This document shows positions 1 to 64,000 of a stretch of 64,000 nucleotides of DNA, in pieces. Under the pieces are notes generated by a model. That model did not search any database and was not told the DNA's origin. It saw nothing but the letters and a program-made list of their open reading frames with translations. The first letter of the stretch is position 1; each line of letters starts with the position of its first letter. A program made the position numbers and the translations under genes. Origin of the DNA: Aquimarina sp. MAR_2010_214 (GTDB lineage: Bacteria; Bacteroidota; Bacteroidia; Flavobacteriales; Flavobacteriaceae); contig NZ_PJMS01000001.1 of NCBI RefSeq assembly GCF_002846555.1, positions 4,193,501 through 4,257,500 on the forward strand, in the 5' to 3' direction.

Positions 1-1853
1 TCCAGGTAAAATTTTTGATGTTCGCTAGTATGGTAATCCTTTGTGTTTAATGCAAGAACTAACCATAACATTCTAATATTTTTAGTATTAAAGCCTACAA
101 TTTCTTTGGTAAGATCCAGATATTCTTTTCGTTTTTCAGGAAAACTGGTCCATAAATGATAAAGCGCCGGCTCTATAGTAGCATATGAGGCATCGTTTAG
201 TAAAGATTCATATTGTTCTTGTAATCCCTTAGGAACTGCACTCAATGTATTGGCAATAGCCTGACGTACAAAAATATTATTTGTCTCAAAAGCTTTATCA
301 TATAAAGCAATAACCTCTGGAGAGCTTTTCCCTTCCAATTGATAAACCGCTTCCTGGCCAATGTAATCATTTGCAGGAAAATCCAATGCCTTAGCCAAAG
401 TACCCCATTTTCCTGCCATAGGCTGAGTACGCTCTTGTGCCAAGCCTAGGTAATTCTTAATGAAATCTGATTTTGCAAGTATATCTAATGCTCCTTGTGA
501 AGGAAATTTTACATTCTCTAACCATAATTGTCTAAATGCTTTCAAATCGGTACCACTCACCTCCCCCGCTATTGCAAAAAAATCATCGGTTGTAACATTT
601 TGAAACTTATGTTTTTCGAGATAATTATAGATTGTAATTTTAAAACTAGTATCGCCAATCAAATTCCTTAATGCATGAATAGTCCAGGCTCCTCTCTGAT
701 AAAATGTTAGAGAACTTGCTTTGGGATTCAATAATGATGTTGCATTCTTTGTTTTAGACAACTCAGTAAGTTGTTCTGCACTTTCGTACAATTTGTATTG
801 AAAATAATCATCTCCAAAAATTTCTTTTTCTGCTAATAGCGCATAATATGTTGCAAATCCTTCTTGAAGCCAATGATGTGTTCCTTCTGTTTCGGTTATC
901 AAATCTCCAAACCACTGATGTGCCAACTCATGTGCATTGACATTAATATAGTTTTGATCTATAAATGCTGTTTCATCAACCATAAAGGCATCAGAAAAAA
1001 TGGTTGTTCCAGTATTTTCCATACCTGCATATAAAAAATCTTTAACAGGAATTTGCTTATAATTTTGCCAGGGAAACGAAAATCCAATCTCTTTTTCTAA
1101 AAAATCAAAAATCTTCTTACTGTGTTTATAGGTCGATTCAAATTTGTTTTTATCTGCGGGATAGTAATACATTTCTAAGGGAATTCCACTTGTAGATGTT
1201 TCTACTACTTTATCATATTTACCAATCGCAAAAGCAACCAAATAGCTACTCATTGGATGTTGCATATCATACTGCCAACTTTGGATAGAATCATTGACGG
1301 ATTCTGTTTTAATTAGCTTTCCGTTAGCAATAACTTCGTAACCTTTATGAAAATCGATCGTAAGGTCATACTCAACCTTCTCATTCATATCATCAAAACT
1401 GGGTAACCAATTAGAAGTATATTTTCCTTGCCCTTGAGTCCAAATCTGATCATTCCCTTCATAATCTTTAACAAAATAAAGTGCTTTTTTAGGTTTAGCT
1501 TCATAATGAATCACTATTCGATGTTGGCTTTCATTTTTAAAGTTTGAATTAATACTAATCTTCTTATCATCATATTTAAAATCTACATTTTTATCATCTA
1601 AAGACACTTTGTTGATTGTCATATGTTGAGCATCAACAAAAATAGATTTCACAGACTTTGTTATTTTAAAAGTGTATGTTACTTTTCCTATTACTTTTTT
1701 AGATTTTGGGTTCACTGTTACATCGACTTTACCCTTTAGGAAATCAACATCAGTTTGTTCCTTTTTAGAATCATGAAGTTGCACAGAAGCTACTTCCTGA
1801 GCATTGCCGATGAAAGAAAAAACAAGTATTAAAAAGCTTAAAATAAATTTCAT
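1..1853 (-). CDS. M1 family metallopeptidase (aminopeptidase N-like), 3' end outside window
   Basis: A zinc aminopeptidase that trims N-terminal residues from peptides, probably in the periplasm. The frame runs uninterrupted from an ATG at 1853 to the window edge (about 617 codons), so the C-terminus is missing. It starts with a signal peptide (FLILVFSFIGNAQ). The exopeptidase motif GMENTG is followed by the zinc motif HELAHQWFGD near residue 305; these two define the M1 family. The upstream region is shared with the divergent recG. Family assignment is firm; substrate specificity cannot be read from the sequence. Confidence 0.93.
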   Translation of the reverse strand, partial: MKFILSFLILVFSFIGNAQEVASVQLHDSKKEQTDVDFLKGKVDVTVNPKSKKVIGKVTYTFKITKSVKSIFVDAQHMTINKVSLDDKNVDFKYDDKKISINSNFKNESQHRIVIHYEAKPKKALYFVKDYEGNDQIWTQGQGKYTSNWLPSFDDMNEKVEYDLTIDFHKGYEVIANGKLIKTESVNDSIQSWQYDMQHPMSSYLVAFAIGKYDKVVETSTSGIPLEMYYYPADKNKFESTYKHSKKIFDFLEKEIGFSFPWQNYKQIPVKDFLYAGMENTGTTIFSDAFMVDETAFIDQNYINVNAHELAHQWFGDLITETEGTHHWLQEGFATYYALLAEKEIFGDDYFQYKLYESAEQLTELSKTKNATSLLNPKASSLTFYQRGAWTIHALRNLIGDTSFKITIYNYLEKHKFQNVTTDDFFAIAGEVSGTDLKAFRQLWLENVKFPSQGALDILAKSDFIKNYLGLAQERTQPMAGKWGTLAKALDFPANDYIGQEAVYQLEGKSSPEVIALYDKAFETNNIFVRQAIANTLSAVPKGLQEQYESLLNDASYATIEPALYHLWTSFPEKRKEYLDLTKEIVGFNTKNIRMLWLVLALNTKDYHTSEHQKFYL

Positions 1854-1920
1854 ACTATACATAAATCAAATGTTCTGCCAAAATAACGAAATTAGTCGGT
1901 TCATGTTACAAATTTTTTGA

Positions 1921-1951
1921 TTGACAATATTTCTATAATATAGTATATTCG
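1921..1951 (+). promoter_or_regulatory. Putative promoter of recG
   Basis: TTG at 1921-1923 and TATATTCG at 1944-1951 are separated by 20 bp. This fits the Bacteroidota -33 (TTG) and -7 (TAnnTTTG) pattern with one mismatch. The -7 element ends 5 bp before the ATG, which implies a very short leader. Confidence 0.5.
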
Positions 1952-1956
1952 CTATA

Positions 1957-4059
1957 ATGAATCCTAATATTTTACAAACTCCTATTGATTATCTAAAAGG
2001 TGTTGGCCCATCACGTGCTACATTGCTTAGATCTGAGCTGGGGATTAATACCTATCAGGATTTGATTAATCTTTTTCCGAATCGATATCTTGATAAAACA
2101 CAATACTATAAAATCAACCAATTGCAGCGTAATTCAGCAGAGGTACAAATTATAGGTAAGATCGTTAACATTAAAACTGTAGAACAAAAAAGAGGAAAGC
2201 GATTAGTTGCTAAATTTATTGATGAAACGGGTAGTATAGAATTAGTTTGGTTTAGAGGACATAAATGGATTCGTGAAAATCTAAAAATCAATACTCCCTA
2301 TGTCATTTTTGGAAAAACCAAATACTATAATGGTTTTAGTATGCCACATCCCGATATGGAGTTATTGACAGAGCATCAGCAAAACTTAAGAACGGTAATG
2401 CAACCCATATACCCTTCTACCGAAAAACTCTCTAATAAGGGTATCACCAACCGGGTAATGAGTAAAATGATGCAACAATTGTTTGTAGAAACCAAAATAC
2501 GTTTCTATGATACACTGTCTCAAGAAATTCTTGACGAACTTAAACTTATATCAAAAAGTGAAGCTGTTTTTAATATTCATTTTCCTAAAAGCCAGGAATT
2601 ATTATCCAAAGCACAGTATCGATTAAAGTTTGAAGAGTTATTCTATATTCAGCTACAGCTTATTACCAAAAAGTTAATTCGAAAACAAAAGATAAAAGGG
2701 TTTCCTTTCACAGAAGTTGGAGAACATTTTAATGATTTCTACAAAGACCACCTTCCTTTTGATCTTACCAATGCACAAAAACGAGTGATCAAAGAAATTC
2801 GAAATGATATTGGTAGCAGTGCTCAAATGAATCGTCTTTTGCAGGGAGATGTGGGATCGGGTAAAACCATAGTGGGATTAATGACGATGTTGTTAGCTAT
2901 TGACAATGGGTTTCAAGCTTGTTTAATGGCTCCAACCGCAATTCTGGCAAACCAACATTATCAGGGAATTACTGCACTTACCAAAGAGTTGGATGTTAAT
3001 GTAAAGTTATTAATGGGCAGTTCTAAGGCAAAAGAACGACGAGAAATACATCAGGAGTTAGAAGAAGGAACACTACACATCTTAATTGGTACTCATGCTA
3101 TATTAGAAGATAAAGTACAGTTTAAAAATCTGGGATTAGCAATTATTGATGAGCAACATCGATTTGGAGTAGCACAACGAGCCAAATTATGGCATAAAAA
3201 CACTTATCCACCTCATATTTTGGTAATGACAGCAACTCCAATACCCAGAACATTAGCCATGAGTTTATATGGTGATCTGGATATTTCGGTAATTGATGAA
3301 CTTCCACCAGGTCGAAAAGCTATTAAAACGGTACATCGATACGATAGTAATCGGTTAAAAGTATTTAAATTCATATCAGAAGAAATACAGAAGGGAAGAC
3401 AAATTTATATTGTCTATCCATTGATACAGGAATCAGAAGCGATGGATTATAAAGATCTTATGGACGGATATGAAAGTATTGCTCGCTCCTTCCCTGCTCC
3501 AGAGTATCAAATTTCTATTGTTCATGGTAAAATGAAACCTGCCGACAAAGATTATGAGATGGAACGCTTTGTAAAAGGTGAAACCCAAATTATGGTAGCC
3601 ACTACAGTTATTGAGGTTGGAGTTAATGTCCCAAATGCTAGTGTAATGATTATAGAAAGTGCAGAACGTTTCGGGTTGTCACAATTACATCAGTTACGAG
3701 GACGTGTTGGTCGAGGTGCAGAACAAAGCTTTTGTATTCTCATGACTAGCTTTAAGTTATCTGCAGATAGTAAAACTCGATTAGAGACTATGGTACGTAC
3801 TAACGATGGTTTTGATATTGCCGAAGTAGACTTAAAACTACGAGGCCCCGGAGATATTATGGGTACCCAGCAAAGTGGTGTACTTAATCTTAAAATAGCA
3901 GATATTGTAAGAGATAATGATATTCTGAAAACCGCAAGGCACTATGCTATGAAAATACTAAATGAAGATCCTTCACTATCCTTAGAGAAAAATAAAGTAT
4001 TGCTATACACGTATCAACAACTCGCCAAACATAAGAATATATGGAATTACATTTCTTAG
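1957..4059 (+). CDS. recG: ATP-dependent DNA helicase RecG
   Basis: A branch-migrating helicase that regresses stalled forks and processes Holliday junctions. At 700 aa it has the normal family length. The N-terminal wedge/OB region (about 1-200) opens with a helix-hairpin-helix-like PIDYLKGVGP. The helicase core follows, with Walker A GDVGSGKT near 297, motif II DEQHRFG near 398, TATPIPRT, and the motif VI region QLRGRVGRG. The TRG region near the C-terminus includes LKLRGPGDIMGTQQSG. It is a stand-alone gene with its own putative promoter, divergent from the aminopeptidase. Confidence 0.98.
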   Translation: MNPNILQTPIDYLKGVGPSRATLLRSELGINTYQDLINLFPNRYLDKTQYYKINQLQRNSAEVQIIGKIVNIKTVEQKRGKRLVAKFIDETGSIELVWFRGHKWIRENLKINTPYVIFGKTKYYNGFSMPHPDMELLTEHQQNLRTVMQPIYPSTEKLSNKGITNRVMSKMMQQLFVETKIRFYDTLSQEILDELKLISKSEAVFNIHFPKSQELLSKAQYRLKFEELFYIQLQLITKKLIRKQKIKGFPFTEVGEHFNDFYKDHLPFDLTNAQKRVIKEIRNDIGSSAQMNRLLQGDVGSGKTIVGLMTMLLAIDNGFQACLMAPTAILANQHYQGITALTKELDVNVKLLMGSSKAKERREIHQELEEGTLHILIGTHAILEDKVQFKNLGLAIIDEQHRFGVAQRAKLWHKNTYPPHILVMTATPIPRTLAMSLYGDLDISVIDELPPGRKAIKTVHRYDSNRLKVFKFISEEIQKGRQIYIVYPLIQESEAMDYKDLMDGYESIARSFPAPEYQISIVHGKMKPADKDYEMERFVKGETQIMVATTVIEVGVNVPNASVMIIESAERFGLSQLHQLRGRVGRGAEQSFCILMTSFKLSADSKTRLETMVRTNDGFDIAEVDLKLRGPGDIMGTQQSGVLNLKIADIVRDNDILKTARHYAMKILNEDPSLSLEKNKVLLYTYQQLAKHKNIWNYIS

Positions 4060-4110
4060 TATATACATTGAAAATTAAATTCAATAAATAGATTAAGCAG
4101 AATTATAAGA

Positions 4111-4557
4111 ATGAATTTAAAAATGGAAGTATCTATAAGACATGCAAGAATCGAAGATGCCGAACCTATATCTCTACTTTCTGATCAGCTGGGATACAAA
4201 TCTAATAACAACAGGACGCTAAATCGTTTGGTTGAAATTTTAAAAAATAAAGATAATTGTGTTTTTGTAGCTGTTGATAATGATAAAATAATTGGTTGGA
4301 TACATGGGTTTTACACTTTAAGAGTAGAGTCTGATCCTTTTGTTGAAATTGGCGGCCTTGTTGTAGATAAAAATTATAGAAAAAACGGGATTGGAAAATT
4401 GTTAGTAGAATACATTATTAACTGGTGTACATCAAAAAAGTATAGATTAATTAGAGTGAGATGTAATACCATAAGAATAGAAAGTCATAAATTTTATAAG
4501 AACATAGGATTCATAGAAAAGAAACAACAAAAAATATTTGATAAACAATTAGAGTGA
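4111..4557 (+). CDS. GNAT family N-acetyltransferase
   Basis: A 148-aa single-domain acyl-CoA-dependent N-acetyltransferase. The acetyl-CoA binding motif A is visible as GGLVVDKNYRKNGIGKLLVE (about residues 87-106), followed by the helix and the C-terminal motif HKFYKNIGFIEKKQ. The start could be the ATG at 4111 or one four codons later (MEVSIRHAR), which fits the usual first strand better. The substrate cannot be predicted. It lies 51 bp after recG in the same direction with no clear terminator between them. Confidence 0.88.
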   Translation: MNLKMEVSIRHARIEDAEPISLLSDQLGYKSNNNRTLNRLVEILKNKDNCVFVAVDNDKIIGWIHGFYTLRVESDPFVEIGGLVVDKNYRKNGIGKLLVEYIINWCTSKKYRLIRVRCNTIRIESHKFYKNIGFIEKKQQKIFDKQLE

Positions 4558-4592
4558 AAAATTATACCTAAACAACTAATTTCCGTCTTAAA

Positions 4593-5120
4593 ATGCCATA
4601 TCAACAGATACCAGAATACCCCGAAAACTATTCTCCAGGCAACATTATTTCGAGACTTATCGATGGTCTTGGATATCGCTATTATTGGGCTACAGATAGT
4701 CTTACTAAGACTGATCTAGAATACAAGCCATCTACAGAAGGATTTAGTGCCTATGAAACAATTGAGCATATCTATTGGCTTTCAATAATGATTACAAATA
4801 CTGCACAAAATTTACCTTGTGTTAGACTTACTCCCACCGATCTATCGATAATGACTTTTGATTCTCTTAGAGAGAAAACGTTATCTAATCTTAAAAAAGC
4901 AAGTGAATTATATACTGGAAAAACAAAAGATGATATAGATAACTACATAATTATTATACAAAGAGAAGAGCATAAAGGAGAATTCCCTTTCTGGCATATG
5001 ATCAATGGCCCAATATCTGATGCAATCTACCATACAGGGCAAATTGTATCTTTTAGAAGAACAACAGGCAATCCAATAGATTCAAAAGTTAATGTATTTA
5101 CAGGGAAAGCAAGGAGTTAA
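4593..5120 (+). CDS. DinB-like (DinB/YfiT superfamily) putative metal-dependent protein
   Basis: A 175-aa protein with the four-helix DinB pattern. An early segment, ETIEHIYWLS, carries the first metal-ligand histidine. WHMINGPISDAIYHTGQI, near the C-terminus, carries the later histidines typical of the DinB_2 group. Members act as thiol-dependent transferases or have no known role; nothing here identifies the substrate. It sits among other small single-domain proteins on the same strand. Confidence 0.7.
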   Translation: MPYQQIPEYPENYSPGNIISRLIDGLGYRYYWATDSLTKTDLEYKPSTEGFSAYETIEHIYWLSIMITNTAQNLPCVRLTPTDLSIMTFDSLREKTLSNLKKASELYTGKTKDDIDNYIIIIQREEHKGEFPFWHMINGPISDAIYHTGQIVSFRRTTGNPIDSKVNVFTGKARS

Positions 5121-5264
5121 ATTTTGGTTAAGAAGAGAATTAAAATTTTTTTTTACTTTCATAATCATATTTTTATCTTTTGTAATGGCAAATTTTCAGA
5201 TTTTTAAAAACTCTGAGGAGAAAAAGTTATTTTAGTATTCTTACACAAATTTTTTACATTAATT

Positions 5265-5795
5265 ATGGATCATCAGGAATATATCATAAAGGAAGCCACT
5301 CCAAAAGAGTTTGCAAAAATTGGAGAATTAATGGTTACTGTATATTCACAACTAGAAGGATTCCCTTCTAAACAAGAACAACCTGATTATTACAAAATGC
5401 TGGCCAATATCGGAGGTTTAACAGAAAACCCTAAAACGAAGTTGTTGGTTGCTGTTTCATCAAATGGAAAAATAGGTGGTGCAGTTGTTTATTTTGGTGA
5501 CATGAAATATTATGGTTCTGGCGGTACTGCCACAAAGGAAAAACATGCTTCAGGATTTAGATTATTGGCAGTCGATCCAACTACCAGAGGTAAAGGTCTA
5601 GGCAAACGTTTAACAAACACTTGCATACAGGTTGCAAAAGATGAAAAACAAAGTCAAATGATAATTCACTCCACAAAAGCTATGCAAATAGCATGGAAAA
5701 TGTATGAGAATATGGGTTTTAAAAGATCCGAAGATTTGGATTTTATACAAGGAGAACTTCCTGTTTTTGGCTTTAGATTAGTACTTCATAAATAA
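5265..5795 (+). CDS. GNAT family N-acetyltransferase
   Basis: A second, unrelated GNAT protein of 176 aa. Motif A reads LLAVDPTTRGKGLGKRLTNT (about 105-124), with the R/Q-x-x-G-x-G/A pyrophosphate loop as RGKGLG. The C-terminal YENMGFKRSEDLDF is the usual beta6-alpha4 signature. The substrate is unknown. It is followed after 9 bp by the alpha/beta hydrolase gene, so the two are probably co-transcribed. Confidence 0.88.
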   Translation: MDHQEYIIKEATPKEFAKIGELMVTVYSQLEGFPSKQEQPDYYKMLANIGGLTENPKTKLLVAVSSNGKIGGAVVYFGDMKYYGSGGTATKEKHASGFRLLAVDPTTRGKGLGKRLTNTCIQVAKDEKQSQMIIHSTKAMQIAWKMYENMGFKRSEDLDFIQGELPVFGFRLVLHK

Positions 5796-5804
5796 TAGTA
5801 AAAA

Positions 5805-6335
5805 ATGAAACCAAAACTAATCATCTTGTCTGACCTATGGGGAAAGAAAAAATCAGATTGGATTGATTATTATATCAAAGAGCTTCAAGATCATTTTGTT
5901 TTACAATATTATGACTGTTGTGAATTAGGAGCGATAGAAACATCTACATACACAGAAGAACATCTTCATAAACAATTTATTAATGGAGGAATAGATCGAG
6001 CGGTACAAAACTTACTTACACTTGAGAAAGGAAAAATACATATAATCGCTTTTAGTATTGGTGGGGTCATTGGTTGGAAATCTGCTATAAAAAATCTGAA
6101 TGTATTATCATTATATGCCGTTTCATCAACCAGATTACGATATGAGATCAATAAGCCCAAAGCGAAAATGAAGCTCTATTTTGGAGAAGATGATCCTTAT
6201 ATCCCTAAAAGGGAATGGTATGATATGATGAATCTTGATGTTATTATAGAAAAAAAGAAAGAGCATCAACTATATATCGAACCAGAATTTGCTATACAAT
6301 TAAGCAATAGAATTATAACTAGTATACATTATTAA
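5805..6335 (+). CDS. Small alpha/beta hydrolase-fold protein
   Basis: 176 aa, short for the fold. The nucleophile elbow is AFSIGG, with serine near residue 84, followed by GWKSA. A later strand, MKLYFGEDDPYIPKREW, is the usual position of the catalytic Asp, and EHQLY near the end could supply the His. There is no signal peptide. It begins 9 bp after the GNAT gene. The function is not identifiable beyond hydrolase/esterase-like. Confidence 0.7.
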   Translation: MKPKLIILSDLWGKKKSDWIDYYIKELQDHFVLQYYDCCELGAIETSTYTEEHLHKQFINGGIDRAVQNLLTLEKGKIHIIAFSIGGVIGWKSAIKNLNVLSLYAVSSTRLRYEINKPKAKMKLYFGEDDPYIPKREWYDMMNLDVIIEKKKEHQLYIEPEFAIQLSNRIITSIHY

Positions 6336-6340
6336 AAAAT

Positions 6341-6374
6341 AAAAAAAGCCTCACAATACAATATTGTAAGGCTT
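6341..6374 (-). terminator. Rho-independent terminator for the endonuclease gene
   Basis: The inverted repeat AAGCCTcACAATA / TATTGTAAGGCTT (6346-6374) is followed on the minus strand by a long U-tract (the A-run at 6333-6347 on the plus strand). It lies 22 bp past the endonuclease stop codon and may also stop the convergent hydrolase transcript. Confidence 0.85.
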
Positions 6375-6395
6375 CGGTAATTACACTTAAAAAAA

Positions 6396-8969
6396 TTATT
6401 TAATCATTATTTTTTCTGAAATACTTCGATTTCCATCAGATATTGTTACAAAATAAATTCCTGATGTTATTCCTTCTAAAGAAATTTTGTTATCGGTTAC
6501 TACTCCTGATTTTATTATGCTGCCTTGCATGTTGGTCAACGTAAAATTACTGTCACGATCATCTTTCAAACTAATTTGAACATAAGTTGTAGCTGGATTA
6601 GGGTAGACTCTAGCCAAAAACACTTTATCTTCCTGTTCTAATTTTCCGTCAATTTTTATTGATGACGCTCCTTTTGCTCCTGTTGTTGATCCTATATTCA
6701 CAGTATAATCTTCTACTTCTCCATATCCAAAAGTCTCGCAAGATGTTGGCGCTCCATTCCACTTCATAGCAACTCGCATTCTGGTATTTCCAGACGTTGC
6801 TGTTGATGGTACATCAAAATTATATGATAGATTACCAGTATCTGATGTCGATCCACTTACTACTTTTTCAGCTCCTTCAAAAGTTCCGTTTTTATTAAAA
6901 TCAATCCACACTCCCCAATGTTCTGTGTAAGATGCACTTGCAAATCCAACACTTAATACAATAGTATTAGCCCCATAGCTTAGATTTGCTATTTGAGAAA
7001 TAAAATCACCATAACCAGCATTAGCTAATGTGGTGTTAGAGATTCCTCCTATTCCTACATAATCAATATACTCATATTTTACAGTATTCCCTTTTGACAG
7101 GCAGTAAGAAATCACCGTATCCAGAGTGGTTACTGCAACAGAATTACTTAATACAGAAGTATTTCCGACAGCATCAAATGCAGATATCTTAAATGTATAA
7201 TTCGTTCCTGTGGTTAAGCCAGACACATTATAAGTGCTTCCGGTAGTAGTTGTGAGTACTGTTCCATTTTGGTAAATCGTATATCCAGTAACCCCAATAT
7301 TATCGGTAGAAGCTGTCCAGGAAAGTTGTGTGCTATTTTTTGTAATATTAGAAGCCATTACATTACCAGGAATCGTTGGTGCTTCAGTATCTGAACCTGT
7401 ATTACCTCCTCCACTGAATGTATGCTTTCCCAGGCCATCAAAGGTATTACGAGGATATGAATTCCACTCAGATGTAGTATACGTTGAAGATGGTGATGAC
7501 ACTTCAGTTTTTCTTTGTAGAGTAGCATCCTTAGCAAAATTTGACGATCCTCCATTAAAAGTCCCTACTATATCTATTAAAACTCCATTTTTAAATAGCC
7601 CTACAGGATCATTACCATTAAAACTTAATTCTGAAGCCCCTGAAACCAAATCTGCTTCATTTTTAATAGTATTCGAAGCAGAACTATTAGCTGCTACATA
7701 AACATCGTTATTTGCTAAAACACCTGAAAGACTCAATCCTCCGGACCATGATCCAGAACCATTAGTTTGTCTTTTGATTACATATTCAGAAAGGTTAACC
7801 GATACTCCTGTGAAATTTGCAATTTCTAAAGCTTTATTATTCGAAGACCCTTCTATATATTCAGAAAAAAATAATGCTGTAGCATTACCGCCGGGTGAAG
7901 TGTTTTGAGTAGTGACACTAATCGTAGTACTTGCGGTAGATCTATTGCCTGCTGCATCTTTTGCCTTTACATAAAATGAATACGTAGTGTTGGCCGTTAA
8001 TCCAGAAACAATATAATTTGTTGTCGTTGTAGCGCTTAAAAATGTTCCATTCCTAAATACATCATATCCTGTTACCTCGACATTATCTGTAGATGCTCCC
8101 CAAGATAAGTTTGTAGAGATTTGAGTAGTATTTGCAGCAATCAGATTTGCAGGAATACTTGGAGCAACAGTATCACTACCTCCTGTATTCCCAAATCTAT
8201 CTTCGGCTTGAGGTCCGCCCCAAATTTGTGTAGCAAATGCAGGATTATCAATAAATGGATTTCTGTTACCCTGTATATTTTCAAGAATTGGATTACGTTG
8301 TAATTCTAATGGTGAGACAGGGTCCTCGGCATTCCACTCTAAAAATAACTGCAACATATTATTATCACTTGAAGCTGCTACTCCTACTCCAACATTTTTT
8401 GGTAAACAACGATTATTATAACGTATATACATATACATCATCATTCGAGCTACATCTCCTTTCCATTCATCACCAGGATACCAATGTCCTTGAGAAGTAG
8501 ATCCTGAATTACCCGATCCATCAGCAAATTTTCTATTTCCTCTGGATGAATTACGCTGTACATCTGCTGGTCGCAAGTGATGAGCATCTGCTCCTGGACC
8601 AGATGTTCCAAGGTTAGGATTACCCAATGATTTCGGATACACATGCTCTCTGTTCCAATCCGTAGAACCTCCCCCATTGTTATTGACTCCTCTTGTCCTG
8701 TCTGTATTAGAATTTCCATCAGTATCACTATACCCATAAATTAAAATAACCTTTGAAGGATCAGAAGGTTCTAAATCTGTCTGCTTTAATGCATTCCAAA
8801 CTCCAGGAGTATAACTAAGAAATGTAGTGTGCGTATTGGTCACTTTATCAACCAGTTCATTTTTTAATGCCGTTCCAGATAAAGTAAGATTTACATCACT
8901 ATAATATGATGGTATTTGACTATATCCTATAACAGGTATAGCCAATAATAAGAGAAATAACTTTTTCAT
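6396..8969 (-). CDS. Secreted multidomain endonuclease I with T9SS type A sorting domain
   Basis: 857 aa. A signal peptide (about 1-18) precedes an endonuclease I (NucM/Vvn-type) domain to about residue 260, with the catalytic patch WNREHVYPKS (about 105-114) and AHHLRP. Then come an FN3 domain (about 268-352), a lamin-tail-like domain (EYIEGSSNNKALEIAN onward, to about 520), a second FN3 (about 530-615), a GEVED domain (ending CETFGYGEVEDYTVNI), and a C-terminal type IX sorting domain starting VYPNPATTYVQI. The protein is probably exported and released or anchored at the cell surface, degrading extracellular DNA or RNA. It is monocistronic with its own terminator. Confidence 0.93.
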   Translation of the reverse strand: MKKLFLLLLAIPVIGYSQIPSYYSDVNLTLSGTALKNELVDKVTNTHTTFLSYTPGVWNALKQTDLEPSDPSKVILIYGYSDTDGNSNTDRTRGVNNNGGGSTDWNREHVYPKSLGNPNLGTSGPGADAHHLRPADVQRNSSRGNRKFADGSGNSGSTSQGHWYPGDEWKGDVARMMMYMYIRYNNRCLPKNVGVGVAASSDNNMLQLFLEWNAEDPVSPLELQRNPILENIQGNRNPFIDNPAFATQIWGGPQAEDRFGNTGGSDTVAPSIPANLIAANTTQISTNLSWGASTDNVEVTGYDVFRNGTFLSATTTTNYIVSGLTANTTYSFYVKAKDAAGNRSTASTTISVTTQNTSPGGNATALFFSEYIEGSSNNKALEIANFTGVSVNLSEYVIKRQTNGSGSWSGGLSLSGVLANNDVYVAANSSASNTIKNEADLVSGASELSFNGNDPVGLFKNGVLIDIVGTFNGGSSNFAKDATLQRKTEVSSPSSTYTTSEWNSYPRNTFDGLGKHTFSGGGNTGSDTEAPTIPGNVMASNITKNSTQLSWTASTDNIGVTGYTIYQNGTVLTTTTGSTYNVSGLTTGTNYTFKISAFDAVGNTSVLSNSVAVTTLDTVISYCLSKGNTVKYEYIDYVGIGGISNTTLANAGYGDFISQIANLSYGANTIVLSVGFASASYTEHWGVWIDFNKNGTFEGAEKVVSGSTSDTGNLSYNFDVPSTATSGNTRMRVAMKWNGAPTSCETFGYGEVEDYTVNIGSTTGAKGASSIKIDGKLEQEDKVFLARVYPNPATTYVQISLKDDRDSNFTLTNMQGSIIKSGVVTDNKISLEGITSGIYFVTISDGNRSISEKIMIK

Positions 8970-9398
8970 AATATTGTAAGTTAGTTTATTAAGTATGATT
9001 TAATGATTTTCGAATCTAAAGTTATTTTATTAAACCTACTATAGTAAAACGTTATCAAATCGTTACATAGTATGTTGACAATCTACTATTTACTCATAAA
9101 AAACATTCAATTCACTATAATTCAACCAATTGCCAATCCTAACGAGTGTTAATAAGTTATTTCTTACAAAAAAATCAATGTAAATTCCTTCAAAAAACAA
9201 GAAAAACGTGAATATGATTTTCATACGTATTACCAATACTATTTTGAAATCTTAAGGTTTTTAGTACTAAAATTATTCTTTGACGATTTAATTTAAAGTT
9301 ATGAAACAGGATGAATCCCTTACATATTTAGAGGTTTTAATGTAATTGATTTACAGTATTTTAAATTAAATTTAAGCATAACTTAAATATAATATACG
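8970..9398. other. 429-bp AT-rich intergenic region
   Basis: It separates the divergent endonuclease and peptide genes and must hold both promoters. No open frame of note is present. The last 30 bases before the first peptide gene contain AACTTAAATATA and TATAC, a block repeated upstream of the third peptide gene. No clear TAnnTTTG element was found close to the peptide start. Confidence 0.5.
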
Positions 9399-9584
9399 AT
9401 GAAAAAAATCTTAGATGTAACAGGAGTTCAAAAATTAAGTAAAGATCAACAACAGAATATTAAAGGAGCATGGGGACGTGCAACTTGTTGCCCAAGTGGG
9501 AGAGGGTGCCTTATTAGCTTTGGAAATCAAAGTTTTTGTGAACCTGGTCGTTGTGATCGTTGGGGACGTTGTATCTTTTACTAA
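9399..9584 (+). CDS. Cys-rich peptide precursor with double-glycine-type leader, copy 1
   Basis: 61 aa. The predicted leader (residues 1-24) has LSKDQQQNIKGA, which fits the LSxxxLxxIxG[GAS] spacing of double-glycine leaders: L at -12, S at -11, I at -4, G at -2, A at -1. The predicted 37-residue core starts WGR, is basic, and has six cysteines at core positions 6, 7, 13, 23, 28 and 34. It is likely exported after leader cleavage, as a bacteriocin-like or signalling peptide. A C39-type transporter would be needed, and none is in this window. It has its own terminator. The function is unknown; the architecture is clear. Confidence 0.75.
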   Translation: MKKILDVTGVQKLSKDQQQNIKGAWGRATCCPSGRGCLISFGNQSFCEPGRCDRWGRCIFY

Positions 9585-9602
9585 GAATACTTATAACCAT
9601 AT

Positions 9603-9632
9603 AAAAGACAGACTTTCGAGTTTGTCTTTTTT
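9603..9632 (+). terminator. Terminator after peptide copy 1
   Basis: A 12-bp stem AAAAGACAGACT / AGTTTGTCTTTT with one G-T pair and a TTCG tetraloop ends in a T-run. It lies 18 bp after the stop codon, so copy 1 is probably transcribed separately from copies 2 and 3. Confidence 0.88.
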
Positions 9633-9706
9633 GGTCATTAACAGTTCTAATCCTACAATACTTTTTTACAAACTTGAATTATTAACTTTTTTAAATATTT
9701 CGTATC

Positions 9707-9895
9707 ATGAAAAATATCATAAATCTAACAGGAGTCCAAAAACTATCCAAAAAAGAACAACAAGACATCAAAGGTTCTTGGGGTCGCAGAGTTTATTGTA
9801 AAGGTCCGAGACAATGTTGTTTTCGTCTTGCTAACGGATCAGAATTTTGCGATTATGGATATTGCCAATCTAATGGAAGTTGCATGTGGGCATAG
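9707..9895 (+). CDS. Cys-rich peptide precursor with double-glycine-type leader, copy 2
   Basis: 62 aa. The leader, residues 1-24, ends LSKKEQQDIKGS, with the same -12/-11/-4/-2 pattern and Ser at -1. The 38-residue core starts WGR with cysteines at 7, 13, 14, 24, 29 and 35. The last three keep the C-x4-C-x5-C spacing of the other copies, while the vicinal CC pair has moved from the first to the second cysteine position. It ends SNGSCMWA, as copy 3 does. A longer overlapping frame in the region is a shadow. No obvious terminator follows before copy 3. Confidence 0.75.
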   Translation: MKNIINLTGVQKLSKKEQQDIKGSWGRRVYCKGPRQCCFRLANGSEFCDYGYCQSNGSCMWA

Positions 9896-9986
9896 CTTCA
9901 CAAAAATGTAATATTATTTAACACTTTAAAAAACTGACTCACAACATTTTAAAGTATATTTAAATACTAACTTAAATATATATACA

Positions 9987-10163
9987 ATGAAAAGTATTTT
10001 AGAATTAACAGGAGTTCAAAAATTAAGTAAAGATCAACAACAACAAATTAAAGGAACATGGGGACGTGCCACCTGTTGTGGACCAAAAAAGTGTCGTGTT
10101 CCTGGAACAAGTTTTTGTGATTATGGATATTGCCGATCTAACGGAAGTTGTATGTGGGCATAA
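9987..10163 (+). CDS. Cys-rich peptide precursor with double-glycine-type leader, copy 3
   Basis: 58 aa, below common ORF-length cut-offs. The leader ends LSKDQQQQIKGT. The 34-residue core starts WGRATCC, as in copy 1, and ends SNGSCMWA, as in copy 2; cysteines are at core positions 6, 7, 12, 20, 25 and 31. At the DNA level the first half is nearly identical to copy 1 and the last third to copy 2. The upstream block AACTTAAATATA is shared with copy 1. A terminator follows 35 bp after the stop. Confidence 0.75.
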   Translation: MKSILELTGVQKLSKDQQQQIKGTWGRATCCGPKKCRVPGTSFCDYGYCRSNGSCMWA

Positions 10164-10198
10164 CTAAAAAACAATAATATTACTGTAAAATTGTAATC

Positions 10199-10230
10199 AA
10201 AGGATGTGCCTAAAAAGCCATCCTTTTTTT
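10199..10230 (+). terminator. Terminator after peptide copy 3
   Basis: The stem AAAGGATG / CATCCTTT is followed by a run of T to 10230. It closes the peptide-gene cluster. Confidence 0.82.
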
Positions 10231-10269
10231 AATAATAATGAAATTGCTCCATATATTTTTACCCGTTGA

Positions 10270-10431
10270 TTAAAAAATCCATATGTCAGTATTCAAAAAA
10301 TTTATAAATCAGTATACCACGACATATATGAAACATTGTTTAAATATCATGAAGTTGATGAGGTAAAAATCTTAATTGAAAATAAAGGAAAAAATACTTG
10401 TTATTATAGCTACAAAAAAGTAACAACTTAA
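10270..10431 (+). other. Start-less reading frame, possible gene remnant
   Basis: A 54-codon open stretch without a usable start encodes KYHEVDEVKILIENKGK followed by a short tail and a TAA. It looks protein-like (alternating charged and hydrophobic residues) but matches nothing I recognise. It lies in the 342-bp gap between the peptide cluster and the next lipoprotein. It could be a decayed 3' end or chance. Confidence 0.2.
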
Positions 10432-10505
10432 AACTAGGTTAGAAATTCATTAAGTATAAAATCTTATCTTTAACTTATGTAAACCATGCATCATAACAAA
10501 CATTT

Positions 10506-11039
10506 ATGAAAAAAAGAACGCACATAATATTTCTGGCTATTTTTTTAACTTTTTTGTCTTGCGCTAAAAATAAAAAAGACGAAAAAAATGAGTTTCCTAA
10601 GAATGAAATTTCTAAAACTTGGAATAATTTCTTGAACGCATTAGACTCGAATAGAAAAAAGGATTTTAAAGAGTTATCTGGTAAAAAAATACGTTGTTAT
10701 TTATGTTTGGAAAATACATTGGCTGAACAAAAAGAGATAGAAGTTCTGAAAAACAATGATTCTTTGTGGTATGACAAAATTTACGATGAATTGATTTACA
10801 TTCCAATTGATAGTTTTCTGAAAAAGGATTTTGATTTGATTTTTAATCCTGAATTTGTGAACGCTCTAAAAGAAAAAAAAACCATATTTCATAAAAGAAT
10901 TATAGATGGAATCGAATATTATGAAGTTTTAGTGACGACAACAGAACCTACTTTAGACCACGAAGGGGGGCAACATAATTTTCAATTTAAAAAAATTAAT
11001 GGAAAATGGAAACTTAATGGAATAGAAACAATACCTTAA
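10506..11039 (+). CDS. Hypothetical lipoprotein
   Basis: 177 aa. A lipoprotein signal (IFLAIFLTFLSC, lipidated Cys near residue 19) is followed by a lysine/glutamate-rich linker and a globular part containing KIRCYLCLENT and a C-terminal HNFQFKKINGKWKLNGIE. The last motif resembles the ligand-binding end of small NTF2- or DUF4348-like domains, but I do not assign it. It stands alone between two gene-poor stretches. Confidence 0.7.
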   Translation: MKKRTHIIFLAIFLTFLSCAKNKKDEKNEFPKNEISKTWNNFLNALDSNRKKDFKELSGKKIRCYLCLENTLAEQKEIEVLKNNDSLWYDKIYDELIYIPIDSFLKKDFDLIFNPEFVNALKEKKTIFHKRIIDGIEYYEVLVTTTEPTLDHEGGQHNFQFKKINGKWKLNGIETIP

Positions 11040-11451
11040 AAATCATCTAAAACAACGTGTCCTAGGCAAGGCTCTTTCACTAAACCATTACGCCTACAAA
11101 ATATGCATCGTAATTGTTCTCGTTCAATATCCGGAACATAAATCTCTGAAAAAAAAGAAGATACAAAAGTGGTTGGCTAAAAAATATACTGACTTAGAAA
11201 CAGTAAATTAAAACGGATTTATAATTCTCTGGATTACATTCATAAAAAAAAGAAATACAAACCTTCTGGTTTAGCATCTTAATATATCAAAAAACTTATC
11301 TAAGGAAGAGTATAAATTACAATAACGCTTGTTAACATCATAAATAAAAAGCGTGGTTCGAGCATAAATAATAAAAAAGTAAGAAACACTATAGAATAAA
11401 ACACAACTGCCCTTGAGGTTTGCAACATTTGCTATATTGTCTGTTGTAACA
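11040..11451. other. 412-bp gene-poor stretch with broken reading frames
   Basis: No intact gene is visible. On the plus strand there are start-less frames ending at 11211 (includes YPEHKSLKKKKIQKWLAKKY) and 11282 (RIYNSLDYIHKKKKYKP). The second vaguely resembles the C-terminal end of integrase-type transposases (IYNSLxY), but too little remains to be sure. This is probably decayed DNA. The downstream promoter-proximal part belongs to the 3' side of the TetR gene. Confidence 0.35.
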
Positions 11452-12078
11452 CTAAAAAAATTCTGGCAATAATTTTTTAAATTCCTTTTGTCCCAAAGGT
11501 GTAAGAAATGGGTATAGCATGCTTAAGAGTGTATTTACTTGATTGTCTAGATGGTTTGAGTTAAATTTATCAAAGTATAGCCTCGTAGAATATAACCATG
11601 TATTCCCATAACTAATCATTCTTTCTGCCAAAAAACGATATTCCAATTCAAAAGATGGGTCTCTCATCAAATTTTGTTTTTTCATTTTTTCAAATAGTAA
11701 AAAACAACCTGTGATTCTGTTTTTATATACTTCTTGAAAATGTTTTTTCACCTTTTCACTTACAGTTAAGAGGTAATATAAATCTGTCCAGAAAAACTTA
11801 TAATCAATCATTCTCTTCATGCTTTGTTCAATATCGCTCCTAATTTGAATTATTGACACTTCAATATTTTTTAGATTCTTTATTCTTTCATCAAATTCTG
11901 TAACCATTTCAAAATATAAAGCCTCAAAAATATCCTCTCGCTTTTTATAATGGTAATTTAAATTTCCTGAACTCATATCTAGTTTTAAGGCAATCATTCT
12001 TATAGTCACTTGACTGTAGCCTTTTTCATTAAACAAAGTTCTGGCGACCTCTAAGATCAATTTCTTTTTTTTATTCAT
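11452..12078 (-). CDS. TetR/AcrR family transcriptional regulator
   Basis: 208 aa. An N-terminal helix-turn-helix (about 6-52) includes ARTLFNEKGYSQVTIRMIA and the recognition helix GNLNYHYKKREDIFEAL. The C-terminal part is an effector/dimerisation domain with a TetR_C-like helical pattern. It is divergent from the alpha/beta hydrolase 54 bp away and probably controls that gene and itself through the duplicated repeat between them. The repeat overlaps its own start codon. Confidence 0.9.
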   Translation of the reverse strand: MNKKKKLILEVARTLFNEKGYSQVTIRMIALKLDMSSGNLNYHYKKREDIFEALYFEMVTEFDERIKNLKNIEVSIIQIRSDIEQSMKRMIDYKFFWTDLYYLLTVSEKVKKHFQEVYKNRITGCFLLFEKMKKQNLMRDPSFELEYRFLAERMISYGNTWLYSTRLYFDKFNSNHLDNQVNTLLSMLYPFLTPLGQKEFKKLLPEFF

Positions 12079-12125
12079 TAGTAAACTTGTCCTAAAAAAA
12101 TATTATTAGTAAACTTGTCCTAAAA
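12077..12125. promoter_or_regulatory. Duplicated operator-like repeat between TetR gene and hydrolase
   Basis: ATTAGTAAACTTGTCCTAAAA (21 bases) occurs exactly at 12077-12097 and again at 12105-12125, 28 bp apart. Each copy contains an imperfect palindrome framed by TTAG and CTAA. The position between divergent genes and the exact duplication make it the likely TetR binding site. Confidence 0.6.
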
Positions 12126-12132
12126 TTACAAA

Positions 12133-12990
12133 ATGAAATCATTATACAACTCAGAATTCGGAAAAAATGAAATACTAAATCTTTATAATGAGAAATTAGA
12201 TGGTTTAGAAATAGAATTTGAAGACAAGGTTATTGATACCAATTTTGGAAAAACTAATATTATTATAGTTGGTGATTCAACAAAACCACCGTTACTTTTA
12301 GTTCATGGGTCTAACGGTTGCGCTCCCATTGCTTTAGAAACCTACCCTACTCTTTATAAAGATTTTCAGGTATTTGCTATAGATGTACTGGCGCAGCCTA
12401 ATAAAAGCGCAGAAACTAGGTTAAGTATGAAAGATAATAGTTATGGTTTATGGATAAACAACCTTATAAGCCAACTAGAATTAAAAAATGTAACTATGGT
12501 TGGTTTCTCATTCGGTGGTCTAATAATTCTCAAAACTTTGATTGAAAATCAAAACAATATAAAAGAAGTGATCTTATCTGCACCTGCTTTTATTGTTAAT
12601 GGAAATCCTATTATTGCTTTATTCAAAGTATTTATTCCTATGAAACGATATATAAAAACCAAAAACACAAAATATCTAGAAAAATTCTTGGATGTTCTTT
12701 TTTCTGAAAAAGATGAATTTGCTCTTAGATACTTATCAAAAGTATTTCTATATTTTAATATGGACTTCACTCCTATTCCAATAATAAAAAAGGAAGAAGC
12801 ACAATTGATAAAAACTCCAATTACCATAATTGCTGCAAAAAGAGATATTATGTTTCCTGGTAAAAAAATGATTAAACGGGCAAACAATATTTTTCCTTCT
12901 TTAAAAAATACTGTTTTACTAGAAAATTCGAAACACGTCCTAAACAGAATTGATAATACGAAAATTGAAAAATTGATAATGAAAAAATAA
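12133..12990 (+). CDS. Alpha/beta hydrolase
   Basis: 285 aa, full alpha/beta-hydrolase length. The oxyanion-hole loop is HGSNG near 58, the nucleophile elbow is GFSFGG with serine near 126, the acid is probably in AAKRDIMFP, and the catalytic His is in SKHVLNR near the C-terminus. There is no signal peptide, so it is cytoplasmic. It is divergent from the TetR regulator and starts 8 bp after the second repeat copy, so repression by that regulator is likely. The substrate is unknown. Confidence 0.88.
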   Translation: MKSLYNSEFGKNEILNLYNEKLDGLEIEFEDKVIDTNFGKTNIIIVGDSTKPPLLLVHGSNGCAPIALETYPTLYKDFQVFAIDVLAQPNKSAETRLSMKDNSYGLWINNLISQLELKNVTMVGFSFGGLIILKTLIENQNNIKEVILSAPAFIVNGNPIIALFKVFIPMKRYIKTKNTKYLEKFLDVLFSEKDEFALRYLSKVFLYFNMDFTPIPIIKKEEAQLIKTPITIIAAKRDIMFPGKKMIKRANNIFPSLKNTVLLENSKHVLNRIDNTKIEKLIMKK

Positions 12991-13136
12991 TATATTACAA
13001 TAAAGTGGAAAATAATAGAGTTTTTAGTGCTTGACTCAAAAAACCTCTAAATTTAAAATTTCGGAGACTATTTTTAAGAAAAATTGTAGATTTAAAAAAG
13101 AAGTCGTCTTACATAATAATTTCGAAACACTCACAT

Positions 13137-13976
13137 ATGCCAATAGACAATATACCTGAATTATACATAAATAACCCAAAACTTAAACCAGAGCTTTTTG
13201 TATATGATTTTAAAATGACCGAAGATATCATTAAAACCAAGGTAAATTTAAATATGCACATGTTTAGTTTTTTACAAACCGGTAAGAAGCAAGTGCATTT
13301 TGCAGAGACTTCTGTTTTAGTCGATAATAAACAATCATTGCTCATAAAAAAAGGGAATTGTTTGTGGAGTGAATTACTAGACAAAGAAGAGATTTATTAT
13401 TGTAAGCTCTTTTTCTTTTCAGAACAGCGATTAAAAGAATTTTTAAGCAAGCATATCAAACATAAGGAACAACCCAAAGAAACGCCTTCATTTTTTGCCA
13501 TTGAAAATGATTCATATTTAACATCATACCTCAACTCATTATCAACAATTGCAACAGTACCTTCAGCACTTATTGATAATTTATTATCAGTGAAATTTGA
13601 AGAATTGTTAGTGTATTTAATTCATAAGTACAAGACTGTTTTCGAAAACTACTTAATGTCTTTAATAGCGCAAGAAGAAGTATCATCTTTCAAAAAAAGC
13701 GTTGAACAAAATATCCATTCTACACTTTCATTAGAAGAAATTGCCTTTTTATGCAATATGAGTCTTTCTACCTTTAAACGCCATTTTATAAAAGAGTACA
13801 AGGTATCACCAGGGAAATGGTTACGTGACAAACGGCTATTAAAAGCCAAAGAACTATTAGAAGATGGTACATTAAAATCATCAGATATTTATTTAGATTT
13901 AGGATATAGCAACCTATCTAATTTCAGTAGCGCTTTCAAAACCAAATTTGGAATGAGTCCTTCAGAGGTAAGATAA
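13137..13976 (+). CDS. AraC family transcriptional regulator
   Basis: 279 aa. The C-terminal AraC/XylS DNA-binding domain (about 175-279) has both helix-turn-helix units: SLEEIAFLCNMSLSTFKRHF and SSDIYLDLGYSNLSNFSSAF, ending KTKFGMSPSEVR. The N-terminal half is a cupin-like sensor of the exsA/AraC_N type. The next gene on the same strand, a GlcG/HbpS-like protein 129 bp downstream, is a plausible target. Confidence 0.9.
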   Translation: MPIDNIPELYINNPKLKPELFVYDFKMTEDIIKTKVNLNMHMFSFLQTGKKQVHFAETSVLVDNKQSLLIKKGNCLWSELLDKEEIYYCKLFFFSEQRLKEFLSKHIKHKEQPKETPSFFAIENDSYLTSYLNSLSTIATVPSALIDNLLSVKFEELLVYLIHKYKTVFENYLMSLIAQEEVSSFKKSVEQNIHSTLSLEEIAFLCNMSLSTFKRHFIKEYKVSPGKWLRDKRLLKAKELLEDGTLKSSDIYLDLGYSNLSNFSSAFKTKFGMSPSEVR

Positions 13977-14105
13977 GTACACTTTATTTAAAAAAATTAA
14001 GAAATGACCTTTTTTCACAACTAATTGAACTTTTCTCGTAAACGTTTAATTCCTTTCTATCGTATTTTTACAGTGCAATTATAAATAACAACAAAAAAAT
14101 ATATT

Positions 14106-14504
14106 ATGAATATTACACTAGAACAAGCAGAAAAAATTATTACAGAATCAAAATCAAAATCAGTTGCATTAGATACTAAGATGAACATTGCAATTGTAGA
14201 TGCAGGAGCAAATTTGGTAGCCTTTGCTCGTATGGACGGTGCTTGGTTAGGATCTTTGGACATCTCTATCAAAAAAGCAAAAACAGCGCGTTTCTTTGAT
14301 ATGAATACTGGTGTTATTGGAGAATTATCGCAACCAGGAGGTTCATTATTTAACATCGAGCATTCAAATAACGGATTAATCACTTTCCCTGGAGGAGTGC
14401 CGATAAAAGATAAAGAAGGTAATGTAATTGGTGCAGTAGGTGTAAGTGGAAGTTCTGTAGAGAATGACCATGCAGTTGCTGAAGCTGGTGCAAATGCAAT
14501 CTAA
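14106..14504 (+). CDS. GlcG/HbpS family heme-binding-type protein
   Basis: 132 aa, the complete single domain (formerly DUF336). Typical motifs are [20 protein letters not shown] near 29-48, ISIKKAKTA, and the glycine-rich [20 protein letters not shown] at the C-terminal side. Family members bind heme or cobalamin-related ligands or sit beside glycolate and redox enzymes; the ligand is not evident here. It is monocistronic, with a strong terminator 18 bp after the stop, and sits downstream of an AraC regulator. Confidence 0.88.
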
Positions 14505-14522
14505 TAGTTAAAATATGATATC

Positions 14523-14553
14523 AAAAGGGTAGCTTTATGTTACCCTTTTTTTT
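14523..14553 (+). terminator. Terminator of the GlcG/HbpS gene
   Basis: The stem AAAAGGGTAGC / GTTACCCTTTT, with loop TTTAT, is followed by a run of about nine T. Confidence 0.88.
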
Positions 14554-14573
14554 ATGAAATCAAAACTCATATA

Positions 14574-14651
14574 ATGAAAAAACACATCGCAGAATGTACC
14601 GGAACATTCGCATTAGTTTTTTGTGGAACTGGTGCGATAATTGTAAACTAG
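14574..14651 (+). pseudogene. Aquaporin/MIP family N-terminal remnant
   Basis: A 25-codon frame starts MKKHIAECTGTFALVFCGTG and is then cut by a TAG. The segment matches the first transmembrane helix of MIP channels (AEfxGTFxLVFxGxGA), and nothing recognisable as the rest of the channel follows. It is therefore a truncated leftover. The remaining bases to 14863 hold no gene, only a TATCTTTA element near 14717 that could be a weak promoter. Confidence 0.6.
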
Positions 14652-14863
14652 GTAGGTCATGGTAGTTTAGAATAGTTAGATAAGTAACAACATACCTTAT
14701 GTAAATTCTACTCTCTATCTTTACGTTAAAAATGAAGAGATATTTAGGAGAGGCCATTAAATCTAACGCATCAAATAGATAATAAGCAGTATTAATTTTC
14801 AAACTTCATTTGTATACGTCAATACCAATAAATAAATTTGAATCAACAGTATAAATTAAAGAA

Positions 14864-15412
14864 ATGAATACATATGTTGCTTTTCTACGAGGAATTAATG
14901 TGAGTGGTCACCACAAGGTTCCCATGGCCGAACTTCGTAAAGAAATGGAAAAACTGAATTTCGAAAAAGTGACTACGATTCTTAATTCGGGAAATATAAT
15001 ATTTGAAACAACAAAAGATGATGTAAAAAGTCTTGAAAAAATGATTTCTGATCATTTAGAAAAAACCTTTGGCTTTCCTATTCCAACTATTATAAGAAAA
15101 TCTGAAATGATGTATCATTTATTGGATTGCGATCCATTCAGAGACATACTAATAACAAAAGATATTCGATTATATGTTTCCTTTTTACATGAAGATGTTG
15201 AAACCGATTTACAATTACCATGGACAAGTGATAATAACGCTTTCAAAATTATCGATAAGATCGATAAAACTATAGTAAGTGTTTTAGACCTTTCTATAAC
15301 CAAGACCCCAAAAGGAATGGAAGTCCTAGAGCGATATTTTGGTAAGCATATCACAACTCGTAACTGGAATACCATCAAACGAATAGAAAAGAAACTTGAA
15401 GTCAACTCATAA
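14864..15412 (+). CDS. DUF1697 family protein
   Basis: 182 aa. The N-terminal signature YVAFLRGINVSGHHKVPMAE, with ILNSGNIIFET near 46, defines DUF1697. The C-terminus is basic (RNWNTIKRIEKKLE), as in the family. Its biochemical role is unknown. It is a stand-alone gene followed after 61 bp by the SRPBCC gene. Confidence 0.9.
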   Translation: MNTYVAFLRGINVSGHHKVPMAELRKEMEKLNFEKVTTILNSGNIIFETTKDDVKSLEKMISDHLEKTFGFPIPTIIRKSEMMYHLLDCDPFRDILITKDIRLYVSFLHEDVETDLQLPWTSDNNAFKIIDKIDKTIVSVLDLSITKTPKGMEVLERYFGKHITTRNWNTIKRIEKKLEVNS

Positions 15413-15473
15413 ATCATGAATTAAAGCAAAAGAAATCTGAATGTAATTTTTAACCATTTAAAACTAAATTCAT

Positions 15474-15914
15474 ATGAAACATAAAGGCTATATCGAGATT
15501 GATCAATCTTTAGATAAAGTGGCAGAGCTGTTTGCGAACCCTGATAATCTTAAGGAATATCAAGATGGGTTTATTAAAAAAGAATTGATTAGTGGAGAAA
15601 AGGGTAAAGTTGGTGCTATTTCTAAAATGTTTTACAAACATGGAAAACATGATATGGAATTGATTGAAACAATAACCAAAAATGAACTACCATATTCATT
15701 TGAAGCTAGTTATCACCATAAACACATGGACAATACTATGAAGTGTAATTTCATTTCATTAGGTGAAAGAAAAACAAAATATGAATTCGAATACGAGTAC
15801 ACTCGCATAAACTGGATTATGCCAAAGTTGATGGCAATTTTATTTCCGAGTATGTATCGAAAACCAGCAGAAAAATGGCTCAGCCAATTTAAAGAATTTG
15901 CTGAACGACAATAA
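15474..15914 (+). CDS. SRPBCC family (START/Bet v1-like) protein
   Basis: 146 aa, a single hydrophobic-pocket domain. It starts with the usual first strand and helices (GYIEIDQSLDKVAELFANPD), has a long central beta sheet, and ends in the C-terminal helix KPAEKWLSQFKEFAERQ. Such proteins bind lipids, polyketides or other hydrophobic ligands. No catalytic residues or partner gene point to a specific role. It is convergent with ackA, with 28 bp between them. Confidence 0.78.
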   Translation: MKHKGYIEIDQSLDKVAELFANPDNLKEYQDGFIKKELISGEKGKVGAISKMFYKHGKHDMELIETITKNELPYSFEASYHHKHMDNTMKCNFISLGERKTKYEFEYEYTRINWIMPKLMAILFPSMYRKPAEKWLSQFKEFAERQ

Positions 15915-15942
15915 TACTGTAGTTTTCTTCTCTATACTACTT

Positions 15943-17127
15943 TTATGCTAATAATTTGAATGATTGTTTAGCAATCTCTAATTCTTCATTAGTAGGAATA
16001 ACTAATATTTTTACTTTTGAAGAAGCTAAACTTATATCTCTTATTTCTTTAGATCGAATACTGTTCTTTTCTTCATCTAATTGAATACCAAAAAATTCTT
16101 GATCTTTACACACCAAGTCTCTAATCTTATCAGAGTTCTCCCCTATTCCAGCAGTAAATACAATAGCATCCAAACCGTTCATAATCGAAGCATATGCTCC
16201 GATAAATTTTTTGATACGATATGCATTCATTTGCAGCGCTAACTGGCAGTCTTTATTTCCTTTTTCCGCTTCAGATTCAATATCTCGTAAATCGCTATAC
16301 CCTGTTAATCCCAACATTCCACTTTCTTTTTGTAAGAGATCATTCACTTCTTTTAGTGAATATCCTAAGGAATTAACCATATAAAAGATCACTGCAGGAT
16401 CAATATCTCCAGACCGAGTTCCCATAATTAGGCCATTCATAGGTGCAAATCCTAAAGTATGATCAATACTTTTACCATCCTTAACAGCAGTCATACTACA
16501 TCCATTTCCTAAGTGGATTGTAATAATTCTGGATTTTTCTTTTCCTAAAAATTCTGTAGCTTTTTCTGAAACGTATTTATGACTGGTACCGTGAAAACCA
16601 TATACTCTGATATTATGCTCATCCAAAAATTTATTCGGAATAGCATATTTATGAGCTTCTACAGGAATGGTTTGATGAAAAGCTGTATCAAATACGGCTA
16701 CTTGTTGTGCGTCAGAAAAAATTTCTTCGGCAACCAAAATTCCTTCCAAATTTGCAGGATTATGTAATGGTGCTAACGCAGAAAGTTTTTTGATTTTTTG
16801 TTTTACTTCTTCTGTTATTTCAACTGTTTCTGCAAACGTACTTCCTCCATGAACCACTCTATGACCAACACTATGAATTTCTGATGCCGATCGAATCACT
16901 CCTACTTCATCATCCATCAAATAACTGGCAATTAATTGCAAACCATCTTTATGAGTATTCACACTCACCGTTTTTTCAATTTTGTTTACCTCAGATGCAT
17001 AGGAGATTTTAGCATTTTCTAGGCCTATCCGTTCTACTAGACCTGAACAAATCACTTTTGCATCGGGCATAGTAAATAATTGAAATTTTATAGATGAACT
17101 TCCAGAGTTTAGTACAAGTATTTGCAT
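15943..17127 (-). CDS. ackA: Acetate kinase
   Basis: Interconverts acetyl phosphate plus ADP and acetate plus ATP. 394 aa, the normal length. It begins ILVLNSGSSSIKFQLF (ASKHA phosphate-1 motif) and contains GHRVVHGGSTF, YGFHGTSHKYVSEKA, LGNGCSMTAVKDGKS and FTAGIGENS (adenosine motif). It is downstream of pta on the same strand with 49 bp between them, forming the standard Pta-AckA overflow and acetate pathway. Confidence 0.98.
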   Translation of the reverse strand: MQILVLNSGSSSIKFQLFTMPDAKVICSGLVERIGLENAKISYASEVNKIEKTVSVNTHKDGLQLIASYLMDDEVGVIRSASEIHSVGHRVVHGGSTFAETVEITEEVKQKIKKLSALAPLHNPANLEGILVAEEIFSDAQQVAVFDTAFHQTIPVEAHKYAIPNKFLDEHNIRVYGFHGTSHKYVSEKATEFLGKEKSRIITIHLGNGCSMTAVKDGKSIDHTLGFAPMNGLIMGTRSGDIDPAVIFYMVNSLGYSLKEVNDLLQKESGMLGLTGYSDLRDIESEAEKGNKDCQLALQMNAYRIKKFIGAYASIMNGLDAIVFTAGIGENSDKIRDLVCKDQEFFGIQLDEEKNSIRSKEIRDISLASSKVKILVIPTNEELEIAKQSFKLLA

Positions 17128-17176
17128 ATTTTTTTTAGAGTTTAGAGTATAAAATCAGGCATTTCTTCACTTTGTT

Positions 17177-19270
17177 TTATAATCCCTGAGCCTGAATTGC
17201 CGTTATAATTACAGTATTGTATACATCATCAACAGTACATCCTCTACTTAAATCATTTACAGGTTTATTCAACCCTTGTAACATTGGGCCAATGGCTAAT
17301 GCTCCTGTTTCTCGTTGAATAGCTTTATAGGTATTATTTCCCGTATTTAAATCAGGAAATATCAAAACACTTGCTTGACCCGCTACTTCAGAATTTGGTA
17401 ACTTACTTTGTCCCACTTCTAAATCTACTGCTGCATCATATTGTATAGGCCCTTCAATTTTTAGATCAGGGTGTTTTTCTTTTACAATAGCAGTTGCTTC
17501 CCTAACAATTTCTACATCTTCTCCTTTACCAGAGGTTCCTGATGAATATGATAACATTGCTACTTTTGGTTCAATCCCAAACGCTGCTGCAGATTCTGAA
17601 GAAGAAATTGCTATTTCTGCCAATTGTTCTGCATTAGGATTCGGATTAATTGCGCAATCACCAAAAACTGATACTCGATCTTCTAAGCACATAAAAAATA
17701 CAGAAGAAACAACTTTTACTCCTGGTTTGGTCTTTATAAATTGTAAAGCTGGTCTAATTGTATGTTGTGTTGTATGCACCGCTCCCGAAACCATTCCGTC
17801 TGCGTGACCTTTATATATCATCATTGTACCAAAATAGGACACATCTGCCATCATATCTTTAGCCATATCCAGGTTAACATTTTTGTGCTTTCTTAACTCA
17901 TAAAATGTTTGTACATAATCGTCATAATAAGGGGATTCTGTGGGTAAAACAATCTGTATTTTATCAAAATCTATTTGAATATCCAGCTTTGTGGCTTTGT
18001 TCTTTATTTTCTTTTCACTTCCGATTAAAGTAATATCTACAACTCCTGAAGCTAACAGTCTGGAGGTAGCTCTTAATATTCTTTCATCTGATCCTTCTGG
18101 AAGAACAATATGCTTTTTATGTTTTAGAGCACGCTTTAATAAATTATATTGAAACATTCGTGGGGTTAACCCTTCTGACTTAAATGTTATCAGTTTATCT
18201 GCTAATTGATCTTCATTAACATATTTTTCGAATATGCTAATTGAGGTGTTTATCTTTTGTAAATTATCTAGATAAATTTTGGATTTAATTGCTCCTATTT
18301 CATTGGTAATAGCAAATGTACCACTAGGCACTGATATAATAGGGAAAGACAAAGAGACACCTTCTATTAATTTTAGTATTGGTGGTTCGGGAATAATTCC
18401 TCCGGTAAGTATAATTCCAGAAATTTTCGGATAATTATTAGAAATATTTGCTTGCAATACCCCTAAAATAATATCTGCACGATCTCCCGGAGTAATTACA
18501 AGACTGTTATCCTTAAGATGAGTAAGATAGTTGCGTAATTGCATTGCTCCCACTCCAAAGTTCCCAGCCTGGTTATTAAGATATTCTTTCCCAAACAATA
18601 CATTTCCTTCCAATTTATTTACAATCTCTTTGATCGTAGGATTAATTAGAGAATTGACTTTTGGAATAATAATACGGTCGACAGTATTTCCAAAGTTTTT
18701 TTCAAAACTACTTTCTAATTGTTTTTCACAACTTTGGGTAACCTTATTTGCTACCATAGCCAAAACTTCTACATCTTTACTATTAAAAGTATCATATGCC
18801 AGTTTTAAATTACTAACAATTTCATCATTTTGCTTATCAATTCCACTTGCAACAATAACAGCTGGGATACCCAGGTTTTTAGCAATAATGACATTAATAT
18901 CAAACTCAATGATATTACCTTCATCAGAAAAATCAGTACCTTCTACTAGTATAAAATCGAATCTTTCTTCAAGGTTTTTGTACTTCCTTATAATCTCATC
19001 TATAATCTCTCCTGATTTACCCTGATTGTATTTTTGAAGCACTTCACTTCTTGTATACGCATAGGCTTTTTTGAAGTTAATATCTAGCTCAAAATGCGAT
19101 ATTACAGTATTGATATGGTTATCAACTTCTCCTTCTTTAGGGTCGTCAATAATTGGTCTAAAATACCCTACTCTGGCTACTTTACCCAGAAGCATACGCA
19201 TCATACCTAAAACAACAATAGATTTACCACTATTAGGTTCTATAGTAGCAATATAAACGGCTTTACTCAT
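17177..19270 (-). CDS. pta: Phosphate acetyltransferase
   Basis: Converts acetyl-CoA plus Pi to acetyl phosphate plus CoA. 697 aa, the long three-domain form: an N-terminal P-loop-like domain (SKAVYIATIEPNSGKS), a central DRTGG domain (about 210-330), and a C-terminal PTA_PTB catalytic domain (from about 370) with HIVLPEGSDERILRA and SYSSGTSGKGEDVE. The longest frame opens at a TTG (19279). The ATG at 19270 gives the usual MSKAVYIA start and is chosen here. It leads the pta-ackA operon. Confidence 0.97.
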   Translation of the reverse strand: MSKAVYIATIEPNSGKSIVVLGMMRMLLGKVARVGYFRPIIDDPKEGEVDNHINTVISHFELDINFKKAYAYTRSEVLQKYNQGKSGEIIDEIIRKYKNLEERFDFILVEGTDFSDEGNIIEFDINVIIAKNLGIPAVIVASGIDKQNDEIVSNLKLAYDTFNSKDVEVLAMVANKVTQSCEKQLESSFEKNFGNTVDRIIIPKVNSLINPTIKEIVNKLEGNVLFGKEYLNNQAGNFGVGAMQLRNYLTHLKDNSLVITPGDRADIILGVLQANISNNYPKISGIILTGGIIPEPPILKLIEGVSLSFPIISVPSGTFAITNEIGAIKSKIYLDNLQKINTSISIFEKYVNEDQLADKLITFKSEGLTPRMFQYNLLKRALKHKKHIVLPEGSDERILRATSRLLASGVVDITLIGSEKKIKNKATKLDIQIDFDKIQIVLPTESPYYDDYVQTFYELRKHKNVNLDMAKDMMADVSYFGTMMIYKGHADGMVSGAVHTTQHTIRPALQFIKTKPGVKVVSSVFFMCLEDRVSVFGDCAINPNPNAEQLAEIAISSSESAAAFGIEPKVAMLSYSSGTSGKGEDVEIVREATAIVKEKHPDLKIEGPIQYDAAVDLEVGQSKLPNSEVAGQASVLIFPDLNTGNNTYKAIQRETGALAIGPMLQGLNKPVNDLSRGCTVDDVYNTVIITAIQAQGL

Positions 19271-19391
19271 GTATAACAATTTGGTTAGTGCAAAGATACG
19301 CTAATACCGTAATTTAACATAAGATCAATGTATAATAAAACTTCTTTCTATCATAGTCATACAATATTAACAATTCAATTTCCATTTCAGC

Positions 19392-19422
19392 AAAAAAGGT
19401 TTAGAATTACGCTAAACCTTTT
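19392..19422 (-). terminator. Terminator downstream of the beta-barrel operon
   Basis: The 11-bp perfect stem AAAAGGTTTAG / CTAAACCTTTT has a 7-base loop. Read on the minus strand it is followed by a run of T, and it lies about 120 bp after the stop of the 19542-20099 gene. Confidence 0.75.
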
Positions 19423-19541
19423 ATCATATCATATAACTTTTTGACATCTTAATTCATGTCTTTTTTGTTTTTAAATTCTTTATACCATAAATGATATAAT
19501 ATATTCTACTGCTAATTTGATCAATACAATCATTATAAATG

Positions 19542-20099
19542 TCATAATTTATAAGCTAAACCAGCTTGAAACACTGAATTTTTAAATGATGTAGTACTCA
19601 CTTTAGTGATATCAACTAACCCCAGATTATATCTAATTCCAACTTCTAAATTATCAGTTAGTGAGTATCCTATACCCAAAGCTACTCCGTAATCGATTTT
19701 CTTAAAATTACTCTTTACAAAACCTGCTCCTTTACCACTTAACAAATATCCTACATGAGGTCCTGCTTCAAGGTTTAATTTTTTAATTGGATAGAATTTG
19801 ATCATTGCCGGTAATACATTGATATAATTTAATTTAATTTTACCAGAACTAATCTTTGATTTTGCTCCTTGGGCAGAATAAAGTATTTCGGATCTAATTG
19901 CCAATTTTTCGGATAACCTATATTGAGAAAAGACTCCTCCCATTATCCCTATTTTAAAATTAGAAGATGCATTCCTAAATTCGGTTAGATTAGCCCCAGC
20001 TTTAATTCCGAATTCTATCCCTTTTTGTTTTTCCTGTGCACTTATAGTTATTATCCCCAATAACACTGTGCATAACATTAATCTAATTGTTTTCTTCAT
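19542..20099 (-). CDS. Outer membrane beta-barrel (porin family) protein
   Basis: 185 aa. It has a signal peptide ending ITISAQ, then alternating amphipathic strands typical of OMP_b-brl_2/porin-family proteins (GIEFGIKAGANLTEFRNA, LEAGPHVGYLL, LGIGYSLTDNLEVGIRYN) and a C-terminal strand ending AGLAYKL. It probably forms a small eight-stranded barrel in the outer membrane. Last gene of a minus-strand run with 20158 and 21240. Confidence 0.85.
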   Translation of the reverse strand: MKKTIRLMLCTVLLGIITISAQEKQKGIEFGIKAGANLTEFRNASSNFKIGIMGGVFSQYRLSEKLAIRSEILYSAQGAKSKISSGKIKLNYINVLPAMIKFYPIKKLNLEAGPHVGYLLSGKGAGFVKSNFKKIDYGVALGIGYSLTDNLEVGIRYNLGLVDITKVSTTSFKNSVFQAGLAYKL

Positions 20100-20157
20100 T
20101 TTGATTTATTTGTTTGTTTAAATTGAATACATTACTGTTCTGAAATCAGTTTTCAGA

Positions 20158-21240
20158 TTAAAAATTAACTCCAAGTTCGAGCTCAAATCCAAAGTTTCTG
20201 GTATATACCTTAGAAGTTTGTATTTGCTGAAACACACCAGCTCCAATGACGATACCATAATCTTTCCATGGGATAATTTTCAACCCTTGTCTCGAACTTA
20301 TTCCGATAAGGAAATTGTGTTGTTTTTTGTTGTTTGTTTTTTTTGCGATTTCAAGCCCTAAAGGCACTTCTAAACTTATATTGGCATATATTCCTGGCAT
20401 TATTTTTAAATACCCGTCAAAACCACCTCCAATACTAAAGGCATCTACAGATGTGTAGTTTTTATTAAGTAGTGAACTTCGTTTTATACTGTATCTGTCA
20501 TAAGATATTACAAAAGGTATGATGAATTTTTTATCACTATCTGCAAATCCTATATAACTTATCTTCCACCCTTCCTTATGCTTGCTGTATATTTTTTTAT
20601 ATATCAACATGTTAAACCATTTCCCTAATCGTTCTGGATGTTTGGATTTAGATTTCTCATAAAAAATATCTTCTACGTTTGTTTGTATACCTCTTGATGT
20701 AGATTCTGGTCTGTTCCTTTTTTTATAATGATTCATAAAACTTAGGGTACAATATTCTAATGCAGCTCTGATTCTTTTTTCATAGGTTTCAAATATTTTT
20801 GATTCATCAGATATAGAAAAAGTTTCTTCTTCATAATGCCGTACAGCATGAAGTTCTTTCAGTTTATCATTTTCTTTTTCATAAAATACCAAGTCTATAT
20901 ACACCCTGGTCGTTATATGACTTACACTACTCTGAGATTGTTGAATTTCTAAATTCTCAACTTTTATATATATTGGTTTTGTATCCTTAGTATGCAAAAA
21001 AGAAGTTTTCATAAAATCCAGAATAGCCCTTGGTGCATTTGGGTGTAACTGAAAAATGACTTTTTCTCCAAGTCTATTAGTCCCTAGTCCCAAATTTTTT
21101 TCTTTTCTGACATCAAAAACCTGTTCTATATGTATCGATAAATTTTCTGTATGAAAAGGAATTGTTTTTAAGGCTATGCTTTCCTGAGACAATACTATAG
21201 AAGACAAGAAAAACATTGATACACTCCAGATATGTTTCAT
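20158..21240 (-). CDS. Hypothetical exported protein
   Basis: 360 aa. The signal peptide ends SSIVLSQ. No recognised domain; the N-terminal half is mixed alpha/beta with a charged helix (FSISDESKIFETYEKRIRAALEY-like). The C-terminal half has barrel-like strands (GFDGYLKIMPGIYANISLEV, NFGFELELGVNF, ending in an aromatic residue), so outer-membrane association is possible. Its ATG overlaps the stop of the upstream lipocalin-like gene by one base (TAATG), which implies translational coupling. Confidence 0.7.
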   Translation of the reverse strand: MKHIWSVSMFFLSSIVLSQESIALKTIPFHTENLSIHIEQVFDVRKEKNLGLGTNRLGEKVIFQLHPNAPRAILDFMKTSFLHTKDTKPIYIKVENLEIQQSQSSVSHITTRVYIDLVFYEKENDKLKELHAVRHYEEETFSISDESKIFETYEKRIRAALEYCTLSFMNHYKKRNRPESTSRGIQTNVEDIFYEKSKSKHPERLGKWFNMLIYKKIYSKHKEGWKISYIGFADSDKKFIIPFVISYDRYSIKRSSLLNKNYTSVDAFSIGGGFDGYLKIMPGIYANISLEVPLGLEIAKKTNNKKQHNFLIGISSRQGLKIIPWKDYGIVIGAGVFQQIQTSKVYTRNFGFELELGVNF

Positions 21241-21635
21241 TATAAATTTGATTTATAACAAATTTCTACCTCCCTAATCTCCTTAATATCAAAACACAAC
21301 GCTAAAACCTCAGGTGTTAAAGTACGGATGTATGCCTTTACCTTTTCTCTTTTATCATCAGTCATCATTATATAGTTTCCATTGGTATTTAACATCCAAA
21401 CACCACTCTCCTTTTTTCCTTCAGACATAGAGATAAAGGTCATATCCTTTTTAAAAAGGATATAGTCATTTTTTTCTTTTTTGGATGGTGGGTATTTCTC
21501 AACTCCAATCTTATAAGTATCCAAATACCATTTTTTTATAAGATCATCCTTATCTACGGTTTGTGCATTGACATTATAAACCGAAAAAGTGAATAGTACT
21601 ACTACAAAAATTGTTATTCTTATTTTGTTGTTCAT
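21240..21635 (-). CDS. Lipocalin-like exported protein
   Basis: 131 aa. A signal peptide (ending YNVNAQ) is followed by a small lipocalin_5-like domain: the opening LIKKWYLDTYKI, then DYILFKKDMTFISMSEGKKE, GVWMLNTNGNYIMM and LTPEVLALCFD. That pattern is common in Bacteroidota proteins of unknown ligand. First gene of the three-gene minus-strand run, coupled to the next gene by a 1-base stop/start overlap. It is divergent from an AraC-GyrI regulator across two matching palindromes. Confidence 0.7.
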   Translation of the reverse strand: MNNKIRITIFVVVLFTFSVYNVNAQTVDKDDLIKKWYLDTYKIGVEKYPPSKKEKNDYILFKKDMTFISMSEGKKESGVWMLNTNGNYIMMTDDKREKVKAYIRTLTPEVLALCFDIKEIREVEICYKSNL

Positions 21636-21685
21636 GTCTTACTTTTTAATTTTAATCAAAATTAGTAAGCATGAATAGTATGTCG

Positions 21686-21781
21686 TTTGTCCTGTTAAGA
21701 CAAAAAAACATGACCACTATATGGGTTTAAAATTCTTGTTTTATTGCATGAGTAACATCCCTAATTGTCCTAAAAAGACAA
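21686..21781. promoter_or_regulatory. Pair of identical-architecture palindromes between divergent genes
   Basis: TTGTCCTGTTAAGACAA (21687-21703; palindromic arms extend to TTTGTC/GACAAA, 21686-21704) and TTGTCCTAAAAAGACAA (21765-21781) share TTGTCCT-N3-AAGACAA, with arms TTGTC/GACAA and a 7-base centre. Their start points are 78 bp apart, in the 193-bp gap between the lipocalin-like and AraC-GyrI genes. They are likely binding sites for that regulator. Confidence 0.6.
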
Positions 21782-21828
21782 CTTTAAAACTACTATTTCG
21801 TAGTACCTTTCCTATAAAATGATAAAAC

Positions 21829-22701
21829 ATGGAAAATCCAACGCAACTGGAACGTTATAAAAAACTGATTCTCTTTATAGAAGAAAAATTTAAAAATGAG
21901 ATCAGTAAAAAAGATATCGAAGACATATCGTTTTATTCTTATCGAAATATAAACAGAATATTTCTTGCACTACATCACGAGACTATAGGTCAATATATAA
22001 AAAGAATAAAATTAGAAAAGGCTGCAGAGTATCTAAAATTTTCATCTGAGAATATCTCTGATATCGCATATGAAATTGGATATAGTGACATTGCTGCTTT
22101 TAGTAAAGCCTTTAAAAAACAGTTTAATTGTTCTCCTTCCTCTTTTCGAAATTCGAACAAAATTAAACAACACATTACCCAAAAAGCCATTTTCTCATTA
22201 GAAAACACTCAGGAGCAAGTTCTTAATTATGAGCTTGAAGAAATTCCTGATTTTGATATTTTATATCTAACCTATCAAGGATCTTATGAAAATATTAGTG
22301 GTATAGAAAAAACCTGGAAACAATTAATTTCATACGCATCAAAACACGATCTATTAAAGGAAGAAACAATTATATTAGGAGAAATATTAGATGATGATGA
22401 AATCACAGACACTTTACATTGTCGGTATAATGCTGGGATTGTTTTAGAAAAGGAAATAGATTTTCCTTTAAAAGGGTTATTTAAAACGAAACACATAGCT
22501 CAACAAAAATATGCCAAATTTATACATAAAGGTAGTCATGAGAGCACTTCAGATACTTACAATTTAATCTATGGGTACTGGATAACCGAAGTACAATTAG
22601 AGTTTGAAGACAAACCTACTTTAGAGTTTTATCTTAATGATGAAGCTGATACCCCAGAAAAGGAACTCCTTACCGAGATTTATATTCCTGTAAAGCACTA
22701 A
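21829..22701 (+). CDS. AraC family regulator with GyrI-like effector domain
   Basis: 290 aa, in the SoxS/Rob-type order. The N-terminal AraC helix-turn-helix pair (about 5-105) includes ISFYSYRNINRIFLALHHET and ISDIAYEIGYSDIAAFSKAF with KKQFNCSPSSFR. The C-terminal GyrI-like ligand domain (about 125-288) has VLNYELEEIPDFDILYLTYQ and a final LEFYLNDEADTPEKE. It may sense a hydrophobic or cationic compound. The divergent lipocalin operon and the DUF418 gene 67 bp downstream are candidate targets. Confidence 0.9.
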   Translation: MENPTQLERYKKLILFIEEKFKNEISKKDIEDISFYSYRNINRIFLALHHETIGQYIKRIKLEKAAEYLKFSSENISDIAYEIGYSDIAAFSKAFKKQFNCSPSSFRNSNKIKQHITQKAIFSLENTQEQVLNYELEEIPDFDILYLTYQGSYENISGIEKTWKQLISYASKHDLLKEETIILGEILDDDEITDTLHCRYNAGIVLEKEIDFPLKGLFKTKHIAQQKYAKFIHKGSHESTSDTYNLIYGYWITEVQLEFEDKPTLEFYLNDEADTPEKELLTEIYIPVKH

Positions 22702-22768
22702 TTGTCTGTATTGAACAACAAGGCTTTTAATCTACTCATCGATATTTGTTCTTAAAAAAAAGAGTGCT

Positions 22769-23845
22769 ATGCAAAAAAGAATTATTGGAATTGATGTAGC
22801 GCGAGCATTGGCAATCTTTGGAATGATTATCGTTAATTTTAAAATGGCATTTGGAAATCATGGTACCCCATTCTTAAATACTATTTTAGGAATATTAGAT
22901 GGTAAAGCAGCTGCAACCTTTGTTGTTCTGGCGGGTGTAGGGATTTCATTAATGACAAAAGGTGCATTACATCGTAATAATGCAGATGAACTAAACCGAA
23001 ATAAATACAAACTTCTCAAAAGAGCTCTATTTCTTTTCTTAATAGGTATATCCTATTCTACAATATGGCAAGCAGATATTTTACACTTTTACGGGATATA
23101 TATATTACTTGCAATATTCTTAATAAAAAGTAATCCAAAAACACTATTATCTATCGCTATAGGAATGATCATATTATACCCTATACTTATGATATTATGG
23201 GATTATGATAATGGATGGGACTATATAAAAATGACTTATACAAATTTATGGACTGTAAAAGGTTTTTTTAAAAACCTTTTTTTTAATGGTTTCCACCCTG
23301 TTATTCCATGGAGTGCATTTATGATTATTGGGATGTGGTTCGGCAAAATGGAATTAAGCAACACTACAATCGTTATAAAAGCATTATGGGGTAGTCTTAC
23401 CATATTTATAACCGTACAAATATTATCTTATTTTTCTATTTTATTCTTTTCTATGGGAAACCAGGAAATGATTACAGAATTAACTCCAATTCTTGGAACA
23501 GATCCTATGCCACCATTACCTTTATATATGATTTCTGGGAGTAGTTTAGCTATATTTCTTATTTCATCTTGTATTCTAATTTCAAAGAAATATGAAAATA
23601 CTACTTTCATACATACTTTAAAAAGCACCGGGCAACTTGCCTTAACGTTTTATATTGCGCATGTTATAATAGGAATGGGAGTTATAGAACTAGTTAGTCC
23701 CATAAAAATGGGAGAGTTTACAGTAGATTTTTCATTTTTATACGCCTTATTATTTATTATTGTGTGTCTTATTTTTTCAGTGATTAGTAAAAAACATACA
23801 AAATACGGTCCTATTGAATGGATAATGCGGAAATTGACCGATTAA
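22769..23845 (+). CDS. DUF418/HGSNAT-like membrane protein
   Basis: 358 aa with about ten predicted membrane helices. The N-terminus RIIGIDVARALAIFGMIIVN is the signature shared by heparan-alpha-glucosaminide acetyltransferase-like and DUF418 proteins. The C-terminal part (STGQLALTFYIAHVIIGMG) is the DUF418 end. An acyltransferase or transport role in the inner membrane is suspected for the family but not shown. It follows the AraC-GyrI gene closely and ends at a strong terminator. Confidence 0.82.
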   Translation: MQKRIIGIDVARALAIFGMIIVNFKMAFGNHGTPFLNTILGILDGKAAATFVVLAGVGISLMTKGALHRNNADELNRNKYKLLKRALFLFLIGISYSTIWQADILHFYGIYILLAIFLIKSNPKTLLSIAIGMIILYPILMILWDYDNGWDYIKMTYTNLWTVKGFFKNLFFNGFHPVIPWSAFMIIGMWFGKMELSNTTIVIKALWGSLTIFITVQILSYFSILFFSMGNQEMITELTPILGTDPMPPLPLYMISGSSLAIFLISSCILISKKYENTTFIHTLKSTGQLALTFYIAHVIIGMGVIELVSPIKMGEFTVDFSFLYALLFIIVCLIFSVISKKHTKYGPIEWIMRKLTD

Positions 23846-23864
23846 GTAATATATGAAAAACATG

Positions 23865-23899
23865 AAGACCGTCTAATATTGTATTAGACGGTCTTTTTA
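23865..23899 (+). terminator. Terminator of the DUF418 gene
   Basis: A 14-bp perfect stem AAGACCGTCTAATA / TATTAGACGGTCTT with a 3-base loop is followed by TTTTTAT. It separates the convergent DUF418 and DUF2911 genes. Confidence 0.9.
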
Positions 23900-23917
23900 T
23901 TATTGTTACAGAATCCC

Positions 23918-25018
23918 TTAATTTATATCCTGACCTTTTTTAAGTTTTTCTAAATCACCATTAAGCCTTCCTTTAAATCGATCGGGAGCATTACCCAATG
24001 ATGTATTTATTGCTTTTATAGCATTTTTATAATCCCCAGTTGCCGAATATGCTTTTGCCAATCCATAATTTGATGGCCATGCACCTTTACTATTCTTTAC
24101 GTTATCCTTTAAAATAACAAGTGCTTTATCCTTTTGCCCTGAGCTTATTAAACCTGTTCCTAACCTAAAAATCTGCGAAGTACTTCCTAGTTTGGCTGCT
24201 TTATCTACAAAATTCATAGCTTCACTTGTTTTTCCTTGTTTAGACAAAATCTGTGACTTCAGAGATAAATTCGCAAAAGTCTCTTTACTAAAAAAACTAC
24301 CAGATATAGATGCATCAACCCACTCTAATGCTTGATCTAATTCACCTGCATTAAATGCATAATTTGCAGCACTATCCCAGTTTGACTGTGTGAAACCTGC
24401 AGAATTACGAAGATCATTTTTAATGTCTTTCATTACCACATTTTTAACATCAACTTCTATCTTAAAAGGGATCTCTTTTTTCTCCCATCTTAATGTTGCT
24501 ACTGCACTATTAGCTTCAACTTTAGGGAATAAAAAAGTTAGCATTTCGGTATGTGCTGCTTCTTTGGTCTTAACATCTACTCGCAAAGCATCTTCTTTTT
24601 CATCATAGAAATAACTTCCCCAGGATGTAGAATTGTTAGAAAATATAACAGTAGCACCACCATCTTCTTTTAGTGCAATATGAAGGCCATAAGTGCCTGC
24701 CTTAATATCTTTTCCTTCGATTTTTACATCGTGAGTAAACGCTATTGTCGAATTGCTGTTAGCTCCTGCTCTCCAGGGAGCTGCTGTAGATGTTCCAAAA
24801 CCCAAGTTATTATATCCATAAGGAACTAGTTTCCCCCAGATTTCACGATCTTTTACACTTGGTCTTCCATAATCAATGGTGATATTGGTAGTTCCTACAC
24901 GTTGCATTACCTGGCCACGCTGGCTTCCTTCTGGTGTTGTAAGTTGCGCATTTGTTTGAATTGAGAGCAACATCATTGTGCTCACAATACAAGTTGTAAT
25001 TAAGTTGAATTGTTTCAT
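23918..25018 (-). CDS. DUF2911 domain protein with C-terminal TPR-like repeats
   Basis: 366 aa from the ATG at 25018, chosen because it gives a clean signal peptide (ending IQTNAQ); the longer frame opens at a GTG. Residues about 25-190 are DUF2911, with signature motifs ITIDYGRPSVKDREIWG and PWRAGANSNSTIAFTHDV. The C-terminal half has helical repeats of the tetratricopeptide type (ANYAFNAGELDQALEWVDAS, GLAKAYSATGDYKNAIKAIN). An exported protein of unknown function. Confidence 0.88.
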   Translation of the reverse strand: MKQFNLITTCIVSTMMLLSIQTNAQLTTPEGSQRGQVMQRVGTTNITIDYGRPSVKDREIWGKLVPYGYNNLGFGTSTAAPWRAGANSNSTIAFTHDVKIEGKDIKAGTYGLHIALKEDGGATVIFSNNSTSWGSYFYDEKEDALRVDVKTKEAAHTEMLTFLFPKVEANSAVATLRWEKKEIPFKIEVDVKNVVMKDIKNDLRNSAGFTQSNWDSAANYAFNAGELDQALEWVDASISGSFFSKETFANLSLKSQILSKQGKTSEAMNFVDKAAKLGSTSQIFRLGTGLISSGQKDKALVILKDNVKNSKGAWPSNYGLAKAYSATGDYKNAIKAINTSLGNAPDRFKGRLNGDLEKLKKGQDIN

Positions 25019-25154
25019 GACTTTTTTTTGATTAATTATTATCACTTAGAGAAATCTAATTTCTGACCTAAACAATGTAAGAGGTATATCTCAATCCTAA
25101 TGTTACGGTAGTGTTAAACTCAAAAATAAAGTCATAATTGATTGTTAAACCTCT

Positions 25155-26387
25155 CTATTCCTTTAACAGCTGATTAACAAAATCTTCAAAATCCTTTTTA
25201 AAATCTACATATTTTTGACCTGTAGCTGGCCCATTGAAACCTGTATGTATTTTACGTACTTGTCCTTTTTTATCAATAAAAATAGTAGTTGGATATGACA
25301 GTACATGATTTAGCATCGGTAGTTTTTCTTGTGCTTTCTGTTTATCTGAAGTTCCATATTGAGCTAAAAGAATAGGGTATGTAACTTTTAATTTTTGCTG
25401 CAATCGTTTTATAGATTTAAATGCTTTTTCTTCGGTCTTTGCATATTCAAAAGCTAATGCAACAAATTCGGCTCCATTGTTTTTATTCTTATTCTGATAC
25501 GCTACATAATATTTGGTTTCATCCATACAATTAGGGCACCAGGTTCCCATAATTTGTACAATTACCACTTTATCTTTAAACCGTTCATCTGTAAGTGAAA
25601 TTTGATTCCCTTCAACATCAGGGAAAGTAAATTTTAATGTATCATATCCTTCTTTCAGAAAAGTTAGTGAATCTTCAGAAGGTAATTTAAAGTTCTCATT
25701 TCTTTTAGCTACAAAAGGTTCTTTCCAGTGATTACCAGAATAAAAGTATCCATTTAATGAACTATCTGTAACCTTTGCATTAAATAAGAAAGCGTGAGCT
25801 CCATCAAAAGTTGATAATTGTAATTGATCATTATTTAAAACACCTTCTAAATAACGATAATCTCCTGTAGTTGTTCTAAATGTACCCGTAACTACATTTC
25901 CATTCTGTTTAAAAGTCCCTTTTGCAATATACCTATCTTCTTCATTGTCTTTACTAAAAACGGTCTCCCAATTCCCTGTAATATCATGATTTGGTTTTGA
26001 AACGATTTCAAATCGATCCTGTTCTCCATATTTTGCTGTAAAAGGCACTACTCTATCCAGACTATTTTTAATAAAACTTCCAGAGATCGTCATCGAATCT
26101 ATAAATCGACCGGCTATATATCCTTCAAAAACGGGAAACTTAATTAATATAGAATCTTTATTAATTATGACTTCATCAACATCAATTGTTTCTTCGGCAT
26201 TAAAAATTCTTAATGTCTGATCCTCCATTACTTCAATCAAAAAAGGAAGTTTTTTATCATCCTGAACTTCTAAAGTTGCTTTCCAGGGGCCACTTTTAAA
26301 ATCAATCAAATCAGATGGTTTTTCTTTCTTACAAGAAATTATTCCGAAAAGAAAAACAATAGTAAATAGCTTAATTCCTGTTTTCAT
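25155..26387 (-). CDS. TlpA-family thioredoxin-like lipoprotein
   Basis: 410 aa. A lipobox (IVFLFGIISC, Cys near 19) anchors it to a membrane facing the periplasm. The N-terminal 240 residues are a beta-rich module common ahead of Bacteroidota TlpA domains. The C-terminal thioredoxin fold has the active site GTWCPNC (about 281-287), a preceding VVIVQIM strand, and the cis-Pro region LSYPTTIFIDKKG. It is likely a thiol-disulfide reductase or maturation factor; the partner is unknown. Confidence 0.92.
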   Translation of the reverse strand: MKTGIKLFTIVFLFGIISCKKEKPSDLIDFKSGPWKATLEVQDDKKLPFLIEVMEDQTLRIFNAEETIDVDEVIINKDSILIKFPVFEGYIAGRFIDSMTISGSFIKNSLDRVVPFTAKYGEQDRFEIVSKPNHDITGNWETVFSKDNEEDRYIAKGTFKQNGNVVTGTFRTTTGDYRYLEGVLNNDQLQLSTFDGAHAFLFNAKVTDSSLNGYFYSGNHWKEPFVAKRNENFKLPSEDSLTFLKEGYDTLKFTFPDVEGNQISLTDERFKDKVVIVQIMGTWCPNCMDETKYYVAYQNKNKNNGAEFVALAFEYAKTEEKAFKSIKRLQQKLKVTYPILLAQYGTSDKQKAQEKLPMLNHVLSYPTTIFIDKKGQVRKIHTGFNGPATGQKYVDFKKDFEDFVNQLLKE

Positions 26388-26462
26388 AACATTAAATTTG
26401 ATTAGAATAATATCTCGCTAAATATACTATAATTTATTTGACAGATATACCATAGGAACTAT

Positions 26463-26492
26463 TTGTATCCTCTACCCAATATACTATCTTTA
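26463..26492 (+). promoter_or_regulatory. Putative promoter of pheT
   Basis: TTG (26463-26465) and TATCTTTA (26485-26492) are spaced by 19 bp. This is close to the Bacteroidota TTG / TAnnTTTG arrangement and leaves a leader of about 20 bases before the pheT ATG. Confidence 0.5.
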
Positions 26493-26517
26493 CCCACTGA
26501 ATTTAGAAACATCACAA

Positions 26518-28944
26518 ATGAAGATTTCATATAACTGGCTGAAGCAATTTATTAATATTGATTGGGATGCAGAAAAAACCGGAGAACTCCTTACCGACCT
26601 GGGATTAGAAGTAGAAGGAATAGAATCCTATCAAAGTGTAAAAGGAGGACTAGAAGGTGTAATAGTAGGGCAAGTTCTTAATTGCGAAAAACATCCAAAT
26701 GCAGATAAGCTTAAAATCACCAAAGTGGATTTAGGAAGAGGTGAACCAGTTCAGATTGTTTGTGGCGCTCCTAATGTTGCTGCAGGACAAAAAGTTCCTG
26801 TTGCAACTATTGGCACAAAACTTTATAATGATAAAGGTGAAGAATGGGTCATAAAAAAAGGAAAAATAAGAGGAGAAGAAAGTCATGGTATGATCTGTGC
26901 CGAGGATGAATTAGGCTTAGGGAAAAGTCATGATGGAATTATGGTTTTAAGTACAGACATCACTGTGGGAACTAAAGCTGCAGACATATTTGATATTGAA
27001 AATGATTCTGTATTCGAAATTGGATTAACTCCTAATCGTGCGGATGCAATGAGTCATTGGGGTACTGCACGTGATCTTAAAGCTGGATTATTACAAAAGG
27101 ATCTTAATTTAGAACTTATCACTCCATCTGTAAGCAATTTTAGAGTAGAAAACAGGTTAAATAAAATTGACATCGAAGTCAAAAATACTGAACTCGCACC
27201 TAGATATTGTGGTGTAACAATTTCTGATATTAAAGTAAGTGAGTCTCCTGCATGGTTACAACATAGATTGAAAGCGATAGGAATTGCTCCAAAAAATAAT
27301 GTCGTAGATGTTACTAATTATGTTTTGCACGAGTTAGGACAACCCTTACATGCATTTGATGCACATTATATAGAGGGGAATAAAATCGAAGTAAAAACTG
27401 TTGATGCCGGTACCAAGTTTACAACTCTGGATGAAGTAGAAAGAGAATTGCACCAGGAAGATCTTATGATTTGTGATGCTGTAAAACCTCTTTGCATTGC
27501 TGGTGTATTTGGTGGAACAAATTCTGGTGTTACAGAAAGAACAACCTCCATTTTCTTAGAAAGTGCTTATTTTAATCCAATTAGTATTCGTAAAACAGCA
27601 AAACGACATGGATTAAATACCGATGCCTCTTTTAGGTTTGAAAGAGGTATTGATCCAAATATTACCGAATATGCGCTGAAAAGAGCCGCCCTATTAATAC
27701 AAGAACTTGCAGGGGGAAATATTTCTAGCGAAATTATGGATCTATATCCTAAAAAGATTGAAGATTTTCAGGTGATTTTATCTTTTGAAAATACGACAAA
27801 ATTAATTGGTGAAGAAGTGCCTCGAGAAACGATTAAAAGAATTCTCACTTCATTAGATATTAAAATCAACAGTGTAACTGAAACAGGAATAGGTCTTACC
27901 ATTCCTGCTTATAGAAATGATGTACAAAGAGAAGTTGATGTAATAGAAGAAATTCTTAGAGTATATGGGTATAATACTATTGGTTTTACTCAAAAATTAA
28001 ATGCTTCTATATCAAATATTGATAAGTTCTCTGATCATAATGTACAAAATACCATATCAAACCAACTCGTTGGTCAAGGGTTTAGTGAGATGTTAGCTAA
28101 CTCTCTTACTTCTCCAGACTATATCGCCTTGAGTGAGCAACTTAAAAATGAAAATAATGTAGAAATGCTAAATCCACTTAGTAATGATTTGGCAGTAATG
28201 AGGCAATCTATGTTATTTTCGGGCCTAGAGGCAGTATCGTATAACAGCAATAGAAAACGATCAGATCTTAAATTATTTGAGTTTGGAAAAACGTATCATA
28301 ATTATGAGGATAAAAGAACAGAAAATAAACATCTAAGTATTATTATTTCTGGAGATAGATCCAAAGAAACCTGGACCACGAATTCGCAAACAAGTGATTT
28401 CTTTTACCTAAAAGGAATCATACTCTCTGTTTTAGAGCGTTTGGGAATAACAAGATTGAAAACATCTCCTGTAAAGAATGACGTTTTTGCAGAAGGTCTT
28501 TCTTTGAGTATTGGTAAATCCAGATTAGTAGATTTTGGAATCCTAAAGAAGCCCGTGCTTAAACATTTTTCTATTTCTCAGGAAGTATTGTATGCTGATT
28601 TTAATTGGGATGTTATCTTAGAATATGTAAGACACAATAAAATAAAGTATACAGATATTCCAAAGTTTCCCGAAGTACGTCGTGATTTTGCTTTACTACT
28701 GGACGATTCTATAAAGTTTGAAGAAATTCACACTATTGCCAAGCAAACTGAAAAACAAATTTTAAAAGATGTAAATTTATTTGATGTGTACCAAGGTAAA
28801 AATCTACCAAAAGGGAAAAAATCGTATGCTGTAAGCTTCATTTTGCAAGACGATAATAAAACACTTACCGATAAACAAATCGATAAGATTATGAACAAGT
28901 TACAGTATAATTTTGAAAATAAATTAGGGGCCGAACTTAGATAA
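26518..28944 (+). CDS. pheT: Phenylalanine--tRNA ligase beta subunit
   Basis: 808 aa, normal bacterial length. The order is: an N-terminal tRNA-binding EMAP/OB domain (about 40-150, VIVGQVLNCEKHPNADKLKI), the B3/B4 editing domain, B5 domains (about 405-475), the catalytic-like core, and the C-terminal ferredoxin-fold anticodon-binding domain (KFPEVRRDFALLLDDS onward). It forms the alpha2beta2 enzyme with PheS, which is not in this window. Ends at a perfect bidirectional terminator. Confidence 0.98.
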   Translation: MKISYNWLKQFINIDWDAEKTGELLTDLGLEVEGIESYQSVKGGLEGVIVGQVLNCEKHPNADKLKITKVDLGRGEPVQIVCGAPNVAAGQKVPVATIGTKLYNDKGEEWVIKKGKIRGEESHGMICAEDELGLGKSHDGIMVLSTDITVGTKAADIFDIENDSVFEIGLTPNRADAMSHWGTARDLKAGLLQKDLNLELITPSVSNFRVENRLNKIDIEVKNTELAPRYCGVTISDIKVSESPAWLQHRLKAIGIAPKNNVVDVTNYVLHELGQPLHAFDAHYIEGNKIEVKTVDAGTKFTTLDEVERELHQEDLMICDAVKPLCIAGVFGGTNSGVTERTTSIFLESAYFNPISIRKTAKRHGLNTDASFRFERGIDPNITEYALKRAALLIQELAGGNISSEIMDLYPKKIEDFQVILSFENTTKLIGEEVPRETIKRILTSLDIKINSVTETGIGLTIPAYRNDVQREVDVIEEILRVYGYNTIGFTQKLNASISNIDKFSDHNVQNTISNQLVGQGFSEMLANSLTSPDYIALSEQLKNENNVEMLNPLSNDLAVMRQSMLFSGLEAVSYNSNRKRSDLKLFEFGKTYHNYEDKRTENKHLSIIISGDRSKETWTTNSQTSDFFYLKGIILSVLERLGITRLKTSPVKNDVFAEGLSLSIGKSRLVDFGILKKPVLKHFSISQEVLYADFNWDVILEYVRHNKIKYTDIPKFPEVRRDFALLLDDSIKFEEIHTIAKQTEKQILKDVNLFDVYQGKNLPKGKKSYAVSFILQDDNKTLTDKQIDKIMNKLQYNFENKLGAELR

Positions 28945-28983
28945 ATAACAATATTCAATCTAGGACACTATAAATAAGATCAT

Positions 28984-29015
28984 AAAAAAACCGGAATATA
29001 TATTCCGGTTTTTTT
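28984..29015. terminator. Bidirectional terminator between pheT and the TPR gene
   Basis: The palindrome CCGGAATATATATTCCGG is flanked by seven A on the left and seven T on the right, so it serves both convergent genes. Confidence 0.93.
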
Positions 29016-29039
29016 ATGATCTATTGAAAAGCTCTACTA

Positions 29040-30329
29040 TTAGTTACCTCCTTCTAAAGCTTTAAGTTTATCTTTCATTTCACCAGCTTTAGGATCATCC
29101 AACTGATAAAATATATTCATTAAAGTACGAATAGCTTCTACATTATCAGGATTACTTTTTAGAGCCCCTTCAAGGTAAGGGACAGCTGATTTATATAATT
29201 CTGATCTCTTTTTTGTAAGTTCATCATATCTTTTATTATCTTTTGAAGATGTTCCCAATCCATTCATTTCATCTACAATCTTAGTTTCTCCACTTAAAAT
29301 TATAGAAGCGATATTGATTTGAGCAGCAGTGTAATCAGGCTTTAATTCTAAAGCCTTCTTATAATACCCCATTGCTTGGTCATTATCACCAAGACGAGAT
29401 GCACTAACTCCTAAATTATATAGTAAATCCGGATTTTCAGGATCGTTAGATACGATCTGTTCCATAATTTCTTTATACTTAGCAATATTTCCTAACTTAT
29501 AATATACATCAGCTTCTGCCTGCATTAATGCAGAATCCCCAGGATTTTCTTTTTTAGCATCTTCAATAGCAGCTATTGCCTCTTCATCTTTTCCTTGACT
29601 CATATAAATCAAAGCAATATTTTTAGCAATCTCCCCTTTTTTGGAGTCAGATGTTTTAATTTCTGGTTTAATATATTCTCCAGTTTTTACAGAAATATCT
29701 CTTACTTGCTTTGATTGAAAAGCATCAACTTTACCAGTTTCTTTATTAGTTGCAACAAACTCCTTTTTTATTCCGCTAAAACCAAGGTCTTTTAATTCCT
29801 TATAATATTTTAGAGCAGTATCATAGTCTTTATCATTAACAGCATTACCTGCTGCATAATATAGGTATGTTGTATCAGCTTTATTAGTTGTATACCCTAA
29901 ATACAATTTTTCTGATGCTGCTTTATAGTTTTTTGCATTCTGATCTTTAATTGCATTTTCAATTAAAGACTGACGTAATAATTGTAATTTTTGAGTAGCA
30001 TCTGCAGTATATTTAGATCCTCCTGCTGCTTTTTCAATTTCTATTGTTTTATTATAAGCATTTGCTGCACTTTCGATTTTATCTATAGATTCACCTGCAG
30101 TAGAAGCTACAACCTGACCTTTAAAAAAATAATACTGTGCTTTCATTTTTTCATCAGCAGCGTCTAACTGTCCTTCTGCAGCTTGTAATGCTTCTGCAGC
30201 CACATCCATATTACCAGATTTTAAGGCTTTGGCAGCAGCTTTTAATGCCGGTTTAGGTGTAATTTTCTTTTGAGCAAATCCAAAAGCACCAATAGCTAGG
30301 AATAGTACTACGATAAATTTAGTCTTCAT
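29040..30329 (-). CDS. Exported tetratricopeptide-repeat protein
   Basis: 429 aa. A signal peptide (ending GAFGFAQ) is followed by TPR units through most of the length. The clearest is LLYNLGVSASRLGDNDQAMG with ALELKPDY (about 290-330); others start at DTTYLYYAAGNAVNDKDYDT and DSALMQAEADVYYKLGNIAK. It is likely a periplasmic scaffold. It lies 28 bp downstream of gyrA on the same strand, an order I recall from other Flavobacteriaceae, so the two are probably co-transcribed. Confidence 0.9.
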   Translation of the reverse strand: MKTKFIVVLFLAIGAFGFAQKKITPKPALKAAAKALKSGNMDVAAEALQAAEGQLDAADEKMKAQYYFFKGQVVASTAGESIDKIESAANAYNKTIEIEKAAGGSKYTADATQKLQLLRQSLIENAIKDQNAKNYKAASEKLYLGYTTNKADTTYLYYAAGNAVNDKDYDTALKYYKELKDLGFSGIKKEFVATNKETGKVDAFQSKQVRDISVKTGEYIKPEIKTSDSKKGEIAKNIALIYMSQGKDEEAIAAIEDAKKENPGDSALMQAEADVYYKLGNIAKYKEIMEQIVSNDPENPDLLYNLGVSASRLGDNDQAMGYYKKALELKPDYTAAQINIASIILSGETKIVDEMNGLGTSSKDNKRYDELTKKRSELYKSAVPYLEGALKSNPDNVEAIRTLMNIFYQLDDPKAGEMKDKLKALEGGN

Positions 30330-30357
30330 TACTTGAGTTTTTTAAAATGGGATTTAA

Positions 30358-32901
30358 TTATTGTTTTGTTTCACTATCAATATTCGTGCCATCTGAAGCA
30401 TTATCAGTATCAGTCACAGAAGGATCAACACCCTCCATATCTTCGTCCTGATCAATATCATCTTCATCGTGCATAACTTTTGCTACTGCAGCAATAGAGT
30501 CTTTACCTTTTAAATTAATAAGACGCACTCCTTGTGTTGCTCGTCCCATCACACGTAAATCTTCCACTGCTAGTCGAATAGCGATCCCTGATTTATTTAT
30601 AATCATAAGATCATCTAAGTCGGTAACGTTCTTAATTGCCACCAAACTTCCTGTTTTATCCGTTACAGAAATGGTTTTAACTCCTTTACCTCCTCTATTC
30701 GTTATTCTATAATCTTCTAACTTAGAACGTTTTCCATAACCGTTTTCTGAAACTACTAAGATATTACTTTCCATTTCGTTAACAGCTACCATACCTATTA
30801 CTTCATCTTTATCATCTGCAAGCCTGATTCCTCTTACTCCTGAGGCTCCACGTCCCATCGGTCTGGTTTTTTCTTCTTCAAATCGTATTGCTTTACCTGA
30901 TTTTACTGCTAGCATTACCTGGCTTTTACCATCAGTTAACCTAGCTTCGAGAAGCTCGTCATTATCTTTTATAGTAATTGCATTAATACCATTTGTTCTT
31001 GGTCTGGAGTATTGTTCTAACGATGTCTTTTTGACCTGACCTTTTTTCGTTGCCATAATTACATAATGCGAATTGATATACTCTTCATCTTTAAGATCCT
31101 GAGTACAGATAAAGGCTTTCACTTTATCATCACTATGTATATTAATTAGATTCTGAATAGCTCTTCCTTTAGAAGTTTTACTTCCTTCTGGAATCTCATA
31201 TACTCTCATCCAGAAACATTTTCCTTTCTGAGTAAAGAACAACATGTACTGATGATTGGTTCCTACAAATAAATGTTCAAGAAAATCTTCATTACGCGTT
31301 GTGCTTCCTTTTTGTCCAACTCCTCCTCTATTTTGTTTCTTATATTCATTAAGAGAAGTTCTTTTAATATATCCTGCATGCGAAATTGTAATAACAACTT
31401 TTTCATCAGGAATCATATCCTCGATACTCAAATCTCCTCCTGCATATTCTATTTGAGAACGACGCTCATCACCATATTTTTCCTTTACTTCTGCTAGCTC
31501 GTCCTTAATAATTTGCATTCTACGCTCCTTCTTTTCCAAAATATCCTTAAGGTCATCGATAGTCTTCATCAACTCATCATACTCCGCACGTAGTTTATCT
31601 TGCTCAAGACCGGTTAATTGACGCAAACGCATCTCTACGATTGCTTTGGCCTGTATTTCAGAAAGTTTGAAGCGCTTTATTAATTTTTCGCGTGCCTCAT
31701 CTGCATTTGCGGAAGAACGAATTAAAGCAATCACTTCATCAATATTATCAGAAGCTATGATTAAACCTTCAAGTATATGAGCTCTTTCTTCTGCTTTTTT
31801 CAATTCATATTTTGTACGACGAACAACTACTTCATGTCTGTGTTCAACAAAATAATGAATCATTTCTTTTACATTCAACAACTGTGGTCTTCCGTTAACC
31901 AGTGCAATATTATTTACACTAAACGAAGATTGTAAGGCTGTATATTTATATAAAAGATTTAGTACTATATTAGGTATTGCATCACGTTTAAGAACATATA
32001 CGATACGCATACCGTTTCTATCAGACTCATCACGTATTGTAGAAATCCCTTCAATCTTCTTATCATTAACAAGGTCAGCAGTTTTTTTAATCATATCTGC
32101 CTTATTCACTTGATAAGGGATCTCGGTAACAATTATACTTTCTCTACCGTTTACTTCTTCAAAACTTGCTTTAGCTCGTATAACGACTCTTCCTCTACCA
32201 GTTTTAAAAGCCTCCCTAACACCATCATAACCATAGATTGTTCCTCCTGTAGGAAAATCCGGGGCTTTAATATACTGTATTAATTCATCAATTTCGATAT
32301 CGTTATTCTCAATATACGCAACTGTACCATCAACAACCTCACTTAAATTATGAGGGGGCATATTTGTTGCCATACCTACTGCAATTCCTGAAGCTCCATT
32401 TATTAATAATCCTGGGACTCTCGTTGGTAGAACTGTTGGTTCTTGTAACGTGTCATCAAAATTAAATGTATGATCTACAGTATCTTTTTCGATATCTGCC
32501 AACATGTCTTCAGATATCTTACGCATTCTTGCTTCTGTATAACGCATAGCCGCAGGACTATCTCCATCAACAGAACCAAAGTTACCCTGACCATCAACTA
32601 GCATATACCTCAAACTCCATTCCTGCGCCATACGAACCATCGTATCATATACAGACGTATCCCCATGTGGGTGATATTTACCAAGAACCTCACCTACAAT
32701 TCTTGCAGATTTCTTGTGGGCACTACTTGCTTTAACACCCAGTTCATACATACCGTATAAAACACGTCTATGTACGGGCTTAAGGCCATCCCTAACATCA
32801 GGAAGTGCACGAGATACTATAACAGACATTGAATAATCAATGTAAGCAGATTTCATCTCATCTTCTATATTGATAGGTATTAGCTTTTCTCCATCAGCCA
32901 T
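30358..32901 (-). CDS. gyrA: DNA gyrase subunit A
   Basis: 847 aa. It cuts and rejoins DNA in the GyrA2GyrB2 complex to introduce negative supercoils. The N-terminal breakage-reunion domain has [17 protein letters not shown] and the catalytic tyrosine in RYTEARM near 121. In the quinolone-resistance region the order is [10 protein letters not shown], so the residue equivalent to E. coli Ser83 is Thr and Asp87 is kept. The C-terminal beta-pinwheel contains the GyrA box-like [11 protein letters not shown] very acidic tail ends the protein. Divergent from clpC. Confidence 0.98.
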
Positions 32902-33264
32902 AAAAAATTATTTTATTCTAAAATTGATTAATTAAACGCGCTAATTTAAGTAAATTAAGACAGCTTTAACAGCCAATTACCTATCTAATATACGTAATTT
33001 ATTAACAATAGTAAGGATATAGATGGTTAATAAGTCTGCGATCATAGGTTTTGATTATTAAAGCATTTTTTGTCTATTTACCATTAAAAGCAAAAAAGCC
33101 TTAAAACACACTATCTCAGAGCTAGTGTTTTTTAAAGCCTGAAATTGCATGACAAAATATCCTATTATCATTATATATATGTTAATGATCGATTAAAAGG
33201 AATAGTTTTTGTCAATATAATTCTAAAAATTACTATTTTAGTTATAAAGAAAGAGAATAATTTT
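32902..33264. other. 363-bp gyrA-clpC divergent intergenic region with a hairpin
   Basis: It holds the promoters of both genes. At 33102-33132 an imperfect hairpin (arms CACTA / TAGTG, extended by AAAA / TTTT) ends in a T-run on the plus strand. It looks like a terminator, yet no gene lies upstream on that strand, so it may be a clpC leader element. No conserved heat-shock operator was recognised. Confidence 0.4.
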
Positions 33265-35823
33265 ATGGATGATAATTTTTCGCCCAGAGTTAAGGATGTT
33301 ATTGCATACAGTAAAGAAGAAGCTCTTAGATTAGGGCACGACTTTATTGGCACCGAACACCTTATGCTAGGGTTGTTACGTGACGGAAGTGGTAAAGCTA
33401 TTAATATTCTGGATGCATTAGATATCGATTTAACCAATTTAAGAAGAAAGGTTGAAATCCTTAGTCCGGCAAATCCTAATATAGCTGTCGCCTCAAACGA
33501 GAAAAAAAATTTACATTTAACCAGGCAAGCAGAAAGAGCATTAAAAACTACTTTTTTGGAAGCTAAACTATTTCAAAGCTCTTCTATCAATACAGCCCAT
33601 CTCTTGTTATGCATCCTACGAAATGAAAACGACCCAACTACAAAGCTTTTAAATCGTTTAAAAGTAGATTACGATAATGTTAAAGACCAATTTAAGTTTA
33701 TGATTGCTAACGAAGAAGAATATATAGACAACCCAAAAGCAGAATCTTTCTCTGAAGATGATGATGATTTAACAGGAGATTCATCCAAAGAAAATCCTTT
33801 TAACTCTCCTTCTGGAGGAAGTAAAGCTGGAAAAAAATCTAAAACTCCTGTTTTAGACAACTTTGGCCGTGATTTAACAGCAATGGCAGAAGAAGGAAAA
33901 CTCGACCCAGTAGTAGGACGATCTAAGGAAATAGAGCGTGTATCTCAAATATTGAGTAGACGTAAAAAGAACAACCCTCTACTTATAGGAGAGCCTGGAG
34001 TTGGTAAATCTGCCATTGCAGAAGGACTTGCTCTAAGAATTGTTCAACGAAAAGTTTCTAGAATCCTATTTGACAAAAGAGTGGTCACTCTAGACCTGGC
34101 AAGCTTAGTTGCAGGAACCAAATATCGTGGACAATTCGAAGAACGAATGAAAGCAGTAATGAATGAACTAGAAAAGAACGATGATATTATTCTTTTCATA
34201 GATGAAATTCACACAATTGTTGGTGCTGGTGGTGCTACAGGAAGCTTAGATGCTTCAAATATGTTTAAACCAGCTTTAGCAAGAGGGGAAATCCAATGTA
34301 TTGGAGCTACAACTTTAGATGAATATCGTCAATATATAGAAAAAGATGGTGCTTTAGAAAGACGTTTTCAGAAAGTAATTGTAGAACCTACAAATATTGA
34401 GGAAACTATAGAAATTCTTAATAATATTAAAGAAAAATATGAAGAACATCATAATGTTAGTTATACTAAAGAAGCTATCGAAGCTTGCGTAAAACTAACC
34501 AACAGATACATGACAGATCGTTTTTTACCAGATAAAGCTATTGATGCCTTAGATGAAGCAGGCTCTAGAGTACACATTACCAATATTGATGTTCCAAAAA
34601 AAGTACTTGATCTTGAGAAAAAACTTGAAGAAGTAAGAGAACTCAAAAATAGTGTAGTCAAGAAACAAAAATACGAAGAAGCTGCTAAGCTTAGAGATGA
34701 TGAAAAGAATCTTGAGAAAGAACTAGGTGTAGCACAAGAACAATGGGAAAAAGAATCTAAGTTACATAAAGAAACTGTTGATGAAGAAAATGTAGCAGAT
34801 GTAGTTTCTATGATGACAGGGATTCCTGTCAATCGTATTGCACAAACTGAAAGTAATAAACTAGCAGAATTACCTAATCTAATTATGGGTAAAGTTATTG
34901 GTCAGGATGAAGCAGTAACCAAAGTTGTAAAGGCGATACAACGTAACCGTGCCGGACTTAAGGACCCCAACAAACCTATTGGATCATTTATATTCTTAGG
35001 ACAAACCGGAGTTGGTAAAACACAATTAGCCAAAGTATTAGCTAGAGAGCTTTTTGATAGTGAAGACACTCTTATTCGTATCGACATGAGTGAATATATG
35101 GAGAAATTTGCAGTTTCAAGACTTATTGGAGCTCCTCCCGGATATGTTGGTTATGAAGAAGGCGGGCAGCTTACTGAAAAAGTAAGAAGAAAACCATATG
35201 CTGTTGTCTTACTAGATGAAATTGAAAAAGCACACCCTGATGTCTTCAATATGATGCTTCAAGTACTAGATGATGGATATCTTACTGATAGCCTAGGACG
35301 TAAAATTGATTTTAGAAACGCTATCATTATCATGACCTCTAACATAGGGGCACGTAAACTGAAAGATTTTGGACAAGGAGTTGGTTTCGGAACTTCTGCA
35401 AAAAAAACTCAGGCAGATGATTATGCCAAGGGAGTAATAGAAAATGCATTGAAAAAGGCATTTGCTCCTGAGTTTCTAAACCGAGTAGATGATGTCGTTG
35501 TATTTAACGCATTAGAACGAGAAGATATCCATAAAATCATAGATATTGAACTTGATAAACTATACGGGCGAATTAAAGATCTTGGATATGACCTATCTTT
35601 AAGCGAAAAAGCTAAGGATTACATTACCGAAAAAGGATTTGACAGACAATATGGAGCAAGACCTTTAAAAAGAGCTATCCAAAAATATATAGAAGATGCC
35701 TTAGCAGAAGAGATCATAAATTCTCAACTCAGAGAAGGAGATAGTATATTCATGGATATGGACGATGATTCTGGTGAATTGACAATCACTATTAAAAAAG
35801 CTGAAGAATCTACAGAATCCTAA
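33265..35823 (+). CDS. clpC: ATP-dependent Clp protease ATP-binding subunit ClpC
   Basis: 852 aa from the ATG at 33265 (MDDNFSPRVKDVIAYSKEEA). The longer frame starts at a TTG and adds 40 residues unlike the family, so it was rejected. Two Clp_N repeats are followed by a charged linker and AAA+ domain 1 (Walker A GEPGVGKS near 242). A UVR-like middle segment (KYEEAAKLRDDEKNLE) marks ClpC. AAA+ domain 2 (Walker A GQTGVGKT near 579) and the C-terminal D2-small domain follow. It unfolds substrates for ClpP. Confidence 0.96.
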   Translation: MDDNFSPRVKDVIAYSKEEALRLGHDFIGTEHLMLGLLRDGSGKAINILDALDIDLTNLRRKVEILSPANPNIAVASNEKKNLHLTRQAERALKTTFLEAKLFQSSSINTAHLLLCILRNENDPTTKLLNRLKVDYDNVKDQFKFMIANEEEYIDNPKAESFSEDDDDLTGDSSKENPFNSPSGGSKAGKKSKTPVLDNFGRDLTAMAEEGKLDPVVGRSKEIERVSQILSRRKKNNPLLIGEPGVGKSAIAEGLALRIVQRKVSRILFDKRVVTLDLASLVAGTKYRGQFEERMKAVMNELEKNDDIILFIDEIHTIVGAGGATGSLDASNMFKPALARGEIQCIGATTLDEYRQYIEKDGALERRFQKVIVEPTNIEETIEILNNIKEKYEEHHNVSYTKEAIEACVKLTNRYMTDRFLPDKAIDALDEAGSRVHITNIDVPKKVLDLEKKLEEVRELKNSVVKKQKYEEAAKLRDDEKNLEKELGVAQEQWEKESKLHKETVDEENVADVVSMMTGIPVNRIAQTESNKLAELPNLIMGKVIGQDEAVTKVVKAIQRNRAGLKDPNKPIGSFIFLGQTGVGKTQLAKVLARELFDSEDTLIRIDMSEYMEKFAVSRLIGAPPGYVGYEEGGQLTEKVRRKPYAVVLLDEIEKAHPDVFNMMLQVLDDGYLTDSLGRKIDFRNAIIIMTSNIGARKLKDFGQGVGFGTSAKKTQADDYAKGVIENALKKAFAPEFLNRVDDVVVFNALEREDIHKIIDIELDKLYGRIKDLGYDLSLSEKAKDYITEKGFDRQYGARPLKRAIQKYIEDALAEEIINSQLREGDSIFMDMDDDSGELTITIKKAEESTES

Positions 35824-35845
35824 ATCCTTAAAATAGAACAATTAT

Positions 35846-35881
35846 AAAAAAGACTGTTATTTTAAAATAACAGTCTTTTTT
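35846..35881 (+). terminator. Terminator of clpC
   Basis: A perfect inverted repeat AAAAAAGACTGTTATTTT / AAAATAACAGTCTTTTTT follows the clpC stop by about 22 bp and ends in T. The other bases up to 36103 show no gene or clear element. Confidence 0.93.
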
Positions 35882-36103
35882 ATAATCACTAGACAGAATT
35901 CTTTATTAAAAACATTTTACGTACAACAATACTAATCATACCAACTAATAAGAATCTAATTACCAGAATTATCACAAGACATTTTAAGCCTCTTAACAGC
36001 TCCATGTCTTTTCATATGTTATACTATAACCAAAACAAGAAAAAAGTTCTATTTTCATCGTATTTTTATACTTGAAACGTTTTTAAAACCTGACAAACAT
36101 CCA

Positions 36104-36481
36104 ATGATCACTTCGTATAATTTTTATTTTTGTTATATAGAAATACATGAAGATTATGTAAAGGCAGTAATGAAAGAAGGAATTACGGTCTCACCAGAAC
36201 ACAATGATGTTTTATTACAAATAGTAGAAAAACATTATAAAAACATACCCTTTGTTTATATCACACACCGCATTAATTCTTATGCTGTAGACCCAACCAT
36301 ATATCTAGAAACAGCTAAAATCTCTAATATGGTTGGTTTTGCTGTAGTATCTGAAGATCCTAAACAAAAAATACAAATAAAGCTTGAAAAAACTTTTTTT
36401 AATAAAGAATTTAAACAATTTGACACCCTAGAATTAGCCCTGAAATGGAAAGATGATATGATCAAAAAATATAGAGATTAA
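36104..36481 (+). CDS. Hypothetical protein, possibly SpoIIAA/STAS-like fold
   Basis: 125 aa with no signal peptide. The alternation of strands and helices (YNFYFCYIEIHEDYVKAVMK, then VYITHRINSYAVDPTIYLE, then MVGFAVVSEDPKQKIQIKLE) and the final helix LELALKWKDDMIKKYRD are reminiscent of small STAS/SEC14-like proteins in this family of bacteria. That assignment is tentative. It is a lone gene between the clpC terminator and the convergent rny. Confidence 0.7.
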   Translation: MITSYNFYFCYIEIHEDYVKAVMKEGITVSPEHNDVLLQIVEKHYKNIPFVYITHRINSYAVDPTIYLETAKISNMVGFAVVSEDPKQKIQIKLEKTFFNKEFKQFDTLELALKWKDDMIKKYRD

Positions 36482-36678
36482 TCCTATAACAAATAACATC
36501 TGGAGCAACCGCTATCATCACTAAATATCCAATAGATTTTTTAACTCCATCCGTAAGTAAAGTTTGAGTTATTCAACTTAAGATTTAGCTAAATCAAAAA
36601 ACAGAGTAAGATTTGTTCAATTATCAAATTTTAAATGTATTAACACTCAAATTTTCATAATAAAATTGACAAAACAAC

Positions 36679-36710
36679 AAAGCGATACCACCCTTAGGCA
36701 CTATCGCTTT
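36679..36710 (-). terminator. Probable terminator of rny
   Basis: The stem AAAGCGATA / TATCGCTTT has a 14-base loop, 23 bp past the rny stop. On the minus strand it is followed by TTGTTGTTTTG, a weak U-tract. Confidence 0.65.
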
Positions 36711-36732
36711 ACTGTATAAGATAAATAAAATA

Positions 36733-38301
36733 TTATTTAGCAATATTTACTGCTCTTGTTTCTCGTATTACAGTCACCTTAACTTGACCAGGATACGTCA
36801 TATCTGTTTGCACTTTTTGAGAAATCTCAAAAGAAAGGCTAGCTGCTTTTTCATCATTTACTTTTTCACTTTCTACAATTACACGAAGCTCTCTACCCGC
36901 CTGAATTGCATAAGCTTTTTTGACTCCATCAAAACCAAAAGCAATCCCTTCTAAATCTTTCAACCTTTGTATATAAGAATCCAATACCTGACGTCTAGCA
37001 CCTGGTCTAGCACCACTAATTGCATCACACACCTGAACGATTGGAGATATTAACGATGTCATCTCTACTTCATCATGGTGAGCACCTATAGCATTACAAA
37101 CTTCCTTTTTTTCACCATATTTTTCTGCCCATTGCATTCCAAGAATAGCATGTGGTACTTCCGTCTCTGTATCTGGGACTTTACCAATATCATGGAGTAA
37201 CCCTGCTCTTTTTGCTAATTTAGGATTCAACCCTAATTCTGCTGCCATCACACCACATAATTTAGCAACTTCTCTTGAATGCTGTAGAAGGTTCTGACCG
37301 TAAGAAGATCTATACTTCATCCTACCAACAGTCTTAATTAGTTCTGGGTGCAATCCATGTATTCCAAGATCAATTACGGTACGCTTACCTACTTCGATTA
37401 TTTCTTCATCTATTTGCTTTCTTGTTTTTCTTACTACTTCTTCTATTCGTGCAGGGTGAATCCTTCCATCTGTCACCAATTTATGAAGTGATAATCGAGC
37501 TACTTCTCTTCTTACAGAATCAAAACAAGATAAAATTATTGCTTCAGGAGTATCATCAACTATAATCTCAACGCCCGTAGCAGCTTCAATAGCTCTAATA
37601 TTTCTACCTTCTCGACCAATAATTCTTCCTTTTACATCATCACTTTCAATATTAAAAACCGAAACACAATTCTCAATTGCTTCTTCTGTACCTATTCTTT
37701 GTATCGTATTAATTATTACTTTCTTAGCCTCTTGTTGCGCTGTTAATTTAGCTTCTTCAATAGTATCCTGAATAAGTGCCATAGCATCAGTCTTTGCTTG
37801 CCCTTTTAAAGATTCTACAAGCTGTTCTTTTGCTTCTTCTGCAGATAACCCAGATATAACCTCAAGTTGTTGCACCTGGCTTTTATGAAGTTTTTTAAGT
37901 TCGCTTTGTTTCTTTTCTAAATAGTCTTTGCGCTGCTCTCCTTCTTTAATTTTTTCTTCGAGCTCTATATTTAGTTTTTTATTTTTAGATAATTCATTAG
38001 AAACCTGAGATTCTTTATCTCTTGTTCGTTTTTCTGCTTCAGCTATTTTTTTATCACGGGATAGTATTACCTTTTCATGCTCAGATTTTAATTCAATAAA
38101 TTTTTCTTTAGCCTGAAGTATCTTATCTTTTTTAATTGTCTCCCCTTCGTTTTTAGCATCTCTTAAAATACCTTCAGAGGATTTTTTAGCATTTTTAATA
38201 ATTTCTGATGCTTTGCTGCGTTCCAGAACCTTGGCGATGATAAATCCTATCAACAGCCCTGCTATCCCAGCGATGATCAAAAATACAATATTATTATCCA
38301 T
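36733..38301 (-). CDS. rny: Ribonuclease Y
   Basis: 522 aa, family length. A membrane endoribonuclease that starts mRNA decay. The order is an N-terminal transmembrane helix (about 5-24, [17 protein letters not shown]), a long coiled coil (about 30-190), a KH domain ([20 protein letters not shown], near 222-242), and an HD domain with [13 protein letters not shown] and [13 protein letters not shown]. It lies 25 bp past the 3' end of the 6S RNA gene and is transcribed in the same direction as zapA. Confidence 0.98.
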
Positions 38302-38325
38302 AGTTTATGTTGAGTATTTATATAT

Positions 38326-38490
38326 AAAAAAAGCCTGCACTAGTAAAGGTTTTGTATAAACTCTGTAAAAACAGGTTTAGGGCTAACAAATTGCTCAAGA
38401 ATCCGCTCAAGGCGGCGCGCTTTTACAATTTAAACTCACCCTTTTTAATTAATTCTTGTTGAGTTTATCAAAATAACAACTAGTGCAGGC
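38326..38490 (-). ncRNA. ssrS: 6S RNA (SsrS)
   Basis: A gene-free stretch between zapA and rny folds as a long interrupted hairpin. The closing stem is 12 bp, GCCTGCACTAGT with ACTAGTGCAGGC (ends at 38479-38490 and 38333-38344). The second stem, ATAAACTC with GAGTTTAT, lies at 38356-38363 and 38461-38468. The apical hairpin has a CCGC/GCGG stem inside a G+C-rich patch. A run of T follows the 3' end on the minus strand (38326-38332). Position next to zapA, length of about 160 bases and shape all match 6S RNA, which binds RNA polymerase by mimicking an open promoter. Confidence 0.85.
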
Positions 38491-38516
38491 AGTAACCTTA
38501 TTTATTTTAAAGAACG

Positions 38517-38807
38517 TTATGATAAATGTTCATGTAGCAAATTATTTAATTCATTTAATCTATTAGCCACATTAACCGTGTCATCATCTTTATCTATAGT
38601 TTTTTGTTCTACTTGTGCTGCAAACTGTAAAGCACACATTGCCAATACATCTTGCTTATCTCTAACTGCATAACTTTGCTCAAATTGCTTTATCATGGCT
38701 TCTATCTTTTTTGCTGCTTTTCGTAAACCTTCTTCCTGATCCGGATTAATTGTTAACGGGTATACACGATCTGCAATAGATAATTTAATTTTAAGCTTAT
38801 CTGCCAT
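38517..38807 (-). CDS. zapA: Cell division protein ZapA
   Basis: 96 aa. ZapA-type N-terminal domain (LKIKLSIADRVYPLTINPDQ, EEGLRKAAKKIEAMIKQFEQ) and a C-terminal helix for coiled-coil tetramers. It stabilises FtsZ filaments at the division ring. It starts 7 bp after the stop of the coiled-coil gene upstream, so the two form an operon, and it is followed by the 6S RNA. Confidence 0.93.
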   Translation of the reverse strand: MADKLKIKLSIADRVYPLTINPDQEEGLRKAAKKIEAMIKQFEQSYAVRDKQDVLAMCALQFAAQVEQKTIDKDDDTVNVANRLNELNNLLHEHLS

Positions 38808-38814
38808 ATTTTAC

Positions 38815-39105
38815 TTATTCAGAAAGTTGTGCTATACACATATCAATCTCTCTTATTAAAGCGTTTATTTTGAGCTTAGTTTCCCTTTTATATTCGTCAC
38901 TGCCTAGTATTGCGTTAGCATTTTTGAGCGCACTGAATTTTTCTTCCCACTGCTTTAATTGATCTACCTGAAGTTCTGAATTAGACTCCAAATCTGATAT
39001 TTTCTCTTTTAGACTTATGTTTTGTTGCTTAGTTAATTCATACTTATGTAGCAACTTACTTATTCTATTTTCAAGAGAATCAATAATTTCAATTAAATCA
39101 CTCAT
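38815..39105 (-). CDS. Small coiled-coil protein upstream of zapA (ZapB-like)
   Basis: 96 aa, nearly all heptad-patterned helix (IIDSLENRISKLLHKYELTK, QNISLKEKISDLESNSELQV, LKINALIREIDMCIAQL). No other domain. Placement directly before zapA suggests a role at the division site, comparable to ZapB, but sequence alone does not prove it. Confidence 0.82.
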   Translation of the reverse strand: MSDLIEIIDSLENRISKLLHKYELTKQQNISLKEKISDLESNSELQVDQLKQWEEKFSALKNANAILGSDEYKRETKLKINALIREIDMCIAQLSE

Positions 39106-39194
39106 TGTAAATTTTACACAATACTTCGTTACACAAAGTTAACATACCAATTGAGAAAACCCAATAGTTTTACAACTAATTTTAAACCCTTCCT

Positions 39195-40316
39195 TTATTG
39201 TGGTTTAATCCTTGATATTTCTTCTACTTTAGTCAAAGATGACGCTATTATCTGATGCATATCATAATAACGATATTCTGCCAATCTCCCCCCAAAAATC
39301 ACACCTTCTGATTGTAGTGATTCTTCTTTATATTTTTTAAAGATCTCTTGATTTCTATCATTATTGATTGGATAATATGCCTCTTTACCTCTATCCCAGT
39401 TTTCGGGATATTCTTTTGTTATGATTGTTTTATTTTGTTTTCCGAATTCAAAATGTTTATGCTCAATAATTCTGGTAAATGCATAGCTTGCATCATTGTA
39501 ATTTACCACAGCATTACCTTGATAATTTTCTATGTTATGAAGTTCGTGTTCGAATCGCAATGATCTATACTCTAACTGACCATGTTTATATTCAAAAAAC
39601 TCATCTATCTTACCTGTATATACAATTTTATCGGCCAAATGTTCCAGATCTTTTCTATCTTCAAAAAAGTCTACACCTGTTTTAGTTTCAATACCACTTA
39701 ATAATCCATCAATAATTACATTATACCCTCCTATAGGTATACCTTGATATATATCATTGAAATAATTATTGTTATATGTATACCTTACAGGAAGTCTTTT
39801 AATAATAAAAGCAGGAAGCTCTGTTGCTTTTTTACCCCATTGTTTTTCTGTATACGTTTTAATAAAGGTTTCATAAATATCTTTTCCCACAAGTGACAAG
39901 GCTTGTTCTTCGAGATTTCTAGGGGATTTTACTCCATATTGCATTACTTGTTCATCAATAACTTTTTTCGCTTCCTGAGGGGTTTTAGTTCCCCACAATT
40001 GATAAAAAGTATTCATATTAAAAGGTAAATTATACAATTTTCCTTTTGACAAAGAAAGCGGAGAATTTATATAGTTATTAAACGTAGCAAATTGATTTAC
40101 ATAATCCCAAATCTTTTTATCATTAGTATGAAAAATATGAGCTCCATACTTATGCACGTTAATTCCTTCTTTTTCTTCGCAATATACATTTCCACCTAAA
40201 TGATCTCGTTTATCAACTACAAGGCATTTTTTACCTCGTTTAGTCATTTCGTGAGCAAAAACACTCCCAAACAATCCTGCGCCTACAATTAAATAATCAT
40301 ATCGTTTTTCTTTCAC
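39195..40316 (-). CDS. glf: UDP-galactopyranose mutase
   Basis: 373 aa. An FAD enzyme that converts UDP-galactopyranose to UDP-galactofuranose for surface glycans. The Rossmann FAD motif is YLIVGAGLFGSVFAHEM (about 9-25), followed by VVDKRDHLGGNVY; the GLF C-terminal region has GRLAEYRYYDMHQII. The start is a GTG (40316); no closer ATG precedes the Rossmann strand. Divergent from a probable galactofuranosyltransferase, so the two form a Galf module. Confidence 0.97.
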   Translation of the reverse strand: MKEKRYDYLIVGAGLFGSVFAHEMTKRGKKCLVVDKRDHLGGNVYCEEKEGINVHKYGAHIFHTNDKKIWDYVNQFATFNNYINSPLSLSKGKLYNLPFNMNTFYQLWGTKTPQEAKKVIDEQVMQYGVKSPRNLEEQALSLVGKDIYETFIKTYTEKQWGKKATELPAFIIKRLPVRYTYNNNYFNDIYQGIPIGGYNVIIDGLLSGIETKTGVDFFEDRKDLEHLADKIVYTGKIDEFFEYKHGQLEYRSLRFEHELHNIENYQGNAVVNYNDASYAFTRIIEHKHFEFGKQNKTIITKEYPENWDRGKEAYYPINNDRNQEIFKKYKEESLQSEGVIFGGRLAEYRYYDMHQIIASSLTKVEEISRIKPQ

Positions 40317-40494
40317 TAGTATATTTTTTTATTCAAAATGGTTTTTAAAAAGTTTAGTTGTCAAAACTACTATTTTTAAAAGGATTTTATACGCAATAAT
40401 TACACATCAAAAAATCACAATTGATAATCTTCTTAAAATAGGGTATAAAAAATAAAATGTATGTATCTTTCCTGCGATAAATTTACATATTCAT

Positions 40495-41538
40495 ATGAAA
40501 GGATATTTCATTTCCAGAAATTACAAATCTCTTTTTAATGCTGCGGGTAAAGCAAAGACTGATTGTGAGTCTATTCTAGCCGAAATGGGGTTTAAAAACT
40601 TAGGTTTTAAACAATCTTCAATCCCTAATTCTGCAATTGGAGCTCTAAAAAACTTTTTTGGTATCACCTTCGCTTTAATACGATTGCCATACAAATCAAC
40701 ATTGTGCACACAATACCCACTAAATAAATATAGAAACTACGTCTTGTTTGTCGCAAAACTAAAAAGATGTAAAATAATCACTATTGTTCATGATGTCCGT
40801 TTTTTGAAAGGAAGAACTAGTGATGCTAACAAGGAATTAAAAAAGATAATTGCCTCAAATTCTATTATAGTGCATAATGATGCTATGAAGGATTGGTTTT
40901 TGGAACAAGGTGTTAAGATCCCAGTAATTGTATTAGGAATATTTGATTACATATTAAATGAAGGGCTACCAGATCAAAACAATAATGTCACAGGAGAAAA
41001 GCTTCACGAAATAGTGTATGCCGGAGGCTTTGGAGATGGTAAAAATTCATATATCTATGATCTTGACCAACTCGAAAGAAAAAATTTCAGAATGAATCTG
41101 TATGGTATGGGATTTGATTATCAAAAACTCAAAACCGAAAAAGAAAAATCAATACTTACTTACGAAGGAGCATTTCCCTCTGACGTCGTAGCTTATCATA
41201 TCAAAGGATCTTTTGGTTTAGTGTGGGATGGTACATCTACAGAAGAATGTAGTGGTCAATATGGACAATACTTAAAATACAATAACCCTCATAAAACTTC
41301 ATTGTATATTTTATGTGGATTACCTGTAATTGTTTGGGATAAAGCAGCTATTAGTACTTTTATAACAGATAACAATATTGGTTTCACAGTTTCTAATTTG
41401 GATGAATTAAGTGACAAACTCGAAAGTTTATCATTAGAAGAATATAAAAACATGAAAACCAATGTCGATCTGGTTAGAACAAAAATCATTTCTGGCGGAT
41501 ATTTAAATGACGCCATTAATCATGCATTAAAAATATAG
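40495..41538 (+). CDS. Probable galactofuranosyltransferase
   Basis: 347 aa with a GT-B-like architecture and no signal peptide. It contains TIVHDVRFLKGR in the N-terminal domain, LHEIVYAGGFGDGKNSY opening the second domain, and SFGLVWDGTSTEECSGQYGQ in the donor-binding region. This pattern fits Bacteroidota beta-1,6-galactofuranosyltransferase-type proteins. The divergent neighbour is UDP-galactopyranose mutase, which makes the expected donor. A TATCTTTC element lies upstream near 40464. Confidence 0.8.
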   Translation: MKGYFISRNYKSLFNAAGKAKTDCESILAEMGFKNLGFKQSSIPNSAIGALKNFFGITFALIRLPYKSTLCTQYPLNKYRNYVLFVAKLKRCKIITIVHDVRFLKGRTSDANKELKKIIASNSIIVHNDAMKDWFLEQGVKIPVIVLGIFDYILNEGLPDQNNNVTGEKLHEIVYAGGFGDGKNSYIYDLDQLERKNFRMNLYGMGFDYQKLKTEKEKSILTYEGAFPSDVVAYHIKGSFGLVWDGTSTEECSGQYGQYLKYNNPHKTSLYILCGLPVIVWDKAAISTFITDNNIGFTVSNLDELSDKLESLSLEEYKNMKTNVDLVRTKIISGGYLNDAINHALKI

Positions 41539-41605
41539 CGCAACCTACCAAAAAAATAAGTAGTTTTATAAGCACATTTCATAAACACACATATATCCCC
41601 CTTTT

Positions 41606-43294
41606 ATGAGAAAGATTATAGTTTTTATTTTATTAGGTTTTTCCTTTTGTTATGGGCAAAAAGACCTTCCCAAAGACTATTTCATTCCTCCTCTTGATAT
41701 CCCTGTAGTAGTCTCTGGAACGTTTGGAGAATTAAGATCTAATCATTTTCATTCTGGATTAGATATGAAAACTAACGGCGAAGAAGGATTGAATATACAT
41801 GCTACTGCATCTGGGAGAATAACTAGAATAAAAATTTCTCATGGAGGGTACGGTAAAGCTCTATATATTGCACACCCTAATGGATATACTAGTGTATATG
41901 CTCACTTAAAAAAGTTTTCTCCAGAAATTGAAGCCTTTGTAAAAAAAAGGCAGTATGCAAAAGAATCATATGAAATAGAGCTTTTTCCTAAATCTGGCTC
42001 ATTACTTGTAAAACAAGGTGATATTATAGCATATAGTGGTAACACAGGTGGAAGTTCTGGCCCCCATCTCCATTTTGAAATTAGAGACCCCAGATCTAGA
42101 CCTATGAACCCAATGAATTTTGGTATCGAAGTAAAAGACACCAAAAAACCTATCATAAATAGCCTTTGGGCATATTGCTTAGACAAGGATGCTCATATTA
42201 ATGGAACACAAAAACCAGTTAGAGTAAAACTTACACCTCAAGAAGATGGTAGCTATAAAGCAGAAAACCTAAATGCATATGGTAAGATTGGCTTTGGTGT
42301 ATCTACTATTGATAAGCAAGATTTAGCCAATAACAATAATGGTGTATATGAAATAACTACAGAAATTAATGGTCAGGAAAATTTAAAAATAGAAATGAAT
42401 CGTTTTTCGTTTGCAGAAACACGATATGCAAATCGGATTATTGATTATTCCTATTTTAAGAAATACCGGAGTAGAATAACAAAACTTTTTGTTGAAAAAA
42501 ATAACCCCTTAACTGTTTTCAAAAAGAAAATAGACAATGGTATCATTTTTATTAAAGACAGTCTTTCTTATAACTATACTATACATATTAAAGATTTTAA
42601 GAATAATACTTCTATCATTACTATTCCTCTACAAGGAAAACATGCTGAAGCAATTACAAAAACCGATATTCTTAAAACATCAGAATACGCTAAAACAACT
42701 GAGAACTATACCTATAGTTCAGGGATTTTCGATCTTCTGATTCCGAAAGGAGCGTTATACGAAAACACTTATCTTGATATATCTGTAAGTGGAGAAAAAA
42801 TCAAAGTACACAATAACATGACACCACTACATAAAAACATGACTTTGGTTTTTGATGTATCCCGATATAAAGAAGAGGACAAAAAAAAGCTATACATAGG
42901 CAGAATCAATGGTTCTAAAACACCGTATTATTCGAGAACAGCCAAAAAAGGGAATCGGTTCTCAACCAGAACACGTACTTTTGGAACATACTCTTTATTT
43001 ACAGACACTCAAAAGCCTACAATAATACCTATTAATGTTTCTAGCAAAAAATGGATCTCAAAGGCCACACACTTAAAAGTAAAAATTAATGATTCTGAAT
43101 CCGGAATAAAAAGCTATCGAGGAACCATAAATGGAAAATTCATTTTATTAGAATATGATTACAAGACCGGAATGTTGGTTTATGACTTTAATGATAAAAA
43201 TAATGTGGATTCAGAAAATAATTTTAAACTTGTTGTGTTAGATAATGTAGGAAATCGAGCAACGTTCGAAACCACTTTTTTTAGAAAACCTTAA
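41606..43294 (+). CDS. M23 family metallopeptidase (LytM/peptidoglycan endopeptidase-like)
   Basis: 562 aa. The signal peptide ends GFSFCYGQ. An N-terminal M23 domain has the zinc ligands in HFHSGLDMKT (about 47-56) and GPHLHFEIRD (about 152-161), with HPNGYTSVYAHL between them, so the catalytic set appears complete. About 390 further residues are beta-rich Ig-like modules, ending SESGIKSYRGTINGKF and the like. It probably acts in the periplasm on peptidoglycan cross-links. TonB receptor gene follows after 13 bp. Confidence 0.94.
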   Translation: MRKIIVFILLGFSFCYGQKDLPKDYFIPPLDIPVVVSGTFGELRSNHFHSGLDMKTNGEEGLNIHATASGRITRIKISHGGYGKALYIAHPNGYTSVYAHLKKFSPEIEAFVKKRQYAKESYEIELFPKSGSLLVKQGDIIAYSGNTGGSSGPHLHFEIRDPRSRPMNPMNFGIEVKDTKKPIINSLWAYCLDKDAHINGTQKPVRVKLTPQEDGSYKAENLNAYGKIGFGVSTIDKQDLANNNNGVYEITTEINGQENLKIEMNRFSFAETRYANRIIDYSYFKKYRSRITKLFVEKNNPLTVFKKKIDNGIIFIKDSLSYNYTIHIKDFKNNTSIITIPLQGKHAEAITKTDILKTSEYAKTTENYTYSSGIFDLLIPKGALYENTYLDISVSGEKIKVHNNMTPLHKNMTLVFDVSRYKEEDKKKLYIGRINGSKTPYYSRTAKKGNRFSTRTRTFGTYSLFTDTQKPTIIPINVSSKKWISKATHLKVKINDSESGIKSYRGTINGKFILLEYDYKTGMLVYDFNDKNNVDSENNFKLVVLDNVGNRATFETTFFRKP

Positions 43295-43307
43295 ACACTC
43301 TTACTTT

Positions 43308-45776
43308 TTGAAACCTAATTTTTTCTCTCTTTTGACTTTACTGATACTAATCAGTATCTCTTCTTCAGCCCAGACCGCTACGCTAAAAGGTGTAATTCTT
43401 AATGAAAATAATATACCTGTTCAAGGAGCTAACATCTCTTATAACAATTCTGGTACTCAATCAGACAAAAATGGTGTATACCAGTTAAGTATACCTTCTA
43501 ATCAAGAAATTATAATAAGCATATCTCATGTTAGCTTAAAAAACATGCAGTTTGTTATCAATCTCGAAGAAAACCAAGAATATGAACTCAACCCAATATT
43601 AAAAACAGATATTGAACAAATAGGAGAAGTTATTATATCGGGTAGAGAAAGAAAAACGGTAGAAGGGATTACGACATTAGACCCCGAAACCATTAGGACA
43701 ACTCCTTCTGCTAATGCTGGTGTAGAAGGGCTTCTAAAAAGCTTACCTGGTGTAAGCTCTAATAATGAATTAAGTACACAATATTCTGTTCGTGGAGGAA
43801 ATTATGATGAAAATTTAGTTTACGTAAATGAGATCGAAGTATATCGCCCTTTTTTAGTAAGATCCGGACAACAGGAAGGTCTAAGCTTTGTAAATACCGA
43901 CATGGTTCGTAATGTAGATTTTTCTGCGGGAGGTTTTCAGGCTAAATATGGAGACAAGCTCTCTTCAGTTTTGGACATTACCTATAAAAGACCTACAAGA
44001 TTGGGAGCAACAGCAAATCTAAGTCTCCTAGGAGGTAGTGTTTCTGCAGAAGGGATTTCTAAAAACAAAAAATTAGCGGCTATTGTTGGGATACGATATA
44101 GAGACAATAGCTTACTTGTAGATGCAAAGAATACAGAGACTAACTTTCAACCAAGATTTGCCGATGTACAAACTTATCTTTCGTATAATTTCTCTGATAA
44201 ATTTGAAATAGGTTTTTTAAGTAATCTAGCACTTAACACTTATGATTATGAACCATTAACAGAACAAGTCAATTTTGGAACACTGCAAACAGTGCAAGCA
44301 CTAACTGTTCGTTATGATGGACAAGAAAAAGACAGGTACGAAACTTATTTCGGAGCACTAAAAGGAACCTATAGAGCTAATGACAATCTTACCTTAAAGC
44401 TAATCGCTTCTGGATATCACACACAAGAACAGGAACACTATGACATTTTTGCTGCCTATGCACTAGGAACGGTAAATACAGATATTGGTAGTGAAAACTT
44501 AGGAGAAGTAGAGTTTAGTGAAGGTATAGGTTCTCAATTAACACATGCAAGAAACGATCTTGATGCATTGATATTTAACCTCGAACACAAAGGAACTTAT
44601 GTTGCAGATCAACACCAGTTTGATTGGGGTATCAAATATACCTCAGAAGATATTAGAGATCGTTTACAAGAATATGAAATTATTGATTCTGCTGGTTTTT
44701 CTATCAGACCTCCTGTATTGGATTTTGTAAATGATCAACCCTATACTCCTTTTGCCAGTCCCATTGTTCCTTTTACGAGTGTACGAGCTACAAATGACAC
44801 TAAAATTGACCGTGTTTCTGGATATGCACAATATAGCATTCGCTCTAACATAAAAGAAAACGAAATTTGGGCAAACGTAGGGGTTAGAGCACATCACTGG
44901 AATATCTATGGAAATACGGTTGACAGTTCGGATTCACAAATTGTATTTAGCCCAAGAGCTCAAGTTGCAATTAAACCTAACTGGAAATCTGATATGATCT
45001 TTAGAGTTTCTGGAGGCTTATATCATCAACCTCCTTTTTATAGAGAATTACGAGATTCATTGGGAGTTGTAAGACCTGATGTTAAAGCACAACAATCTAT
45101 ACACATTGTACTAGGTAATGACTATAGTTTTTCTATGTGGAAAAGACCATTTAAATTAACCACAGAACTGTATTATAAAAAACTAACCGATGTAAACCCT
45201 TATACTATAGAAAATGTAAGAATACGATATCGTGCTAGAAATAATGCAAAAGCCTATGCACAAGGTTTGGATTTAAGACTTAATGGAGAATTTGTTCCGG
45301 GCACAGAAAGTTGGGTAAGTCTAGGATATCTAAAAACTGAAGAAAATATTGACAAGCGTGGATATATTTCTCGACCAACTGATCAGCGGCTAAAAATCGG
45401 AGTATTATTTCAAGATTATGTACCTTCAATTCCTAGTCTAAAAATGTATTTAAATATGGTCTACCAAACGGGAGTTCCCGGAGGCTCTCCTAGCTATGCT
45501 GACCCATACAATTTTCAGACCAGACTAAGAGATTATCGTAGAGCCGATTTAGGAATATCATATGTAGTAGTTGATCAAAACAAAAGACTAAGAGAAGGAC
45601 ATTTTCTTAACCTATTTAGAGAACTAAATCTTGGTTTCGAGATCTATAACATCTTTGATAATCAAAATACAATCACTAATACTTTTGTAAGAGATGCCGC
45701 TAGTCAGCGTCAATTTGCTATACCTAACTATTTAACACCACGAGTTTTTAATGTTCGATTAGGAATGAAATTTTAA
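43308..45776 (+). CDS. TonB-dependent receptor with carboxypeptidase-like N-domain
   Basis: 822 aa. The signal peptide (ending ISSSAQ) starts at a TTG codon; no ATG lies in frame before the mature domain, so TTG is accepted. The CarboxypepD_reg-like domain (about 25-105, ATLKGVILNENNIPVQGANI) is followed by a plug (about 115-225, LLKSLPGVSSNNELSTQYSV) and the beta-barrel, ending in a terminal aromatic strand (FNVRLGMKF). It imports an unknown ligand. No SusD partner lies next to it. It directly follows the M23 gene. Confidence 0.94.
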   Translation: MKPNFFSLLTLLILISISSSAQTATLKGVILNENNIPVQGANISYNNSGTQSDKNGVYQLSIPSNQEIIISISHVSLKNMQFVINLEENQEYELNPILKTDIEQIGEVIISGRERKTVEGITTLDPETIRTTPSANAGVEGLLKSLPGVSSNNELSTQYSVRGGNYDENLVYVNEIEVYRPFLVRSGQQEGLSFVNTDMVRNVDFSAGGFQAKYGDKLSSVLDITYKRPTRLGATANLSLLGGSVSAEGISKNKKLAAIVGIRYRDNSLLVDAKNTETNFQPRFADVQTYLSYNFSDKFEIGFLSNLALNTYDYEPLTEQVNFGTLQTVQALTVRYDGQEKDRYETYFGALKGTYRANDNLTLKLIASGYHTQEQEHYDIFAAYALGTVNTDIGSENLGEVEFSEGIGSQLTHARNDLDALIFNLEHKGTYVADQHQFDWGIKYTSEDIRDRLQEYEIIDSAGFSIRPPVLDFVNDQPYTPFASPIVPFTSVRATNDTKIDRVSGYAQYSIRSNIKENEIWANVGVRAHHWNIYGNTVDSSDSQIVFSPRAQVAIKPNWKSDMIFRVSGGLYHQPPFYRELRDSLGVVRPDVKAQQSIHIVLGNDYSFSMWKRPFKLTTELYYKKLTDVNPYTIENVRIRYRARNNAKAYAQGLDLRLNGEFVPGTESWVSLGYLKTEENIDKRGYISRPTDQRLKIGVLFQDYVPSIPSLKMYLNMVYQTGVPGGSPSYADPYNFQTRLRDYRRADLGISYVVVDQNKRLREGHFLNLFRELNLGFEIYNIFDNQNTITNTFVRDAASQRQFAIPNYLTPRVFNVRLGMKF

Positions 45777-45783
45777 GAATAGA

Positions 45784-46932
45784 TTATTCTTCTATAAATT
45801 TCTTTAGTACATCAACAGTATAATCCACTTCTTCTTTTGTATTAAATTTTGAAAGAGAAAAACGTATTGATGGTTTTTGTAAATCCTCATCAGAAAGAAT
45901 TTCGGTTAACACATGAGATCCTTTACCGCTTCCACTCTGGCAAGCACTACCCTTTGAACAAGCAATCCCGTTAATATCCAGGTGAAATAATAATATACCA
46001 GCTTTTTCTTCAGAAACAGGTAGACACACACTAATTAGCGTATATGTACTTTTTTTAGCGTCACAACAACTAGCATTAAACTTTACTCCATCGATATTGT
46101 TTTTAAGGGCATCAATAAAATATTGTTTTAGATTAACAACGTAGTTCTTTTCTTCTTCCAAATTTTCATATGACAATCGCAACGCCTCGTCCATCCCTGC
46201 AATATTGTGTACACTTTCTGTACCTGCACGATATCCTCGTTCCTGCTCTCCTCCAAAAATTAATGGTTTTAAACCCGAATTTTTACGTATATATGCAAAA
46301 CCTACTCCTTTTGGCCCATGAAATTTGTGAGCACTTACCGCTGTAAAATCAATATGTAAATTACTTAAATTCACATCATAATGACCTATTGACTGAACCA
46401 TATCACTGTGCAAAAGCGCTTTATGTTCATTACATAAGTTTCCAACACGCTCAATATCTAATATAGTTCCAACTTCATTATTTACATGCATTAAACTCAC
46501 TAACGTCTTCTCTTTAGAATCATTAAGAAGTGATTCTAAATGTTTATAATCGATAGCACCATCAGCATTTACAGTAACATAACTTACCGTTACATCTGTG
46601 CGAGACTCTATTTCTTGTACTGTATGTAATACAGCATGATGCTCTATTCTAGATGTAATAATATGGGTAACGCCTAAATCTCTAACTGCACTATTTATAA
46701 CCAAATTATCAGCTTCTGTACCACCTGAAGTAAATATAATTTCTGAGGCTTTCACCCCTAAATAACCAGCTATATTTTTACGAGTTTGTTCTATATGATT
46801 CTTAGCAGATCGGCCATAACCGTGTATTGATGACGGATTTCCATAATCTTCTTTCAATACAGAAACCATTTTAGCAATAACCTCTGGCCTTACCTCTGTG
46901 GTAGCCGCACTATCAAAATAAACTTTTTGCAT
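45784..46932 (-). CDS. Cysteine desulfurase (NifS/IscS-like)
   Basis: 382 aa, a PLP fold-type I enzyme that mobilises sulfur from cysteine. It shows SGGTEADNLVINSAV, EIESRTDVTVSYVTV, the PLP lysine in SAHKFHGPKG near 203, and the catalytic loop cysteine in GSACQSGSGKGSHVL near 330. It could feed Fe-S clusters or tRNA thiolation, but no isc/suf genes are adjacent. Convergent with the TonB receptor, only 7 bp apart. Confidence 0.93.
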   Translation of the reverse strand: MQKVYFDSAATTEVRPEVIAKMVSVLKEDYGNPSSIHGYGRSAKNHIEQTRKNIAGYLGVKASEIIFTSGGTEADNLVINSAVRDLGVTHIITSRIEHHAVLHTVQEIESRTDVTVSYVTVNADGAIDYKHLESLLNDSKEKTLVSLMHVNNEVGTILDIERVGNLCNEHKALLHSDMVQSIGHYDVNLSNLHIDFTAVSAHKFHGPKGVGFAYIRKNSGLKPLIFGGEQERGYRAGTESVHNIAGMDEALRLSYENLEEEKNYVVNLKQYFIDALKNNIDGVKFNASCCDAKKSTYTLISVCLPVSEEKAGILLFHLDINGIACSKGSACQSGSGKGSHVLTEILSDEDLQKPSIRFSLSKFNTKEEVDYTVDVLKKFIEE

Positions 46933-47080
46933 AAAACAAAGTAATTAAGTTGTTGAAATAGATTTTTATTTTTTTGTAAAAAAAACTTTAATTTTTACAA
47001 TATTCCCAATTTTACGACTACAAAACTAATCTAAATAAAATTATTTTCGAGTAGACACGTTATAATCTTTCAATTCTCTT

Positions 47081-47088
47081 ACTTTTGT
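47081..47088 (+). promoter_or_regulatory. Putative -7 element of the TSP3 lipoprotein operon
   Basis: TACTTTTG, an exact TAnnTTTG match, 22 bp before the ATG at 47111. No convincing -33 TTG was found. Confidence 0.4.
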
Positions 47089-47110
47089 CAAAAAAAATAC
47101 TCATTCTGAC

Positions 47111-48016
47111 ATGAAAAAGTTATTTTCATTTCTCTTTTTATTATTATTTTTTACTTCTTGTGATGATGGCGACGTAGTAATCACCAGTTTTGAATTTGAT
47201 GATGTTGATTTACAAATTTGTAAAGGTGCAAAATCAAATGAATTTGTTTTTTTCAAGATTAGTAAAACTATAAACGAAGCCATTTCTTATAGTTTTATCA
47301 GCGAGACTTTTTCTGAAACTATTGTAACACCTACACCTATTTCTATCAAACTAAGCGAGGGTTCTAATACCTTAATATATAGAAATTTTAACGTACCCAT
47401 AACTGCAGATTATTTTTGTTCTAATATACCGTCTAGTGAAATTACAATTGTTGAAGAACTTAATGGTGTTACAGGGACATCTGAAATTTTAACCGAAATC
47501 ATTACAGAAGATGATGATGATGGTATCCCGGCAGAACAAGAAGACCTTAATGGTAATGGTAATCTGGAGGATGATGACACCGATGGTGATGGAATTCCTA
47601 ATTACAAAGATCAAGATGATGATAATGATAACATCCTAACTAGTGTTGAGTTACCAAATGACATTCCTGACAATGATGATCCTCGGGATACAGATAAGGA
47701 TGGTATACCTGATTACCTCGAACAAGATGATGATAATGATGGTATTTTAACTCGCAATGAAGATGCTGATAAGAATGGAAACCCAAGAGATGATAGAGAT
47801 CCCGATTCTGGAAAGTTATTTTATCTGGATTCAGAATCTACCAATACCGCAGTTACAGTAGAACCAAGCCTTGATAACACTATAAAAACCACGTTTAGAA
47901 CTACTTTATCAATAAATGGTCTTGTTTTTGATGGCAATAATCAAAATTTTGAAGACAAGAATTTTTCATTTGGTTTTAGAGACGTTACTATCCCTAAAAC
48001 GACTAAAAAAGAGTAG
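47111..48016 (+). CDS. Lipoprotein with thrombospondin type 3-like calcium repeats
   Basis: 301 aa. The lipobox LLLFFTSC ends near residue 17. An N-terminal beta domain (about 25-130) is paralogous to the next gene. Then comes an Asp/Asn-rich stretch (about 135-235) with TSP3-like calcium loops, such as DTDGDGIPNYKDQDDDNDN and DTDKDGIPDYLEQDDDNDG. A C-terminal beta part follows (TTLSINGLVFDGNNQNFED). It is probably exposed at the cell surface or periplasm. It forms an operon with the downstream paralogue, which lacks the repeats. Confidence 0.85.
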   Translation: MKKLFSFLFLLLFFTSCDDGDVVITSFEFDDVDLQICKGAKSNEFVFFKISKTINEAISYSFISETFSETIVTPTPISIKLSEGSNTLIYRNFNVPITADYFCSNIPSSEITIVEELNGVTGTSEILTEIITEDDDDGIPAEQEDLNGNGNLEDDDTDGDGIPNYKDQDDDNDNILTSVELPNDIPDNDDPRDTDKDGIPDYLEQDDDNDGILTRNEDADKNGNPRDDRDPDSGKLFYLDSESTNTAVTVEPSLDNTIKTTFRTTLSINGLVFDGNNQNFEDKNFSFGFRDVTIPKTTKKE

Positions 48017-48032
48017 CATATATCACATTATT

Positions 48033-48563
48033 ATGAATAATTTTTTTTATTATATAATTTTTATAGCATTAATGGTTAGTTGTAGCGAAGGGGATATTAT
48101 TGAAAATGATATCAGTAACTTCACAGCTCCATTAGAGAATTGTTCAAATCAAAATGAAAATACTTTTGTTTTTTTTAAAGTTGATTCTCAAATTAATCAA
48201 TCTCTTTCTCTTAGTTTTACAAGTACCACTTTTGAATTAAATACTGCCCCAGAAAACCTTACTCAAACCATAGCGCTTAATAGCACCACAAATATCTTAG
48301 TACATAGGCAATTTAACACTCAAATTAATGGCGCAGTATATTTTTGTAGTAGTGTTCCTCCTAGTGGTATTACAGTCACTCAAGAATTAAAAAGCTCTAA
48401 TGGAAATGCTGTAATAAAATATGTTGTAAAAAGTGATACTGCTACAGAAACTATCTATACCAGGACAATAACCCTTACTGATATAACTCTAGAAGGAGCC
48501 GGAATTTCAATACGACAAGAATTACTAGAGTTAGGTGAAGATGAGGTTACCGTTCTAAAATAA
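48033..48563 (+). CDS. Hypothetical lipoprotein, paralogue of the preceding gene without calcium repeats
   Basis: 176 aa from the ATG at 48033, chosen because it gives a lipobox (FIALMVSC); the longer frame starts inside the upstream gene. It matches the preceding protein at ENTFVFFKVDSQINQSLSLS, then at YFCSSVPPSGITVTQELKSS and the final beta segment, but has no TSP3 stretch. It starts 16 bp after the upstream stop and abuts the convergent Smr gene with no gap. Confidence 0.8.
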   Translation: MNNFFYYIIFIALMVSCSEGDIIENDISNFTAPLENCSNQNENTFVFFKVDSQINQSLSLSFTSTTFELNTAPENLTQTIALNSTTNILVHRQFNTQINGAVYFCSSVPPSGITVTQELKSSNGNAVIKYVVKSDTATETIYTRTITLTDITLEGAGISIRQELLELGEDEVTVLK

Positions 48564-49112
48564 TTATTTTGGGTTTTGAACAATATATACCTCTGTTGCC
48601 CCTAGCCCATATTTTCTATAGTTTCCTTCAGAAACTCTTATATTATCATATCTACCAAAAAGGTATTTGAGTTCTTCTTTTAAGATTCCTTGCCCAACCC
48701 CATGAATAAAAACTACATTCGGAATACGTTTACTAATTGCAAAATCCAACTGTCTTTTTGCTGTATCCAATTGTAATGTTATCATATCATGATTTGTCAT
48801 TCCCTTTGTAGACCTAACTATTTTGTTTATGTGTAAATCAACTTCCATAGTTGGTACATCCCGTTCTTTTGGTTTAACTATAGGTCTTTTGGGTTTCTTT
48901 TTAAAAACCTCCTTTTCTTGCAAGTTTTTATCAATTTCTTCATAAGAAGGTATAATCATCTCTCCAGATTGAACTTTTACCACTTCGCGAATAAAAAAAT
49001 TCATATCAAATCCATCCTCTGTTTCAATGGTTACTTCATTGGTAGAAACAGCTATAACTTTACCTGTAATTGGTTCATCCAAAACAGAAACGGTATCTCC
49101 TATTTTAATCAT
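48564..49112 (-). CDS. Smr domain protein (MutS2-type C-terminal domain)
   Basis: 182 aa. The N-terminal beta-barrel is KOW/DUF2027-like (IGDTVSVLDEPITGKVIAVS). A basic linker leads to a C-terminal Smr domain with the LDLH-like MEVDLHINKIV and the HGxGxGxL loop FIHGVGQGILKEEL. Smr domains are nucleases or bind branched nucleic acids. It lies 2 bp downstream of a small membrane protein gene, so the two are co-transcribed. Confidence 0.88.
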   Translation of the reverse strand: MIKIGDTVSVLDEPITGKVIAVSTNEVTIETEDGFDMNFFIREVVKVQSGEMIIPSYEEIDKNLQEKEVFKKKPKRPIVKPKERDVPTMEVDLHINKIVRSTKGMTNHDMITLQLDTAKRQLDFAISKRIPNVVFIHGVGQGILKEELKYLFGRYDNIRVSEGNYRKYGLGATEVYIVQNPK

Positions 49113-49114
49113 AA

Positions 49115-49327
49115 TTACTCTTCTTCTTCAAGGTATGGATCAGAATCGATTTTGGTCTTCGATTTCACATTAGTATTGACAAGAAATACTCCTAACATTA
49201 AAAAAACCACTCCAACACTCTGGACATAATAGTTTTTTGTTACCGAAGAAATTTCGCTTATTATTGCAATAGCTCCAATAACTACCAACAATATACTTAT
49301 GATTTTTTTGATCTTACTATAATTCAT
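49115..49327 (-). CDS. Small two-helix membrane protein
   Basis: 70 aa with two hydrophobic helices (IISILLVVIGAIAIISEI and SVGVVFLMLGVFLVNT) and an acidic tail. No known domain. Its stop is 2 bp before the Smr gene start; the tight spacing supports that it is real. Confidence 0.75.
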   Translation of the reverse strand: MNYSKIKKIISILLVVIGAIAIISEISSVTKNYYVQSVGVVFLMLGVFLVNTNVKSKTKIDSDPYLEEEE

Positions 49328-49568
49328 TTACCCAAAACTTTTCGTTTCTTTTATTAACCTGATAGTATTATACTATAAAAAAATATTCGAGATTGATTTC
49401 TTTTCTAATAATAACTTCAAGATATTTTCTTTCTCCTCAATCCAATACTTTTCTTTACCGTGGCAAAAGTATAAAATAATAGATTTTTGACCCTCCAAAT
49501 ACTTTAAATAACTTAATTATGTATATTGCGGTTAATAATTATAAAGATTTTCGCTCTTGGAGACCTAT

Positions 49569-49841
49569 ATGTTACCTTGTCTAAACAAAAAAATTTTTGG
49601 TGTTGATTGTTTAGGCTGTGGAATGCAAAGATCCATTTCCCTCCTATTTAGTGGAGATTTTGTTGCTGCGTTTTATATGTATCCTGCGATTTATCCTCTG
49701 TTACTATTACTTATCTTTTTGGGATTCAACTTTTTTATCAAATTTAAATATGACAAACTTATAAAAATGAGTCTTATGGTTACTGCCATACTTACTATCA
49801 TTATAAGTTATGTAATCAAAATGAAAATTATTTTTAACTAA
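49569..49841 (+). CDS. DUF2752 membrane protein, copy 1
   Basis: 91 aa from the ATG at 49569, which is preceded by GGAG at 6-base spacing; a TTG four codons upstream is the alternative. DUF2752 signature: CLNKKIFGVDCLGCGMQRS, with the conserved Cys pair, followed by SLLFSGDF and two membrane helices. The function is unknown. Forms a pair with the CCC-motif gene 12 bp downstream; the pair is duplicated at 50264-50871. Confidence 0.82.
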   Translation: MLPCLNKKIFGVDCLGCGMQRSISLLFSGDFVAAFYMYPAIYPLLLLLIFLGFNFFIKFKYDKLIKMSLMVTAILTIIISYVIKMKIIFN

Positions 49842-49853
49842 TTAATCTAAATT

Positions 49854-50177
49854 ATGGAAAAACAAACATTACCTAATTCTACCCTAATCTTGGTTTTTGG
49901 TATTCTATCAATTTTAGGATGCTGTTGTTATGGTGTACTAGGAATTATTCTGGCTATTGTAGCTATAGTACTTGCTAAAAAAGCTACTGCATTGTACAAT
50001 GAGAACCCAGAATTATATACCGGATATCAAAATGTTAAAACAGGTAAGATACTAGCAATTGTAGGCTTAATATTAAGTATTATTTATTTAGTCTATGTTA
50101 TTTTCATATTTGCAACAATAGGATATGACGGTTTATTAGAAATGCAAAGAGGAATGATGGAGCAGTACGGAGGATAA
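49854..50177 (+). CDS. CCC-motif membrane protein, copy 1
   Basis: 107 aa, two to three membrane helices. It starts KQTLPNSTLILVFGILSILG, then has the CCC motif (GCCCYG), IVLAKKATALYNENPELYTG and a second helix. Matches the Bacteroidota CCC-motif family, which often sits beside DUF2752. The function is unknown. Followed by a strong terminator. Confidence 0.82.
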   Translation: MEKQTLPNSTLILVFGILSILGCCCYGVLGIILAIVAIVLAKKATALYNENPELYTGYQNVKTGKILAIVGLILSIIYLVYVIFIFATIGYDGLLEMQRGMMEQYGG

Positions 50178-50198
50178 TCTGTAAATAATTTAATTTTT

Positions 50199-50234
50199 AA
50201 AAAACTGTTCGGAATTATTTTCCGAACAGTTTTT
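50199..50234 (+). terminator. Terminator between the two DUF2752/CCC pairs
   Basis: The stem AAAAACTGTTCGGA / TCCGAACAGTTTTT has a short loop and a T-rich end. Confidence 0.92.
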
Positions 50235-50263
50235 ATTTTGAATAAATTCCTTGCCACTATAAT

Positions 50264-50554
50264 TTGGAACAATTCATTAACTATATAGAATCTAACCTAT
50301 TACAATGCCCTACTAAAAAATTAATTGGTATTGATTGCTTCGGTTGTGGTTTTCAACGAAGTTTTTTATTACTTATTAATGGTAATTTCATAGAGTCATT
50401 TCTGATGTACCCTGCACTAATACCATTACTACTAATGTTTGGATACCTAATTGCTCATCTTTTTTTAAGGTTTAAAAAAGGAGCTAAAACCCTTCAATAT
50501 TTTTATATTTTAAACAGTATACTTATCATTACAAATTATATTATAAAATTCTAA
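50264..50554 (+). CDS. DUF2752 membrane protein, copy 2
   Basis: 96 aa. It starts at a TTG (no ATG precedes the conserved region). Signature: CPTKKLIGIDCFGCGFQRSF, then LLLINGNFIESFLMYPALIP and a second membrane helix. Same order as copy 1 with a slightly longer N-terminus. 8 bp upstream of the second CCC-like gene. Confidence 0.8.
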   Translation: MEQFINYIESNLLQCPTKKLIGIDCFGCGFQRSFLLLINGNFIESFLMYPALIPLLLMFGYLIAHLFLRFKKGAKTLQYFYILNSILIITNYIIKF

Positions 50555-50562
50555 TACACTAT

Positions 50563-50871
50563 ATGGAAAACAAACAACAATTGCCAAATGCTACGTTGGT
50601 ATTAATATTCGGAATCGCATCAATAGTAACCTGTTTTTGTTATGGATTTCTAGGGTTGGTATTTGGTATCATTGCATTAGTATTAGCTAAGAAAGCTAAA
50701 GAGCTATATCTGACAAATCCTGAATTATACATAGGATATGAAAATCTAAATGCGGGTAGAATTTGTGCTATAATTGGTACTATATTAAGTTCTTTGTACC
50801 TATTAATCATTATTGGGTATATTATATTTATAGGTGCTCTAATGCCTTGGTCTGAAATATTAAATCAATAA
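50563..50871 (+). CDS. CCC-motif-family membrane protein, copy 2 (CFC variant)
   Basis: 102 aa, clearly homologous to copy 1 (QLPNATLVLIFGIASIVT, LAKKAKELYLTNPELYIGYE). The cysteine motif reads CFCYG instead of CCCYG, so the middle Cys is lost. It has two membrane helices and no known function. Ends at a bidirectional terminator shared with rocD. Confidence 0.8.
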   Translation: MENKQQLPNATLVLIFGIASIVTCFCYGFLGLVFGIIALVLAKKAKELYLTNPELYIGYENLNAGRICAIIGTILSSLYLLIIIGYIIFIGALMPWSEILNQ

Positions 50872-50887
50872 TTTTTTTGCATATAAT

Positions 50888-50917
50888 AAAAAAGGAGGCT
50901 ATGAAGCCTCCTTTTTT
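50888..50917. terminator. Bidirectional terminator between the CCC gene and rocD
   Basis: A perfect 13-bp stem AAAAAAGGAGGCT / AGCCTCCTTTTTT with loop ATGA has A- and T-runs on either side. Confidence 0.93.
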
Positions 50918-50941
50918 ATATAAAATCTTGAATATAGTTTA

Positions 50942-52186
50942 CTATTTTTCAAATTCCTTTATGGTCTTGATAATAATACTCACACAATCCAATAGTTGTT
51001 CTCTGTTCATTACTAATGGTGGAGCAAAACGAATAATATTACCATGAGTTGGCTTAGCCAAAAGACCATTTTCTTTAAGTGCTACACAAATATTCCAAGC
51101 AGTTTCACTTTCCTCATCATCATTAATCACAATAGCATTGAGCAAACCTTTACCACGAACTAAATTTGCTATTTTGGATTCCTTAATATACTTATCTAGT
51201 TCTGATCTAAACAACTGACCTAACTCTTCTGCATTTTCAGCCAATTTTTCATCTCTTACTACTTCTAATGCTGCTATAGCTACTACTGCGGCAACAGGAT
51301 TACCTCCAAAAGTACTACCATGATTTCCTGGTTTTATAACACTCATTATTGTATCATTAGCCAAAACTCCCGATACAGGATATGCTCCTCCACTTAATGC
51401 TTTTCCAAGAATCAAAATATCTGGTTTAACATTTTCATGATCAACCGCTAGTAATTTTCCTGTACGGGCGATTCCTGTCTGAACTTCGTCTGCAATAAAT
51501 AGTACGTTATGCTTTTCACAAAGAGCTTTGGCTTTAGCCAAAAACCCTTCAGAAGGCACATATACGCCAGCTTCTCCTTGTATAGGCTCTACTAAAAATC
51601 CTGCAATGTTCTTATTACTCTCTAGAGCTTGCTCTAAAGCAGACAGGTTATCGTATTCAATTTTTATAAATCCAGCTGTATATGGTCCAAAGTTTTTTCT
51701 GGCTACCGGATCATTCGAAAAAGAAATGATTGTAGTAGTTCTTCCATGAAAATTATTTTCACATACAATAATCTGTGCCTCATTTTCTGGAATACCTTTC
51801 TTCTCATATGCCCATTTTCTACAAAGTTTCAATGCTGTTTCTACAGCTTCTGCCCCCGTATTCATTGGTAATATTTTGTCAAAACCAAAATACTCAGTTG
51901 CAAACTTCTCGTACTCACCAAGTTTATCATTATAAAAGGCTCGCGAGGTTAACGTTAACGTCTGTGCCTGATTAACCATTGCTCCTACTATTTTTGGATG
52001 ACAATGCCCTTGATTAACTGCAGAATATGCACTTAAAAAATCATAGTACTTTTTACCTTCTACATCCCAAACATACACACCTTCTCCTTTGTTTAAAACA
52101 ACCGGTAATGGGTGATAATTATGAGCTCCATACTTGTCTTCTAATTCAATTGAATGCTGTGATGACTTTTTCTCTAAAATTGCCAT
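50942..52186 (-). CDS. rocD: Ornithine--oxo-acid transaminase
   Basis: 414 aa, a PLP class III aminotransferase that converts ornithine to glutamate semialdehyde. Motifs: [20 protein letters not shown] at the start, [32 protein letters not shown], the cofactor-Asp strand [16 protein letters not shown], and the PLP lysine in [15 protein letters not shown] near 261. The length and [10 protein letters not shown] start favour RocD over ArgD. It is monocistronic. Confidence 0.94.
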
Positions 52187-52305
52187 TATTCACGTATTAA
52201 AAATAAAACTTTACAATTCCTACTTCGACATAAAGTCTGGGAGAGAAATCATCCTATTGAAGTTGGTTGCAAATTACTAAATATAAGCTTCTTTCTAAAA
52301 TCTTA

Positions 52306-52689
52306 TTATGATATTTTTCCTGCAATAGAAGATACTTGTAGTTCTAGCCTCTTAATCTCTCTTAATAATGCATTTTTATCCATTTGCATCCATGCAAATA
52401 ATTTGGTCATTCCCATAATTATTATACAAATCCCCCCTCCTGCAAACCATTTTATAAGTTCGTTGGTATCATCTGTATTCAAAAATTGAATACTACAATA
52501 GATCAAAATACCAAAAGCTACTACAGTAGTAATATTCATCATTATCATAAGCCACCTGTGTTTAGTATTAAAAAGCCCTCCTAACATTTCTAGAAGATTT
52601 TGTTCATCTAGATCATCATAAAATTTTGCTTCTTCTTTGCTCAATGTTTCTTTAATCAATTGATCTATATTTTTCATTTTATTATCCAT
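52306..52689 (-). CDS. Membrane protein paired with ECF sigma factor (DUF6768-like)
   Basis: 127 aa. An N-terminal cytoplasmic helix (MKNIDQLIKETLSKEEAKFY) precedes two membrane helices (about 50-70 and 83-103) and a coiled C-terminal tail (LLREIKRLELQVSSIAGK). The gene overlaps the sigma factor gene by 8 bp. In Bacteroidota such DUF6768-like partners follow ECF sigma genes and may modulate them; that role is inference. Confidence 0.75.
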   Translation of the reverse strand: MDNKMKNIDQLIKETLSKEEAKFYDDLDEQNLLEMLGGLFNTKHRWLMIMMNITTVVAFGILIYCSIQFLNTDDTNELIKWFAGGGICIIIMGMTKLFAWMQMDKNALLREIKRLELQVSSIAGKIS

Positions 52690-53236
52690 GACTTCTTTTT
52701 TTTAAAATTAATTTCAGTTTTTCTCTTGCTGTAAACAAACGTGACTTAACGGTACCCGTCGAAACGTTTATGATATCACTTATCTGTTTAATACTATATT
52801 CTTCTATGTAAAAAAGGTTAAGTACTAATTGCTGATTATAAGGCAGTTTCTTAATTGAACCTCTTAATAACGCTATGGTGTCTTGATTATCTTGCTCATC
52901 ATCTTCGGTACGAGACACGTTACAATCTTTATATGTTTGTAAATGTTTCACTTCCTTTTTATGTTTTCGCAACCAATTGATAGCATTTCTGGTTACTATA
53001 GTTAATGCCCAACTCCCAAAATTATTAGAATCTCTTAAGCTATTGATTTTTAAAAAAATAGTACTCCAACTATCTTGAGCAATATCTTTTGAGATTTCCA
53101 TATCTCGTGTATACCAATACGCCTGCTTACATAGTTTTGTATGCCATCTTTTAACAAGAAGAGTTACTGCTTTCTTGCTTCCTGACTGGCATTGTAATAC
53201 CAACAAAGAGTCAATTGTTTTATTGGTGTTTATCAT
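52682..53236 (-). CDS. RNA polymerase sigma factor, ECF (sigma-70 family)
   Basis: 184 aa. Region 2 (about 25-95) includes SGSKKAVTLLVKRWHTKLCK and DIAQDSWSTIFLKINSLRD; region 4 (about 125-178) includes LPYNQQLVLNLFYIEEYSIK and VSTGTVKSRLFTAREKL. No extra C-terminal domain. Its 3' end overlaps the membrane partner by 8 bp, so the two are translationally coupled. Confidence 0.93.
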   Translation of the reverse strand: MINTNKTIDSLLVLQCQSGSKKAVTLLVKRWHTKLCKQAYWYTRDMEISKDIAQDSWSTIFLKINSLRDSNNFGSWALTIVTRNAINWLRKHKKEVKHLQTYKDCNVSRTEDDEQDNQDTIALLRGSIKKLPYNQQLVLNLFYIEEYSIKQISDIINVSTGTVKSRLFTAREKLKLILKKRSHG

Positions 53237-53340
53237 ATTAGCCTTTATATTATAGACGTAGAAATATTAAATAGGTTCATTTTTTTATTTCTTTTTTCTA
53301 AGATATATTCAATATTTAATAAGTATATGCTTTCTATTGT

Positions 53341-53348
53341 TATTTTTG
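53341..53348 (+). promoter_or_regulatory. Putative -7 element of rlmD
   Basis: TATTTTTG, an exact TAnnTTTG match, ends 4 bases before the rlmD ATG, which suggests a leaderless or nearly leaderless transcript. Confidence 0.5.
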
Positions 53349-53352
53349 CGCT

Positions 53353-54762
53353 ATGGCAAGGAAAAACAGAAGACAAATTTTTGAGAATATCGAAGTTATA
53401 GATGCAGGTGCAAAGGGAAAAAGTATTGGTAAAGCCCCTGACGGAAAGGTGATTTTTATTAATAATGCAGTTCCTGGAGATGTAGTAGATATCCAAACAA
53501 CCAAAAAACGTAAAGCTTTTTATGAAGGTTCTGCAACTACTTTTCATAAACTATCAGACAAACGTGTTGACCCCACTTGTGAGCATTTTGGAACTTGTGG
53601 AGGCTGTAAATGGCAGTTTATGGGCTATGAGCATCAACTAGCATACAAACAAAAAGAGGTAGTAAATAACCTAACTCGATTGGGTAAAATTGAACTGCCA
53701 GAAGTAAGTTCTATACTGGGTTCTGAAGATCAATTTTTCTACAGAAATAAAATGGAATTTTCATTTAGTGATAGCCGATGGCTAACTCTTAACGAAATCC
53801 AAAGTGACACTGAAATTCAAAATAGAAACGCTTTAGGATTCCATATCCCAGGTATGTGGGATAAAATTCTAGACATCGACAAATGTCACCTACAAGAAGA
53901 CCCTAGTAATGCTATTCGAAATAAAGTAAAAACCTTTGCTACAGAAAATAATCTACCTTTTTATAATGCAAGGAATCAGCATGGTTTTTTACGTACATTA
54001 ATGATTAGAATTGCATCTACCGGAGAGATTATGGTTTTGCTTCAATTTTTTCATGAAGATATAGAAAAAAGAACACTATTATTAGATTATATAGTCTCAG
54101 AATTCCCTGAAATAACTTCTCTTCAGTATACAATCAACTCCAAAGGTAATGATACCATTTATGATCAAGAGATTATTTGTTACCAAGGAAAGGATTATAT
54201 TGAAGAAGAAATGGAAGGATTACGGTTTAGAATTAACGCCAAATCTTTTTATCAAACAAATTCTAAACAAGCTTACGAATTATATAAAGTAACTCGAGAT
54301 TTTGCTAATCTTACGGGAGAAGAATTGGTTTATGACCTATATACAGGAACCGGAACTATAGCCCAATTTGTTGCAAAAAATGCGAAGAAAGTAATTGGCG
54401 TAGAAGCTGTTCCTGAAGCTATAGAAGATGCAAAAGAAAATGCAAAACGCAACAGTATTGACAATGTAGAATTCTTCGTTGGTGATATGAAAAAAGTGTT
54501 TACCAAAGATTTTATTTCTCAACATGGTCAACCCGAAGTGGTTATTACGGATCCGCCAAGAGATGGAATGCATAAAGATGTAGTAGGGCAATTATTAAAC
54601 ATTTCTCCTCAAAAAATAGTATATGTAAGCTGTAATAGTGCTACACAAGCACGTGATCTTTCACTATTAGATGAGATGTATAAGGTGAGTAAAGTTCAAC
54701 CCGTTGATATGTTCCCACAAACATATCATGTAGAAAATGTAGTTTTGCTTGAAAAAAGATAA
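53353..54762 (+). CDS. rlmD: 23S rRNA (uracil-C5)-methyltransferase RlmD
   Basis: 469 aa. Methylates a uridine in 23S rRNA (U1939 in E. coli numbering). An N-terminal TRAM domain (about 8-65) is followed by Fe-S ligands in CEHFGTCGGC (Cys 76, 82, 85) plus CHLQ near 178. The SAM domain has DLYTGTGTIAQF, DPPRDGMH near 399, and the catalytic cysteine in YVSCNSATQARD near 426. In related genomes this gene often precedes DUF6452-DUF6048, as here, though with an insertion between. Confidence 0.95.
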   Translation: MARKNRRQIFENIEVIDAGAKGKSIGKAPDGKVIFINNAVPGDVVDIQTTKKRKAFYEGSATTFHKLSDKRVDPTCEHFGTCGGCKWQFMGYEHQLAYKQKEVVNNLTRLGKIELPEVSSILGSEDQFFYRNKMEFSFSDSRWLTLNEIQSDTEIQNRNALGFHIPGMWDKILDIDKCHLQEDPSNAIRNKVKTFATENNLPFYNARNQHGFLRTLMIRIASTGEIMVLLQFFHEDIEKRTLLLDYIVSEFPEITSLQYTINSKGNDTIYDQEIICYQGKDYIEEEMEGLRFRINAKSFYQTNSKQAYELYKVTRDFANLTGEELVYDLYTGTGTIAQFVAKNAKKVIGVEAVPEAIEDAKENAKRNSIDNVEFFVGDMKKVFTKDFISQHGQPEVVITDPPRDGMHKDVVGQLLNISPQKIVYVSCNSATQARDLSLLDEMYKVSKVQPVDMFPQTYHVENVVLLEKR

Positions 54763-54852
54763 GCATGTTGTGATCAATTTCATACAAAACCCCAGATTCG
54801 CAATACACTTATATTTCCTATAAATAAAAAGAGGTTTAACTCTATAATAAAT

Positions 54853-54897
54853 AAAATCGATGAAATATGATATTATCATGTATTTCATCGATTTTTT
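54853..54897 (+). terminator. Terminator of rlmD
   Basis: A 15-bp perfect stem AAAATCGATGAAATA / TATTTCATCGATTTT has a loop that itself pairs (TGATA/TATCA), followed by TTTTTTC. The 275 bases from here to the next gene hold only a promoter-like element. Confidence 0.92.
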
Positions 54898-55100
54898 CAT
54901 TCATTACATATCTAAACATCCTATTTACACTAAATTCATCAACTCAAAATATTTTATTAGCACATAACCAATCTTTTTAACAAAAAAGTCACTAAGCACT
55001 ATATTCCAACAACTTACATCGCTTACATAAATTCAAAAATATACGGTTAAACCATAAAAAGTTAACTTAAAAACCATATTTAATATCATGGGTTATTTCC

Positions 55101-55108
55101 TACATTTG
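55101..55108 (+). promoter_or_regulatory. Putative -7 element upstream of the two small unknown genes
   Basis: TACATTTG, an exact TAnnTTTG match, 64 bp before the ATG at 55173. No clear -33 TTG. Confidence 0.4.
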
Positions 55109-55172
55109 TACTCGAAGATTGCTACTACAATAAATTTTATAGTCAAACCTAAGTTTATCAAAACTAACAGTT

Positions 55173-55481
55173 ATGAGAAATGTAGTAAAAATACCCCTTA
55201 TCTTCATTCTTCTTATTTTAATTTATTTTTTATTTACTACCGGTTCCAGTGATACTAACCAACATCAAATTAACGTAACCAAAAATCAAGTCGCGCAAGA
55301 AGCTATAAAGCAATACAATATTGTTAAACGAAACGGTCCTGGAATGGAGGCATCATTACATGCAGGATTCGTTGCAGAAGCATTCCTTAAAGTTGGGGAT
55401 TCAGAAAATCATTCTAAATGGACAAAAATAAAAGAACAAGAGGAACGGAATGCAAAAAATGCTAACGTTAACTTACCATAA
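55173..55481 (+). CDS. Hypothetical small membrane-anchored protein
   Basis: 102 aa. One N-terminal membrane helix (IPLIFILLILIYFLFTT), then a helical soluble part (QVAQEAIKQYNIVKRNG, ASLHAGFVAEAFLKVGD) ending in a charged tail. No recognised family. With the next gene it is inserted between rlmD and the DUF6452/DUF6048 pair. Confidence 0.65.
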   Translation: MRNVVKIPLIFILLILIYFLFTTGSSDTNQHQINVTKNQVAQEAIKQYNIVKRNGPGMEASLHAGFVAEAFLKVGDSENHSKWTKIKEQEERNAKNANVNLP

Positions 55482-55525
55482 TTTTTCGCTCACAAATCAT
55501 TTCATTACCTACAAGGCTTACAACA

Positions 55526-55933
55526 ATGATATTATACTTTAAAAAAGAAGAGTTTATAATAAAACTCTTCATAATACCAACTATATGTATTACGATAGTA
55601 TTAGGAGCTATTTTATACACCTTACACCCTAATGACAGTAGTCAAATTACTACTTCTAAAAAAAGTAATGAAAACACATTTTATTTTCACAAATCCGAGG
55701 CATTAACCGCATCATATTCTATAATAAATAGAAGATTACGATCATCAACTATTATTTCTTTTGGAGAAAGTGATAAAGATGTTAGGATCGTTAACGATTC
55801 TACATTTACGGTAATTAATTATGTGGATTGGATAAATCATGAAGGAGAAAATAAAAGAAACTATTACAGTTGTACAGTAATTTTTAGCCATAACTGTAAA
55901 GCAAAAGCCCGAAATTTAGTTTTTATGGAATAA
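55526..55933 (+). CDS. Hypothetical single-pass membrane protein
   Basis: 135 aa. An N-terminal membrane helix (IKLFIIPTICITIVLGAILY) is followed by a beta-rich extracytoplasmic domain (FTVINYVDWINHEGENK, NYYSCTVIFSHNCKAKARNL) with two cysteines that may form a disulfide. No recognised family. Begins 44 bp after the preceding small gene and is followed by a structured, G+C-rich segment. Confidence 0.65.
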   Translation: MILYFKKEEFIIKLFIIPTICITIVLGAILYTLHPNDSSQITTSKKSNENTFYFHKSEALTASYSIINRRLRSSTIISFGESDKDVRIVNDSTFTVINYVDWINHEGENKRNYYSCTVIFSHNCKAKARNLVFME

Positions 55934-55935
55934 TA

Positions 55936-56023
55936 ACACCCGCTAGATTATGGCAACTTGATGTAGCAATCTTCTACATTTTCTATTGCGGTGGCCGGGG
56001 GCTGTAAAAGGTTCCCGGTTTTT
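55936..56023 (+). ncRNA. Candidate structured RNA or elaborate terminator
   Basis: This segment is markedly richer in G+C than its surroundings. CACC(C)GC pairs with GCGGTG around a smaller hairpin TGTAG/CTACA. A terminator hairpin follows: CCGGGGGC with GGTTCCCGG (55995-56018), then TTTTT. The layout could be a small RNA ending in its own terminator, or the 3' UTR of the preceding gene. The rest of the 364-bp gap to 56297 shows no gene. Confidence 0.4.
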
Positions 56024-56297
56024 AAAACAAAATCAAAACCTTTAAAACTATCATCTATAATCCAAATCTGACTTATGTAGTAACACTCTAACTTTATCTC
56101 AGTCCTTTATTTTTGAGAAATAACCTGTATGAATTGGTTTATCTTTTTTATTTTTGGACACGCAAATAGGAATTTGAAACTTATTTTGCGTTAATATTTT
56201 TACATTTATCTAATCGTACTTTTATCCTTATAATATAACGGGTAGTTACAAAAAAACCATATACATTAAAATATGGTTGAGATAGAAAAAATACTAT

Positions 56298-56822
56298 ATG
56301 AGAGTATACAAATATTTATTATTTATAGTAATAGGAGTCTTGGTTCTATATTCAAACTTAAGTTGTGAACGAGATGATATATGTGCAGAAGGTACTCCTA
56401 CTACGCCTTTTCTAGTCATAAAATTTATTGACTTTGACACAAGTACTGAGGTAAAAACTCCATCAGAACTGCAGGTAAAAGCGGTTGGTATAGAAAACCC
56501 TTTTACTTTAGGTACAGTAACAGACTCTATCCTAATACCGCTAAGAAATGATGTATCGATCACTGATTATGAATTTACTATAAATTCTAACACCACTAAT
56601 AATAGTGAAACTGATCCTCTTCCTAATAAAGATATTATAAGCTTTCAATACACACCTGAAGAAGAATATGTAAGTAGTGCTTGTGGATTTAAGGTCAATT
56701 ATAAAGGCCTTACTGTATCTCCACCAGAAGTAGGAGATGATGGAACCTGGATCAAAAATATAACAATACAAAGAGAGAACGTTACCGATGAAGCAACTGC
56801 GCACGTATTTATTTTTCATTAG
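56298..56822 (+). CDS. DUF6452 family lipoprotein
   Basis: 174 aa. A lipobox (LVLYSNLSC, Cys near 23) is followed by CERDDICAEGTPTTPFLVIK, the DUF6452 opening, and a beta-sandwich-like remainder (SFQYTPEEEYVSSACGFKVN). Its 3' end overlaps the DUF6048 gene by 35 bp in another frame. The function is unknown; the pair is a regular companion of rlmD in Flavobacteriaceae, probably in the outer membrane. Confidence 0.85.
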   Translation: MRVYKYLLFIVIGVLVLYSNLSCERDDICAEGTPTTPFLVIKFIDFDTSTEVKTPSELQVKAVGIENPFTLGTVTDSILIPLRNDVSITDYEFTINSNTTNNSETDPLPNKDIISFQYTPEEEYVSSACGFKVNYKGLTVSPPEVGDDGTWIKNITIQRENVTDEATAHVFIFH

Positions 56823-57498
56823 CATCTTGATTACAGGCCATTTCTATGGGCAAGAAGAATCAAAAGTTAGTACAAGAGATACTCTTCCTCCTGCAGAAAA
56901 GTATGGTTTTAGAGCAGGAGTTGACCTAGGTCGATTAATCCGAACAGCAGTTGATGATAATTATTCTGGATTCGAAATTATTGGAGATTACAGATTTTAT
57001 AAGAAGTTCTATCTCGCTGCCGAAATAGGTAATGAATCCTTATTAAGAGATGAAGAAAACATTAATACAGAAGGCTCTGGAAGTTATGCCAGAATTGGTA
57101 TCGATTATAACATATATGATAATTGGTATGGAATGCAAAACAGTATCTATGTAGGATTACGCTATGGTTTTTCTACTTTTGATCAAACATTGAATGATTA
57201 CTCTATTTTTACGAGCACAAATTATTTTGGGCCTAATCGAATAACAGAAAGCGTCAAATCTGATGGTTTAAATGCTAGCTGGATTGAATTAGTTCTTGGT
57301 ATTAAAGTTGAGCTTATAAATAACCTATATCTGGGAGCCAATGTATCTCTTAGAAATCTTGTAAGTGAAAAAAAACCTGATAGATTTGATAACTTATATA
57401 TCCCGGGATTTGGGCGTACTAACGATTTTAGTAATATCGGTGTTGGCTATGGATATTCTATAAGTTATCTGATTCCATTTTTTAAGAAAAGAAAATAA
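56788..57498 (+). CDS. DUF6048 family outer-membrane protein
   Basis: 236 aa. The signal peptide ends TGHFYGQ. Alternating beta strands (GFRAGVDLGRLIRTAV, YARIGIDYNIYDNWYGMQNS, YVGLRYGFSTFD, IGVGYGYSISYLIPFF) indicate a small outer-membrane barrel. Its start lies inside the DUF6452 gene, so the two are translationally coupled. Role unknown. Confidence 0.87.
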   Translation: MKQLRTYLFFISILITGHFYGQEESKVSTRDTLPPAEKYGFRAGVDLGRLIRTAVDDNYSGFEIIGDYRFYKKFYLAAEIGNESLLRDEENINTEGSGSYARIGIDYNIYDNWYGMQNSIYVGLRYGFSTFDQTLNDYSIFTSTNYFGPNRITESVKSDGLNASWIELVLGIKVELINNLYLGANVSLRNLVSEKKPDRFDNLYIPGFGRTNDFSNIGVGYGYSISYLIPFFKKRK

Positions 57499-57627
57499 TA
57501 GTGATAATCAATCCTCCCTATTTATCTATGTAATTTCATAAGAGTCTGGCTTCAAAATAGTTTTAAGACAAATCATTATATGATATAGTTAGTTTTATTA
57601 GGTATAGATAACAATAATTCTATTCTA

Positions 57628-58035
57628 TCAGAGATGTATTTGCTTAATCTTACAACTTTTATACGCTCTCGTAAATTTCCAATTATAATAATGTGCAATT
57701 ATCAAAAACCCTGTTGCTAAAAAATGTAATATCCTTTCTATAAAATGATTTTCTATTAAAAATCCAATGGTAAAAAGAACTAATGTCGTTAGATACAAAA
57801 AAACTGGTAATGGTTTACCATGATATTTTTTATATCCATTATATATTGCAAACATTGCAATCATCAGGCTAGCTCCTATTAAAAAAACCTCATAGAATTC
57901 ATCGGTTAGAAAAACAAGGCCCATCAAAGGAAAAAAAGCTATAACAATTGGTAAAAATATACAATGAAGCATACACAAAAATGATGCTAAAAACCCTATA
58001 AAATCCAAATTTACGCGTATTGTTTTATGTATCAT
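57628..58035 (-). CDS. MerC domain membrane protein
   Basis: 135 aa with four membrane helices. The MerC-type start FIGFLASFLCMLHCIFLPIV has two cysteines in the first helix that could carry metal. The family includes mercury-uptake MerC; in Bacteroidota it commonly sits beside a Fur-family regulator and may handle another metal. Here it is divergent from such a regulator. Confidence 0.85.
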   Translation of the reverse strand: MIHKTIRVNLDFIGFLASFLCMLHCIFLPIVIAFFPLMGLVFLTDEFYEVFLIGASLMIAMFAIYNGYKKYHGKPLPVFLYLTTLVLFTIGFLIENHFIERILHFLATGFLIIAHYYNWKFTRAYKSCKIKQIHL

Positions 58036-58055
58036 AAAAATATAAAATTGACTAA

Positions 58056-58229
58056 TTGCAATAAACCTTATCTTGATTATTTAGAATAATAACTACTTAA
58101 CTCTTCTCGATTGTTAGCTTTACTATTAAATACTTTTTTTTATCATAACTAAAAAAATGGTAAAGTAGCAAGCATATTTTTTTGTAGTTTTAAGTATTAA
58201 ATTTCACTAAAGCAATAATGTTGCAATAA
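58056..58229. promoter_or_regulatory. Repeated TTGCAATAA elements between merC-like and Fur-family genes
   Basis: TTGCAATAA occurs at 58056-58064, 21 bp from the MerC start, and at 58221-58229, 34 bp from the regulator start. The first is centred in the near-perfect palindrome TAATTGCAATAA. Possible Fur/Zur operator sites, one per gene. Confidence 0.4.
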
Positions 58230-58262
58230 TACGAAAAATTAGTTTTTAGTTATATTTTGAGA

Positions 58263-58643
58263 ATGAAAAAAACCAGGAATACACAAAAACAGGATTTTGT
58301 TATTGACATACTTACCAATGCAAAGCATACAATGTCGGTAGAAGCCATTTTGAAAGAAATGCCTATAAAAGTTAATAAAACCACCATATATAGAATCTTA
58401 GAGCGGTTTACAGAAAAAGGGAAAGTACATTTTGTAACTGGTGAAGATGGCAAAGCATATTATGCGCTTTGTAATGATTGTGATATCAAACATGAAATGC
58501 ACAATCATATTCATTTTCAATGCAAATCTTGTAAAAAAGTAACTTGTTTGCCTCATAAAATAGAGGTTCCAGAACTTAAAAACTTTGAAATACAAGAAAT
58601 TCAATTCCTAATGATAGGGATTTGTGATTCGTGTATAAACTAG
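58263..58643 (+). CDS. Fur family transcriptional regulator (Zur-like)
   Basis: 126 aa from the ATG at 58263; a TTG two codons upstream is the longer alternative. A winged helix (about 1-75) has TMSVEAILKEMPIKVNKTTI and YRILERFTEKGKV. The metal region HEMHNHIHFQCKSCKKVTC is followed by ICDSC at the end; the two CxxC pairs would hold a structural zinc. MerC on one side and a ZIP transporter 2 kb away suggest zinc control, but this is inference. Confidence 0.9.
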   Translation: MKKTRNTQKQDFVIDILTNAKHTMSVEAILKEMPIKVNKTTIYRILERFTEKGKVHFVTGEDGKAYYALCNDCDIKHEMHNHIHFQCKSCKKVTCLPHKIEVPELKNFEIQEIQFLMIGICDSCIN

Positions 58644-58646
58644 AAA

Positions 58647-59804
58647 TTAATTTTGATACTTTGCTTTTTTACTTCCTGCATACATTTCATATTTAACTAA
58701 CCTAGCTTCTAACTTTCCATTAAATACTTTTATTTTTCTGGATGGTCGAAGTCCTACATGTTTTAATGCTTCAAGATTTGCTGTAATAAACCAGGCATTG
58801 GTTCCTGGATAATTTTGCTTAAGGGTATCTCCTATTTGAGAATAAAACTCTTCTATATTTACTTCTAACCGTTCGTCATACGGAGGGTTAAATACAATAT
58901 GAAGCGGTCCTTCGACTTCTTTTTCAGATTCAAAGAAATCTCCTTCTTTTACTTTTATAAAATCAGTAAGGTTGGCGTTTTCTATATTAACATTTGCTTT
59001 TCTAACGGCAGAATATTCCTTATCAATTCCGATTATTGAATGATGGAAATCTCTGGTTTTGTTTAAGCAAGCTTCTTCTATTTTTTCAAATAGATCTAAA
59101 TCCCAATCCAGCCATTTTTCGAAAGCAAATTCTTTACGGTTTATATTTGCAGGAATATTACAAGCAATCATAGCTGCTTCGATAGCCATAGTACCACTCC
59201 CACACATAGGGTCTAGAAAGTCACTTTGCCCATCCCAACCAGAAAGCAATAACAAGCCAGCTGCCAGAACTTCATTAATCGGTGCAATATTAGTCGCTGT
59301 ACGGTATCCTCTATGATGTAATGAACCGCCAGAACTATCTAATGATACTGTGCATAGGTCACGTTGGATATGAATATCAATCGAAAGATCAGGATGTTCT
59401 GTATCTACATTTGGTCTCTCCCCCGTTTTTTCTCTAAACTGATCTACAATTGCATCTTTTGTCTTTAATGCAATAAACTTAGAGTGGCTAAAAATGGTAG
59501 AATTAACTGTAGCAGAAACAGCAAAAGTATCTTCTAAACTTAAATACTCTTGCCATTGTATACTTTGAACAAAATCGTAAATATCTTTTTCGTTTCTTAC
59601 TTTCTTGGAAATAATTGGTTTTAAAATTTTTACTGCAGTTCTTAAACATAGATTTGCCTTATACATAAAACCTGTATCGCCATAAAAGCTAACCATGCGA
59701 TTTCCAATTTCTACTTTTTGAGCACCTATTTTTCTAAGCTCATTTGCAAGAACTTCTTCAAAACCAAAAAGGGTTTTGGCAACCATTTTAAACGAATTAC
59801 TCAC
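58647..59804 (-). CDS. THUMP-domain class I SAM-dependent RNA methyltransferase (RlmL/UPF0020 type)
   Basis: About 385 aa. An N-terminal THUMP domain follows the family start MVAKTLFGFEEVLANELRKI. The UPF0020 catalytic domain has FLDPMCGSGTMAIEAAMIAC and the adenine-methyltransferase-like NPPYDERL. It probably makes an N2-methylguanine in 23S rRNA. Candidate starts are GTG at 59822, GTG at 59804 and ATG at 59786. A TACCTTCG promoter-like element (59822-59829) argues against the first, and 59804 is chosen. Convergent with the Fur gene. Confidence 0.88.
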   Translation of the reverse strand: MSNSFKMVAKTLFGFEEVLANELRKIGAQKVEIGNRMVSFYGDTGFMYKANLCLRTAVKILKPIISKKVRNEKDIYDFVQSIQWQEYLSLEDTFAVSATVNSTIFSHSKFIALKTKDAIVDQFREKTGERPNVDTEHPDLSIDIHIQRDLCTVSLDSSGGSLHHRGYRTATNIAPINEVLAAGLLLLSGWDGQSDFLDPMCGSGTMAIEAAMIACNIPANINRKEFAFEKWLDWDLDLFEKIEEACLNKTRDFHHSIIGIDKEYSAVRKANVNIENANLTDFIKVKEGDFFESEKEVEGPLHIVFNPPYDERLEVNIEEFYSQIGDTLKQNYPGTNAWFITANLEALKHVGLRPSRKIKVFNGKLEARLVKYEMYAGSKKAKYQN

Positions 59805-59896
59805 TATCTTTATTTTCGACACGAAGGTATTTAAATTTTTAAGTGTAAAGGTTTAAAACTTTAAACGACTTCTATAATTAAACCGTAAAAATACAC

Positions 59897-59904
59897 TAAT
59901 TTTG
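59897..59904 (+). promoter_or_regulatory. Putative -7 element of the methyltransferase-ZIP-DUF4268 operon
   Basis: TAATTTTG, an exact TAnnTTTG match, ends 6 bases before the ATG at 59911. The same near-leaderless layout as rlmD. Confidence 0.5.
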
Positions 59905-59910
59905 CGCCCT

Positions 59911-60642
59911 ATGCTAAAAGATTCAACAATGTGGTATGCATCATGGTTTGACACACCATACTATCATATCTTATATAAAGATAGAAATCACACTGAGGCT
60001 AAAGACTTTATGGATAATATCACTAAGTATCTAAGCTTAGAAGCTGGTGAAAAAATTTTGGATTTAGCTTGCGGTAAAGGTCGACATAGTATCTATTTAA
60101 ATACATTAGGTTATGATGTGACTGGTGTAGATCTCTCTAAAAATAGTATTGAGTATGCTTCGCAATTTGAGAATGAAACATTAAAGTTTAAGGTTCACGA
60201 TATGTGCCAACCGTATTCTGAGAAATTCTCTGCTGTTTTTAATCTTTTTACCAGCTTTGGCTACTTTGACAAAGAAGAAGATAATCTAAATACGATTAAA
60301 GCAATTAAATCAGATTTAAATGAAAAAGGATTTGGCGTTATTGATTTTATGAATGTTGATTATATCATTAATAATCTAGTTGCCGAAGAAACAAAAGAAG
60401 TTAATAACATCTCATTTAATATTAAGAGATATTGTCAAGACGGATATATCTTTAAAGAAATCAGATTTAGAGATAATGATGAAGACTTTTTATTTACCGA
60501 ACGTGTTAAGAGCATTACACTAAATGATTTTGAAAATTATTTTGAAAATGCCAATATAAATTTGTTGGATATTTTTGGCAATTACCAACTTCAGAAATTT
60601 GATAAAACTACTTCGCCAAGACTCATATTAATTTTTAAATAG
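59911..60642 (+). CDS. Class I SAM-dependent methyltransferase
   Basis: 243 aa from the ATG at 59911; the longer frame opens with a TTG inside the promoter element, and an ATG at 59929 (MWYASWFDTPYY) is also possible. Methyltransferase_25-type domain: ILDLACGKGRHSIYLNTLGY (motif I), VTGVDLSKNSIEYA, and FNLFTSFGYFDKEEDN. The substrate is unknown. First gene of a three-gene operon with 1-base stop/start overlaps. Confidence 0.88.
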   Translation: MLKDSTMWYASWFDTPYYHILYKDRNHTEAKDFMDNITKYLSLEAGEKILDLACGKGRHSIYLNTLGYDVTGVDLSKNSIEYASQFENETLKFKVHDMCQPYSEKFSAVFNLFTSFGYFDKEEDNLNTIKAIKSDLNEKGFGVIDFMNVDYIINNLVAEETKEVNNISFNIKRYCQDGYIFKEIRFRDNDEDFLFTERVKSITLNDFENYFENANINLLDIFGNYQLQKFDKTTSPRLILIFK

Positions 60643-61319
60643 TGTACAACTATATATTATCCATAACCGCTGTATTTATAGGAGCTTTATTAGTTTTTAT
60701 TTTTAAAACTTCTAATCAAAAGAGTTTAAAACTACTTTTAGCTTTTAGTGGTGCTTTTCTTCTTGCGATCACCATTTTTGATTTATTACCAGAGGTATTT
60801 GAAGATAACCCCTTTGCAAAACGCACTGGTGTTTGGATTATGATCGGTATTCTTCTTCAAAAAGTGCTAGAATATTTCTCTAAAGGAGCAGAACATGGAC
60901 ACATACACCTTAATAAAGAGACTCGACAGATTCCAAAATTACTATTCATTAGTTTAGGTTTGCATGCTATACTCGAAGGGTTTCCGATACATCATACAGA
61001 TGGAATTCTGTTAGGTATAATTATACATAAAATTCCGATTGCAATGATTTTGACTACTTTTTTATTAAATACCAAAATCAAAAAGTCTGTCATTATTATA
61101 TCATTGACTCTCTTTGCGCTAATGACTCCTCTGGGGACTTTTATTGCTGAAAATTTCACTATGGTACAGAGTTATTATAAAGAAATTACGGCATTGGTTA
61201 TTGGTATATTTCTGCATGTATCTACTACTATTCTGTTTGAAAGCAATGAAGGCCATAAATTTAATATAACGAAGCTTATGGTTATTCTTATAGCTACTAT
61301 TACAGCATATCTTATATAA
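60642..61319 (+). CDS. ZIP family metal transporter
   Basis: 225 aa, about seven to eight membrane helices. It starts at a GTG that overlaps the upstream stop (TAGTG) by one base. ZIP signature helices: LHAILEGFPIHHTDGILLGI and IIHKIPIAMILTTFLL, where the H/E residues bind metal. A short His-containing loop, AEHGHIHLNK, precedes them. It likely imports zinc or a related divalent metal through the inner membrane. Coupled to both neighbours. Confidence 0.9.
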   Translation: MYNYILSITAVFIGALLVFIFKTSNQKSLKLLLAFSGAFLLAITIFDLLPEVFEDNPFAKRTGVWIMIGILLQKVLEYFSKGAEHGHIHLNKETRQIPKLLFISLGLHAILEGFPIHHTDGILLGIIIHKIPIAMILTTFLLNTKIKKSVIIISLTLFALMTPLGTFIAENFTMVQSYYKEITALVIGIFLHVSTTILFESNEGHKFNITKLMVILIATITAYLI

Positions 61320-61747
61320 TGTTTAGCAAATCAGAATCAAAACAAATACGTCAGGAATTCTGGACCAATTTTGGTAAAGAATACCCTCGTAAATGGCTTT
61401 TGTATAATACCAAAATTAAAGATGTAACTCTCAAATTTACATTTACTACAAAAAAAGCTCAAGTATCTATTGATATCGAACCCACTGATGAGATAATCAA
61501 GGCATATTATTATGATAAATTCATTAGTTTAAAAAAGATTCTCACATCTGAATTCATAGAGGATATTATCTATAATAAGTTCTATGAACTTGATAACGGT
61601 AAAATTGTATCTCGCATATATGTAGAGATCGATAATGTAAGTATTCATAATAGAAAGACTTGGACAGAAACTATGATCTTTTTATCAAAAAACATGGCCA
61701 AACTTGAAGAATTCTTCTTGGAATATAAAGAATATATTAGTGACTAA
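61319..61747 (+). CDS. DUF4268 family protein
   Basis: 142 aa, soluble. Signature start ESKQIRQEFWTNFGKEYPRK, then WLLYNTKIKDVTLKFTF and a C-terminal WTETMIFLSKNMAKLEEFF. DUF4268 domains also occur in restriction- or defence-related proteins, but the stand-alone form is of unknown function. ATG overlaps the ZIP stop by one base (TAATG). Confidence 0.85.
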   Translation: MFSKSESKQIRQEFWTNFGKEYPRKWLLYNTKIKDVTLKFTFTTKKAQVSIDIEPTDEIIKAYYYDKFISLKKILTSEFIEDIIYNKFYELDNGKIVSRIYVEIDNVSIHNRKTWTETMIFLSKNMAKLEEFFLEYKEYISD

Positions 61748-61881
61748 ATTTGGCTACTAAAAGTATATGATAATCAATTTATCCGGCGCACAGTCTTTCT
61801 TAAGAATTACTATATCCCACTAAAAAATTAAAGCCAGCTAGATTTCATCATTCATATAGCATATCTCTTTTTAATTAAAAT

Positions 61882-62934
61882 GGCTAAGTTCTAATTAGAA
61901 TATGTTTTATCTTTACTTTATAAAAACGGAGAAATGATACCAGAAGATTTTAGAGATTTTTTCATTAGTTCATCGGCTTTGGTTCAATCAGAAATTGTTT
62001 CCACATTATTGGAGATCTCTACTGAGGGTTCAGCCCTGATTGATAGCAATCAGAGTAAAGCCATAAGCTGTCCTCATTGTAAGTGCAATAAAATTAAGGC
62101 TAATGGTAAGCTCAAAGGAGTACAGCGCTATGTTTGTAATACTTGTCATAAAAACTTTAGTGAAACTACCGGTAAGTTCTGGTACAACCTCAAGAAGAAA
62201 GACAAAGTTAATCGTTATTTATTCTGTTTACTCTCTGGATATAGTATTCGCAAGAGTGCCAAAGAAACAGGGATTTCTATTCAGACTTCTTTTGATTGGA
62301 GGCACAAATTACTTGTCTCCTTTGGGAGCGTAAGTGTGGATGAATTCCAAGGAATCCTAGAGAGTGATGATCTTTTCTTTGCTTACTCTGAAAAAGGGAA
62401 TCGAAATTTGGATCGTCCTGCTAGAAAACGTGGCGCAAAGGCAAGTAAAGCTGGTCTCAGTAATGAAAAAGTAGCTGTGATAGCCAGTTGTGACCGATCA
62501 GGGAACAAAGATTTCAAAGTAGCTACCAGAGGTCGCATTAGTAAAAGTGACTTGGAGACTATATTACAAGGGAAGTTGGCTAAAGTAGAAACCCTTTGTA
62601 GCGACAGTCACAGAAGCTATACTGCATTTGCAAAAGACAAGAAGGTAGCACACAAAAAATTTAATGCTTCGAAGGGTCAAAGAGCTGTTGACAAAATATA
62701 TCACGTACAAAATGTGAATAATATGGATATGCGTCTAAGGAAATTTATGGAGCCCTTCAATGGAGTGGCAACAAAATACCTTCAGAATTATCTGAATTGG
62801 TTTTTAGTCTTAGAAAAAATAAAAAATTCAACCAGTAAAATGGCAACCGTAGCAGCTATAGCCTTTGCTTCCAATACTGCCTGGATGGAATTTAAAAACA
62901 TAGTAGTAAATAATATGCTTTTTAGAACTTAGCC
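61882..62934 (+). mobile_element. Intact IS1595-family insertion sequence
   Basis: 1,053 bp. Terminal inverted repeats GGCTAAGTTCTAA (61882-61894) and its complement TTAGAACTTAGCC (62922-62934) are perfect over 13 bp, and the similarity continues for about 10 more. Both ends start with GG, as in IS1595. The single transposase gene is uninterrupted, with its stop codon inside the right repeat. The flanking 8-bp direct repeats are identical, so the insertion is probably recent. Confidence 0.93.
61934..62932 (+). CDS. IS1595 family transposase
   Basis: 332 aa, full length. An N-terminal zinc ribbon (CPHC near 47 and CNTC near 68) is followed by a helix-turn-helix (LFCLLSGYSIRKSAKETGIS) and an ISXO2-like catalytic domain. 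Acidic positions lie in LESDDLFFAYSEKG and LCSDSHRSY, followed by HVQNVNNMDMRL, with the final NYLNWFLVLEKI. A D-D-N-type triad is plausible. ATG is preceded by GGAG. The TAG stop ends 2 bp from the right IS end. Confidence 0.93.
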   Translation: MIPEDFRDFFISSSALVQSEIVSTLLEISTEGSALIDSNQSKAISCPHCKCNKIKANGKLKGVQRYVCNTCHKNFSETTGKFWYNLKKKDKVNRYLFCLLSGYSIRKSAKETGISIQTSFDWRHKLLVSFGSVSVDEFQGILESDDLFFAYSEKGNRNLDRPARKRGAKASKAGLSNEKVAVIASCDRSGNKDFKVATRGRISKSDLETILQGKLAKVETLCSDSHRSYTAFAKDKKVAHKKFNASKGQRAVDKIYHVQNVNNMDMRLRKFMEPFNGVATKYLQNYLNWFLVLEKIKNSTSKMATVAAIAFASNTAWMEFKNIVVNNMLFRT

Positions 62935-63139
62935 ATTAAAATCTGATATACAGACGGATAGACATAATTATAGCCTATCTAAGAATCTAAACAGGTCATT
63001 TGAACAAAAAGTAAGTTTAGGACTACATTACAAAATAAATAAATAATAAATTTCATTGTTTAATCATGATTTTATGCATTTAAACCGATTATTTGTTGAT
63101 TTTTTAATATATTTAGAGACCCCTAATCTATGCTAAACA

Positions 63140-64000
63140 ATGAAGACTGTCAAAATTAAGAAGTATTACATATGTTTACTATGTATAAATTTGCTTTATT
63201 CCATTGCCTACACCCAACAATATGAAGAAATGTCATTTTCGGAAATAGAAAATGTAATTATCCATACTGAAGATCATTTAAATTCGACAATAAGAAGAGC
63301 CAATGGCATCATGATTATTGAAACAATAATTGATATTTCTGAAAAATTTAATCCTAAACAAGAATATTATTTAAAAGGATACTCATACAATTTACTTGGT
63401 AAAATTCACTTTTCTACTAAAGATTATAAAGAAGCACTTAGAAACTATAAAATTGCAGAATTATTCTTAAAAGAACTTGAAGGATTTTCTGAACTAGCTA
63501 TAGATATAAATAATAATATCGCCTTGGTATACATAAACGGATTTAATAAGCCCAAAAAAGCACTTAAAAGAATAAAACATATCTATGAAAAATCTGATAA
63601 TTTAAATAAAAACTCCCAACACATTTTGGCGTTAAACTTGGCAGATATTTATATAAAAACAAAAAACTACAATAAAGCTTATCATCTATTAGAAAAATGC
63701 AAGAAGTATTTTGTTAACCAACAACAACACTCTTCAAAATTGGCCACTACATATAGCAGTTACGGTGAATATTATTATCATAACAAAAGATATAATACTG
63801 CTATAAAATATTATGAGTTAGCTGCTACCATTGCAGAAAAAAATCAATTGTTTAGGCAAGCAATGACTATTTACAAACAGTATGAAAATTTATTAGTTAA
63901 AATCGGTAAAGAGGATAAGGCATATTCAATTCTAAAAAAATATACTAAACACCATCAAACAGCACTAGACATAGAAAAATTAGAAGCCGAACAATATAAA
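63140..64000 (+). CDS. Tetratricopeptide-repeat protein, 3' end outside window
   Basis: 287 codons to the edge without a stop. The signal peptide is LLCINLLYSIAYTQ. TPR units are visible, such as YNLLGKIHFSTKDYKEALRN with YKIAELFLKEL, and TYSSYGEYYYHNKRYNTAIK with YYELAATIAEK. Flavobacterial proteins that start like this often continue into a membrane helix and a LuxR-type DNA-binding or histidine kinase domain; that part is not in the window. The 200-bp stretch between the IS and this gene shows no feature. Confidence 0.85.
   Translation, partial: MKTVKIKKYYICLLCINLLYSIAYTQQYEEMSFSEIENVIIHTEDHLNSTIRRANGIMIIETIIDISEKFNPKQEYYLKGYSYNLLGKIHFSTKDYKEALRNYKIAELFLKELEGFSELAIDINNNIALVYINGFNKPKKALKRIKHIYEKSDNLNKNSQHILALNLADIYIKTKNYNKAYHLLEKCKKYFVNQQQHSSKLATTYSSYGEYYYHNKRYNTAIKYYELAATIAEKNQLFRQAMTIYKQYENLLVKIGKEDKAYSILKKYTKHHQTALDIEKLEAEQYK

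Follow-up and report, generated by a model that had tools for sequence, protein, structure and literature searches.

Three tandem genes for small cysteine-rich peptides were found in a 64,000-nucleotide stretch of the Aquimarina sp. MAR_2010_214 genome (hereafter referred to as the window). Judging from sequence, the mature peptides are likely secreted, are predicted to be disulfide-locked and may act against other microbes. Secretion and disulfide formation are proposed because, in related bacteria, leaders of this type precede cysteine-rich peptides whose genes adjoin those for a peptide exporter and for a protein related to disulfide-forming enzymes. We give a probability of about 0.6 to the whole reading, in which the six-cysteine peptides would be exported by a C39-peptidase transporter, oxidized by a VKOR fusion protein and used in antagonism.

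Gene 1 (9399..9584, + strand) encodes a 61-aa precursor with six cysteines. Its 24-aa leader (9399..9470, + strand) ends in ...LSKDQQQNIKGA, with a C39 cut predicted after GA, and is followed by a predicted mature core of 37 aa (9471-9581, + strand). The six-cysteine precursor specified by gene 2 (9707..9895, + strand) is 62 aa long and consists of a leader (9707-9778) and a 38-aa core (9779-9892), which is of the C-x5-CC type and ends in WA. Gene 3 (9987..10163, + strand) encodes a 58-aa precursor, also with six cysteines, whose leader and 34-aa core are encoded at 9987-10058 and 10059-10160, respectively. The net charges of the three cores are +3, +3 and +4, and the predicted monoisotopic masses of the mature peptides with three disulfides are 4181.79, 4394.80 and 3743.52 Da. 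The analysis thus confirmed the three ORFs with C39-type leaders and six-cysteine cores that a preliminary description had proposed. Residues L(-12), S(-11), I(-4), G(-2) and A/S/T(-1) are present in all three leaders, and every core begins with WGR and finishes with C-x4-C-x5-C, as that description had stated.

Terminator-like hairpins with T runs follow gene 1 (9604..9632, + strand; UUCG loop, -12.3 kcal/mol, z -3.84) and gene 3 (10199..10230, + strand; -10.8 kcal/mol, z -4.11); a consensus terminator scan listed neither. The first hairpin suggests that gene 1 probably forms its own transcript and, since none follows gene 2, genes 2 and 3 may share one. A promoter scan produced fewer matches than were obtained in shuffled sequences.

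The check proposed in the preliminary description, a profile search of other genomes, revealed a family with the same leader-core split. It comprises 129 non-redundant relatives at E<=1e-10 among the fetched loci, in arrays of one to six members. Exactly six cysteines are present in 127 of them; of the remaining two, one seems to be damaged and the other truncated where a locus ends. Comparison of gene 1 with 43 relatives, among which some genomes occur twice as a named and an unnamed locus, gave a median dN/dS of 0.094 (Nei-Gojobori method, restricted to pairs with dS under 2). A match to the family model is found in 51 of the 66 genomes of the genus and in 48 of the 58 good ones. The conserved cysteines, the low dN/dS and this distribution argue that the three ORFs are real genes. 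Among the 31 best-scoring relatives found, all 17 source-named proteins are from Aquimarina, and the 47 named loci belong to Aquimarina (43), Flavobacteriaceae bacterium (two) and Bacteroidia MAG (two). In two of the named relatives the identity to gene 1 is 98%. Two full-length six-cysteine relatives were also seen in another genus (L260:7777-8239), with no VKOR or exporter gene within the 16 kb fetched.

Some features of the window peptides are less general. The WGR start, which had been taken for a family mark, does not serve as one: it is found at the beginning of the core in just 23 of 129 relatives. The C-x4-C-x5-C ending, true of all three window peptides, keeps its strict spacing in only 92 of 129, and the looser C-x4-C-x4-11-C spacing is found in 128. 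Two core types can be distinguished: peptides 1 and 3 have variants of CC-x5-C, and peptide 2 is of the C-x5-CC type. The median net core charge of the family is +2. The idea of a conserved leader with a variable core held for mean pairwise identity (64% in the leader and 43% in the core of the 129 relatives). It needs qualification for the core, which is not a free-running variable one, because the six cysteines are kept and the sequence is under purifying selection.

No Pfam or PADLOC family matched the three peptides at E<=1. The NCBIfam model NF047798 (leader_Chryseo, bacteriocin-like protein) likewise describes a flavobacterial GG-type leader, and gave a weak match only: peptides 1 and 3 scored 13.3 and 10.2 bits, below the cut-off of 23.5, and peptide 2 was not listed. 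The structure prediction is a low-confidence model (pLDDT 65, about 75 in the core), for which Foldseek returned no match at E<=0.001; the best PDB sequence match of the peptide had an E value of 0.07. For the core, the VIA and Foldseek lists name no disulfide-peptide family, an absence that excludes nothing. A hevein-like reading of the C-x4-C-x5-C end was rejected by eye, the spacing being wrong.

The leaders were compared with the published rules of C39 cleavage, namely GG, GA or GS at the cut, a hydrophobic residue at -4 and Leu at -12 (PMC6363468). Window leaders agree with these C39/PCAT (AMS) rules at L(-12), I(-4), G(-2) and G/A/S(-1). The final two leader residues in the family are GA (82), GS (37) or GT (6 of 129), the last being outside the GG/GA/GS list of PMC6363468. 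At position -7, where C39 leaders are expected to carry a hydrophobic residue, all three window leaders have Gln, whereas the C39 protease LahT150 prefers Leu (PMC6363468). Leaders found in other genera beside VKOR and C39 exporter genes also read ...EQQxI.GG, and so the class seems to differ at -7. The assignment of the leaders to the C39 kind, made in the preliminary description, is supported, and the same leader type adjoins C39 exporters in other genera.

The array lies between ordinary genes. In 48 loci (the window and the 47 named loci) its left neighbour, an 857-aa endonuclease-like protein gene (6396..8969, - strand), has a homologue in 36. The two right neighbours (15943..19279, - strand), assigned by eye as acetate kinase and phosphate acetyltransferase, have homologues in 32 each. 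We consider these genes to be outside the system. The notion of a bacteriocin cluster beside the array was dropped: the neighbours common to the 48 loci are ordinary flanking genes with no exporter among them. Nor could any of these common neighbours be recognised as a dedicated immunity gene.

These observations bear on the role of the peptides. The "bacteriocin- or effector-like" label given to them earlier remains a fair guess; the cores are mildly basic, and the best precedent would be the bacteroidetocins, Bacteroidales peptides that kill members of this order and were proposed as class IIf bacteriocins (PMC6671954). It is also conceivable, if rather unlikely, that the peptides are exported and disulfide-bonded but function as signals or enzyme inhibitors rather than antimicrobials. 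The purifying selection, the presence in most genomes of the genus, the syntenic locus and the lack of an immunity-like common neighbour are less typical of an arms race and fit such a role. The several divergent paralogues in each array and the basic cores speak against it, and no receptor gene was seen. The lack of an immunity gene does not decide the matter, because bacteroidetocin producers are likewise without one (PMC6671954).

Domain fusions are listed in surveys of bacterial VKOR proteins. The VKOR protein of interest here is a membrane protein in which, by predicted folds, a C39-fold domain without cysteine is combined with VKOR and thioredoxin domains. A leader model made from the window family's leaders only was used to search the VKOR loci of the genus, and it reached VKOR-adjacent peptides at E values down to 2e-9. 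In total, 25 leader peptides were located in 15 of 31 VKOR loci, all on the VKOR strand and 23 of them downstream; in the other 16 loci no leader match was found within about 1.5 kb. The same search gave no match in 30 PheT loci or in 21 Aquimarina C39 loci. In the L154, L160 and L161 VKOR proteins, the C39-like part is missing in the frame found. The genome of the window strain has a single VKOR gene, encoding the fusion and followed by two six-cysteine leader peptide genes. The locus is situated outside the window (L118:6664-8735, with the VKOR fusion at L118:7101-8735; G000:C1 about 1535.7-1537.7 kb) and is, from its sequence, our best candidate for the machine. Within the open-access PMC literature, neither the peptide family nor a VKOR-C39 fusion was found named, and VKOR and C39 occurred together in no paper; the available portions of PMC8939145, PMC10352776 and PMC5524665 contain nothing on this system.

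A family-wide search matched at least 29 of 397 genomes (26 outside the genus and three within), a lower bound because scoring was limited to 16 candidates per genome. A VKOR-fusion homologue is present in 12 of the 26 best other-genus loci, an exporter more than 50% identical to that of the window strain in 7, and either of the two in 14. None of 30 PheT loci, which come from Aquimarina, holds a VKOR fusion or exporter gene. Fourteen larger loci were chosen, six for a C39 gene already seen and eight for the number or strength of matches. Eight of these 14 other-genus Flavobacteriaceae loci contain, in this order, genes for the VKOR fusion, one to five cysteine-rich leader peptides, a C39 ABC exporter and HlyD. 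The C39 ABC exporters of these loci are 66-77% identical to that of the window strain. Of the others, L256 has leader peptides and a C39 exporter orthologue without VKOR, L261 and L262 have VKOR and peptides only, and L260, L264 and L266 have neither VKOR nor exporter. The operon of L257, L258, L263 and L265 shares its flanking genes with the VKOR gene of the window strain, and thus the exporter part appears to have been moved or replaced in Aquimarina.

In the window strain all parts of the machine are present but dispersed, and no gene for a TM protein, an oxidoreductase or a C39 transporter of this kind adjoins the array. A leader model (A3) built from 18 diverse leaders was used to search the genome (5.98 Mb, one contig) and gave 31 matches to E 10, the leader of peptide 1 being the top match (E 9.2e-14). 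Among the best 26 of these 31 (down to E 0.36), 25 ORFs contain cysteine, in every case an even number and in 13 cases six. The corresponding p value (3e-8) should be read as an upper claim, because paralogues were counted as if independent, which they are not. The preference for even numbers is weaker outside the genus (33 of 41 leader peptides).

Presence and absence across the genus were considered as proof of a VKOR/C39 link and set aside as confounded by phylogeny. VKOR occurs in 51 of 51 genomes with the family and in 3 of 15 without it (Fisher p 9e-11), and C39 in 51 of 51 and 7 of 15, respectively (p 1e-6). By PheT, however, the 15 family-less genomes are mostly distant (identity of at most 71% in 13 and of 79% in one, with no PheT match in the last), so that co-occurrence is not independent evidence.

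The dispersal leaves room for an unlikely variant in which C39 export is right, the disulfides are made by other periplasmic enzymes or air, and the VKOR fusion serves adjacent peptides only. The window family is not beside VKOR in its own genome, and residue -1 differs, being A/S/T in the window family and mostly part of GG in leaders beside VKOR; both points agree with the variant. Against it, one leader model matches both groups and the genome has just the one VKOR gene.

Two C39 exporters of the window strain, 28.5% identical to each other, lie near modification genes. The first belongs to a LanC-type cluster together with HlyD and several GG-leader precursors (L020; G000:C1:4144000-4162000), and the LanC-family mark passes its curated cut-off. 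The second, which we assigned to the present system, has C39, TM and ABC domains (L021:8696-10900). It is located 3 kb from grasp-with-spasm genes (L021; G000:C1:4712000-4730000; TIGR04192 and TIGR04193 over cut-off) and may serve their precursors, since those genes have precursors of their own. The window peptides might be RiPP precursors modified in trans by one of these clusters, both of which have their own C39 exporters. We regard this as very unlikely: none of the 31 leader matches falls at the precursors of either cluster, the even cysteine counts fit disulfides, and operons in other genera include the VKOR fusion, with no RiPP maturase recognised among genes labelled with nine reference proteins. 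That the leader likeness reflects common descent only and the peptides remain intracellular, for instance as metal binders, agrees with their cysteine-rich, basic character and the lack of an adjoining transport gene in the window, but is barely credible given that the G-A/S/T cut site, needless for an internal peptide, is kept in 125 of 129 relatives and that the same leader class is found beside exporters elsewhere.

Under the preferred reading of C39 export and VKOR-fusion oxidation, the C39 domain of the exporter would read and cut the leader. On the cytoplasmic side, the leader would probably also be held by the cysteine-free C39-fold domain of the oxidase; disulfides would be passed to the core by VKOR and thioredoxin on the periplasmic side. 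The peptide would then be released by the C39 ABC exporter via HlyD and an outer-membrane channel, its likeliest role being antagonism of other microbes. The dispersed precursor genes of the window strain would use the machine in trans. Counting against this reading are the absence of leader matches from the Aquimarina C39 loci, the 16 VKOR loci without one nearby, the three VKOR proteins lacking the C39-like part, the odd cysteine counts in some leader peptides outside the genus, Gln at -7 and the failure to recognise an immunity gene. A broader proposal, which we advance tentatively and rate somewhat below even odds, is that one dedicated machine, a dead C39 protease-VKOR-thioredoxin protein that would read the leader and oxidize each core while its partner exporter cuts and releases it, serves about 25 different scattered disulfide-locked peptides per Flavobacteriaceae genome in trans, as a bacterial analogue of a venom repertoire.

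The closest known system appears to be that of the bacteroidetocins, which by analogy would work in a similar way. A small cysteine-containing peptide, a double-glycine leader, a C39-peptidase ABC transporter and an oxidoreductase are common to both (PMC6671954). A multi-TM protein and a thiol oxidoreductase are needed for full bacteroidetocin activity, and disulfides were inferred (PMC6671954). The leader is 24 aa here and 15 aa in bacteroidetocins, and the core has 34-38 aa with six cysteines here, compared with about 42 aa and four cysteines (at least two) there (PMC6671954). The VKOR-type membrane part and thioredoxin are joined here in one protein with the C39-fold domain, while bacteroidetocin loci have a five-TM protein and a thiol oxidoreductase (PMC6671954). 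No four-gene region of their kind, in which the peptide gene is accompanied by genes for a TM protein, a thiol oxidoreductase and a C39 transporter, surrounds the window array; the analogous genes are located elsewhere in the genome. Also unlike bacteroidetocins, the present system includes HlyD, has dispersed peptide genes (about 25 per genome) and belongs to Flavobacteriaceae. In contrast to C39/PCAT systems, there is a second, cysteine-free C39-fold domain, which is carried by the oxidase and not by the transporter. Compared with the C39-like domain of HlyB (PDB 3zua, 8dck), it is fused to an oxidase, and leader binding is assumed for it as opposed to binding of a folded substrate.

If true, the proposed scheme would explain how Bacteroidota make disulfide-rich secreted peptides and what a class of VKOR fusions does, and would show that a dead protease has been recruited to an oxidase to read leaders. 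The leader motif could then be used to search for a large pool of stable small peptides (the window strain alone has 26 leader ORFs), and the role of orphan double-glycine peptides would become directly testable.

Other leader types were encountered as well. Five weaker matches (E 1.7e-4 to 5.1) at G000:C1:2323821-2325435 have a shorter NLGK.LSK..QK.INGG leader. Near the VKOR operon of L259, on the opposite strand, three near-identical cysteine-free GG-leader peptides (…GGDEEPLPEPYPSKGNGGNGST) are encoded at L259:4259-4848. A DUF6734 protein is encoded at L120:6017-7554 (PF20508, E 2.5e-95), and similar ORFs were recognised by eye in L119, L127 and L132. The DUF6734 ORF lies between a GGYTG-type precursor and the VKOR fusion in L119, L120 and L127 and adjoins a C39 exporter in L132; the DUF6734 set forms a sister operon with a different leader.
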